The notes under the pieces are model-generated. The model was given only the letters and a program-made list of their open reading frames with translations, was not told the DNA's origin and made no database searches. A stretch of DNA of 64,000 bases from contig CM065648.1 in the NCBI GenBank assembly GCA_033220425.1, forward strand, positions 3,472,001 through 3,536,000, read 5' to 3'. Both the position numbers and the translations under genes were made by a program. The stretch's first letter is position 1. Each line of letters begins with the position of its first letter. Shown one piece after another: positions 1 to 64,000 of the stretch. Origin of the DNA: Lepraria neglecta. Its lineage: Eukaryota; Ascomycota; Lecanoromycetes; Lecanorales; Stereocaulaceae.

Positions 1-2892
1 TAATCCCTAATTATCTTAACTCTGCGCGTATCTATCTCTATACTAGCGGTAGAGACAATAAAGCCTAAGTACTTAACCCGGGTTATAAAAAACTTACACT
101 TCTTCCGGTTCGCATAGAGTTAGAATTACCGAAGTCTTTAGAGCACTCCTTTAATATACCTCTAGTAGTCCGCTAGGGTTTCCGAAAAAACCAAGATATT
201 ATCCAAATATACTATATATATTATATCGACTAGGCCTATAAGGGCCTAATTAATATATACTTGAAAAGTAGTAGGGGTATTTACTAACCTAAATAGTATA
301 ATAAGATATTTAAAGTGACCGTAACGCGTGCGGAACGCTATCTTCTATTTATCACTACGCTTAATTCGGATATAGTAATATATATCCTTAAGGTCCAACT
401 TTAAGAATACTTTAGTACCGCTTAAGCGGTCTAGCGTCTCGGTAATTAGGGGTAATAGGTGCCGATTCTTGATTATTACCGTATTCAACCCTCGATAATC
501 TACGTAAAGATGTAGCCCCCTATCCTTTTTCGGTATAAAAAGTATAGGTACTCCTACCGGCGAAATAGAGTAGCGAATCTACTTCTTTCCTAGTATATTA
601 TTAAGGTACCGCCGAAGCTCCGTTAACTCCGTCCTTAATAGATTATAGATAGGACTATAAGGTAGCTCCCTACTATCTAACTTAATAGTATAGTCTCCCT
701 ACTTTTATTCAGGTAAGATCCCTACTTTCTTATTTAAGAAGATATCTTTAAACTCCCGTAATTTAGGAGGAAGGGTTATATCGAACTTATTAGTCTAAGG
801 TCGCTCCGCTATCGCGGCGCTAGTATAAATTATAGCGAATACTTTCTATTCCTATTGTAAAACTTTACTAAATTTAGTCGGTCTATCTAGCTATATTAGC
901 CTAGGATTTATTTAGTACCGCTATTAGCGCGCTAGTATATTAACTATAATACCTGACTTATAAAGTGCTAGTATCCCGATAATCAAGTCGGGACCCTCCT
1001 AGTCTACGGTATAGAATAAGGAACTACATTCCTTTTCTTACCCCTAGTTATTAGTAGCTATATAGCTTAACTGAAACGCCCTATAATAAAAGGCGCCTTA
1101 TCTACTTAGCTATACCGGCGTCGGTAAGACAGCGCGTTCTAGCTATAAATTATATTGTACTACGAACCGCTAAGAGACCAAGCTAATTATTGCCCTAGGG
1201 TTAATTAGCCCCTTGACGGGCTATCGACTACCTAGGAGGATTACTTATCCCGTAAGGTAAAGAGGTTCTAAGGCTTCTATTCGTCTATCTTCCCCCGCTT
1301 ACTTAGCGGTAGCGGGGTACTATCTTTTTTTGACTATACCGTATTAATAGGGGTAAAGCTTGGATTATCCCTATAGGGATATTCTAGTTTCTAATACCCC
1401 GTCTTACTGTAATAATAATAACTATTATTATAGTAGTTAGGGTCAGCCTTAGGTACTAGATAAGACTTAGAATTTCGTCTCCTCTTACTACCTCGCTAAT
1501 ATCCCGCTAGCTCTCCGCCAGCGGACTTAGTTAGAGTACTAGACACCCGTTCTTCTAAAGGCCTACCCTTACTACTAGATCTAGGCGTTAATAGGTAACG
1601 CTTAAGGTTCTTTTCCTATATAATCGCAAGTACTAAGAGACTATTATATATTATTAGGATACTACTAGTACTTAGGATTTTAGACTTTAACTCAGGGCGG
1701 AGTTTGGTTAAAAAGCTATTTACCCGGAACTCTTCTGATAGGGGAGTAATATAGCTTTCTAGTTCTTCTAGGTAAGCTTTAAAGATAGAAACCTTCTATC
1801 CCTACTATTACTTAGCGCTATTTAAGCGCTTATAGGTAAGTAGTCGGCGATTTACTAGGTCTACTACTAAATCTAAGAGAAACTAAGAAAAGTTCTTAAA
1901 AGAGTAATTATCTAGCTATTCCTTCCGAAAGTATTAGCGCTATTATATTACTATATCCCCTTCTAGGGACTATATATAGTAGAGGATTTTCGCCCTATCG
2001 GTAGTAAAATATTTAGGACTTAGGAGGAATTTGATTTCGATATCGGCGAACTAGTAGATATACTCTCCTTTACTATTACTGTAATAGAGCTATATCTTTT
2101 CAGGGCGTATTATCTTTACTACTAGTAAGACCGATAGTACCTCGCTATTACTAAGCCCCTTAAAGTCTTCTATATTAGCTTCAGCTCCTAGTCGAAGCTC
2201 TATATTCCGAGCTTCTAACTCCTAGATACGTTTTTCTTCTAATAAGTATTAGTTTTCTACCTTAAGTTAGGTAATCCTCTACTAGAGTGCCGGAGATAAA
2301 AGGGTCGAGTCTAAGGACTCTACTATCGGTGGGTTATCGGGGTACGTAGTCTCCGGTTCTAGTTCTTCTAAAGAGCGCGGTTGTCTTACTATAATATCCT
2401 ACTCCGGGCCTTTAGCCTTAAAGGTTAGAGTAATTAGAACTATAAGGTATACTCCCCGTTAGCGGGCTATTATCGCTCTATAAACTAGGCTCCTCGCTAG
2501 CGGACCGTTACTGCGCCCTAGGATCTATATCCTACGGGCGCTACGATGTCGGACTACGGCTTAGCTCTTTGCTAGCGTTATACTACTATATATAAAGGTA
2601 TTTAAAGACGTGAAGTAGTTATATTACTGGTATAGTATAGATGGTTCTATATTAGAACTAATTACTAAGGATCCTCAGGAAAGAAGTAGGTAGACTACTC
2701 CTTAAGCTTCTTCCTGCGGGTAATATATAGCCGCTATCAGGCAGCTAGCGTACCACTGAGAACCTAGCTCCTGACAGCTACCAAGTCGGTCGAATATCAT
2801 TCCGATCTACGCCAGCGCTCCGCGCACTAAGAGACATCGGAATAGCTTTACTAACAAGGTAGACCCCTTCCAATATAATAGTTAGTATTATA
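1..2892 (-). mobile_element. E1-A: partial RIP-mutated Ty3/Gypsy chromovirus, family E1
   Basis: Minus-strand retroelement running off the left edge of the window. It matches copy E1-C (about 29909-32801) base for base apart from transitions. Read on the minus strand it has the 5' LTR (2892-2441), gag with a degraded zinc knuckle (around 1420-1370), a protease region and reverse transcriptase at about 560-180. RT blocks are recognisable (YVDYRGLN-like, FRTRYGHF-like), interrupted by TAG/TAA where Trp or Gln codons are expected. It is inserted into the gag of E2-1, which resumes at 2893. The left LTR and left TSD are outside the window. Confidence 0.9.
2441..2892 (-). repeat. 5' LTR of E1-A (family E1 LTR)
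   Basis: A 452-bp repeat with ends TGTAA...TTACA (RIP-converted here to TATAA). Near-identical copies lie at 3055-3506, 9375-9815, 13798-14248, 18390-18841 and 32350-32801. On the minus strand it precedes the gag of E1-A. Confidence 0.9.
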
Positions 2893-4140
2893 GACGGTAA
2901 GATTAAATAGTAGATAGAAAGTATAGTAATATTTAGACTCGAAATCCGCTATATATTCGAACTATCTAATAAGGTTAATATAGTAATACGAACTATCTAA
3001 TACTTGACTTAGAAGAAGTTAGCGTTAGAGTATTCAACTTAGTTTTAGTAGTATTATAATACCAACTATTATATTGGAAGGGGTCTACCTTATTAGTAAA
3101 GCTATTCCGATATCTCTTAGTGCGCGGAGCGCTAGCGTGGATCGGAATAATATTCGATCGACTTGGTAGCTATTAGGAGCTAGGTTCTCAGTGGTACGCT
3201 AGCTACCTAATAGCGGCTATATATTACCCGTAGGAAGAAGCTTAAGGAGCGGTCTACCCACTTCTTTCCTAAGGATCCTTAGTAATTAGTTCTAATATAG
3301 AACTATCTATACTATACTAGTAATATAACTACTTCACGTCTTTAAATACCTTTGTATATAGTAGCGTAACGCTAGCGAAGAGCTGAGCCGTAGTCCGACA
3401 TCGTAGCGCCCGCGGGACGCAGATCCTAGGGCGCAGCAACGGTCCGCTAGCGAGGAGCCTAGTTCACGGAGCGATAACGGCCCGCTGACGAGGAGTATAC
3501 CTTATAAGTATATAGCAAAGACTAACTAGGACGATAACGTATTAATAACTATATACCGAAGAGGTCTAAAGGATAACGTTAAGGACGAATTTATAAGGTC
3601 GGGGATTATTCTTAATACCCTTAATAAGTTAATTAAAGAAGTAATTAAAATTAATAATAAGCTATTTAAAAGGACTATAGAAAAAAGGCACGATAGAGGA
3701 GTTAGTAGGATAGGATACTTAAGCTTTTTCGCTAAATCGAAGAGCTACTACCTAGATTATAGAGAAAACGACCCCTACGGACCAAGGCTAATAGAACTAG
3801 ACTTTATAGAGAAGAAGGGAAAGAGGCTTTACAAAGGGCCGCCTAGGGGCAAGAAGCAGTAAGAGGGCAAGAAAATACTTACGTATTATAGCTATAGCAA
3901 ACCGGGCTACTTCGCTAGAGATTACAAGTCGAAAAATATAGTATATCAACCGTAACTAAACGTACTAGAGAAAGTATAAACCTAGGACGATATAGACGGT
4001 ACGCCTAAGGAGATTCTACTAGTATAGGAAGAAGTTAAAGAAGACGTTAGTTCCTAGTATAATAGGATAACGTAGGATAAACTCGACGAAGAATCTAGTA
4101 ACGAGGACGAACTTATAGAGGACGTTAACTTATAAACTAG
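2893..4140 (+). pseudogene. gag remnant of E2-1, interrupted
   Basis: Translation aligns with the gag regions at 15500-16160 and 21830-22460. The CCHC zinc knuckle is visible near 3884-3940 as YYSYSKPGYFARDYK, with the metal-binding Cys and His all changed to Tyr. The reading frame is cut between 3054 and 3512 by a solo E1 LTR. Stops occur throughout, so no product is possible. Confidence 0.8.
3055..3506 (+). repeat. Solo LTR of family E1 with 5-bp TSD AGTAT
   Basis: Full-length 452-bp E1 LTR in plus orientation with no internal E1 sequence attached. AGTAT at 3050-3054 is repeated at 3507-3511. The uninterrupted E2 sequence near 15660 carries AGTAT only once, which proves the insertion and its target site. 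It is the product of LTR-LTR recombination that removed the body of an E1 element. Confidence 0.93.
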
Positions 4141-4779
4141 GGAGGACCTAAATATTAGAGATAGTAGTAAGACTTAGGGAGATTCTAAGTCGGATTAGGA
4201 TAATAAACTAGACCTAGAGTAGGAAGAAGCCCTTAGTACTTTAGAAGCTAAGTAGGAAGAAATATAACTATCGGGGAAACTAATACCTATATCTACTATA
4301 TCTAAGGAAAAGAAAAAAGAAGACTCTAAGGAACTACAATAGAATAAAGAAAAACCGGATTACTAACTTAATCGAAACTATCGAGGATACAAAGAGGTAC
4401 CGTAGGAAGAATATACTACGCTTTATTACGTATAGTATAGAACGCCGAGGAATATCAAGAAGGGACCAATAAGGGTACCTCGCTATAGATATAGCTTCTA
4501 CTATAACTATAGAAGAAACGAATATCTATAGTACCTCGCAACAAAAAGAATCTACTAGTTCTTCCTAGAGAATAATACGGATTAGTTAGAACACGTTAAG
4601 AAAGAAATAATATACTACCCGCACGCAGAAAAGTGCTATCTTAAGGAATAGTACGTCTATTTATATAATAACTATACGGAATATATACAAGTAAAATCTA
4701 AAGTAGGATTCCTACTCCTACCGCAGAAGTAGATAGAATCTATAGTAGGATTTCTGCAGGGAAAAGAGTAATCCCTCGT

Positions 4780-7700
4780 AGTAGAGGTAGCTATAAGGAG
4801 ATCAATATATTAACCCCTAAATAATATCTGTGTTCCGCGCAATATGATATATATGTAAAGATACCGGTAATTATTAATAGATAGCGGACCGTTGCGATAA
4901 TAGACTCTAGAGCTACTAGAAACTTTATCTCACGAGATCTAGTACGGATAACTAGAATACTAACTCGGAGAAAATTATAGTAGTACGACCTTTAGATAGC
5001 TAACGAGTTAATACTATTAATAGAAAAGGTAGACGAAGAGATACTTTCGTTACCTATTATAATTTAGTACTATTATAAGGAGATTACCTTTAACGTTATT
5101 AGGATAGCTACCTATTATATAATTTTAGGAATACCTTAGTTAAAGAAGTATAACCTAATAATTAATTAGGCTCGAGGAGTACTCAAGATAGACTAATCCG
5201 GCAATATTACTAGGATTATACCTACGTATTAACGGCGTTTAATAGTAGATAAGAAGTTGAACCGAAGACCGGTCGAGGTATATATTACCTTAGCTTCGAA
5301 TATTAAGGACGGCCTCTAATAGAGAGGGTCCGACTCTATAGTTACTAGTATAGGTTAGCGGGATAACTAAGTAAGAGCTAAGAAAAGAGGTATTGATATA
5401 CCCTCTATCCCTCGGGAATATAATATATAGATATATTTATTCGAGGAAGAGATAAATATAGAAGTATTACCTAAGTATAAGCTATAGAATTATAAGATCG
5501 AACTCGAATCTAGTAAATAACTAACGTTTGGATCTATTTACGTATTATTAGAAAAGGAACTTAAAGTACTTCGCGGGTATATTAACAAGAACCTTAAAAA
5601 GGGATTTATTCGAGAATCTAAATTACTAGTAGGTTATCTAATCCTCTTTGCACTAAAGAAGGACGGAAGCTTACGACTATATATCGACTATTAAAAGTTA
5701 AACGATATTACTATTAAGAATAGATATCTATTACCAAATATAGGAGAGCTATAGGATCGGCTCGGTAAAGTAAATATATTTACCAAATTAGATCTTAGAG
5801 GCGTATATAATCTTATCCGGATAAAAGAAGGCGAGGAATAGAAAACTACCTTTCGGACTAGATATAGCTACTACGAGTATCTAGTAATACCGTTTGGACT
5901 TACTAACGCACCGGTAACCTGCTAAGTACTTATTAATAGTATTATAAGAATATAATTAGATCGAATAGCGATAGCGTACCTTGACGATATACTAATTTAT
6001 TCTAAAAACAAGGAAGAATATATTCTATATATAGATAGGATATCCTAGGATACCTATTATAGGCGGGACTTCTCCTTAAACTAGAAAAGTGCGAATTTTA
6101 TAAAACGGAAGTAGAATTTCTAGGATTTATAGTTAGTATAAAAGGTATTAGTATAAGTCTAGAAAAGATCAAGGCTATAGCTAAATAGCCTATACTATAG
6201 GACGTCAAGGTAGTACAAAGCTTCTTAGGATTTGCCAACTTTAATAGGAAGTTTATCGAGGGCTACTCTAAGAAGATACTATTACTAATAGATATTACGA
6301 AGAAGAATATCGGGTTTATATAGGGTAAAGACTAATAGAGATTATTTAATACGCTAAAGAAGGTATATACGGATCTACTAGTACTCTATACCTTTTAGGC
6401 CAACGTACCGGCCTATATCAAAATAGATGCCTCGGATCTAGTAATTAGAGTATATTTATATCAGGAAAAAGATAGGAAGTAGTATCTAGTTATCTACTAT
6501 TTAAGAAAGATATTAGTAGTAGAATAGAACTATAATATACACGATAAGGAACTACTTACCGTAGTCTATATACTTTAGAACTGGCGAGTATACGTAGAGA
6601 GCTACTCGGACCTAACTATCTTTATAGATTATAAGAACCTTCTTAACTTTATAATAATAAAAGAGTTAAATAGACGATAGGTTCGATAGTTAGAACTTCT
6701 AGGACAATATAAGTTTAAAATAACCTATACCCTAGGAAAGGATAATAGTTAAGTAGACGCCCTAAGTAGGCGATCGAACTATATAGAAGAAAAGAATATT
6801 ACGGAGCGACCAATCCTAAAGAAAGAGGCCGATAGATTATTAGTACTATATTAGATATTGGCCGTGACCCTTTATATATTAGAACTAGATATAACTAACA
6901 AAATCGTAAAGGCCTATAATAACGATATATTCGTAATAAACCTACGAAAGGATTAGCGAGATTTAGTATTACTTAAATACTAGGATAAGACTTACTTACC
7001 TAATATATACGTTAAAGAAGTAATTAGAGATTACTATAATAACCTACTATAAGATTACCCCGGAGTTACTAAAATAATAGAACTTCTAGGAAGGGTATAC
7101 GCGGCGCCGAAACTTCGGATATACGTTAAATAATATATTAAAGAATATATCCAATACTAATAGAATAAGTCTATACGATATACCAAATATAGATAAATAT
7201 AATTTATACTAGTCCTATAATTACTATAGGACGACGTTACAATGGACTTTATAGTTAAACTACTACTATTAAAGGATCTAGCTACGTAAGATACCTTCGA
7301 TTCAATTATAGTTATTATAGATAAGTTAATAAAATATACTATTATAGTACCGTTCAAGGAAACCTATAAAGTAGATTAGCTAGTATTTATACTATTGGAT
7401 AGGCTAATAAGGGACTACGGTATACTAAAGTTAATTACCTTAGATAGAGATAAGCTCTTTATATCTAATTACTAGAAGATACTTATTAGAGTAATTAGAA
7501 TAAAGCTAAGAATATTAATAGTATATAATCTATAAATAGATAGATAAACGGAACGTATAAACTAAATAATAGAAGCTTACCTTAGGTACTATATTAACTA
7601 AAAATAGGATAACTAGGTATTACTACTTCTAATAGTATAACTAGTATATAATAATAAAATATTAGATACGACAAAACTAATACTATTCTTTACTAACTAT

Positions 7701-8260
7701 AGGAAGAATATAAATACTTTTCTATAACTAAGAGAGGGACCTAATATAGAGAAAGCCTTAGTAAAAGTAGAGGAGCTAAAGAATTTATATAAGGATATAT
7801 AAAGGTCTATTAAAAGCTTAAATAGTAAACTAAAGGAACGAGTTAATAAGAAAAGAAAGAATATTCCTTAGCTAAAAGAGAGGGATAAAGTATACCTCCT
7901 AATAAAAAATATAAGAATAACAAGACTAATTAAGAAACTAGATTATATTAAGGTTAGACTATTCTTAATTAAATAAGTTAAAGGACCTATTAACTATAAA
8001 CTCGAGCTTCTACCTAATACTAAAGTATATCCGGTATTCTATATCTTACTTCTAGAGCTAGCAGACTCTAATATACCCTTATAGAAAATATTTTATTATA
8101 ATATTAAAGAAGAAACGGAGTTCGAGGTCGAGAGGATTCTAAATTAGATTAATTAGAAATATCTAGTTAAATAAAAAGGGTACGATAATATCGAAAATAC
8201 CTAGGAACCTTTTAGGAATCTCCGGAACTACTAGGACCTTCTATAGGAGTTCCGGGAAAG
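4780..8260 (+). pseudogene. pol remnant of E2-1 (PR-RT-RH-IN-chromodomain)
   Basis: Domains in order: aspartic protease with IDSRATRNF (ancestral DSGA) near 4900; reverse transcriptase about 5560-6050 with RLYIDY, FTKLDLRGVYNLIRI and the catalytic YLDDILIYS still legible near 5970-6000; RNase H about 6330-6760; integrase about 6960-7800 with the DDE core; chromodomain about 8113-8240 (EVERIL...YLVK-KGY...EPFRNL). Stops occur every few dozen codons. The order PR-RT-RH-IN and the C-terminal chromodomain define a Ty3/Gypsy chromovirus. Confidence 0.87.
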
Positions 8261-8769
8261 ATTAGAAAGAAGGGTAACTCGGTTCTATCTAGGAAGCCAA
8301 ACTATTCGAACGAGATATTGAATATCTAATCGTTAGGGATACTTAGAGTAGACCGTTAGTCTTCCTCTAGCTCCTTAATATTCTATAACTCTCGGTCTAC
8401 TATCTTCTTCTTTTTATTTTCTATAGTATTTAGTTATAATTAGACGCGTATAACTTTCGCGAGCGCGTTATCTAGCTCTAAATAAAGTTCGTTTCGCTGC
8501 TTTTTAATATAATATATCTTAAGGACCGATACTATAAGATTATATTTCCTACTACCGTCTACGCAGTTAGAATATTAATCGGATTTAGTACCTACTAGAT
8601 ACTACTTGCCGCTGGCAACGTATTAAGAATACGGTCGTATTATAAACTTAGATAACTTACTAGCCAGTTCCTTTCGGCGGACGGCTTACTTCTTTAAATA
8701 TTTAGTACGACGAGGTAATATAAAGGATAGATAGTTTCTCGGGACGAGAAATCTAGAAGAGGGAGCTAA

Positions 8770-9245
8770 TATTATAAGCTATAACTATACTATCTTGAAC
8801 GTATAGTTGTCGAACGTTATCGAATAGGCTTGGTACCGAGTCGGATAAATTAGTGCACGACTCGGATAAGACCCTAAGGCTTGGTATACTAAGCGATGAG
8901 TACTATAAGCGTAGTGCGCTTAATACGCTCAAGAATAATAAGTATAATAAGCGTAGTGCGATTAGAGCGCTTAAGGAAGGCTTGGCGGACTTTCGTATAT
9001 CTATATATACGGAGTACTACTTACTACTTAGAGTATCGTGCTTAACTTACTTTATACTTCCTATTCAATTATTTACTATATACGATAGATCTCTTAGGCT
9101 AGGTACTAAATATATATTACCTAATTATATACTAGACCCGCTTAGCATCGCTTGAAGCCTGCTTTACCTCTTACCAGGTTACACCTCTATCCCTATTGAG
9201 AATCAATCTATAATACGATATATAGCACGTAACGTGTTCGTAACA
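8770..9245 (+). repeat. 3' LTR of E2-1
   Basis: A 476-bp LTR, TATTA (ancestral TGTTA)...TAACA, preceded by the purine-rich tract AGAAGAGGGAGCTAA as polypurine primer. It contains a degenerate internal duplication of AAGCG/GCGCT-type units (about 8890-8970) whose copy number differs between LTRs of this family. The open frame at 8853-9155 lies wholly inside the LTR and is not a gene. Confidence 0.9.
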
Positions 9246-9374
9246 CCTTCTTGATCGCAATAATAGTATTGCGAGCATTGCGAGCATCATCCCTGATCGC
9301 AATGATAGTACTACGAGCATTGCGAGTATCGCCTTAGCTGCCTATCCTATCCCAAGACCTATATCCTACGCGAT
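9246..9374 (-). repeat. Part of the 3' LTR of E2-4, between two insertions
   Basis: Minus-strand E2-type LTR sequence that continues across the E1-B insertion into 14249-14281. Here the LTR start (ancestral TGTTAGAA) and the shared ...AGGACTATCGC stretch match the LTR at 35827-36209. It contains short repeats of GCAATNNTAGTATTGCGAGC type. On the left it is cut by E2-1, whose LTR ends at 9245. Confidence 0.75.
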
Positions 9375-9815
9375 TGTAATACCAACTATTATATTAGAAG
9401 GGTCTATCTTGTTAGTAAAGTTGTTCCGATATCTCCTAGTGCGCGGGGCGCCGGAGTAGGTCGGGATAATATTCAACCGACTTGGTAGACGTTAGGAGCT
9501 AGGCTCTTAGTAGTACGTTAGCTGCCTAATAGCGGCTATATATTACCCGCAGAGAGAAGCTTAAGGAGCGGTCTACCTACTTCTTTCCTAAGGATCCTTA
9601 GTAATTAGTTCTAATATAGAATCACCTATACTATACTAGTAATATAACTACTTTACGTCTTTAAATACCTTTATATATAGTAGCGTAGTAATAGCGAGAA
9701 GCTAAGCCGTAGTCTAATATCGTAGCGCTAGCGGGACGCAGTTCCTAGAGCGCAGTAACGGTCTACTAGCAAGGAGTCTATCTTATAGAATAATAACAGC
9801 CCGCTAACGGGGAGT
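9375..9815 (+). repeat. 5' LTR of E1-B
   Basis: Starts TGTAATACC with the unmutated TG, ends CCTTATA (ancestral CCTTACA). The gag leader that follows (GTTCTAATTACTCTAACC) is shared with E1-A and E1-C. Confidence 0.92.
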
Positions 9816-12160
9816 ATACCTTATAGTTCTAATTACTCTAACCTTTAAGGCTAAAGGCCCGGAGTAGGATATTATAGTAAGACAACCGCGCCTTTTAGAA
9901 GAACTAGAAATAGAAACTATACGCCCCGATAATACGCCGGCAGCGGAGTCCTCGGACTCGACCCTTTTATCTCCGGCACTCTAGTAGAGGATTACCTAAC
10001 TTGAGGTAGAAAACTAACGCTTATTAGAAGAAAAACGTGTCCGGGAGTTAGAAGCTCGGAACGCGGAGCTTCGACTAGGAGCTAACACTAATATAGAAGA
10101 CTTTAATAGGCTTAGTAATAGTAATATACTATCGGTCTTACTGGCGGTAAAGATAATACGCCCTAAAAAGATATAACTCTATTACGGGAATAGCGAAGGA
10201 GAGTATATACGCTAGTTCGCTAACGCCGAAATCAAATTCCTCCTAAGTCCTAAATATTTTACTACTAATAGGGCGAAGATCCTCTACTATATATAGTCCC
10301 TAGAAGGGGATATAGCGATATAGTAGTACTAATACTTTCGGAAGGAATAGCTGGATGATTATTCTTTTAAGAACTTTTCTTAGTTCCTCTTAGATTTAGT
10401 AGTAGACCTAGTAAATTACCGACTACTTGCCTATAAGTACTTAAATAGCGCTAAGTAATAGTAGGGACAGAAGGTTTCCGTCTTTAAAGCTTACCTAGAA
10501 GAACTAGAAAGCCGTATTACTCCCCTATTAGAAGAGTTCCGGGTAAATAGCTTTTTAACTAAACTCCGCCCTGAGTTAAAGTCTAAAATCCTAAGTACCG
10601 GTAGTATCCCGACGACGTATAATAGTCTCTTAGTACTTACGATTATATAGGAAAAGAACCTTAAGCGTTATTTATTAACGCCTAGGTCTAGTAGTAAGGG
10701 TAGGCCTTTAGAAGAATAGGTATTTAGTACTCCGACTAAGTCCGCTAGCGGAGAGCCAGTAGGATATTAGTAAGGTAGTAAGAAGAGACGAAATTCTAAG
10801 TCTTATCTAGTATCTAAGGCTAACCCTAAATACCGTAATAATAATTATTATTATTACGGTAAGACGGGGTATTAGAAGCTAGAATATCCCTATAGGGATA
10901 ATCTAAGCTTTACTCCTACTAATTCGGTGTAGTTAGAGAAAGATAGTACCCCGTTACTATCGAGTATACAGGGAAAGACCGACGAATAGAAGCTTTAGAA
11001 CCTCTTTACCTTAAGGGATAAGTAATCCTCCTAGGTAGTCGACAGCCCTTTAAGGGACTGGTTAACCCTAGGGTAATAACTAGCTTGGTCTCTTAGCGGT
11101 TCGTAGTGCAATATAATTATAGCTAGAGCGCGCTATCTTGCCGACGCCGGTATAACCGAGCGGGTAAGGCACTTTTTGTTATAGGGCGTTTTAGTTAAGC
11201 TATATAGCTACTAATAACTAGGGGCAAGAAAAGGAATATAGTTCCTTATTCTATACTATAGACTAGGAGGGTCCCGACTTGATAATCGAGATACTAGTAC
11301 TTTATAAGTTAGGTATTATAGTTAATACGCTAGCGCGCCAATAGCGGTACCAAATAAATCCTAGGCTAATATAGCTAGATAGACTAACCGAATTTGGCAA
11401 AGTTTTGTAATAGGAATAGAAAGTATTCGCTATAGTTTACGCTGGCGCTATAATAGTAGAGTAACCTCGGACTAATAAGTTCGATATAACCCTTCCTCCT
11501 GAATTACGGGAGTATAAAGATATCTTCTTAAGTAAGAAAGTAGGGATCTTACCTAAATAAAAGTAGAGAGACTACGCTATTAAGTTAGACGGTAGGGAGC
11601 TACCTTATAGTCCTATCTATACTCTATTAAGAACGGAGCTAACGGAGCTTTAGCGGTACCTTAATAATATACTAGAAAAGAAGTAGATTCGCTACTCCGT
11701 TTCGCCGGTAGGAGTACCTATACTTTTTATATCGAAGAAGGATAGAGGGCTACGTCTTTACGTAGATTATCGAGGGTTAAATACGGTAATAATCAAGAAT
11801 TAGTACCTATTACCCCTAATTACGGAGACGCTAGACTACTTAAGCGGTACCAAAATATTCTCGAAGTTAGACCTTAAGGATATATATTACTATATCCAAA
11901 TTCAGCGTAGCGATAAATAGAAGATAGCGTTCCGTACGCGTTACGGTCACTTTAAATATCTTATTATACTATTTAGGTTAGTAAATACCCCTACTACTTT
12001 CTAAGCGTATATTAATCGGGCCTTTATAGGCCTGGTCGATATAACGTATATAGTATATTTGGATAATATCTTGGTTTTTGCGGGATACGGTTATAACCCC
12101 GAAATTTATTAGAAAGCCGAGGACGGTTCCCTAAGGGGGGAGATACTATTAGTAAGTATA
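9816..12160 (+). pseudogene. gag-pol remnant of E1-B
   Basis: The gag zinc knuckle appears near 10845-10895 as YYYYGKTGY-KLEYPYR (ancestral CCHC). Reverse transcriptase spans about 11680-12085 with [35 protein letters not shown] and YLDNIL in place of the catalytic YLDD. Immediately after LVF the sequence joins the middle of the integrase (GYNPEI-like) at a short T-run shared by both parents. Many TAG/TAA stops. Confidence 0.85.
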
Positions 12161-13782
12161 ATAAGTATACGGGACACGGAAGGAAGCGTAGGAGAAAGTC
12201 ATCTTGATTAGATATAATCTAAGAGGACCGAGCCTAGAAAATTAGTGTAAGCGGTAGTAGCGGAGCGATATCGCTTACCCTCTTAGCTACTTTTATAGCT
12301 CTCCGCCTCTCTTTTCTCTTCTCCCTCCTTACTACCCTCCTCTCCTCTATCCTTCTCTCCTCCTACTCCTCTACTATAGTACCCCGAATAATATTACTCC
12401 GAGGTTAGCTTGCAGGTAGCTATATAACTTAGTATATAGCCGTAGTATACGATACGCTGGAGCTTACCTCTTCCTCTACCTCTTCTTCTTCCTCTATCTC
12501 CTCTTCTTCCTCTACCTCCTCTTTATTATCCTCTCTACTTTCCCTAAACCCCTTCTATTCCTCTTCCTCTTCCTCTTCTTCCTTATTACTCTCCTCCTCT
12601 ACTATACTTACCTCTATACTTATAATATATAACCCTTCTACCTTATCCTAGAAAAAATCAGTCGGTATATATATAGCGTATAAGGTATATAAGCGGAGTT
12701 AAGGAAAGTAGTATAATAGAAGGATAGAGAAGGAAAGAATAGAATATAGCTTACCTCCTACGGCGAGTTAGCGGAATTAACTTATAGATTCGGATATTTT
12801 ACTAATACCCGTACCCTCCCCTCCAGGTCAGCTACCTACTAAGCCGACCGATTACCCGACGTAGCGGGGGTTATACTATAGTCCTTATACTACTAGGTAA
12901 CCTGCCGAAGTAGGTCTCTAATACGCTAGACTAACGGGCGTGACACGCCCGCCGCCGCTATACTACCAGCCGACTTAGTAGTAAGTGCCCGGACCTCTAT
13001 CCTAAACTCTAGTAGTATCTTTAATATTAGCGGGACGCAAGTAGAATATTAAGTAATACCTATACTATAATATAACGGTTTACTCTATATTATACCCCCT
13101 TATACCGAGTATAAGGAGGTACTAGCCTATAGTAGTACTAGACTTATACCCGAAGGCACGGCCTATACGGAAGGTCTACTACTACGAATATTAGTAGCGC
13201 CCCGATAACGGAGCTCTTATATATTAAATTATACTTACTTCTACTACTACTACTATTATTAACTATTAAACTATTAATATTATTTTACGGCGACTCCGCG
13301 ATAGCTCTACTTACTTAGGAATCGAGAGTCGTTATAACAAGATAATCTATTATTAATTAGATTCTATACCTACTAAAGGAATATTAGATTATAGGGTATA
13401 TACTATAAGTAGTAGGAGTTATAAAAGAAGAAAGTAAAAGGGGAATCCGCAGGGTTTTAATATGGCGATAGCGGTTAGCTAGTACTATATAAGATTTACT
13501 TTAAAATAAATTTACCTTATAATTTTATTATAGCGATAGCGGTTAGCTAATATTACACAATATTCACTTCGAAATAAATTTACCTTGCAATTTCGTTATT
13601 TTAATAGTAGATATACTTATATTATCTCGGAGCTATATAAAGTAGGGACTCTTTTCCCTCCTTTTTCCTATTAGGTTTTAGAAGGTTTTTAATAAGCTCT
13701 ACCTACTAACTATTAAGCCTCTCTACTATATATACGCCGTGAAGGCGCGCCGCTATAGCTTTATACTAGAGGGCTAGTACTT

Positions 13783-13797
13783 AAGAAGGGAGATAAT
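13783..13797 (+). other. Polypurine tract before the 3' LTR of E1-B
   Basis: AAGAAGGGAGATAAT directly abuts the LTR start. The same tract (GGGGGG in the core) sits at the inner edge of the E1-C left LTR on the minus strand (18842-18856). Primer for plus-strand DNA synthesis. Confidence 0.75.
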
Positions 13798-14248
13798 TAT
13801 AATACTAACTATTATATTAGAAGGGTCTATCTTATTAGTAAAGTTATTCTAATATCTCCTAGTATACAGGGCGCCGGAGTAGGTCGGGATAATATTCGAC
13901 CGACTTGGTAGACGTTAGGAGCTAGGCTCTTAGTAGTACGTTAGCTACCTGATAGCGGCTATACGTTACCCGTAGAGAGAAGCTTAAGGAGCGGTCTATC
14001 TACTTCTTTCCTAAGGATCCTTAGTAATTAGTTCTAATATAGAATCACCTATACTATACTAGTAATATAACCACTTCACGTCTTTGAATACCTTTATATA
14101 TAGTAGCGTAGTAATAGCGAGAAGCTAAGCCGTAGTCCAATATCGTAGCGCTAGCGGGACGCAGTTCCTAGAGCGCAGTAACGGTTCGCTAGCGAGGAGT
14201 CTATCTCACGGAACGATAACGGCCCGCTAACGGGGAGTATACCTTATA
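13798..14248 (+). repeat. 3' LTR of E1-B
   Basis: A 451-bp LTR in direct orientation with the 5' LTR. Differences between the two are mainly C/T and A/G transitions, consistent with RIP after insertion. It is followed by the TSD copy GCGAT. Confidence 0.92.
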
Positions 14249-14661
14249 GCGATAGTCCTGTTAGAACCCTCGATTCTAATACTATTTTACTTCTATATTA
14301 TTCTCGTTGTCTAGTTCTTCTATATATTTCTTTAGGAACGAATCTATCTATTTCTAGACTCTTCTATATAGGTAAGTAATAGCGAAGGTAGGGTATTATT
14401 ATATAGGTATAAATTCTCTTTAGAACGCTAGATATAATAATATCTAGGATAGCTATTCCTCGAGCTTACTTCTTTCTTCGTAATATAAGTCGGGTTAGGC
14501 TATCTTAATATACCTACTAAGTCCTTTATTAACTATTGGACGTCGCTATCCGCTTCCTCCTCCTAAGGAGCTTAGGGTAATAGCCCTAGGGTCTCTTAGT
14601 ATAGCACTCATCCTTGAGGGTACTTAAAGTATTACGAATACGTTGCGTGCTAGTATCGTAT
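14249..14661 (-). mobile_element. E2-4: internally deleted E2 element (LTR-gag stub-LTR), split by later insertions
   Basis: On the minus strand this reads: the last 28 bases of an E2 5' LTR (14661-14634), a 352-bp leader/gag stub (14633-14282) matching the start of E2-2 gag near 15170-15500, then directly the start of a 3' LTR (14281-14249, continuing at 9374-9246). The rest of the 5' LTR is 36209-35827. All pol and most of gag are missing, so this is a miniature deletion derivative of E2. It is the oldest layer of the stack, carrying E2-1, E1-B and E2-2. Confidence 0.78.
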
Positions 14662-15169
14662 TGTTACGATTAGGAAATATAATTAGGGATACGCTTATAG
14701 AGCGTAGCGCCCGTTATAGTTCGAGTCGACGAGTCGGTATCCGACTCGAATAGACCCTGAAGGCTTAATATATTAAGCGATAAGCGTAGTAGTCGTAATA
14801 AGCGCAGATGCGATTAGTACGATCAGCGCGATTAGGAAGGCTTAGTATATTAAGCGATAAGCGTAGTAGTCGCAATAAGCGCAGATACGATTAGTACGAT
14901 CAGTGCGATCAAGAATACTTGGTATGGATTTCGTATATCTATATATACGGAGTACTACTTACTATTTAGAGTATCGTACTTAATTTACTATTCAATTATT
15001 TACTATATATAATAGATCTCTTAGGCTAGGCACTAAATATATATTATCTAATTATATACTAGACCCGCTTAGTATTACTTAAAGCCTACTTTATCTCTTA
15101 TATAGTAATACCGCTATCCCTATTAAGAATTAATCTATATATAAAGATCGATACGTATAGTTTATAATA
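14662..15169 (+). repeat. 5' LTR of E2-2
   Basis: TGTTACGATT...TTTATAATA. It contains a tandem pair of about 76-bp units (from about 14762 to 14915) that is single in the E2-3 LTR and explains the length difference between family members. Confidence 0.88.
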
Positions 15170-18100
15170 CTTTAAGTACCCTTAGGATAAGTAATATACT
15201 AAGAGACCCTAGGGCTAATATTCTAAGCTCCTTAGAAGGGAGCGGATAATAATAATAGAGACGCCCGACTATTAATAAAGGAACTAGTAGATATATTAAG
15301 ATAGCCTAGCTCGATTTATACTATAGAGAAAGAGATAAGCTTAAGGGATAGCTATCTTAGATTAGTTTATACCTAGCTTTTTAGAGGGACTATATACCTA
15401 CTTAGCGATATCTAACCTTCGCTATTACTTATTTACGTAGAAGAGTCTAGAAGTAGGTCGATCTATTTCTAAAGAAGTATATAGAAGAACTAGAAGACAA
15501 CGATAATATAGAAATCAAGTAGTAGATAGAGAGTATAGCTATATTTAGACTCGAAATCTACCGTATATTCGAACCGTCTAATAAAGTTAATATAGTAATA
15601 TAAACTATCTAGTACTTAACTTAGAAGAAGTCTATATTAGAGTATTCGACTTAGTTTTAATAGTATATAGCGAAGACTAACTAGGATAATAATATATTAA
15701 TAACTATATACCGAAGAGGTCTAAAGGATAACGTTAAGGACGAACTTATAAGGTTAGGGATTATTTTAGATACCCTTAATAAACTAATTAAAGAAGTAAT
15801 CGAAATTAATAATAAGCTATTTAAAAGGACTATAGAGAAAAGATATAATAGAGGAGTCGATAGAATAGAATACTCGAGCTTTTTTACTAAATCGAAGAGC
15901 TATTACCTAGGATATAAAGAATACGACCCTTATAGACTAGTACTAATAGAACTAGATTTTACGGAGAAGAAAGGTAAATAGGCCTTTAGAGGGCTAGCTA
16001 GGGGCAAGAAGTAGTAAGGGGGCAGAAAGAAAATACTCACGTGTTATAGCTATAGTAAACCGAGCTACTTCGCTAGAGACTATAAGTTAAAAAATATAGT
16101 ATATCGATAGTAGCTAAACGTACTAGAAAAGGTACGAGACTAGGATAGTAATTCTAGTAGAATCTTACTAATATAGAACGAAGTCTACGGTTATTAACTA
16201 GATAGGGAATCTAACTTAGGAGACGAGGAGTTCTCCGACGATAGCTTTACGAATAGAGCTAATACTCGGATAGGAAAGCTATATATTAGGGATAGTAGTA
16301 ATACTTAGGGAAAGTAATCTAAGAAGGATTAGAATAAGGAAGAATCGGAATAGGAGGTTATAATTAAAAGGAAAGAACTACCGGTAGTACTCGAACCTAG
16401 ATCTACTATATCTAAGGAGAGATAGGAATACTTAGAGGAAGAAAGGCTAAAAGAATTCTAGAATAATTTTAGTATCTTAGACTTTAGGAGTAACTACTAT
16501 TACCCTAAATATAAGGAAGTCTACTAGAGATAGTATATAGAGAATAGTTATAACTATTATAGAATTGACCGTAGAAAGGAACTAGGAGTTCTAATAAAAT
16601 CATCCTATAGTAATTACTAGTACTATAAGTATAAGGATAATAGGTATCCTTAGTACTTAGTAAGAAAATAATAACTAAGTTACTTTCTACGTAAGAAGGA
16701 CAAAGAAGAGGCTTACTATTAAAACTAAATAAGATATTAGAGTCTAGAAGTAAACTAATACTATCTATAGTAATAGTACGTATATTTGCACGACGACTAT
16801 AAGAAATACAAGTTTAAGAAATAACTTATAGAATTCCTCCCTATATAGGGAAAAGAGTAATCCTTTATAGTAGGGGTAGCTATAAGGAGATCAATATATT
16901 AACCCCTAAATAATATCTATATTCCGCGCAATACGATATATATATAAAGATACTAGTAATTATTAACGGATAGCGGACCGTTGCGATAATAGATTCTAGA
17001 GCTACTAGAAACTTTATCTTACGAGACTTAGTATAAATAACTAGAATACTAACTTAGAAGAAGTTATAGTAGTATAACCTTTAGATAGCTAATAGGTTAA
17101 TACTATTAATAGGAAAGGTAGACGAAGAGATACTTTCGTTACCTATTATAATTTAGCGCTACTATAAGGAGATTACCTTTAATATTATTAGGATAGCTAC
17201 TTATTATATAATTTTAGGAATACCTTAGTTAAAGAAGTATAACCTAATAATTAATTAGGCTCGAGGAGTACTCAAGATAGATTAATCCGGTAATATTACT
17301 AGGATTATATCTATATATTAGTAGCGTTTAATAGTAGATAAGAAGTCGAACCGAAGACTAGTCGAGGTATATATTACCTTAGCTTCGTATAAGGACGGTA
17401 CTAAGAGGTAGTCTAACTCTATAGTTACTAGTAAAGGTTAGCGGGATAATAAAGTAAGAGTTAGGGGAGGAACTAATATACTCTCTATCCCTTAGGAGTA
17501 TAGTAAGTAGATATACTTATTCGAGGAAGAGACGAATATAGAAGTATTACCTAGGTACTAGCTATAGGATTATAAGATCGAACTCGAACCTAGTAAATAG
17601 CCGATATTTGGACCTATTTACGTATTATTAGAAAAGGAACTTAAAGTACTTCGCGGGTATATTAATAAGAACCTTAAAAAGGGATTTATTTAGGAATCTA
17701 AATTACTAGTAGATTATCCTATCCTCTTTGTACTAAAGAAGGATAGAAGCTTAAGACTATATATTAACTATTGAAAGTTAAACGATATTACTATCAAAAA
17801 TAGATATCTATTACTAAATATAGGAGAGCTATAGGATTGGCTCGGTAAAGTAAAGATATTTACTAAACTGGATCTTAGAGGTATATATAACTTAATTCGG
17901 ATAAAAGAAGGCGAAGAATAGAAAACTACCTTCCGAACAAGATATAGCTATTATAAGTATTTAGTAATACTATTTAGACTTACTAACGTACTAGTAACCT
18001 ACTAAGTACTTATTAATAATATTATATAAGTATATTTAGATCGAATAGCGATAGCGTACCTTAATAATATACTAATTTATTCTAAGAATAAGAAAGAGTA

Positions 18101-18389
18101 TATCGAGTATATATAGGATATCCTTAGATACCTATTATAAGCGAAACTTCTTCTTAAACTAGAAAAGTACGAATTTTATCGAGAATTAGTAGAATTTCTA
18201 GGATTTATAGTTAGTATAAAAGGTATTAGTATAAGCCTAGAAAAGATCAAGGCTATCGCTAAATAGCCTATACTATAGGATATTAAAGTAGTATAAAGTT
18301 TTTTAGGATTCGCTAACTTTAATAGGAAGTTTATAGAGGGCTACTTAAAGAAAGTACTACCTCTAATAGATATTACGAAGAAGGATATT
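15170..18389 (+). pseudogene. gag and 5' half of pol of E2-2
   Basis: The gag zinc knuckle near 16040-16090 reads YSYSKPSYFARDYK (ancestral CCHC). Protease DSRATRNF lies near 16990-17020. RT spans about 17640-18100 with FTKLDLRGIYNLIRI and a mutated YLNNILIYS in place of YLDD. The frame stops at ...DITKKDI, where E1-C was inserted, and resumes at 32807. Inactivated by stops throughout. Confidence 0.85.
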
Positions 18390-18841
18390 TGTAAGGTATA
18401 CTCCCCGTTAGCGGGCCGTTATCGCTCCGTGAACTAGGCTCCTCGCTAGCGAACCGTTACTACGCCCTAGGATCTGCGTCCCGCGGGCGCTACGATATCG
18501 GACTACGGCTCAGCTCTTCGCTAGCGTTATACTACTATATATAAAGGTATTCAAAGACGTGAAGTAGTTATATTACTAGTATAGTATAGATAGTTCTATA
18601 TTAGAACTAATTACTAAGGATCCTTAGGAAAGAAGTAGGTAGACCGCTCCTTAAGCTTCTTCCTACGGGTAATATATAGCCGCTATTAGGCAGCTAGCGT
18701 ACTACTAAGAACCTAGCTCCTAATAGCTACCAAGTCGGTCGAATATTATTCCGATCTATACTAGCGCTCCGCGTACTAAGAGATATTAGAATAGCTTTAC
18801 TAATAAGGTAGACCCCTTCTAATATAATAGTTAGTATTATA
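18390..18841 (-). repeat. 3' LTR of E1-C
   Basis: A 452-bp LTR whose outer end reads TGTAAGG with TG intact on the plus strand. The inner edge carries the C-rich complement of the polypurine tract (18842-18856). Confidence 0.92.
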
Positions 18842-18856
18842 ATTATCTCCCCCCTT

Positions 18857-21107
18857 AAGTACTAGCCCTCTAGTATAAACCTGTAGCGGCGCGTATTCGT
18901 AGCGTATACCGATAGTAGGGCTAGATAGTTATATATAGAGCTTATTAAAAACCTTCTAAAACCCGATAGGAAAAAGGAGGGAAAAGAGTCTCTACTTTAT
19001 ATAAGCTCCGAAATAATATAAGTATATTTACTATCGTAGTAATAAGATTATAAGGTAAATTTATTTTAAAGTAAATCTTATATAATACTAGCTAACTACC
19101 GTCGTAATATTAAAAACCCTATAGATTCCCCTTTCACTTTCTTCCTTTATAACTCCTACTACTTATAGTATATACCCTATAATCTAATACTCCTTTAGTA
19201 GGTATAGACTCTAATTAATAATAGATTATCTCGTTATAATAATTTTTAATTCCTAAGTAAGTAGAGCTATTACAGAGTCGTTATAGAATAATATTAATAT
19301 CTTAATAGTTAATAATAGTAGTAGTAGTAGAAGTAAGTATAATTTAATATATAAGAGCCCCGCTATCGGGGTACTACTAATATTCGCAGTAGCGGACCTC
19401 CCGTATAGGCCGTACCTTCGGGTATAAGTCTAGTACTACTATAGGCTAGTACCTCCTTATACTTAGTATAAGGGGGTATAATATAGAGTAAATTATTATA
19501 TTATAGTATAGGTATTACTTAATATTCTACCTACGTTCCGCTAATATTAAAGATACTACTAGAGTTTAGGGTAGAGGCCTAGGTACTCTCCGCCGAGTCA
19601 GCCGGTAGTATAGTAGTAGCGGGCGTATTATACCCGTTAGTCCAACGTATTAGGGACCTACTTTAGTAGGTTACCTAGTAGCGTAAGGACTATAGTATAA
19701 CCCCTACCACGTTAGCTATTAGTCGGCTCAGTAGATAGCTAACCTGGAGGGGAGGGTATAGGTATTAGTAAGAATTCCGAATCTATAAGTTAACTCCGCT
19801 AACTCGCCGTAGGAGGTAAGTTATATCCTATTCTTTCCTTCTCTATCCTTCTATTATACCGCTTTTCTTAACTCCGCTTATACGCCTTATATACTATATA
19901 TATACTAACTAATTTCTTCTAGGATAAGGTAGAAGGGCTATATATTATAAGTATAGAGGTAAGTATAATAGAGGAGAGTAAAGAGGAGGAAGAGAAGAGT
20001 AAAGAGGAAGAGAAAGAGGAAGAGGAAGAGGAAGAGGAAGAGGAAGAGGAAGAGAAAGAGGAAGAGGAAGAGGAAGAGGAAGAGGAAGAGGAAGAGGAAG
20101 AGGAAGAGGAAGAGGAAGAGGAAGAGGAAGAGGAAGAGGAAGAGGAAGAGGAAGAGGAAGAGGAAGAGGAAGAGGAAGAGAAAGAGGAAGAGGAAGAGGA
20201 AGAGGAAGAGGAAGAGGAAGAGGAAGAGGAAGAGGAAGAGGAAGAGGAAGAGGAAGAGGAAGAGGAAGAGGAAGAGGAAGAGGAAGAGGAAGAGGAAGAG
20301 GAAGAGGAAGAGGAAGAGGAAGAGGAAGAGGAAGAGGAAGAGGAAGAGGAAGAGGAAGAGGAAGAGGAAGAGGAAGAGGAAGAGGAAGAGGAAGAGGAAG
20401 AGGAAGAGGAAGAGGAAGAGGAAGAGGAAGAGGAAGAGGAAGAGGAAGAGGAAGAGGAAGAGGAAGAGGAAGAGGAAGAGGAAGAGGAAGAGGAAGAGGA
20501 AGAGGAAGAGGAAGAGGAAGAGGAAGAGGAAGAGGAAGAGGAAGAGGAAGAGGAAGAGGAAGAGGAAGAGGAAGAGGAAGAGGAAGAGGAAGAGGAAGAG
20601 GAAGAGGAAGAGGAAGAGGAAGAGAAAAAGGAAGAGGAAGAGGAGTAGAAGGGGTTTAGGGAAAGTAGGGAGGATAATAAAGAGGAGGTAGAGGAAGAAG
20701 AGGAGGTAGAGGAAGAGGAGGTAAGCTCTAGTACACCGCCTATTACCGCTATATACTAAGTTATATAGCTACCTATAAGCTAACCTCGGAGCGACGTCGT
20801 TTAAGGTACTATATTAGAGGATCTAGAGGAGAGGAGGATAGAGGAGAGGAGGGTAAGGAGGAGAGAGAAGAGAAAAGAGAGGAGGAGAGCTATAAAAGTA
20901 GCGAAGAGAGTAAGTAATATTACTCTACTACCGCCGCTTATACTAACTTTCTAGGCTCAGTCCTCTTAGATTATATTCTTACTTTTTCCTTTTAGTATTC
21001 TAGTATTTAGTAGCTTAGTAATAGAACTATAGGGTTTTATAGTTATATTTAATTAAGATAACTTTCTCCTATACTTCCTTCCGCGTCCTATATACTCCTT
21101 ATACTTA
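18857..21107 (+). pseudogene. Antisense low-complexity region of E1-C, possible spliced accessory ORF
   Basis: Between the end of pol and the 3' LTR, E1 has about 2.2 kb with no sense-strand domain. On the opposite strand there are splice-like signals: a GTAAGT donor near 19814, a TACTAAC branch site and CTTCTAG acceptor ending near 19921, an acidic GAG/GAA-rich stretch, and GTAAGC near 20721. A homologous antisense layout occurs in E1-B (12180-13780, opposite orientation). No intact frame remains, so a protein is only inferred. Confidence 0.45.
20013..20645. repeat. Hexanucleotide microsatellite (GGAAGA)n, about 630 bp
   Basis: Nearly perfect array of about 100 copies of the purine-only unit GAGGAA, with only a few GAGAAA variants. 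The same place in E1-B (about 12450-12600) has only short CTTCCT runs. One strand has no C and the other no A, so there is no CpA target, which explains its lack of RIP decay. Confidence 0.97.
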
Positions 21108-21112
21108 TACTT

Positions 21113-21524
21113 TATTAGAACTATTGGTTCTAATAGGACTATCCTATAGGACAAGGTACTATAGATAGGACTAGCAGCTGAAGCGATGAGCGCAACGAGC
21201 GACGTGCGCTTATGGCGCTCAAGAATAATGAGCGCAATAAGCGCCGTGCGCTCATAACGCTTATAGATTGCTTGGTAGGATTTCTTATATCTATATATAC
21301 GGGGCTCTACCCACTATTTAGAATAGTATATTCAACTTGGTTAATCTTCCTGGTACTCCTTGCACTATACTTTACTAGTTATTAATATAGAACGTATTGG
21401 TTACCTATATAAAGAAGACTACTATTCTACCTGAGTGACTCCTCTCCTATAGAAGTATAAGATAAATAACACCCTACGTCAGTTATCGCACCGTTAGGTA
21501 AACGACTAGACGTAGGTTATAATA
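21113..21524 (+). repeat. 5' LTR of E2-3
   Basis: TATTAGAAC...GTTATAATA (ancestral TGTTAGAAC...GTCGTAACA). Differences from the 3' LTR are mostly C/T and G/A in CA/TG context, a direct view of RIP on a once-identical pair. Confidence 0.93.
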
Positions 21525-23240
21525 CTTTGAACACCCTAAGGGATGAGTTCTTTAACAGCTTCAGGCAGAAACCCTACCCTAAGTACCTTAACGGTTACTA
21601 GCTAGAGACGCTATACTATAGACGAAGGATCTGGAAAAAGGATCAAGGTTATAGTACTAGACCTATACTACGGAGATAGGGACAAGCTTGAGCTATAGCT
21701 TATACAAGTATAACTATACCTTCTATTCCAGGGAGACTTGCTCCTAGTAACTAGATATACTACCTTCGCTATATTATACCTACGAGGACGGGCCTAAAAG
21801 TGGGTCGAACCTTTCCTAAAGAAATATATGGAAGACGACGACGAGGATAGCGATATCAAATCTTAGATAGAGAGTATACTAAAGTTTATAGTCGAAATCC
21901 GCTATATATTCGGACCTTCTAACAAGGTAAACGTAGTAATACGTATCATTTAGTATATAAAGTAGAAGAAGTTAGCGTTAGAGTTTTCAACTTAGTTTCA
22001 AATATACGCTACTAAAATAGGCTAGGATGATAATATACTAATAATAATATATTATTAGGGCCTTAAAGATAATATTAAAGACGAGCTTATAAGATTCGGA
22101 GGAGTAATTAATACCCTAGATAGACTTATAGAAAATGCGATCGAGATTGATAATAAGTTATTCGAATAATCTATAGAGAAATAGTATAACGGAGGAGTCA
22201 GCGGAACCCGATATAAGGGATTCTTTTCGAAAACAAGGAATTACTAACAGGACTACGGGGAATATAATACTTACTATAGTATAGTACTAATAGAGATCGA
22301 CTTTGTTTAGATAGGAAAGAAGAAGGGAAACTTTAAAGGGAAAAAGCAGTATAGGGGAAAGAAAGTAATTACTTACTATAGCTATAGTAAACTAGGCTAT
22401 ATAGCTAGAGACTGCAGGTCGAAGAATATAGTATACCGACTATAGATTAATATAATAGAAGGAGGACCTCTAGATAACGAGGAAGACTCTAAAGAAATAT
22501 AGTAACCCTACGATAAAGAAGAATCTAGTTAGGATTCGGAAGACGATATCTTCGAGTTAGAATTCAATAAAGAAGTATAGAGGTATTACTATAGGGATAG
22601 TAATAGATCTCAATAATATAAGACGGATTAGGAACAGCGGAAAGCTAGTCTAGAGAAACTAGTATCGACACCCGAACCTAGATCTACTATATCCTAAATA
22701 GAAGGAAAATTACTAGAGATTAAAGAACCTTAATCGGACGAAGATAAATATAAACTCTTCGACGAAATTGAAAGTAAAGTACGAGGTATACTAAACGAGT
22801 AATTATCTATAAAACCCGGATGGGAAGAACCTATACGAGACTATCGATACGATAGGGAATATTAGTAATATAGCGAGATTCCATATACTGAATATATATT
22901 ACCCGATTGTTTACTATATAGAGAAGAAAGGGGCTGTCTAGTAAAAGAGCGCACGGTACCCCTACTTAAGAAAGCTTACTATAGAGAGATATAGTAGTAT
23001 AAGTATAAGGAAGATAGGTACTAGTAGTATCTTGCAAGTAAAAGGAAGTATTATTACTTCCTATACTTTATAGAAAAGTAGGAAAAGGAAAGAAATAACT
23101 TACTCAAAGTCTTTAAGAGAGGAGCTTATAACTAAGTACTATAGTATAGCTATCTATATAATGAATATATTCCGTATAAGGTTATAAAGGAAGTATACGG
23201 CTTCCTACTATCGCAAGGAAAAGAGTAATCCCTTATACTA
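21525..23240 (+). pseudogene. gag remnant of E2-3
   Basis: Leader and gag. A zinc knuckle near 22375-22425 (YYSYSKLGYIARDCRSK) retains one of the Cys ligands lost in the other copies. Runs of 60 or more open codons survive between stops. Confidence 0.82.
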
Positions 23241-26200
23241 CGGGGAAGTATAAGGAGATTAATATATTATTCCCCAAACAACAATTATATTCCGCCTAAT
23301 ACCATACTTATATTATTATACCAGTAAATATTAATAGATAGCGGACCGTAGCGATGATAGATAGCGGGGCTACAGGAAATTTTATCTTAAGGAACTTAGT
23401 GGACTCAAGCGGCCTACTAACCCGAAAGAAGAAATTATCTTACGAGCTACGCCTAGCTAATAGGTTAGTATTCTTAATAGGAAAAGTAGAGGAGGAGATA
23501 TACTCCCTACTAGTAATAATTTAGTAATACTATAAGGAGATTATATTCGATATAGTTAGGATAGCTACTTATAATATTATTTTAGGAATACCTTAGTTGA
23601 ATAAATATAACCTAGAAATTAACTAGAAGATAAAAGTACTTAAATTCGGATGATCTGGAGACGTTACTAGTATTAGACCTATTAGTCGATAGTAGATAAT
23701 AATAGATAAGAGAAAGAACCGAAGACCGGTCGAAGTATATATTACTTTATTCTTAAATAATAAGAGTGACTTCTAAGAGAGAAGACTCGACTCCTTAGTT
23801 ACTAGTAAAGGTTAGCGGGATACTAAAGAGAGAGCTATTGAAGGAAAAGACGAACCTTCTATAATCCCTTAGGAATATAAATAGTAGGTATACCTATTCA
23901 AGGAAGAGACGAGCGTAAAAGCGTTGTCTAAGTACTAACTATAGGATTATAAGATCGAACTCGAACCTAGTAAGGCGCTAATATTTAGACCTATCTATAT
24001 ATTATCGGAAAAGGAACTTACTATACTTCGCGGGTATATCGATAAGAACCTTAAGAAAGGATTTATTCGGGAATCCAAATTACTAGTAGGTTATTTAATT
24101 CTCTTCGCGCCGAAGAAGGACAGAAGTCTAAGGCTATACGTCGACTATCGAAAGTTGAACGATATTACTATTAAGAATTGTTACCCTTTACTAAATATTA
24201 GCGAGCTATAGGATCGGCTTAGTAAGGCAAAGATATTTATAAAACTAGACCTTAGGGGCGTATATAATCTAATTCGGATAAAAGAAGGCGAAGAATAGAA
24301 AACTGCCTTCCGAACTAGATATAGCTACTATAAGTATTTAGTAATACCGTTTGGACTTACTAACGTACTAGTAACCTGCCAAGTACTTGTTAATAATATT
24401 ATACAAGTACACTTAGATCGAATAGCGATAGTATACCTCGACGATATCTTGATTTACTCTAAGAAAAAGGAAGAATATATTAAGTATATATAGGACGTTA
24501 TCGAATACCTATCGTAAGCGGGACTTCTCCTTAAACCAGAAAAGTGTAAATTCTATAGGGACTCTATCGAGTTCCTAGGATTTATAGTTAGTATAAAAGG
24601 TATTAGTATAAGCCTAGAAAAGATTAAAGCTATAGCGGAATAGCCTATACTATAGGACGTCAAAGTAGTGCAAAGTTTCTTAGGATTTGCTAACTTTAAT
24701 AGGAAGTTTATCGAGGGCTACTTAAAGAAAGTACTTCTACTTACGGATATTACTAAGAAAGATATCGGATTTATATAGGGATAAGAATAATAGAAGTCGT
24801 TTAATATATTGAAGAAAGTATATATAGATCCTCTAGTACTCTATACCTTTCAAGCTAACGAACCGGCTTATATCGAAATAGATACCTCGGATCTTATAAT
24901 AGGAGTATACCTTTGTTAAACGAAGGACTAAAAGTAGTATCTAGTTACCTACTTTTTATAAAAAATGTTAGTAGTAGAATAAAACTACGATATATACGAT
25001 AAAGAACTACTTACCGTAGTATATATACTTCAAAATTGGAGGGTATACGTAGAAAGCTGCTCGGACCTAACTATCTTTACGGATTATAAGAATCTTCTTA
25101 ATTTTATAATAACGAAAGAATTAAATAGAAGATAAGTTAGATAGTTAGAACTACTCGGATAATATAAGTTCAAGATAACCTATACCCTAGGGAAAGATAA
25201 TAGTCGAGTAGATACGCTTAGTAGGCGATTGGACTATATAGAAGAAAAGAATGTTACGGAACGACCAATCCTAAAACGAGAAGCCGATGGATTATTAGTG
25301 CCATACCAGGTATTGGCAATGACCCTTCGTATATTAGGGCCTAATACGACTAATAGGATCGTAAAGGCCTATAATAACGATATATTCGCAACAAAGCTAC
25401 GGCAGGATTAACTAGATTTAGTATTGCTTAGATATTAGGAAAAAACTTATTTACCTAATATATACGTTAAAGAAGTAATCAGGGATTACCACGATGACCC
25501 TTTACAAGGTCACCCTAGAGTATCCAAGACTATAGAACTCCTAGGACGAGGATACGCAGCGCCGAAGCTTCGGACGCGTATTAAACAATATATTAAGGAA
25601 TATATCCAATATTAGCAGAACAAGTCTGCACGATACGCTAAGTACGGGCAAATTTAATTTATACCTGTACTAGAATCACTATAGGATGATATTATAATGG
25701 ACTTTATAGTTAAACTACTACCTTCGAAGGATCCAGCTACGTAGGATATTTTCGATTCAGTTATGGTTATTATAGATAAACTCACGAAGTATACGATTAT
25801 AATACTATTCAAGGAGATATACAAAGTAGACTAATTAGCCTTTATACTACTCGACAAGCTGATAAGGGATTATAGTATACCTAGGTCGATAATATCTGAT
25901 AGAGATAAGTTATTTACTTCTAACTACTAGAAAACGCTAATTGGAGTAATTAGAACTAAACTTCGGATATTAATAGTATACTATCTATAGACTAATAGAT
26001 AAACGGAACGTGCGAACTAAATAATAGAAGTATACCTAAGATACTATATGAACCTAAAACAAGATAACTAGGTTTTACTACTTCTAATAGTATAACTAGC
26101 GTATAATAATAAGAAGTTAGATACGACAGGTCTAATACTATTCTTTACTAACTACGGAAAGAATATAAATATATTTCTATAATCTAGAGAAGGACCTAAC

Positions 26201-26700
26201 GCAGAGAAAGCCTTAGTTAAGATAGAAGAGCTAAAGAATTTATATAAGGATATATAAAGGACGATTAAAAGCTTAAACGATAAGTTAAAGGGATAGGTTA
26301 ATAGTAAATAAAAGAATATTCCTCAGCTTAAAGAGGGGGATAAAGTATACCTCCTAATAAAAAATATAAAGATAACAAGACTAAGTAAGAAACTAGATTA
26401 TATTAAGGTCGGACTATTCTTGGTTAAGAAGGTAAAAGGGGCCGTTAACTATAAACTCGAGCTTCTACCTGACGCTAAAGTATATCCGGTATTCTACGTC
26501 TTACTTCTAGAGCTAGCCGACTCTAATATACTACTCTAAGAAACGTTTTATTATAATATTAAGGAAGAAATAGAGTACGAGGTCGAGAGGATCCTAGATA
26601 GAAGAAATTAGTTCTATCTAGTTAAATAGAAAGGGTATAACGAAACGGAAAGTACCTAGGAACCTCTTAGGAACCTTGCAGGGAACTGTAGGGAATACCT
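23241..26700 (+). pseudogene. pol remnant of E2-3 (PR-RT-RH-IN-chromodomain)
   Basis: Protease DSGATGNF about 23355-23380. RT about 24000-24520 with [29 protein letters not shown] and YLDDILIYS. RNase H about 24780-25220. Integrase zinc-binding region about 25480-25620 with its first His legible (RDYHDDP), then the DDE core near 25695 (IMDF), 25900 (SDRDKLF) and 26008 (TERAN). Chromodomain about 26575-26690 (YEVERILD...YLVK-KGYNETEST-EPLRNL). A 60-codon open stretch at 25229-25411 is a relic inside pol, not a separate gene. Confidence 0.88.
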
Positions 26701-27226
26701 ATAAGAGTTTTATCGGAGATAAGAGAAGACTAGTCGAAACTCTCGGGGCCCTCTAGGCCGGGGGGAGGTCGAACTGCTCGGAGCCGATATTGAATATTAA
26801 ACTATTAGGAGTGTCGGAAGGAAGGTCTTTATCCTTCTCTAATTCCTCTATATTCTATAATTCGCGCTTAACCAACTTTTTCTCTTTATCCTAGACTCGA
26901 TTAAATTATAATTAGAGATATATAAGTTTCGCCTATATTTCTTTTATTTCCGACCAAGTATTATTATATACTTTCTTAATATAACGTATCTCGTTAACGG
27001 ATATAACTAGGTTATACTTCTTACCTATAGTAATATAGTTGGAACAACGGTCTAAACGGACGCCTACTAAGCACTACTTATTACCCTTTGTATATAGAGT
27101 ATAAGGACGTATTACGAATCTGGATAATTCACCGGAGAGCTCTTTGCGACGGATGAGGGGATCCTTAGAACGGATATTTCAACGAGGAGGTATAAAGGAC
27201 GGATGGTTTCTTAGGACGAGAAATCT

Positions 27227-27241
27227 GGAAGAGGGGGCTAG
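27227..27241 (+). other. Polypurine tract of E2-3
   Basis: GGAAGAGGGGGCTAG immediately before the 3' LTR, at the position expected for plus-strand priming. Confidence 0.75.
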
Positions 27242-27653
27242 TATTAGAACTATTGGTTCTAACAGGACTATCCTGTAGGACAAGGTACTATAGACAGGAC
27301 TAGTAGCTGAAGCGATGAGCGCAACGAGCGACGTGCGCTTATAGCGCTCAAGAATGATGAGCGCAATGAGCGCCGTGCGCTCATAACGCTTATGGATTGC
27401 TTGGCAGGATTTCTTATATCTATATATACGGGGCTCTGCCTACTATTTGGAACAGTGTGTTCAACTTGGTTAATCTTCCTGGTACTCCTTGTACTATACT
27501 TTACTAGTTATTAATATAGAACGCATTGGTTACCTATATAAAGAAGACTGCCATTCTACCTAAGTGACTCCTCTCCTATAGAAGCATAAGATAAACGACA
27601 CCCTATATCGGTTATCGCACCGTTAGGTAAACGACTAGACGTGGGTCGTAATA
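27242..27653 (+). repeat. 3' LTR of E2-3
   Basis: A 412-bp LTR, the least mutated E2 LTR in the window. It contains a tandem pair of about 40-bp units rich in GAGCGCAAYGAGCG (about 27310-27390). Followed by the TSD TACTT. Confidence 0.93.
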
Positions 27654-27658
27654 TACTT

Positions 27659-30600
27659 AAGGACTAGTATATTAATAAGTTTATCCTCTAGTAACTATTA
27701 GTTATAGATATTACCCTATCTAGTCTACTTGACCTTATACTATATACCTTCCTTATTCTTTACCTTATTAATAATTTCTTCTACCTCCTACTATTCTTTA
27801 TTATTAATAAGTTCTAGAGGCTATATAAAATCCGCTAACTCCGCGCTATCGTGTAAATAATAGAGTTTAAGTAAGGATATATAAAAGGTATTATAGATAT
27901 AATAATCCGGGGGTAGTATAAGTCGATACGCCTACGCTCCGACCTTATCTTTAATTCTAAAAGGGCTAACAAACCGATAGGATAGCTTCTTACTTAGCCG
28001 CCTTTACTTAAGGTTTTTAGCCGATAGTATTACTAATTAGCCTACTTAGTACTCTTTAGGCTTATATTCTTAGTTATAATACTTCGCCTACGCCTTAATA
28101 GCTTTCTACTAATACTCTTTAATCGTTTTATAATAGTACTATAACCGCTCTACTCGTTCCTTTACTAATAGTATCTCCCCCCTTAGGGAACTATCCCCGG
28201 CTTCCTAATGAATTTCGGGGTTATAACTATATCCTATAAAAAACGGCGAGTAGCTAACGGAGCTATAGAGGCTATTTATATAAGTAAATTCGGCTATAGG
28301 CGAGAGCTTTGCCTAGTTTATTTGTTCTAAATTCGTAAACGTCTATAAGAAGTACTCTAATATCTAGTTTTAGCGTTCTATCTAACTATTCGTCTATAGG
28401 TAAAAAGCGGTATTTATACGCCGCTTAATCTTTATATAATAGTAAATTACTAACTAGAACGCACTTATAAATATAGAGCCTCTATTACTTATAATACTAG
28501 TTAGTATACTATATTAGTAGATAACTTTATTAAAGAAGAGTTCCGCTAGCTCGGCGGCGGCGATAGTTTTAGTAGTAGGTAGATAACGAGCTATCTTAGT
28601 AAATCTATCTACTACTACTAAAATCGAGTTATATATAACGCCGCCCCGTTTACTTAGAGGTAATCCCGTTATAAACTCTATAGTTAATTCCTGCTATAGA
28701 CCTTTTAGTAATAGTAATAATTGTAATTCGCTATAAGGACGATATCTAGCTACTTTAACCCTTTGATAGATATCGTATATACGTATATAGCTCTGCGCCT
28801 ACTCCGCGATATTACGCTAATAGTACTTGCGCTATAGGAGCTCTAGCGTCTTTTCGGCTCTAAAGTATCCTGCTAGAGGGTTATCGTAGTATTTACTAAT
28901 TAATTCTTATCTTAAAGTACTATCTTTAGGGATATATAGTTATCCCTTATACCGAAGGAGGTTCTTATTATTAAAAGACTAATCTTGATCTAGAAGGCAC
29001 GGGCGCCCCTCTAACTCTACGCTATTACTTCTGTATTTCCTAACCTACTTATTATAGCGTTATAAATTAGAAATTAGTAACTTGAGTAGTCTTTAGGTAT
29101 CTATATAAGGCCCTTCCTTAAGATCTCTAACGGTTTTCCTTGGTATAACTACCTAAATACCTATAACTTATAATCCTAGCTATAGTATCGTCTTATCGGC
29201 GCGCTTACGTATACTTATATCCTCTATAGACCAAAGTGCCAGCTTATTCTACAACGTTAGTAATAGCTTAGTATTTAATAGCGAGGCCCCTTTATAATCT
29301 AGGCGTCTAGAAGGAGGATTAGCGGGATTGGTTTTACCCGCTCTATAGATTATCTCGAAGTTATAAGCTACGAGCTTTAGTACCTAGTATACTTACTATA
29401 GCGTTAGCTCTTTTAGCTTTATAAATCCCTATAGATTATTATAATCCGTTAGAACCTCTACTAGGAAAAGGCTTCCTTCTAGGTAGTATTACTACTACTT
29501 GAATACCGCGATAACTGCAAGTAATTCTTGGTTATATACTTTATAATTTTGCTTAGTAGGAATTATTTTATAAGACTAGAATATAACTGGCCGCTAGCTC
29601 CCCTAGTTATCCGGTTATAATAGGATACCTATAATAGTAAAATTCGATATATTAGTCTTAACCCTGATTTTCTAAGATAGATTGAAATATTATAGTAGAG
29701 AGGCTTCGGTAAACTTCCTATATAGTTATTAGAACGCCGTCTACGCGTTATCGGACTACTCGAGTAGTCCCGTTTTCCTTCTATCCTTACTACCTTTTAG
29801 TAGGCTAGTAAGTAGTACTATAATAGCCGAATAATAATAGATAAAACGATAATAGAAATTCGTAAAGCCTAGGAATACCTAGACTTCTCGATAAGTCTTC
29901 GGTGTTGGCTAATCCCTAATTATCTTAACTCTACGTATATCTATCTCTATACTAGCGGTAGAGACGATAAAGCCTAAGTACTTAACCTAGGTTATAAAAA
30001 ACTTATACTTCTTCCGGTTTATATAGAGTTAGAATTACTAAAGTCTTTAGAGTACTCCTTTAACGTGCCTCTAGTAATCCGCTAGGGTTTCCGAAAAAAC
30101 CAAGATATTATCTAAATATACTATATATATTATATCGACTAGGCCTATAAGGGCCTAATTAATATACGCTTAAAAAGTAGTAGGGGTATTTACTAACCTA
30201 AATAGTATAATAAGATATTTAAAGTAACCGTAACGCGTACGGAATACTATCTTCTATTTATCGCTACGCTTAATTTGGATATAGTAATATATATCCTTAA
30301 GGTCCAACTTTGAGAATACTTTAGTACCGCTTAAGCGGTCCAGCGTCTCGGTAATTAGGGGTAATAGGTGCCGATTCTTAATCGTTACTATATTCAACCC
30401 TCGATAATCTATATAAAGACGTAGCTCTCTATCCTTTTTCGGTATAAAAAGTATAGGTACTCCTACCGGCGAAATAGAGTAGCGAATCTACTTCTTTCCT
30501 AGTATATTATTAAGGTACTACCGAAGCTCCGTTAGCTCTATCCTCGATAGATTATAGATAGGACTATAAGATAGCTCCCTACTATCTAACTTAATAGCGT

Positions 30601-32349
30601 AGTCTCCCTACTTTTATTTAGGTAAGATCCCTACTTTCTTACTTAAGAAGATATCTTTAAACTCCCGTAATTTAGGAGGAAGGGTTATATCGAACTCGTT
30701 AGTCTAAGGTTACTTCGCTATCGCGGCGCTAGTATAAATTATAGCGAATACTTTCTATTCCTATTACAAAACTTTACTAAATTCAGTCGGTCTATCTAGC
30801 TATATCAGCCTAGGATTTATTTGGTACCGCTATTAGTACGCTAGTGTATTAACTATAATACCTAACTTATAAAGCGCTAGTATCCTAATAATCAAGTCGG
30901 GACCCTCCTAGTCTACGGCGTAGAATAAGGAACTATATTCCTTTTCTTACCCCTAGTTATTAGTAGCTATATAGCTTAACTAAAACGCCCTATAATAAAA
31001 GGCGCCTTATCTACTTAGCTATACCGGCGTCGGCAAGACAGCGCGTTCTAGCTATAAATTATATTATACTACGAATCGCTAAGAGACTAAGCTAATCGTC
31101 GCCCTAGAGTTAATTAGCCTCTTAACGGGCTATCGACTACCTAGGAGGATTACTTATCCTATAAGGTAAAGAGGTTCTAAGGCTTCTATTCGTCTATCTT
31201 CCCCCGCTTACTTAGTAGTAGCAGGGTACTATCTTTTTTTAACTACACCGTATTAATAGGGGTAAAGCTTAGATTATCCCTATAGAGATATTCTGGTTTC
31301 TAATACCCCGTCTTACTGTAATAATAATAACTATTATTACGATAGTTAGGGTTAGCCTTAGGTACTAGATAAGACTTAGAATTTCGTCTCCTCTTACTAC
31401 CTCGCTAATGTCCCGCTAGCTCTCCGCTAGCAGACTTAGTCGGAGTACTAGATACCCGTTCTTCTAAAGGCCTACCCTTACTACTAGACCTAGGCGTTAA
31501 TAGGTAACGCTTAAGGTTCTTTTCCTATATAATCGCAAGTACTAAGAGACTATTACGCGTCGTCGGGATACTACTAGTACTTAGGATTTTAGACTTTAAC
31601 TTAGGGCGGAGTTTGGTTAAAAAGCTATTTACCCGGAACTCTTCCGATAGGGGAGTAATATAGCTTTCTAGTTCTTCTAGGTAAGCTTTAAAGACGGAAA
31701 TCTTCTATCTCTACTATTACTTAGCGCTATTTAAGCGCTTATAGATAAGTAGTCAGCGATTTACTAGGTCTACTACTAAATCTAAGAGAAACTAAGAAAA
31801 GTTCTTAAAAGAGTAATCGTCTAGCTATTCCTTCCGAAAGTATTAGCGCTACTATATCGCTATATTCCCTTCTAGGGACTATATATAGTAGAGGATTTTC
31901 GCCCTATTAGTAGTAAAATATTTAGGATTTAAGAGGAATTTAATTTCGACGTCGGCGAACTAGCGGATATACTCTCCTTCGCTATTACTATAATAGAGCT
32001 ATATCTTTTCAGGGCGTATTATCTTTGCCGCTAGTAAGACTAATAGTACCTTACTATTACTAAGCCCCTTAAAGTCTTCTATATCAGCTTTAGCTCCTAG
32101 TCGAAGCTCTATATTCCGAGCTTCTAACTCCCGGACACGTTTTTCTTCTAATAAGTATTAGTTTTCTATCTTAAGTTAGGTAATCCTCTACTAGAGTACC
32201 GGAGATAAAAGGGTCGAGTCCGAGGACTCTACTATCGATAGGTTATCGGGGCGTATAGTCTCCGGTTCTAGTTCTTCTAAAGAGCGCGGTTATCTTACTA
32301 TAATATCCTACTCCGGGCCTTTAGCCTTAAAGGTTAGAGTAATTAGAAC
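27659..32349 (-). pseudogene. gag-pol remnant of E1-C
   Basis: Minus strand, from the LTR at 32350 down: gag with a zinc knuckle near 31330-31280, protease, RT (about 30560-30080, followed by the LVFSETLA-like end), RNase H (about 29850-29250), integrase (about 28950-28000) and a C-terminal chromodomain-like segment (YKVK-T...LLEDKL, about 27800-27690) cut off by E2-3. It supplies the 1.8 kb missing from E1-B. Stops occur throughout. Confidence 0.85.
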
Positions 32350-32801
32350 TATAAAGTATACTCCCTATTAGCGGGCCGTTATCGCTCTATAAACTAGGCT
32401 CCTCGCTAGTAGACTATTACTACGCCCTAGGATCTGTATCCTGCGGGCGCTACGATATTAGACTATAGCTTAGCTCTTCGCTAGCGTTATACTACTATAT
32501 ATAAAGGTATTCAAAGACGTGAAGTAGTTATATTACTAGTATAGTATAGATAGTTCTATATTAGAACTAATTACTAAGGATTCTTAGGAAAGAAGTAGGT
32601 AGACCGCTCCTTAAGCTTCTTCCTACGGGTAATATATAGCCGCTATTAGGTAGCTAGCGCACTACTAAGAACCTAGCTCCTAATAGCTACCAAGTCGGTT
32701 GAATATCATTCCGATCCACGCTAGCGCTCCGCGTACTAAGAGATATCGGAACAGCTTTACTAACAAGGTAGACCCCTTCCAATATAATAGTTAGTATTAT
32801 A
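32350..32801 (-). repeat. 5' LTR of E1-C
   Basis: A 452-bp LTR matching 18390-18841 in the same orientation. Followed by TSD ATATT, after which the E2-2 pol frame resumes. Confidence 0.92.
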
Positions 32802-32806
32802 ATATT

Positions 32807-34800
32807 AGATTTATATAGGGAAAAGACTAATAGAAATTATTCGATACGTTAAAGAAAGTATATATAGATCTACTAGTACTCTATACCTTTTAGGCTAACG
32901 AATCGGCCTATATCGAAATAGATACCTCGGATCTTATAATTAGAGTATACCTATATTAAATAAAAGACTAAAAGTAGTATCTAGTTACCTACTATTTAAG
33001 GAAGATATTAGTAGTAGAATAGAACTATAATATATACGATAAGGAACTACTTGCCGTAGTTTATATACTTTAGAACTAGCGAGTATATATAGAGAGCTAC
33101 TCGGATCTAACTATCTTTACGGATTATAAGAATCTTCTTAACTTTATAATAATAAAGGAGCTAAATAGAAGATAAGTTCGATAGTTAGAACTATTAGGTC
33201 AATATAAATTCAAGATAACCTATACCCTAGGAAAGGATAATAGTCGAGTAGATATCCTTAGTAGGTAATTAGACTATATAGAAGAGAAGAATATTATAGA
33301 GTAACTAATCCTAAAGAAAGAAGCGGACGGATTATTAGTACTATACTAGGTATTAGCTATAACCCTTTATATAATAGGACCTAATATAACTAATAGAATT
33401 ATAAAGGCCTATAAAGACGATATATTCGTAATAACCCTAAGGAAGGATTAGCTAGATACTATATTACTTAAATACTAGGAGAGTACTTATCTACCTAAAT
33501 AATATACTAAAGAAGTAATTAGGAATTACTATAACGACCCTTTATAAGGTTACCTAGGAGTATCTAAAATAGTAGAACTCCTAGAGCGAGAATACGCGGC
33601 GCTAAAGCTTCGAGCGCGTGTTAAATAATATATTAAAGAATATATTAAGTACTAGTAGAATAAGGCTATACGATACGCTAAGTACGGATAAATATAGTTT
33701 ACTCCTATACTAGAGTTACTATAGGATAATATTATAATAGACTTCGTAGTTAAACTACTACCTTTAAAAGATCTAGCTATATAGGATACCTTTAACTCGA
33801 TTATAGTTATTATAGATAAACTTATAAAATATATAATTATAATACCTTTCAAGGAGATATATAAGGTAGACTAGTTAGCCTTTATACTATTTAATAAGCT
33901 AATAAGGGATTATAGTATACTAAAGTCAATAATATCTAATAGAGATAAGCTATTTACTTCTAACTACTAGAGAACGCTAATAGTAGTAATTAGAACTAAA
34001 CTTTAGATATTAATAGTATATTACCTATAGACTAATAGATAGATAGAATATATAAATTAAATAATAGAAGTATACCTAAGATATTATATAAACTAGAAGT
34101 AGGATAACTAGGTTTTACTACTTCTAATAGTATAACTAGTATATAATAATAAGCGGTTAGATATAACCGGACTAACCCTATTCTTTACTAACTATAGAAA
34201 GAATATAAATATATTTCTATAACTAAGGGAGGGATCTAATATAGAAAGAGCCTTAGTTAAGATAGAAGAGCTAAAGAATTTATATAAGGATATATAAAGG
34301 TCTATTAAGAGCTCTAATAAGAAGTTAAAGGAATAGATTAATAAGAAAAGAAAGAATATTCCTTAGCTAAAAGAGGGGGATAAAGTATACCTTCTAATAA
34401 AAAATATAAGGATAATAAGACTAAGTAAGAAACTAGATTATATTAAGATTAGACTATTCTTAATTAAATAGTTAAAAGGACTAGTTAACTATAAACTCTA
34501 ACTACTACCTAATACTAAGGTATATCCGGTATTCTATATCTTACTCTTAGAGCTAGCGGACTCTAATATACCTCTCTAAGAAATATTTTACTATAATATT
34601 AAGGAAGAAATAGAGTTCGAGGTTAAGAGGATTCTAAATTAGGTTAATTAGAAATATCTAGTTAAATAGAAAGGGTATAATAATACCGAAAATACTTAGG
34701 AACCCTTTAAGAACCTCCGGAACTACTAGGACCTTCTATAGGAGTTCCAGGAATAATTAGGAAGGAGGACTAATTAGTTCCGGCTAGAAAGCCAAATTAT
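32807..34800 (+). pseudogene. 3' half of pol of E2-2 (RNase H, integrase, chromodomain)
   Basis: Continues the frame broken at 18389; the joined order matches 24771 onward in E2-3. RNase H about 32807-33250, integrase about 33480-34330, chromodomain about 34615-34730 (EFEVKRIL...YLVK-KGYNNTENT-EPFKNL). Heavily RIP-mutated. Confidence 0.85.
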
Positions 34801-35318
34801 TCGGACGAGACGTTAAATATCTAATTATTAGGAATACTTAGGATAGACCGCTAGTCTTCTTCTAACTCCTTAATATTCTATATCTCTTAGTCTATAATCT
34901 TCCGCTTTTTATTTTCAAGATATTTATACTATATCTAAAGGCGTATTAGTATAGTCTAAAGACGTATAGATTCCTCTATTAATTTTTATATATAATCCTT
35001 AAGCTCTTCGCGTATATTTTTTAACTATAACTATACTTCCTTTTATTCCGTCTTAATACGATATATTTTAAGGGGTAATACTATAAGGTCGTATTTCCTA
35101 CCGCTACCTATATAGTTAGAATACCTATCGGACCCTGTACCTATTAGGTACTATTTGCCGCTGGTAATACATCGGGAGTATAGCCGTATAACAATTTCGT
35201 TTAGCTTACTAGCCAATATCGTTCAGCGGACGATTAGTTTATCTAAATATTTAGTATATCGGGGTAGTATAAAGGATAGATAGTTTCTTAGGACGAGAAA
35301 TCTAGGAGAGGGAGCTAA

Positions 35319-35826
35319 TATTATAATTAGGAAATATAATCAGGGATACGCTTATAGAGCGTAGTACCCGTTATAGTTCGAGTCGACGAGTTAGTATCCG
35401 ACTCGGATAGACCCTGAAGGCTTGGTATATTAAGCGATAAGCGTAGTAGTCGCAATAAGCGTAGATACGATTAGTACGATTAGTATAATTAGGAAGGCTT
35501 AGTATATTAAGCGATAAGCGCAGTAGTCGTAATAAGCGTAGATACGATTAGTGCGATCAGTGCGATTAAGAATACTTGGTATGGATTTCGTATATCTATA
35601 TATACGGAGCACTGCTTACCACTTGGAGTATCGTGCTTAACTTACTATTCAATTATTTACTATATACGATAGATCTCTTAGGCTAGGCACTAAATATATA
35701 TTATCTAATTATATACTAGACCCGCTTAGCATCACTTGAAGCCTACTTTACCTCTTGTGTAGTAACACCGCCATCTCTATTGAGAATCAATCTATATACG
35801 AAGACCGGTACGCACGGTTCGTAATA
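35319..35826 (+). repeat. 3' LTR of E2-2
   Basis: A 508-bp LTR with the same duplicated 76-bp unit as the left LTR. It meets the inverted LTR of E2-4 at 35827, forming a head-to-head LTR pair. Confidence 0.88.
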
Positions 35827-36209
35827 CTATATAGATTGATTCTTAATAGAGATGGAGGTATTACTATATAAGAGGTAAAGTAGGCTTCAAGTGATTGCTA
35901 AGCGGGTCTAGTATATAATTAGGTGATATATATTCAGTATCTAGCCTAAGAGATCTATCGTATATAGTAGATACTAGATATAAATAGAAGGTAAGAAGTA
36001 AATTAAGCACGATACTCCAAGTGATAAGCAAGTGCTCCTATATATAGCAATAGGAAGTCCCGCCAAGCGTTCCATAATCATAATGATTAGTCGTGATCCT
36101 GTTTATAATTAGAACGATCACTCTATAATTATAATAATCATGAACTATTCTATCCGAAGTCCGATGTCCTTCGCGACAGTCCTGTCAGAACCTATGGTTC
36201 TAACAAATA
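35827..36209 (-). repeat. 5' LTR of E2-4 (main part)
   Basis: Minus-strand E2 LTR starting TGTTAGAACC at 36209. Its last 28 bases are displaced to 14634-14661 by the E2-2 insertion. It still has TG-rich outer sequence. Its outer end marks the border between the repeat block and unique DNA. Confidence 0.83.
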
Positions 36210-36964
36210 CCTTGAAGATGAATATTTGACTTAATAAGCTCTGGGGGCAGAGCCTTCTATATATACCCTTGGGCCAAGCCTTTGGCCCATACTATAACAG
36301 TTCTGGCGCATAAAGTAGACTTTTCGTATACAATAGACTTTTCATATAAAACAGTCATGTCAAACTTTTCACTATGAAATAGTCATATCGTATCGAACAG
36401 ACTTTTCACCATGAAATAGTCATATCGCATCGAGTAGACTTTATGTGAAACAGTCATATCGTATCGAGCAGACTTTATGTGAAACAGTTATATTGTATCA
36501 AATAGACTTTTCATGTGAATAGACTTTTTATATGAATAGACTTTTTATGTGAATAGACTTTTCATGTGAAATAGTTATATCGCATCAAACAGACTTTTCA
36601 TGTGAAATAGTTATATCGTATCGAACAGACCTTTCACCATGAAATATATGAAATAGTCATATCGCATCGAACAGACTTCCCTTTTTGCAATCGACGGTAG
36701 TAATAACAGCAGACTCTACTACTACTAGGATTCGCCCCCAGACAGGTTCAGGTGTTCTGCTTATTAATATATTGCGCGCAGTTGTGGGGATGTTGCGCAA
36801 CTTGCGCGCAGCATCAAGTAAGTTGCGCAATATTCCGTCCCCTAGATAACGCTCCCTCTTCCTTCTCCCCCACGTTGCCAGCAACCTCTTCACTTACCCT
36901 TTGACCAGGAAAGCGGTGCTCTGAGGCTGGTAAAACACTTTCCTTGGTTCAAGCTCCACCAACA
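36210..36964. promoter_or_regulatory. Border sequence and probable aconitase promoter
   Basis: A 755-bp gap between the last LTR and the aconitase start. The left half is the minisatellite described separately. The right half (36680-36964) has normal composition, with GCGCA-rich repeats (36770-36830) and no convincing gene. The only open frame, a minus-strand 78-codon one, partly overlaps the minisatellite. Confidence 0.5.
36315..36680. repeat. Degenerate minisatellite, unit about 36 bp
   Basis: Repeated blocks of CAGACTTTTCATGTGAAATA and AGTCATATCGCATCGAA, about ten degenerate copies, some shortened to GTGAATAGACTTTT. It lies just outside the repeat block and upstream of aconitase. Confidence 0.9.
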
Positions 36965-39856
36965 ATGATCTCGACAAGGCACATTGCCCGCTTGGGCAAG
37001 CTGGTAAGCTCATCCGTTACTCCGCATTACAGATTCCGCTGCACGTCACACTGCCTTTGGCAGGATAGCAGCAGCAGACAAGCTATCATAAAGAACAACA
37101 TGCTGACCATTACTCCCTAGGTGCCAAGTGTCAGAGTCGTATGCTTCCCTTCCTATCGCCCCCTGCCCATGACCTCCCAGCTCCAATACCTCCACCGTTT
37201 CGACAGCCCATCTACCGTTTGCTTTGCTGACTTTCGTGATTGACAGCTCTCGAGGTCCCGGACACTGGCTACAGTCACAGATGATCCGCTAGATCAGAAG
37301 GTCGAGATGACCAATTGGGAGAAGGTTTGTCTTTGACCTAATTCTAAGCTGGCATCCTTGGGGGTTCACTGCCATGCACTTGAGCTCAGATGCTGACCCA
37401 AATTTACAGGGTCATTACATCAACTACAAGTATGTGATTCCTCCGAAGCGTGGCATGATTGAGCTTTTGGAAACGTAACGTGGAGGATCGATGTGAAGGA
37501 TACCATTGGAGGTTTCATGAGGACGCGTCAGAGTATATTTACTGACCTTAGCCTCTCACAGGAAAATGTCAGAAAACCTTTCGATCGTTCGATCCCGCCT
37601 TAACCGTCCCTTGACCTTCGCGGAAAAGATCCTCTATTCCCATCTCGATGACCCCCATGGACAGGATATTGAACGAGGCAAGTCATATCTGAAGCTCAGA
37701 CCTGATCGAGTTGCATGTCAAGATGCCACCGCACAGATGGCAATTCTTCAATTCATGTCCGCAAACATGCCTTCCGTAGCTACGCCAACAACCGTCCACT
37801 GTGATCATCTGATCGAGGCCCAGATTGGTGGTGAGAAGGATCTTGCAAGAGCTAAGGATATCAACAAAGAAGTTTACGACTTCCTGTCAACCTCATGCGC
37901 CAAGTACAACATTGGGTTCTGGAGGCCAGGCTCTGGCATCATCCATCAAATCGTGCTCGAGAATTATGCATTCCCTGGAGGCCTCATGATTGGTACTGAT
38001 TCACATACGCCAAACGCTGGCGGTCTCGGTATGTGTGCTATTGGCGTTGGTGGTGCAGATGCAGTGGATGTCATGGCCAATCTTCCTTGGGAAGTCAAGG
38101 CACCAAAAATCATTGGTGTAAGACTCACTGGAGAAATGCACGGCTGGACTGCGCCCAAAGACATCATCTTGAAGGTTGCGGGTATCTTGACTGTGAAAGG
38201 TGGAACTGGTGCCATCATTGAATATCATGGCCCTGGTGTCAACTCGCTCTCTGCTACAGGCATGGGCACTATATGCAATATGGGTGCCGAAATTGGTGCT
38301 ACCACCTCACTATTCCCATTCAACGACCGGATGTACGATTACTTGGCAGCGACAAAGCGAAAGGCGATTGGAGACTTTTCCAGAAAATATGCTGCGGAAT
38401 TAAAGGAGGATAAAGGAGCAGAATACGATGATCTTATCGAGTTGAACCTCTCCGAATTGGAGCCCCACATCAACGGACCATTCACACCCGACTTGGCTAC
38501 TCCTATCTCGCAATTCAAAGATGCCGTCGCTGCCAATAAGTGGCCTGAGGAACTCAAAGTCGGTCTGATCGGGTCTTGCACCAACTCCTCTTACGAAGAC
38601 ATGTCTCGCGCCGCATCTATTGCCCGTGACGCCCTCAATCACGGAATCAAGGCCAGGTCTATGTTCACCGTTACGCCCGGCTCCGAGCAAATCCGCGCTA
38701 CTATCGCGCGCGACGGTCAGCTGGAGACTCTGGAAGAGTTCGGTGGCATGGTTTTAGCGAACGCATGTGGACCATGTATTGGCCAGTGGGATCGAAAGGA
38801 CGTTAAGAAAGGCGAGGCGAACTCTATTCTTTCGTCCTACAACCGCAACTTTACTGGAAGAAATGATGCAAATCCGGCAACCCACTCCTTTGTCACTTCT
38901 CCAGACCTTGTAGTCGCCTTGACTTTGGCTGGCACGCTCAACTTCAACCCTCTTACAGACACCCTCAAGGACAAAGACGGCAACGACTTCAAGCTCTCCC
39001 CGCCTACTGGGGATGGTCTACCTGCAAATGGCTACGACCCAGGCCAGGATACCTATCAAGCGCCCCCTGAGGACCGAGTCGCCATTTCGGTCGCAGTGTC
39101 GCCAGACAGTGATCGGCTTCAGATCTTAAGCGGCTTCAAAGCTTGGGATGGTAAAGATGCCATGGACATTCCGATCCTCATCAAAACCAAAGGCAAGACT
39201 ACAACAGATCACATCTCCATGGCCGGTCCCTGGCTCAAGTATCGTGGACATCTCGATAACATCTCCAATAACATGTTGATTGGGGCTATCAATGCTGCAA
39301 ACGGCGAAGCCAACAAAGTCAAGAACTTCATGACTGGCCAAATTGACGCCGTCCCCGCAACTGCACGAGACTACAAGAAGAAAGGCATCCAATGGGTTGT
39401 CATTGGCGACTGGAACTACGGCGAGGGCAGTTCGAGAGAACATGCCGCCCTTGAGCCAAGACATCTTGGTGCTCTCGCAATTATCACTCGTAGCTTTGCC
39501 CGTATCGTAAGTTTCTTCCAATCCCTCTGAGCACCATTCATCTCCTATTCGACAAAGGGCTAATCTGCGCTCACGCATAGCACGAAACCAACCTGAAGAA
39601 ACAAGGCTTATTGCCCCTTACCTTCGCCGATCCCGAGGATTACGAGAAAATCAATCCAGATGACAAGGTCGACCTCATGTGCACAGAGCTAGCGGTTGGC
39701 AAGCCAATGACTCTGAGAGTGCATCCCAAAGACGGAAAGGCGTGGGAAGCGAAGCTAAACCATACATTCAATGAGAGCCAGATCTCGTGGTTCAAAGATG
39801 GAAGTGCGTTGAATACTATGGCTAGGCATGCATCTGAGAGTGGGGCACACACTTGA
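36965..39856 (+). CDS. ACO1: Mitochondrial aconitate hydratase
   Basis: Converts citrate to isocitrate via cis-aconitate in the TCA cycle; [4Fe-4S] enzyme of the mitochondrial matrix. Exons 36965-37003, 37247-37324, 37410-37429, 37562-39506 and 39581-39856 give 785 aa, the normal length. The N-terminus [13 protein letters not shown]... is a basic, Ser/Arg-rich presequence. Cluster ligands are C385 (GSCTNSS), C448 and C451 (CGPCIG). Substrate-site blocks include [11 protein letters not shown] and the swivel-domain [14 protein letters not shown]. The 20-nt third exon (GHYINY) is needed to keep the frame into [17 protein letters not shown]. It starts about 0.75 kb from a RIP-mutated transposon block yet shows no RIP decay. 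Confidence 0.97.
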
Positions 39857-40441
39857 AAAGTGATGAACAGTTCTTCCGGGGCGGTCGCTAAGGGGCGTTA
39901 GGAGAGGCAAAGATTGAGAGTAGTTTTACAGGTTGAACTATTATAAGTGGTGCGGGGGCGCCCGAAAGAAGGGGGGGAAGAATGGTGGATGGCTGATTGG
40001 GAACGAGGGAGCTTTATTTTTTAGCAACTGTACGTATTGTTATGCGAGATGTTCACTAGGCTTGTATATGGAATTCCCAATTTGAATCGACTAGAAACGG
40101 CCGGAATGAGGCTCTCTCCACGATATTTCTTTACAACAGTCCACTCCAAAGCTGATATTATTGTCAAGGACAAAAGTCGTCATTGAAAGTTCTACGACCG
40201 TTTCATTGGCGATTTGGGCTGGATGTACTGTGATTTTTGGCAGAAAGGAGCTGACAAGATGGACTTTTGGTTTCGTCCTAAGCTGCAATTCCTGCTTTTC
40301 TTGTCATCGAGCCTAGCCCTGTATCTGAGTACGGAAGCTAAAGCAGAATAAGAAGGACATGTAGAAAATCTAGGGCATTCGAATCTAGTCCAGATTCTAT
40401 AGTAATGCATCCTGTATACCGTCCCTCTACAGATGCCTGCA
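39857..40441. other. Intergenic, 3' flank of aconitase
   Basis: 585 bp without a supported gene. It should contain the aconitase 3' UTR and the left flank of the 40447 insertion. Open frames here are short and do not resemble proteins. Confidence 0.6.
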
Positions 40442-40446
40442 GAATA

Positions 40447-40562
40447 TGTTACGGGCATTCATGCGCAAATGTGGGTGGTAAAAGAGTTGGTTCCTCTCGC
40501 TAAGCTAGAAAATGCTAAAGTACATGAATGCCAAGCGCTTAAGGCGCTAAGGCTTCCTAACA
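40447..40562. repeat. Left terminal direct repeat (116 bp) of the 40447-42550 element
   Basis: TGTTACGG...TTCCTAACA. The core contains the hairpin-forming AGCGCTTAAGGCGCT at about 40534-40548. Directly repeated at 42438-42550. Confidence 0.9.
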
Positions 40563-40911
40563 TCCGATAGGAATCGATTTGTTCGATGAGAGACCATGAG
40601 AGTACTGTGACGGCAACGGCCGCTGCCGCCGTGATCAGCCTAGAATATTGCTTCTTCCAATGTTTCCTTCCGAATCGTATCGTCCTGTGGCAAGGCCCTT
40701 CGATCAAGGGGCTGAGAGTCCGATTTACGACGTCGATCATTTCCGCGAGTAAACACAATTTCGACTTGACGACCAATGTAGTCAAGTACTTCTGTGTTGA
40801 CAGTTTCGTAGCCGGGCAAGGCTTGCGGCATCATCCATCCGTCGCACAGATTTCCATGGGTCGCACTTGTTATCGCTCCACCGTATTTGGGAAGAATGTG
40901 GTTTAGTTCTG

Positions 40912-42102
40912 TCAGATATAGGTGACACCAGAAACAGCTGGCCTTTGAGCACCCAATTTCAATCGGGTCCAGTAAGGATCTTCTCGCAGTCTTGACATGT
41001 AGAAGATACTTCGCGACAGTGAGTTCGCAGTGCTGGGAGAACAGGATTTTTTTTTTCCACTCTGTCCCTCCTTCGCATTGGGATAATGTTCCTTGATTTG
41101 TAACTCGAAGTCGTGGAGCGGGGAGTCCGAGGGGAAAACTTTAGACCAGGTATTGAGCGCCTCGAGGGTGCTGTTGTGGACTTCATACTCGACCTCATCG
41201 GGGGGAAAGAGCTGTTCGACTGTGATGGTCGCCCTCGAACCAAGTGTCCAAACAATGCCACGAACACGAATGCACATCTTGCGATAGTCGCCTATTTTTC
41301 TCATTCGGCGCCAAACTGGTGGTTTCACGAGGTTTTCCATACCCGGTATGATTTCCGTAAATCCGTACGCAAAGCAAAGAAGGTCGAAGATGTCTTTGGT
41401 AGTAGAGAGCCGTGTAAGTTTGGCCGCACATCTCAGAAAGGTGTCCAGCGCTTTAGAAAGGCTTGTTGTTTTCTGGATCCATTTTTGGTCTCTGAGAGTG
41501 GTTTCCATCTCGGCATATTCTGCGACGTCACTCCTCAGACCGAAGAAATTCGAAACATCCTCACGGAGAGTGGTAGAGTTCATACCAAATTTGGCGGCCA
41601 CTTTCTTGCAGCGCTGGACCATTTTTTCCTTACAGAACGGAATGACATGCTTCAATATATCGTCAACAGGATCTTGGTCCTTGAACTTCTCGACGAGGTC
41701 GTAGATGTAGACTCTCTGCTCAAGACTGGCCGGTCTGCTACTGTTGTTGGCGTAGACTATGTTCACTGTCCCCGCTTCGTGAATCATGCCCGTTGCCACC
41801 ACGCTCTGGTCCTTCTTATCACGTCCTCTGAAGATTAGAAAAAGAGCAAGTCCATCAAGCAGGTTTACATGCTTTTGCACAACATCATCTACCAGGCGGT
41901 AACGTGTGGTGTCTGTACCCTCTGCGTGGTGAAAGCTGGTATTCGAAAGTCCGTGCAAGCAGTTGTTGAAAAGATCTGTGTCGCTTAGAGCTTGGTGATA
42001 GTGGATAAGGTTCTCGTTGTGTAGTCTCTGGCTGCTGACAGGTTGGCTGACAGGTCGACGTGTGGCTGGAGTTCCAGATTGCTGCTCTAAAGTGGATGCC
42101 AT
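40912..42102 (-). CDS. Uncharacterised 396-aa protein carried by the TRIM-like element
   Basis: An intact single-exon frame of 396 codons with normal codon use and no RIP stops. I do not recognise the family. The protein is soluble, with a Ser/Thr/Gln-rich start (1-30), a mixed alpha/beta middle (LLDGLALFLIFRGRD; DLLCFAYGFTEIIPGM) and a basic segment KPPVWRRMRKIGDYRKMCIRVRG followed by VWTLGSRATITVEQLF. No signal peptide or membrane helix is seen. It fills most of the interval between the two terminal repeats, so it is probably cargo. A second minus-strand frame without an early Met (about 40960-40640, containing GGAITSATHGNLCDGW) overlaps its 3' end and could be an alternative C-terminus after a frameshift or splice. 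Confidence 0.75.
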   Translation of the reverse strand: MASTLEQQSGTPATRRPVSQPVSSQRLHNENLIHYHQALSDTDLFNNCLHGLSNTSFHHAEGTDTTRYRLVDDVVQKHVNLLDGLALFLIFRGRDKKDQSVVATGMIHEAGTVNIVYANNSSRPASLEQRVYIYDLVEKFKDQDPVDDILKHVIPFCKEKMVQRCKKVAAKFGMNSTTLREDVSNFFGLRSDVAEYAEMETTLRDQKWIQKTTSLSKALDTFLRCAAKLTRLSTTKDIFDLLCFAYGFTEIIPGMENLVKPPVWRRMRKIGDYRKMCIRVRGIVWTLGSRATITVEQLFPPDEVEYEVHNSTLEALNTWSKVFPSDSPLHDFELQIKEHYPNAKEGQSGKKKSCSPSTANSLSRSIFYMSRLREDPYWTRLKLGAQRPAVSGVTYI

Positions 42103-42437
42103 GATCGTGATGGAAAAAAGGTCTTTTCGTTCTTGATCCTAGAATAGCTCAATCTTCTTTTCTCTGCACTATCACAGGACTCGGCAAGGTATGAGAGGTC
42201 TTGTTCTGAATTCAAGTGCTGGGTGGGTACGTGTGCCAGGTAGTTGAGCTCCAAGGGAAGAGTTTGGCCCCAGTGAGGAGTTGGCCAATACCAGCCAGCA
42301 GCTTGGCTTCAGCCTGAGGTTCGCGGAGAAGTCGTAGAATTCTGTCTAAGGGCTCGGACAAATTGTATTCAGCCTTTATGTTTTAGATCGGTCGTTTCAG
42401 ACGAAGCACATGTGATTGTTGGAGGTGGTAGGTACAA

Positions 42438-42550
42438 TGTTATGGCTAGGGTGCGCATTATAGGTGGTAAAAGAGTTATTGTTTTTCGCTAAGCTAGAAT
42501 TGCTAGAGTACATGAATGCCAAGCGCTTAAGGCGCTAAGGCTCCGTAACA
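42438..42550. repeat. Right terminal direct repeat (113 bp) of the 40447-42550 element
   Basis: TGTTATGG...CTCCGTAACA, followed by GAATA. It shares GGTGGTAAAAGAGTT, CGCTAAGCTAGAA and GTACATGAATGCCAAGCGCT with the left copy, with several substitutions and small gaps in the first half. Confidence 0.9.
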
Positions 42551-42657
42551 GAATACCTCAACGCCTACCATTAACCCTCCCAGCACGCTTAACATCCATA
42601 AGAACCTTTATACAAGCCTATATTCATCAAACGACTGTATAATGCAATCATCAAATG

Positions 42658-44424
42658 CTATGCGCCAGTGACTTCACTCTCCGTCAAAGTATAATCCTCC
42701 GCCTGCAACCCCGCCAATGCCTTCTTGCCATCCTCGGTCAGATCAGGCTTACCATGAGGCGTGACAGCATTCGTAAAGAACCTGGGTTTCCACTCTTCAT
42801 TCTTTTCTTTTCGCTGGTTGGCTTTCTCGCGCTGCCGCTCTTCGAGCTCCTGTTTCAATTTTGTAGCTTCGTTGAATTGTTTGCCTTTGATTGCGGCGGT
42901 GACGGAGGCCCAGAAGCGTTGTGATTCATTGGGGAGTTGTTTTTCGAGTGGAGGGATTATTTTCGGCAGGGGGAAGAGCGGCTTGAGGTCGATTAGGAGG
43001 CTGGGGTCCTGTTCGGTACTTAGTACTACTTCGTTGGAGATAGAGGAGCAAGGTCACCTTTGAGCCTGCCAAAGTGTAGTACACTTGGTCATGCCAGCAG
43101 CCCTCTAGTCTTGCCAACACGTCTTTCTCGGGAACGTCTCTTATCCGGGACTTGTTGTCATTTTCCGGGTCGTACGAATAGACCACTCCATTGACTTTGT
43201 TCTGAGTCTTCCCGAGCCAGCTCTCCTCCTGATAATGCATTATGACCTTTATCTTCGTTTTGGGACAGATGACGTAGCACTGATCTGTGACTGTGACGGA
43301 GAGAGATCCTCGGAGCATTCCGCCAAGATGTGCGGTTGGATGTGTGAGCTGGTATTCCTCATTGCCTCTGCTCTTGACGTTGATAAAGAGTCCAAGGTTA
43401 TGCGCGCCTGGTGTTACTCGTATGCTCGTCCCGGTGAATTTGGCACTGAGCTGGTCAAAACCGCGCATGCTGATGCCTTTGACGGGGCAATCGACGAAGA
43501 AGGCGGAGACTGGAGGGTGGTGGGAGGTCTGCTCGGTAAGGTAGGAAACCCGGACTGGCTTGTTGCTGGTGCCGATATGCTCTGTGGCGGACTCTTTGTG
43601 CGTTTCTCCCAGTATTGGTGGAATTTCATCCTTCACTTCCCAATTGCACTGATGCGCTGGTCAATGAAGGAACATCTTGGGCAAGAAGGGCTTCAAATAC
43701 CCGAAAGAACTCTCCCAGTGTAGAATTGTAAGGCTTGCATGGTTTCCCCTTCACGTATTTCTATACTTTTCATGAGCTTCTTCTCATCCCATCAAAACTC
43801 GAACATTGGGACCTACCAGGTCCTTCGTGAACCAGAACCGAAGCACCTCGAGCATGCGTCCGAGGCCATCGTCCGAGTCGCCAATGCTGCAGGATGTTGT
43901 CAGAGCACGGCTTCAGCGGTTCAGGGATGACACATGCCTTATGAATGTCTCGGGGCGATCTAGGTAGTTCCAGTATTCTATCAGCCGCATCAGCTGTTAT
44001 GCCCGTTGTCGCCCAAGCCCCAGGCTAGAAATAGGTAGCAAGTATCGTACCAAGGTTCGGTGTGGGTTCCAGAAGCTGAGTTGGTAGAGAAAACCTGACA
44101 GAAGCAATGTCCGAAACACCAATGAACCTATGGGAGCACGTAAGCAATTGTAAGCTTTGTAAAGAACAGCCCCTTCAGCAATGGATGCGGCCGAACGCCC
44201 TGATCCATGCCGGGGTTGTTGATTCCTGACACTCACTTTCGCAATATGCTGAGGAACGTCTTCAGCTTCGAGCTATCATCGGACTTTTCCGACACGTAAG
44301 CATCCGGTCTCGATACTGTGGTTGTTTCCGCTGTGGAGCCCGTGGAAGTTGCAGTTGCAGTTGACGGTGCTGGCGATGCTTTGGCTCTATTTGTGGAAGA
44401 TTCTCGAGAAGATGGCGTAGTCAT
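42658..44424 (-). CDS. Oxysterol-binding protein-related protein (ORP/Osh family)
   Basis: Lipid-transfer protein that exchanges sterols or phosphoinositides between membranes. Exons 44424-44237, 44127-44051, 43977-43938, 43886-43817, 43760-43701, 43648-43058 and 43008-42658 give 458 aa. It has a low-complexity Ser/Thr N-terminus (1-45), then the OSBP domain: YWNYLDRPETF, FWFTKDL, KPYNSTLGEFFR (134-145) and the family signature EQTSHHPP (184-191), with a basic C-terminal helix rich in Lys/Glu. There is no PH domain or ankyrin repeat, so it is a short, Kes1-like-sized ORP. Intron 3 has a GC donor (AG|GCATGT), the only non-GT donor I needed. The stop lies about 100 bp from the end of the TRIM-like element. 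Confidence 0.92.
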
Positions 44425-44560
44425 GATAGCGAGCTGACAGCGTCCAAGTCAAAGGTGAAGGTGAAGGTGGGCGTGGTTGTAGAGAGCACAGCTACTCATA
44501 GAAGAGGTCGTCAGTTGCATCTAGCAGATATGGGTATGACGTTGCGAACCAGAAAACCCA

Positions 44561-44836
44561 GGGTTCACCCCTCAACCGGCACAACCCCCCAACCGGCAGC
44601 CCCTCTCTAACTCTACAGATATAGCGTTTGAGAAAATATTTTCGCGTATATTATTATAGGTCTTACATATCTCTATAACATTGGTACTAAAACTTTTATC
44701 GAAACTTGTCTAGTTGGCGAGCTATAGAGTACTGTATATTTTCGCTGTTTGGGCCCTGAGAGGCCCCTAGAGCTGTACTCCGGGGCAGGTGACAGGCCTG
44801 CCGGTTGGGGGGTTCTGCCGGTTGAGGGGTGAACCC
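44561..44836. mobile_element. MITE-like element with 39-bp compound terminal inverted repeats
   Basis: 44561-44599 and 44798-44836 are inverted repeats matching at 38 of 39 positions, starting GGGTTCACCCCTCAACCGGC. Each arm contains CAACCGGCA twice, so the arms are themselves repetitive. The 200-bp interior is AT-rich with no ORF. I could not find a target-site duplication, so the superfamily is undetermined. Confidence 0.75.
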
Positions 44837-47800
44837 TTCTATCGAAGATCACGCGCATTACTAAGGTAAGGCCGTTTCTCACCCTTTTTATCTCAGGTTT
44901 CATCTTGAGCACTTGCATTCCATCCTAACAACAATTGATATTTGCTGGGGGGGGAATGAGAATTGATTCATTACCTTTACCATCTCTGTGGCTGCCAATA
45001 CCGTAGGCCATGGTCTGCTTTGTTGTACAGTCCCGGACGGAACCCATGTGGGGCTTTTCTAGAACCGGATTGGATAGCATTCTACATTCATCTTTTAATA
45101 TCTGCTATCTTTGTTGGCAGTCAATTTAATTTTATTATCTCAGGGTCCTATCCCGGATACTAGATCTTGGAGGTCCAGATCGGAGATCACAAATTGTAGT
45201 CCCCTTACCACCCATTTGCGAGTTTCGAAGATTGAACCTACCGGAAACGATGGGGAACAGTCTATAGGTTGGCGGATGTCCTCTGTCCACTTTATCTGTA
45301 TACCTGCTGCATGAACACAAGGGCAAAACCCCCAATGTTTGCCAAAATTCCAGCTCATCTATATTCTTATCTTCGTGGATGGCAGGCTCTCAAGAGTATT
45401 TGCTTGACCAGGGAAGAAAGAGAACGACCGTTTCATTTAGCAAATCTGCAGCTCCTCTAAATATCTAAATACATCCGTTGCGAGCTATGAAGGGTTCCTT
45501 TTTCCAAGAAAAGAAGGGTGATGTAGCCATCGTCTTCGCAATCTGCAGCTTCTCTACATGCTCAATTACACTAATTGGAAGCTTTGAAGAGCCACTATAT
45601 CAACGAATGAAGGGACAGATGCCCACTGTTTTCAGAAAGCACAACTCTTCTGCCCACTCAAACGCACCATTTGCAACCTTTCTGAGAGTCGTGTTTCGCC
45701 CCTCTACAGCTTCTCTGAGTACTCAAATACACAGCTTCGAAACGCTAATTTCCCTGGAAAAGAAAGGGGAAACACTCATCATCGTCAGAAATCAGAGTGC
45801 CAAACGTACTCTTTTTCAAATTCATCATCGCTTGTAATCTCTTTGCTTGCTCTACCATTATATTCTTTTCTAGTTGATTATGGTTCTATTCATGACACGC
45901 TTTCCACTACTTCCATGAACCTCCGCTCTAACTTCAAGGACTTCTCGTCTCATACTGTTCTCGATGTCTACGTTAGGTAGGAACAGATTCCAGCGATCTG
46001 GAAGACTTGGTAATCTAGGTGCGTGTTTCTTGAAAGTCTACTGGGCACTGTGGGCAAGCTGTCAAATAAGTGGCAGTAGTGATGGTAGTGAACCGTCAAG
46101 AACGGCCAAGCTTCTGGTCTGTATATGGTCTCCTAGAATATTTTTTGTGCAGTAACGGTCAATTCTTCGGTATGAAGCCTGAGTCGGTGCATGAATTCAA
46201 CTACCGATATCCAGCGACTACCAAGACTGCCACTTGTTCCGAAACCTTGCCTTGTTTTCCAGAAACTACGGGGCTATGGGAGATACTCGATGGGTATTTG
46301 ACTTCCAAAGTATTCCGGCATGTGACTCGGGTCACCCCTTACGGAAAGTACACGCTGGGCAGCTGAACATCTACCTCACCTCGAAGCCGCCTTCGCCGCG
46401 TAATACTCAGCTCTCCACTACATTCAAAGCTGCATAAAATGCACCGCCACATCCAAGGAAGGGAAGCGAGGGATGGACAGCGCTAATAAGTTTGGAGGTT
46501 TAGCGCGCTGTGGCGCTGTGGCTGGTGACTTGGAGAAGAACACGCCCGTTGAAGTGTCCTCCAACAAGATTCAAGGACGCGTGGCTGTGCGCCTTTTCGA
46601 TCGCCAAGTCGCAACAAGAGTAGTGTAAGCGTTTTGTTCGTGCGAAAGGAGGCACTTCCTAGATGCGCCAGCGGTCAGGGGTGGTCGCTGTCAGCCCTCA
46701 TTTCTGACTTCTTCAGAAGGATTCAGAATGACGATAAGGGGCCATGTGTCGGGCCTTTTGCGCCCAGCAAACCTAATTTTACAATGATGTCCAATTTACG
46801 GAATGCCATCATTACCATGCCCAAATCGTGAAGAGCTATTGAAATTAGCGCATTGAAACGGGCAGGTCGGATGTTACACAAGCATGTGGAGCGTCTCATC
46901 TCGGTTAGATGTCAAATCGGTGGTTTGCCTTGGGTAGCTTGGTATTTCTGGGCGAAAGCCCCCTGTGGCGCCCGGCCTGGGGACATGAGGGTTAATGACT
47001 TTCATAGGTTTTACTATTATGGATGCTACGAGCCGTTATACGTCGTCCGGTTCTACTTACAACCTGCTAAGTGGTATCTGGGGGGATCGTGCGCGAGAAG
47101 AGCGGGCAAAGGGCAATAATTACTAGCTCGGCTCGAGAAGGAGATGGCTCCGCTTAGCTGCCACATCATCACCACTCGAAAATCAAAGCCAAGCCGGCTC
47201 GATGAATCTCGAACATGGTGTGAAGGAGGGGACATTGTGGCTCATTGCTGATCGCTCGTGGAGATGAGTCACACAGAAGGCGATCTCATCAAGGGTTTAC
47301 GTATTCCTGTTTTCACCGGACGCGCACAGATGAGACCGAAGAGGAGATGATCGGTGCAGGGTAGAGTGATGAGCTATAAGCTAGCGCTAAATAGAATAGC
47401 GTATCCCTGGTGGCCCCGTGGCTTAGCCAGCTTTCGAAGGACGCCACACGTCCCGAGAAGCATCTTATGCGTTCTAGGCATCTTGCCTACCATTGAGTTC
47501 GTGATTTTTCAAGCCTCAGGGCACCGTTGCAAAGGACATGGGTCCGCCCATGCGTACCCCTGTCACGTCCAATTGGCGCCACGACCCAATACCCAATTGC
47601 TTTCAATACACGTCGATGCTGTTCACTTTACCTGGGCCTATCAAACTCTCTCGGGTTCGCGCTGGCTCGCTCCCTTCTCATTAATACCCCAGTACCTACC
47701 CACTTTCTAATGCACATCACCGTTCCTCGTATCGTCAAGCTCCCTTTCGGGTTACGACCTGCAATATCTAAAAACGTCTGACACAGCCACTTCTTCTCTC

Positions 47801-47871
47801 TAACATCCAACTACATGTCTGCGACACACTTCATATAAGTTCCTCTGCTTCAACCCAAGTCACTTGTGGCA
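44837..47871. other. Intergenic, 3.0 kb, no supported gene
   Basis: Open frames are short, overlap on both strands and show no recognisable protein. A 119-codon frame at 45478-45837 covers imperfectly repeated sequence (CTGCAGCTYCTCTA and CTCTACAGCTTCTCT motifs near 45450, 45541 and 45706). It probably includes the promoter and leader of the CP2 gene at its right end. Confidence 0.5.
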
Positions 47872-50538
47872 ATGTTTCGTAATCGGTAGCTACCCTTTCA
47901 TACATCAGCCACACCTACTTTCACAAGACTGAGCCCATCGACAGCAAGAATTCGCAGAAACCCACCGCCGAGCTGTATGTTGCCTTCAAGCAAAGCTTCC
48001 CCAACGTAGGGCCTGGCACAACGAGCGTCCCATCTTCGGCAGCAACGACAGAATCTACCACTTCCCTCACCAGCACTGCAATCGAGACGGTCATGGATCA
48101 GAGGTGCGGCGATTAATTTCATTCGCTATATTTTAATATTCGAAAAGCCAGCCTTTTCGACTTGCTCTTTGCGCATGAGTCTTTCTGTTGATTTCTTTAC
48201 ATGTTGGGTTGCTCTTGCTAGATTGTGATGGACAAACGAACTAACAACCTTCCGTTCGGGTGCAGACACTTTGGCGATCACGAAGGAGGCAAGGACCATG
48301 AATCGGGCCTGGGAGAGCCAGATCATTGGAGATTTACCCCGTCAATGCTCGACACCAACTCATATGCTTTCACCGCATTCGCAAACCAACACTCTGGAGA
48401 CTTCACGCCTACTCAAACCGGCGGAATGAGCGCAGTGTTTCATAATCAAGCAGGAGACCTTCACACTCCAGGCATGGGGTTTCATTTAGGAACGCCTCTT
48501 TCCATGTCCGCTTCTGAAAGCCACACCAACCCAGCATCCACGGTCGACATACACGGTTTCCATCCTCATCTACTACAGACGCAGACATTCCAGAACTCCA
48601 ACCCCTTTGCACAGCAAGAATCCTACGCGCCTAGCTCCTTTGTGCATCAAGACTCGGGTTACGAAACGATGAACCCTCAACAGAATGGTTTACCGGACGA
48701 AAAGCTTGCTATGGCCTCGGAGTTGCACAAGGATTCAAGTTATGCCGGGTACTCTGCAAGGACATTTGAGAACATGCCTGCACTATCGTTGCAACCTGTG
48801 GAGAAGTGAGTATTTTAAATAGCCACCTTAACCATATGCGTATGCTAATACGGTTTTCTTTAGATTTCGCTATCAAGTCACACTTAATGCGCCAACAGCA
48901 ATGATCAAACACTCCGATGAAATCCCAGTCACCTATCTCAACAAAGGTCAGGCTTACGCCGTGTCCGTCTGCGACAGTATGGGCCTCGGCCCTGCACCAG
49001 GTCCTGTCAAGTACCGAACAGTCATTCGTATTTCTTTCGAAGACGAACAGCAAAGGCAACGACCGTCCGCTTGTTGGCAGCTTTGGAAAGAAGGCCGTGG
49101 CCTGGCTGAAGCTCACCAAAGAGGTGGAAAGCTTCAAGCGGTTGAGTACGTTGATCCTAATCAGGGAGGTGATGAGGAAACCAAGCGGCCGCGTGTCGAG
49201 TTAGAAACTGCCTCTTTCGACTGCTTTTCAGTGACTTGGACACCGTCTCCGGGATCGACTACAGCCGAGTGTTCAGTGGCTGTTCGTTTCAATTTCTTGT
49301 CAACAGACTTCAGCCATTCCAAAGGGGTGAAAGGGATTCCTGTCCGACTCTGCGCCAAAACCGAGATCATTTCATCTGGCACCCCCGACTCACCACCAGG
49401 GCCGGTTTCAGAAGTGTGCTTTTGCAAAGTCAAACTCTTCCGAGACCATGGCGCTGAACGGAAACTTTCTAATGATGTGGCCCACATCAAAAAGACAATC
49501 GACAAGTTGAAGCAGCAAATTACGCAGGTCGAAAATGGCGTAAAGGAGGTTGGCAAGCGGAAGAGAAGCGGCGCCGATAAAGGTGGCAGTCACCGACCTG
49601 GCAAAGTCCAAAAGCACAAGAGAACATGGTCCGTCTCATCCCAAGGCTCTAGTGGTCGGCCCGCTGTCGAAGAAGACCTTCATATGAAGCTTGCAACGAT
49701 GCAAGACATGTTTACTTCCACCCGCCCAGTCAGCGTGCTCTACTTAAAAGGGTATGAGCAAGACGACCCAGACGCTTTCCCAGTCTCCCTGCCTGGAGAA
49801 CCCACAGACTTGACGAAGATTAACCAACTGGATCGAAGAACGTCGTGGGATCGGAAAACAAACAGCGAATCGACACCTACCAACTCTTGCCATGTCTCGC
49901 CTTCGCCGAGTTCGCATTCAATGCCTTCAGATCCGCGGTCCAGTGAACAGTCAACTTTCCAGAAACCTGCGCCTTACCACCCCAACGAGCATTTGCAGAA
50001 CGACTGGGAACATCTTACTCACTTTTCAAGCACGAGCTTCTCAAATTTCTCCAATTCCGCTGTTAAGGTGCCAACAGGGCACGCCGCCGACAACTCTTTA
50101 CCAGGCTGGATCGAGGCTTTTGGAGTCGATCCTGCCTACAAAGCTCCCCCCGAACGGCCTACCAAGCCTATCGCTTGCTTTTACGTTCTCATCAAAATAC
50201 CGGGCAACGTGCCTCAGAACGACTATTACAGAGCTGTCTATCTTATGGAACGGACTGTTAGAGATCTCATCACCAGCATTGCTACGAAATGCGGAGTAGA
50301 ACCCACACAGGTCACTCACACTCTACGGATCAATCCCAAAGGTCTCAAGATTGTGGTAGATGACGAGGTTGTCCGAGAACTCCCTGAAGGTCAGGATATG
50401 ATTGTCGAATTTGCGGAAGTGGACTCGAATCCAAGTTTGAAGCAGGAAGCAGGCTCCGGGGCCAGCACGCCTCGAGCCAGCGAAACACCGACGAAGGACG
50501 TTACCACGAAGGCGCTGGAGATGAGACTTGTATTCTAG
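47872..50538 (+). CDS. CP2/Grainyhead-type transcription factor
   Basis: Nuclear DNA-binding regulator; fungal Grainyhead-like factors act in conidial separation and cell-wall remodelling (known from Neurospora). Exons 47872-47885, 47945-48103, 48266-48805 and 48864-50538 give 795 aa. The 14-nt first exon (MFRNR) joins in frame to KNSQKPTAELYVAFKQSFP. Residues 60-237 are a Gln/Ser/His-rich activation-like region. The CP2 DNA-binding domain starts at FRYQVTLNAPTAM (about 239) and runs to about 450, followed by a coiled-coil segment (IKKTIDKLKQQITQVENGV) and a Lys/Arg-rich stretch (KRKRSGADK). The C-terminus holds the ubiquitin-like dimerisation region (TRPVSVLYLKG; ...YRAVYLMERTVRDLI...). The upstream exons are inferred from splice signals; an alternative start is 48228. 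Confidence 0.9.
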
Positions 50539-52975
50539 GATGTGCGGCATTTTCTTGCGTCGACTTTGTTATGATACCCCCAGTTCGTTTTTACAGCCTT
50601 TACGACAAGATACATTCGCTCACGCCTCACACTCTTTTACCCTTATCGACCTTTTCAATCAGGGAAGATACACGAAAAGCTCAACGAAATACTCCTCTGG
50701 TATTGCCAGAACACAACATTTTATCGAGCGGTGTGCAACTAGCCGCTACCATTCGCCTCAGAACGAAAACCTTCAGTACATTTTGCATTTACCGGATACC
50801 CCAGCAGTTGGCGCAGGATGATATACGAGTCCTTGAATTACGATATACACGGCAGGCACACCTTCGATGTTCTCTTCGTCATACCACTCTCAGTGGATAA
50901 TATTATCAAGTACACAATGTATCTACACACTAGATTTACTACTCTTGCGATGCCTTTATTTTTTTTATTTCGTTCAAAGATACCCCTGAGGCCAGCGTTC
51001 GGTTATCGACGTGGCCCTTGAAAGTCAAACCAATCAAATCATGCTCCAAATAATTTACGTCACATTACCCGTGTATTTGCCATTACTCTTCATTCGCTGG
51101 TCTACAGGCAACTTACGTTACCTCATGACCTGTGCAGGGCCATCGCCTAAAAAGGCTCTACCTCCGTGTTTGCATCACAAACTCCGGAGCCTCGTACGTG
51201 CGGAAGAGAGACACCGTAGTTGGTTCCACGAATTTCGAATCCACGAAAACCCCGCACGCAATATGGCACCAAAGGTAATCACTTGACTCCTCGCCTTCTC
51301 AGGGAGGGTCATCCGGTCATCACCGGCGATAGATCCGTCCGATGCCTTGCATAAAATAGGCAGCAATTTCTCAACTCAGAATTTTGCCCTACATGCCACG
51401 TCTCAAAAAAAATAAAAAATTTCAGAAGCAGGGGAAAAAAAGAGGTTGCGCCACTGCGCATCGCTGTGTCAGAAAGGAGCATCTCCGGGGAATAGAGCAA
51501 ATAGCCACATCTAGCCCTTGTGGCTGAAAAAACCCTGCGCATTGGATCCGAGGGCAGCGGGGTTCATCAAAGGGATGGGAATCAAGGGATGGGAATCAAG
51601 GGATGGGAATTCGAACGATTGCCACAGGATTTGCGAAAAGTGTGGCTGTGCTCGGGCGCTTCCTATGATTTGGTTTTCTGGGCCTCTTTTTTTTGGCGCG
51701 ACCGTTGGATCAGCAGTTGATCTTGGGAGCGCTGATCTTGGTGGCGATGTATACAGGCTCGGACGAGGCGGATAATCCGAGCGCGGGTACTTTTGTTGGT
51801 GAATGATGTACTGATGATCAGCGGTATTATTTTTAGGTGGTTGTCGCTGACGATGTTGTTATTATTTATTTCATGGGAGAGCGAAAAATGGGTGGACTAT
51901 ATGACGACATCATGCAGGAGCGCATCAGAGCTCAGGCAAAGTCCGTGCATTCAGGCATTATTATTTTTCGTGACTCCGTTCAAGAGAGTTTCAACGGTCG
52001 TTGATTGAGAGCTTTGTGTTGCAATTCGTTACTTGATTGCTTTCTATGCGATTCCAGAAGCCTGTTGCTAGCCGTTCTTTGCCTGTTTTGGGCATATATG
52101 GGGCCCTGCGGGCCCCCATTAGCTAGAGATCCTTCCCAGCCTATTGCCACATTGCAACACTTTGGTTTTGTGAAAGGAGGAAAATGATGATTGAGAGTTG
52201 ACAGCAATCACTACCTTTCTCCCCAATTTGGTTTATATATCATGCGAAACGAAGTTTTCATCAAAGTCAATCCAGACTTGAGAGCCAATTGTATAGCCAG
52301 GTCTTTGGCTCAATTATTTTTTCGCAGTTCTCATCAAACTTCTAGCGAACCTAAGAATCGCACACTCTAGGCTTCGCAAGAGCGTGTACTTGACCAAAGA
52401 TTTGGCCTAGTACCCTTTGGAATGTACACCAAGTCCTTTCGTATGGGAGAAATCGTCTACATCAAATGGTGTAGTACCTCCAGATAGGGACTGCTCCGAG
52501 TCATTTCAGTGAGAACAGAAATGATAGAGCCTCTGAATTTAGCAATGCCAGATGTACCAAGGCCAAATACCACCAGTATCAAGCATATTATAGATATACC
52601 GTTTTGGTATCAAGATTTGTTCCTTAAGTATCCTAAGCTTCGATGCTTAGCTATCTAAGATCAATTCGCCACTAGCTGTATTATTGTAATGTCCCGCTCT
52701 AAGCGCTGTCTTTCAAAGCAAAGATCCCCTAAGCTATGCATATGCGGTGGTATACATACCACTATACTTCAACCTCAGGCGAGCTCAGGCCCGGCCGGGC
52801 GATGCTAATATTATTATATGTTTCCTGCCAAATTTTCTATGAGCAGGGCAATGATCCACCAAATGCATGCGTTTGTGACGTTGAAAAGTCGAATTGTTGC
52901 AGGAAATCATGGCAGGGACCAGATGCAATGCATGTCCGAACAAGGTGAATACCATCAATACTTGTATGTAGATGA
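50539..52975. other. Intergenic, 2.4 kb, no supported gene
   Basis: Lies between the 3' ends of the CP2 and metallopeptidase genes. Open frames are short and unlike proteins. It holds a small tandem repeat at 51572-51611 and A- or T-rich runs near 50965 and 51400. I see no RNA gene. Confidence 0.55.
51572..51611. repeat. Tandem repeat, 14-bp unit, about 3 copies
   Basis: Three adjacent copies of GGGATGGGAATCAA, the last ending GGGATGGGAATTCG. Confidence 0.9.
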
Positions 52976-55592
52976 TCATCGAGTGATTATGAGCGAAAAG
53001 CCGTCTACCCACTGCCCACATGAGCCCGAAACGCCTGCAATGCTGTATCCTCGAGGTGGTATCAAGGTGTGTCTGTGATTGAGTTAAGTCAGCCAAAGTG
53101 TTCAGGGGAGTGGCCAGTAAGATGGCAAGCAAGACGCACCCTGATCCGCCGGTAGGATTCCCGTAAACGCCTGACCTTCTCCCTAAGCTCGTCAGGATCT
53201 CTATGCCGTCGATCCAGAGTCCAGCTCGTAGATAGAAACCCAGTAATATTTCACCGCGCCTCGTGTCTGAAGCAACGTCAGCACAATTCGATGCAACAAG
53301 GCATCATTCAGCGAGGCATACCAAAATTGAACTCGCTTCCGCCTGGCGAGCCCCCTCTATTCCCAAAAAGTTGACTAGTCGAATCCTCGTAACAGAATTC
53401 CATGCCATCCAATGCAAAGCCATGGTATAACTTGATCGAAGTGAGCAGCTTAGTCTGTATGTGTGCAGTCTCCAATATGACTTGTTCAGGTTGACTCCCT
53501 TCCTGCCGCGATTCGCCTAGCTTGCAGCCTTTGAACCCAGATTGCCCATTGGGAAGCTTCACGGTGCTGTTCTTTGATTTGACAAGTAAAGCAAAGTCCT
53601 CGACCTCTTGAGATCCTTGCCCGACTGAGTGAACCTTGATCCTTAGCTTCTTGGCCTTTGTATCCTCTGGCAGGCGAGCTTTCAGATCAGATTCGGTGAG
53701 CACGATTTGGCGAGGAGGCCCTCCAGACTGAGCATCGCCATTACAGTACTCGATCCAAGCATGGCATATATCATCTCCGTTCGTAAAGATCTCCACGAAG
53801 GCGATTCCTGTTGGAGCAGTAATGATAACCTTTCCGTTATCGGCAGGCCAGATCTGAAGACTTTCGTCGGGGTTCAGGGGTGCGTCTGTTGGCAACCGGA
53901 AACATGGATGGTTCTTGAATCGTAATGCGTCAAGTCGATGCCAGCCGCACTCGTCTTTTGGGAGGCAAAGCCGGAGTCCGTGTGATTTAGTTCTCGTCGA
54001 GTATGGCTCCCTGCAGAGGAAAGTTCGATTGAAGCGTACATAGTCTCGAAGCATGATACCAGATTCTTGGTGAGGGCAGCCAAACAGATGGCCAGTTTCA
54101 TGGAGATGAGCGCCAATGCCAACGTTCGCTGCCTCCCAATTACTTCCTGACTCGTTGCAATCATTGGCAACGAAGCCCGTGTTTGTTCTAGTGCAATCCG
54201 AGAAAGCAGGGACGACTTCCTCGATGCTTGTAGGGTAGCTTTGTAGAGCTTGCGAGCCGAATATAGCGAGTTGGACTTCTCCAGAGCCACCGCCCAACGC
54301 CGCATGACCTGTGATCGTCTTCGCCTTGGTGTCCCAATGCGAATCAAGAAGCAGTAATGATATATACTGCTTTTGCCCCTGCACAGGCTTAAAGTGTGCT
54401 TTGACTGCTTCCATCGCAATGGTGTATAGTTCGCCTTTACGAGTCGCGTTGTCGCCTTGTTGCGCGATATCAAGATCCCTGAGTTCTTTAACAGTCTTGT
54501 CCGACCTAATTACATGGACTTTTGCTTCATTTCTCATCTGGCCCATCTCTTTGTCTCGAAAGGTGAGGGACCCGGTTTGCCATTCCTCTTCGAATCGGAA
54601 ACATCTTCTACCGAAGGAGTGACGAAACATCTGTTCACCAGTGAAAGCCTGCCACAAATATGCAGCCATGCGGAATTTCCGAATCGCAGTATCGAGGTCA
54701 TTGCCTTCCCTTTGCTTCCTTTCTGGCACAGCATCAAAAACCCCTGGCGAGTCCTTCCCTAAAAGAATGACGAGTTGTAGAGGCGGCGAATTGATCAGAG
54801 GTAGAAAGTTGATACTCATACAGGTGGAATGCGCTGGTAGGGATGAGTTGTTGGACGCTACTTTTGGAGACGAGAAGTCGAAGCGTAGGCGATTTGGGCC
54901 GGGGGTCAAATGGACTAAAGCTTTGAAGTGGGAATCGCTGACAGGCCATACTGTCGCTGGGAAATTGTCCTGGTGATGAGAGACAGTTAGGGTGCCGTCA
55001 AGCATTTTCTCCGAAGGCTCGCCGATTTGACCGTATACAAGGAGCACTTTTTGGTGTACCTATCCAAGGGTTAGCCGGGCTTGTCGAGTTCGCCTGTGTA
55101 GGATTTCAAGGCGACCCTACCCAAGAATTGTCAGACACTGATACTATCCGTGGCGCAAAGGCTGATGTGGGCACCTTGGGCGTGATGGTCCCGTTGATGG
55201 ACGGGGCGCTCAGTCCCTGCTGCACAGACAAGTCAGCACCAACTTTCAACTTCTGCGGTTGTATCTATGAGAAGTCCAAGCTGAGGGGCGGCTAAACGCA
55301 CAATGTAGCTACTTCTATTGCTCACTCCGCTTAACGGCATTGGCCTTTGAGGCAACGAAGTCATCGTAGTCACCGACTTGCTCTTGGCGAGGTTGGGCGT
55401 GGATTGGTGTGGTTGTATTGAAGATGGGGGTGTAGTTGTAGAGGAACCGTAGACGGAGTTCAAGGTGGAAGAGGATTTGCTGGGAGGAACGGTGCCATTG
55501 GAACCGTTCGAGTTTGAGTCCGTGGAACTGTCCTGAGATTTCTCCAGTTTCAAGCCGGTTTTTCTGCGCCGGAGCTCTTTGAAGAAAGGCAT
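52976..55592 (-). CDS. HExxH zinc metallopeptidase with C-terminal jacalin-like lectin domain
   Basis: Exons 55592-55302, 55219-55121, 55059-53322, 53266-53140 and 53072-52976 give 783 aa. The N-terminus (1-97) is basic then Ser/Thr-rich and probably disordered. The zinc site is HLHETGHLFG (HETGH about 450-454), within a domain resembling the fungal putative metallopeptidase family that includes yeast YIL108W. The end (about 670-783) is a jacalin-like beta-prism: IKLYHGFALDGMEF, GNRGGSPGGSEF, FYLRAGLWIDGIEI and GYSIAGVSGSCGQWVDGF, the last parts supplied by the two short 3' exons. A naive frame would stop at 53308 and lose half the lectin domain. No signal peptide is seen, so a cytosolic protein is likely; the substrate is unknown. 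Confidence 0.92.
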
Positions 55593-56578
55593 TATGACCC
55601 CCTGGTGTCTCTTGTATCATCCAATACGTATCTCTTCCTTAATTTTTCCCAGAACAACGAACGGACGCCTTCACTAAGGCCCAGGATGTTGTGGAATCGA
55701 TGTGTCTCGACGATGGAGCATTAGCAGAGCTCTCGGCCAATGAGTGCTAGTGGTTCGTTGAAAGAAATGATTGCGTGTCCACCAATAAAAGCGCTGTATG
55801 CTTAACGACAGGAATGGCTCAAGGGTGAAGAGAGCAATGACATAGAATGATTAATCCAAAGAGACAATGAACGAGCGAAGAGATGGTATGTGACAGTGAC
55901 ACTGGAAACGGTTGACAGAAAACGAAAAGAGAAAGAGCTAACCTACCCTCCCTCCTTAATGATGAGCCACTAGTGCTATCGGATCTCCGAAAATATCTGT
56001 GCTCTCGGGTTTTGGTGACGAGCAGAAACTTTGAATCTTCTACGTCTACTTCCAATCTACTATGCATTTATATAACTACTTGAGCCGAGAAGTCTGTGAA
56101 CAGTGTCTTTAAGAAGTGCAATTTACGGATCATGCTACGTTGGATTCAGGCCATAAAAAAAACGGTGACCGCACCAACGGAGCTACGACCGCTTTCGCTC
56201 TGAGAGGCTGGGCTGCAGGAATACGCAGGTCTTGGCAAAGCTACTCAACAGCCTGTGAAATGCACCTAATGCCCAATCAATCCTTCCCCTCAATTATTAC
56301 CAACCTTCCTTACTTTCCATTATGATACCCTCCTGTACAGCTGTCAGCATGCAAGCGTTCATAAAGTAGACAAAGGTCAATAGAACTTCTGTCTTCTAAT
56401 CGGAAAGCGCCAGCGAGCGTACCTTCCCATCACGACCCTCGGTTCTGTTTTCAGCCGGCTGAACTCCTTGCCGCTTACCGCGCACCACCAACCCAATTTG
56501 ACAGTGATCTCAACCCTCTATCCACGATTTGCAAGGTATTGCGTCTTGAGGCATACATCCGCACTCAGACCAGATATC
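55593..56578. promoter_or_regulatory. Divergent promoter interval, metallopeptidase / Whi5-like
   Basis: 986 bp between two divergent start codons. No credible ORF. Presumably holds both promoters and leaders; I see no individual site I can name with confidence. Confidence 0.5.
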
Positions 56579-57751
56579 ATGTCTTTAGAGTTCCGTCATA
56601 ATACACCCGAGGATGTTGTGGGCAAAGTTCTACGGCGAGCTGAAGTAGCCAAGGTAAGCCTCACCCATACCCAGGTCCTTTGTCTATCAACACTAAATAT
56701 ACTCTAGATGGCCAGAAAGCTGCAAGACCGCCTCGCCTTAGCCAGCTACAAGACCCAACATGGCCAGGAGAGCCTCAGCTTCAAAGACGTCGAAGCCCGT
56801 CTTGAGAAAACTATTCAGCGGAAGAGACCAACCTCTAGCGTTACATCGTCCACCACTTCTTCTTCAAGCTCATCAGAACATCCATTCTTCTCAGGTGGCC
56901 TCGCCTCCTCGCCGCTCTCCGCCCCGTTTTCCACAGATTCGAAAGTATCTCACAAGAGACACGTCTACCAGTCTACATCTATTGATCTTGGACCAAAATC
57001 AAGCAAACGAATACGATCAAAGTCAATGGCACCCCCATTGTATGAAACTTCTCGGACGTCCTGGAAGAGCACACATAATCTGCCCGAATCATCTCCAGTC
57101 TACCGTCCTCATGAATCTCACTTCTCAAGCTCCCACGGAGCCAGCCTGTCGTTCGCATCTGAGGTTGCTACCATTCCTGCTTCGCCGACCTTTGGCCATG
57201 TGTCTGATGAAGAAGACAATGAAATGCCGACGCATTCCTTCTCAATGAACTCAGCCTTCCGTTCCTCACCACCTCGCACACCGCCACCTACACGAAGTCG
57301 GGCAGCACGCCAACGAAAGGCAGGGAATGCAGGCGGTGAAGAAGGCGCAGACTTGCTCCTTTACCTTGCCACATCACCATCACCGGCAAATCCAGGCCCC
57401 AGATCATCACGAATATTCGTTCCTTCGACCCCACCTTCCAAAACTCAAGCGCTCCCTTCATCCATGATGTCTACACCAGGTATGGCAGGTTTCAATACTC
57501 CTGGTCAGCAATTCAACTTCGCAGACTTCGTCAACATTACACCCAGTCCCGCTCAAGGTGCGTTTGGCAGCCGCACCCCCGGCCTGGCTAAGACACCTCT
57601 AGCTGCGAAAGAGGCTAGGAGGAGGTTGAATTTCGATAATCTGGTTCCGCCGGGCGGAAGCCCAAATTTAAGTAACATCGGACGTGGACCTATGAGTAAG
57701 GACTCCGGACTCGGTATGGAGCTTGGCGGAGAGCTGGTCTCTCCAGGTTGA
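56579..57751 (+). CDS. Whi5/Nrm1-like protein, probable G1/S transcription repressor
   Basis: Exons 56579-56653 and 56708-57751 give 372 aa. Exon 1 encodes MSLEFRHNTPEDVVGKVLRR; exon 2 begins with MARKLQDRLALASYKTQHGQ, which resembles the short GTB motif by which yeast Whi5 and Nrm1 bind the SBF/MBF transcription factors. The rest is Ser/Pro/Thr-rich and disordered, with several TP/SP sites in CDK-like contexts (SSPPRTPPPTRSR, STPPSK, TPSPAQ, RTPGLAKTP) and a conserved-looking GADLLLYLATSPSP and FNFADFVNITPSP. By analogy it would repress G1/S genes until phosphorylated. The family call rests on the GTB-like helix and layout, so it is moderate; an unrelated disordered regulator is possible. 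Confidence 0.72.
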
Positions 57752-59666
57752 GAGACATGTGTGGGCCGAAGAGGATTATGCGTGCACTGATAACGTACGT
57801 GTCGGCGGCTTATGACAAAGTTATGCACTGGGCGACAGCGATCCTTCCTTTATGTCAAATTCTCTTGTCCATGTTTATGATGCACAGATTCATGTCTCGA
57901 AGGCTTTTTTACACTTTAGCATTTTAGGAGCTTGAAGCTCTAATGACATACGGTATTTCATCAATTGTTCGACCGACGCGCTAAAACGCGAAAAGCACGC
58001 GTGCAATCAAGCTAATCCAAATTGAGATTGATGAGTGCTACTTCGTGAAGAGAACTCGAGCGAGCGAAGATAGCAAATGGCAATAGACTGAGAAAGAGGA
58101 GCTGTAAATGGGTCGTATTGCTAGAACGAAGAGCTGGCTCTCTAGTAGAAAATCTCAGAGCTCGAAGCTTGGAAATGGTATATCTTTAACACGAGGAGGA
58201 GCTGGGATCCTGACAATAATCTTTTGCGAGGAACTGGTTTCTGATGATAAAGGCATAGTAGAGAGCTATATACTGAGAACAATGGCACACACAGGAGCTA
58301 CAAAGTGCAAAACCTTAGGGCTTCCGGCACATCCCCCATGCCATCCTGCCTTGTATGCATCCCCTTCCCAGTCCACTGCCGGCACAGTCGATGCCTAGCA
58401 TCAGGGTTCCCATATTGTAACTGCCTCAGACAAAATCTTCGCAAATGGCCCGAGAGCTCCCATGAGTCGTATCAATCTGCCAATTTGCATTGTTTGGTCT
58501 AACGGGAGGGTCGTTTTGGAAAAAAGCGCTGGTTGCATGAACATACCGCCTCTATGTCATCCACCACTGATCTGAATCTTGCATCAAAAAACCCGCCCGC
58601 CCGAGTCAAAATCCTTACAAAGGCTAGACATCGATCGGCTCAAAAAGAAAATTCTCCGCCGGGACGCTCGAGGTAGTCTCTGCAATGTTTCCATGATGTC
58701 GAGAAAACATCTCCACTAGTCGTCCCCATTCATATAAATAGAAGAAAATGCTGGCATTGGCTGGTAGGCTGGAATACTCTCATGAGTTACACACACGTTG
58801 GCGACTGGAAGCTGGATACTTCCAATATTATTTTCCAGATATCTTCTCGTTATTCCAATATCATTCCGAAGCTTTTGTATCTCGGTCAGTTCTGTTGAGC
58901 TACTCTAGCGGCAGATTGTGACACTAATAGGCTTTGCTAGACAGAGTTTGACAGCAGCTGAGAGAAAATGATAATTTGGTAAGTGTCTTCCGGTTTTTGC
59001 CAGACAATGGCCCTCCAAGGAGACTTGGCTATCCCAGACTTCCCCGATGATTCCCCTTGTTAGGCTAGATGATTGTAAAAGCGCAACAGAGCAGATGATT
59101 CGTGAAAATTGAAACACCCATTTTTTCTATTCCAGTTCAATGGAAACAGTTGAACGTGCAAAGTCTGGATGAAGTAGCGGAATTTTTTGAACAGGCTGGC
59201 GCGAAGCATTCGGCTGAGCTGGAGGAGGTAAAGAAACATGCTTAATTCATCGAGACAGAGCCAGTACGGCAGAGCAGGTGTACGAGGGGGGAATATGCAT
59301 AGAGAGAAAGAGAAGAGATGAGGGTGAGAGAACGAATGATTGATTTCCCACTGTTGTCAATGGACAGCTGCTGCGTACCCGGTGTCTGCGAATCGACTGG
59401 CGTGCAGCCCACAATGCTTCTGCTCAAACTGCCTCACAGAACTCAGCAAAGTCTTCCGCTGGCTCTTCTTCCTCTGTACCGGGCCTGCCTCTGTATCCTC
59501 TCCTACAACTTGGGTTGAAGGCATGGAGCTCGTAAGGCCACACGGTAGTACCCAAAGCGCGGGAAAGTGCCATAAAGTCTTCTCTCGTCACCATATTTTG
59601 TTCTTGGTAACAGCGACCAGCACAGACCGGTGCTGCTCAATTGCGTCTTATCACATCCCCTTCGCC
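57752..59666. other. Intergenic, 1.9 kb, no supported gene
   Basis: Between the 3' ends of the Whi5-like and Dam1 genes. The frames present are short and low in protein-like content. I see nothing structured apart from modest AT-rich runs. Confidence 0.55.
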
Positions 59667-60363
59667 TCATCTCACACCCCTCGGCCTCCCTCTTGCAATA
59701 CCGCTCCCCTTATTTCCTCTCACACTACCACGCGCGGCTCCACCTCTTCCGCCTATACCACCTCTTGACGGAACCTCTCCGCCTCCACGCTTGTTGAGCC
59801 CAGAGCTCGGACGCGCCGCAGGCGCAGGTGTTGCGAATTTGGTAGGAGCCCGAGAAGATGGCGGATTGTCTACGAAGGAGGTATCCGTCGTCATGAACGT
59901 CTCTTCACCAAAGTCGGGCCGGGAGCTGTGATCTATAGGCTGGCTGTGCTCTTCGTTCTGTTTGGCACGTTTGAAGGATTCTGGTATGGGGGCCTGTTGA
60001 GACCTTTTAGTGCCATGTTATCATCAAGGAGACTGAGCGACGTACCTCAGGAAAATCAACGCAGAAAGCATTCATATTCATGCCATATAGAAAACTTGCA
60101 AAGCTTTCATTAAATCTGCTCAAGCTCTCGTGCATCAACTGCAAATGCATGAAATTGGCTTCCAGATCAGCCATTGAATCTGATAGTTCTGCGAAAGCAG
60201 GCTCAAGGAACTCTAGCGGGAATGCTGAGGAACCAGATTTGGGAGTGAAGGTCTGACTGTCGCGGAGAGAGGTACGCGAGCTCGGTCGAAGAGGGGTTAA
60301 GGGGCGCGATGGGGGTTTGGTGCGAGTTTGAGAGTTGGAGCGTGTTGGGTTGGGGAGATCCAT
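59667..60363 (-). CDS. DAM1: DASH complex subunit Dam1
   Basis: Kinetochore protein; the DASH/Dam1 ring couples kinetochores to microtubule plus ends. Exons 60363-60046 and 59993-59667 give 214 aa. The Dam1 core spans about residues 52-106: FAELSDSMADLEANFMHLQL...FNESFASFLYGMNMNAFCVDFPE, nearly the family consensus. The intron sits right after FPE and rejoins at APIPESFKRAK. The C-terminus (about 160-214) is Gly/Arg-rich with RGG-type repeats. The N-terminus is Arg/Ser/Thr-rich with TP/SP sites, in keeping with Aurora/CDK regulation. The start is the ATG at 60363; the longer open frame upstream is not protein-like. Confidence 0.95.
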
Positions 60364-60890
60364 GATGGTAAAGCACAACTGCAATCGAGTGTTGTTAACA
60401 AAGTAGCATATGCGCCGATAATATCTGTGTCTTCTCACTGGAGATTGAGTTCAATGTTGTTGTGCTGAGAAAGCAACCACTCGAGCGTCTCGGGCCCGAT
60501 CTCGGGCCAGATCTTGGAACTAGACCTAAAACGAATTCGGCCTTGAGAAAAGACCCATAGTCGCGTGCAGAAGCTGGAAGGGACAAGTGATCAATCCTGT
60601 CAATGCTAAAAGTAAACAGTCAATGTGTGCTAAGTGTGCTCTGGTCTACGGTAGGGTAAACTTTATGCACACAAAGCGATGTTTCCCCAGGAAATGCCGG
60701 ATGTTATCGGGCAAACAAGGTGCCGAACCCCGGTAAGGCCGCGCGAGATGACGCTTCTAGAGGAGCTGAGATGTTATGAACGAATTGGGCTGACAAACGT
60801 ACTGCTCATCTCCATTGCTATCCGCATGCTATTATATCTGACAAGGCCTGAGTCGCCAATGGCACTTCGTTCATTGTCAGGATCCAATAT
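60364..60890. promoter_or_regulatory. Divergent promoter interval, DAM1 / Csr1-like
   Basis: 527 bp between divergent starts, no credible ORF. Expected to contain both promoters. Confidence 0.5.
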
Positions 60891-62803
<1,913 letters not shown>

Positions 62804-63016
62804 ATGGACCTGAGCCTTGGTTGAGTGGTTAAGCAAGCTCCTTGCGTTCCGAAATGTGTTAAAATTAACGGAATTGATGGCAATGGATTGAAATATACTG
62901 TAATGCTGGCATGAAATCATGAATCTTCTCGTTATGCCTGGATTGACATTGTACATATTTCTCTATTTCCGGCTTCGTTCTCTAATGGCATTTGCATTTC
63001 CGGCACAACTTCCTAC
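62804..63016. terminator. Convergent 3' interval, Csr1-like / HINT
   Basis: 213 bp between two convergent stop codons; it must contain both polyadenylation regions. AT-rich, without a further gene. Confidence 0.5.
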
Positions 63017-63750
63017 CTAAATCTTCGCCTTGACATCATTGAAATACTCCTTCAACTTCTCCATATCCGCTTTCTTCGCCGGCCACGAAATCCCAAGACC
63101 CTGCTCCTGGTCTGGCTTCGGGATCTGAGATCCATTAGACATGACCCAAATGATTACAATCCCTGTACGGAAAAGATACATACCACGTGAAAGTGAACCT
63201 GAAATCATGAACGTCAGTACATGCAATCAATTGCACATCAGTAAATTGGGGAGGCGAAGGGGACCCTACATGATCAACCACCTGATGAGCAAGCCTCCCA
63301 TTATTCTGTAGGATATTGTAATTCTCTCCACCCATCGCCTTCGCTAGCTTCTTGGCTACGGGCTATACAGCACTGCATATCAGCTTGCTGTTGTTCAAGT
63401 CTATTGAAGGATCAGGAGAGGAGAAAATTTAGCGATCTATACCATCAATTCCTCCAACTGATCGTCGGGAATATCAGTGAGCTTGGCTCCATGGTGTTTG
63501 GGAATCACGAGCTGCATGTAGAGCAGGTATCAGTCTCAGCTCAACTCAGATTAAGACAGGGAAAAGACCCACTGCATGGCCCTGGCTCAATGGTTCTATG
63601 TCCAAGAAGGCAAAGACCCGTTCTGACTCGTAGAGCTTGAAGGACGGGATAGCGCCTACATTCGGGTCATTACTAGAGTTCATGGGGTCGATTGGTATGC
63701 TGAAGGAGTGACCCACCCTTAATGATCTTGCAAAAGATACAATCCACCAT
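63017..63750 (-). CDS. HIT-family nucleotide hydrolase, HINT/Hnt1 type
   Basis: Adenosine 5'-monophosphoramidase-type purine nucleotide hydrolase. Exons 63750-63717, 63655-63573, 63511-63443, 63362-63270, 63198-63184 and 63124-63017 give 133 aa, the usual HINT length. It starts MVDCIFCKIIKG and continues AIPSFKLYESERVFAFLDIEP, ILQNNGRLAHQVVDH. The HIT triad is HVHFHVI (H93, H95, H97; H95 is the expected nucleophile), spread over three exons: the 15-nt exon 63198-63184 encodes just VHFHV. An in-frame ATG four codons upstream (63762) is an alternative start. Confidence 0.95.
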
Positions 63751-64000
63751 TTTACTGGTCATTAATGTGTTTGGTGGGTGAGGAAAGTGGGGGTTTTGAT
63801 AGTGGGGGACTTGGGAGTAAAGCAGAAAATTGACACTTCCGCTCGCCCCGCATCCTATCACTGCAAGGCTGAAAGGTGCATTATCCGAGCATCACCACTT
63901 CTTTATGATTGGTCTAATTTACGAAAATGTTTGACTCGGTCTGGGATTACTGCCTATCTCAGGATCAAGCAACTGGGCTTTTCGTATAGCACCAAAACTT
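63751..64000. promoter_or_regulatory. 5' flank of the HINT gene
   Basis: 250 bp to the window edge with no recognisable gene; presumed HINT promoter. Confidence 0.4.

Follow-up and report, generated by a model that had tools for sequence, protein, structure and literature searches.

A probable LTR-mediated retrocopy of a deaminase gene between two unequal LTRs in the filamentous ascomycete Lepraria neglecta

LTR-mediated retroposition of host genes was reportedly described by Tan et al. in 2016. Ty1 belongs to the Ty1/copia group, Bs1 has retained portions of its element, and TRIMs keep their priming sites and are multicopy. Passages of PMC8232201 and PMC5408686 record LTR-mediated retrocopies from plants and animals. 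In the established model, as given in a passage of the latter, virus-like particles package cellular mRNA and the reverse transcriptase switches templates (PMC5408686); flanking LTRs of such copies are mentioned in a passage of PMC8232201. Three other systems described in this way bear a resemblance to the locus reported here. Ty1-dependent retrosequences of budding yeast are intron-lacking genomic copies of cellular RNA made by a fungal LTR element (passage of PMC7175516), Bs1 of maize is an LTR element carrying copies of three cellular genes (passage of PMC5408686), and the chimeric LINE-made pseudogenes of Magnaporthe are fungal retrocopies that are accounted for by two template jumps (passage of PMC2104539).

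The locus in L. neglecta is of a kind already known. It shares with LTR-mediated retroposition, as the passages of PMC5408686 and PMC8232201 present it, an intron-free copy between LTRs, a target duplication and a proposed origin through mRNA packaging and template switching, but the element interior is almost wholly replaced, both priming regions are absent and the LTRs are assigned to two lineages. Moreover, those passages concern plants and animals, whereas L. neglecta is a filamentous ascomycete. Unlike the Ty1 retrosequences of PMC7175516, again as far as its passages go, the locus has a predicted Ty3/gypsy-type source, LTRs on either side and a 5-bp duplication. It holds a single gene, against three in Bs1 as outlined in PMC5408686, and no element interior, and it is flanked by LTRs where the Magnaporthe pseudogenes, made by LINE machinery, have none in the account given in the passages of PMC2104539. 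The size of its LTRs is that of TRIM elements, but TRIMs have priming sites and multiple copies. Neither near-complete loss of the interior nor LTRs of two lineages was met in the literature passages on LTR retrocopies. Among the titles listed in a literature search that covered titles and passages, none dealt with gene copies made by LTR elements in filamentous fungi, and no absence from print is claimed.

The window, meaning the whole 64,000-nucleotide stretch analysed, is part of contig C3 of a 42.0-Mb, 11-contig genome. Two direct repeats of 116 bp (40447-40562) and 113 bp (42438-42550) lie in the same orientation, each with the ends TGTTA...TAACA. Immediately outside them stands GAATA, at 40442-40446 and again at 42551-42555; two random 5-mers of the window would agree with a probability of 0.0016. 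The original prediction had reported these repeats with their termini, the GAATA on both sides, and an aconitase gene and an oxysterol-binding protein (OSBP) gene as neighbours. Coordinates and termini were verified, and the neighbours match aconitase (PF00330, 9e-143) and oxysterol-binding protein (PF01237, 1.5e-23) in Pfam. Of 768 relatives of the oxysterol-binding protein 120 were listed, nine of them with an organism name; eight of the nine (Letrouitia, Variospora, Circinaria, Acarospora, Ikaeria, Seirophora, Candelina and Pleopsidium) are lichen fungi and one (Cryomyces) is not, which points to a lichen-forming ascomycete. ARAGORN detected no tRNA genes in the window.

The original prediction had also taken the repeats as the mark of an LTR insertion that duplicated 5 bp of its target, which the wider LTR family supports, and had proposed a genome search for further copies with the same ends and different duplications. 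Used as queries, the two repeats match at least 13 and at least 15 places in the genome, the 15 matches reducing to about ten loci. Four of these hold an LTR pair: the window locus and one each on C8, C1 and C7. The remainder comprise four solo LTRs without adjoining element interior, three of them with duplications, a locus on C2 (L051) with a single 3' end and 64 bp of element interior, the ORFs of which gave nothing informative, and a further LTR on C8 that appears to be split in two. Both outer ends can be read in eight insertions, seven of which have a perfect 5-bp duplication (six of seven when the window element is left out); the sole exception is C3:4923440. Rfam searches of three loci at gathering thresholds gave no match.

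The pairs on C1 (C1:2915160-2926817) and C7 (C7:1675007-1693241) bound the same degraded element of 11.66 kb, 91.9 to 93.3% alike between the two, with LTRs only about 113 bp long. The C7 copy has an extra 6.6-kb stretch that is absent from C1. In C1 the reading frames have been destroyed, and the stretches of the element there hold no ORF of 120 aa. Pfam searches of the C1 element nevertheless gave two matches above the cut-offs and on the same strand, in two of the six pieces searched: Integrase_H2C2 (4.6e-9) and SH3_Tf2-1 (1.2e-12), the latter of which we take to point to Ty3/gypsy. The source of the LTRs is classified as a Ty3/gypsy-type element on account of these integrase zinc-binding and Tf2-1-like SH3 domains. 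With RVT_1, scored on 150 of 570 candidates, there was no match in C1, and the single match in C7 falls inside the 6.6-kb stretch that C1 lacks. With RVT_2, none of 52 lay in the element. One element piece resembles a reverse transcriptase by eye and matches no Pfam family. The C8 locus (C8:2266469-2267375) is a 907-bp version of the element shortened by deletion; it has LTRs, both priming regions and a GAGTG duplication, and its interior shows a 123 bp repeat at 140-bp spacing. This locus (L034) is a real TRIM-like member of the LTR family.

Between the window LTRs, the interior (40563-42437) matches one other place found in the genome, C6:3629249-3631377, in three pieces that run from interior base 4 to base 1873. 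The C6 gene has its nearest LTR match 55 kb away. It holds two additional GT...AG stretches, one of 186 bp ahead of the start codon and one of 81 bp within the coding region, and the window copy lacks both with base-exact precision. The intervening pieces are predicted to be introns from their GT-AG ends and from relatives rather than from RNA. The original view of the cargo as host-derived agrees with this match to an intron-bearing gene with no LTR match within 55 kb. That the 81-bp intron was lost from the window copy and not gained on C6 follows from its presence in relatives: the unspliced frames of P0003, P0004 and P0005, which are all three of the readable ones, enter it at the same residue, and P0004 and P0005 carry intron-encoded residues resembling those of C6. 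This count leaves out P0002 from Lepraria finkii, the only organism-named relative of the cargo, in which the sequence is continuous and known from the protein only. The coding intron is thus predicted to predate the window copy. For the 186-bp first intron, loss rather than gain is suggested by its GT-AG ends together with its exact absence.

Splicing the C6 gene in silico yields a protein of 485 residues, exon 2 of which matches PF14441, the OTT_1508-like deaminase family (2.4e-13). The HxE...CxxC motif is visible in this protein; the motif is defined for OLD deaminases in a passage of PMC12754623. The C6 parent is therefore annotated as an OTT_1508-like (OLD family) deaminase gene. A search of the PDB with P0002 gave no match. 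In Neurospora, OLD enzymes carry out antiviral RNA editing and a zinc-finger gene adjoins the OLD gene in OLD-ZAO pairs, according to passages of PMC12754623. Unlike in those pairs, no zinc finger was found beside the C6 parent (C6:3629765-3631303) among the nine ORFs, of 26 listed, that were given to Pfam, a comparison that intron-split genes could escape.

The processed, intron-free copy of the C6 transcript occupies 40566-42435 on the minus strand, as delimited by base-by-base alignment. It differs from C6 at 115 of 1858 aligned bases (6.2%), with five indels. Of the base differences, 15 fall among the 330 bases ahead of the start codon, 71 among the 1050 of the codons that precede a frameshift, and 29 among the 478 after it. 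The cargo had been described in the original prediction as an intact 396-codon gene of unknown function. The frame itself stands, at 40912-42102 on the minus strand, but "intact" does not, because the frameshift precedes the deaminase domain. About 350 codons are in the frame of the C6 parent and P0002, after which the reading is shifted, and a tail of some 45 residues bears no relation to the family. No Pfam family was detected in the window ORF, PF14441 being absent. The function can likewise be named for the parent, as an OTT_1508-like deaminase with PF14441 in exon 2, the window copy being frame-shifted.

Over 350 codon pairs, with both branches pooled, dN is 0.069 and dS is 0.078 (ratio 0.88), giving no sign of strong constraint on the retrocopy. 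Residue differences in the first exon, polarised against relatives, comprise 23 specific to C6, 16 specific to the retrocopy and eight mixed. On these counts the template was probably C6 or a near allele, with C6 as it stands possibly not the exact one, and the C6 parent itself appears to be evolving fast.

The orientation of the window element is fixed by comparison with C1, where the integrase and SH3 matches define the sense strand. The sense of the window element is therefore the minus strand, the same as that of the gene, and the 5' LTR is 42438-42550 while the 3' LTR is 40447-40562. In all three other copies the 5' LTR is followed by a candidate primer binding site, the sequence continuing TTTGGTAGCAACGG in the C8 copy and ATTAGTAG(T/C)AACGG in C1 and C7. 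At the window 5' junction the LTR is followed by TT (42436-42437, minus strand), the same two bases that the C8 copy has between its LTR and the candidate site, and then by host sequence. At the other end, GGAGA directly precedes the 3' LTR in all four other copies compared, and a fifth, broken C8 copy reads GAAGA. The window 3' junction passes from host sequence through GGA (40563-40565, minus strand), three bases outside the host-gene match that are possibly the last of the polypurine-tract region, into the 3' LTR. Neither the primer-binding-site region nor the polypurine-tract region of the family is thus present in the window element, which has no interior DNA in common with that family; from the reading of both junctions, host sequence appears to take the place of everything between the primer-binding-site edge and the final bases of the polypurine tract.

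Near the 3' junction, the parent sequence TGTTGCAGGAAGC bears a short likeness to TGTTAGGAAGC of the LTR, and none is clear at the 5' junction, both judged by eye and with no statistic attached. There is no poly(A) remnant, as the 150 nt that lead up to the 3' LTR hold no run of six or more A. Two patterns were used to look for a primer tRNA for the candidate site. One gave three matches, two of which are a single palindromic place and none of which is tRNA-like by eye; the other gave no match.

The two window LTRs differ from each other at 18 of 112 positions, against three differences within the C8 pair, five within C7 and seven within C1. The 5' LTR is two of 112 positions away from three identical solo LTRs, here called subfamily A. 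The 3' LTR differs from the same three at 16 of 112 and from subfamily B, represented by C1 and C7, at 20-24 of 113. Divergence of the LTR pair exceeds that between the retrocopy and its parent (115/1858; Fisher p 0.0003), and it is unlikely, on these comparisons, that the LTRs were equal at birth. Five of the 16 differences of the 3' LTR from A match B (p 0.0008 under a random-change model), so decay of an A copy does not by itself explain this LTR. In relative-rate tests of the two LTRs, outgroup A gave 2 vs 16 changes (p 0.0013), while outgroup B gave 6 vs 8 and 7 vs 7, neither significant; significance with A only fits two lineages rather than two rates. The window LTRs are accordingly assigned to different lineages, the 5' LTR to subfamily A and the 3' LTR to a distinct one.

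Taken together, the intron-free copy, the intron-bearing parent without nearby LTRs, the LTR family with its duplications, the junctions, the shared sense and the unequal LTRs indicate that the locus is very probably an LTR-mediated retrocopy, formed when spliced mRNA of the C6 deaminase gene, or of a close allele, was reverse-transcribed along with RNA of a Ty3/gypsy-type element. A more detailed order of events is proposed tentatively. Minus-strand synthesis would start on an element RNA of a third lineage and copy the 3' LTR as far as the end of the polypurine tract, from where a first jump would lead into the host mRNA at its 3' untranslated region. Reverse transcription would then run on to the 5' end of the mRNA, the 5' junction being a putative transcription start. 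A second, end-to-end jump would carry it from there to the primer-binding-site edge of a second element RNA, of subfamily A. Integrase would insert the chimeric cDNA, whose two LTRs differ in origin, into the DNA separating the aconitase gene from the oxysterol-binding-protein gene, and 5 bp would be duplicated. With both priming sites lost, the product would integrate once and move no further, and the retrocopy would since have decayed roughly neutrally. That two different Ty3/gypsy-type RNAs and one host mRNA contributed to a double template-jump cDNA, with the second jump exactly at the primer-binding-site edge, is slightly less likely than not. The two-RNA step is weakened by an argument, in a passage of PMC5454406, that diverged element RNAs (Ty1 and Ty2) may fail to be co-packaged.

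The unequal LTRs, one near-pristine and one divergent, could also have arisen if an older solo LTR lying between the GAATA repeats had recombined homologously with a cDNA bearing a subfamily-A LTR, the present 3' LTR being the older one. The genome does hold four solo LTRs, three with duplications. However, the GAATA duplication has stayed perfect at both ends, despite the age that the 3' LTR would have, and the agreement of five of that LTR's 16 differences from A with B (p 0.0008) tells against an aged A copy; an old LTR from a third lineage would be compatible. We regard this route as rather unlikely, if the most serious of the competing explanations. A standard insertion with identical LTRs, one of which was later converted by a copy elsewhere in the genome, is distinctly improbable: the 5' LTR is indeed nearly identical to several solo LTRs, but divergence between the LTRs exceeds that between retrocopy and parent, and the best donor of the 3' LTR type among the matches listed reaches only 88%, which is not near-identical.

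The original prediction had favoured a nonautonomous miniature LTR element, of TRIM type, that mobilises the gene as a family. Direct repeats of TRIM size, the target duplication and the existence on C8 of a 907-bp member of the LTR family that arose by deletion are in keeping with such an element. The window element nonetheless has neither a primer-binding-site nor a polypurine-tract region and shares no interior DNA with the family, and no second copy of LTRs plus cargo was found among the roughly ten loci reduced from at least 15 LTR matches. On these two grounds a one-off chimeric cDNA is preferred, and a gene-mobilising family is very improbable, an arrangement of LTR, cargo and LTR having been found once in genome counts that are lower bounds. 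The low copy number also suggested at the outset fares better, with one LTR-cargo locus found and the only other cargo copy found, on C6, having no LTR (these counts again being lower bounds). It is still less probable that an LTR-free duplicate of the gene lost its introns in another way, such as recombination with its own cDNA, and that two unrelated solo LTRs landed beside it later. The assignment of the LTRs to different lineages would suit two later arrivals, but GAATA pairs the two outer ends, the inner flanks (TTGTA and TCGGA) are unlike the outer ones, and host homology stops two and three bases from the LTRs.

If the locus is an LTR-mediated retrocopy, the parent, the source element family, both junctions and the target duplication are all readable, which makes the LTR-mediated copying model testable in detail in a filamentous fungus. 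The unequal LTRs and lost priming regions suggest a product that was dead on arrival as a mobile element, yet able to seed a gene copy. Should the two-RNA double jump be true, mixed-lineage LTR pairs would be a diagnostic mark of LTR-mediated gene-copy formation. The copied gene is itself of some interest, as its family includes the fungal OLD deaminases treated in passages of PMC12754623; the window copy has lost the deaminase domain.

As the parent is of an editing-type deaminase family, the differences between the window copy and C6 were also considered as a possible fossil of A-to-I editing in the mRNA. A>G changes number 29 against 15 T>C (p 0.21 after base-content correction). U at position -1 is enriched at the A>G sites (11/29, against 77/538 of all A; p 0.001), but T>C sites share the TA context on the other strand (8/15, obtained by subtraction, vs 11/29; p 0.36). 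The editing reading was rejected because the pattern is that of strand-symmetric CpA-type mutation. Transitions are even between the window copy and C6 (44 vs 37), and the CpA context is slightly raised (32/80 vs a background of 28%, p 0.03). Neither copy appears to have undergone strong RIP.

Three minor observations concern other parts of the window and genome. Within the host coding sequence, away from the junctions, positions 41790-41801 (minus strand) read TGGTGGCAACGG, which departs at a single position from the candidate primer binding site of the element, TGGTAGCAACGG; the host version is present in the C6 parent, and a rough estimate of its chance occurrence is 0.5% per strand. The window copy and C6 are about 94% alike over 1.9 kb and show little RIP-type mutation, even though TAG and TAA stops interrupt many of the genome's reverse-transcriptase matches. 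Elsewhere in the window, a reverse transcriptase match at about 24110-24589 (RVT_1, 1.4e-29) is broken by four stop codons.
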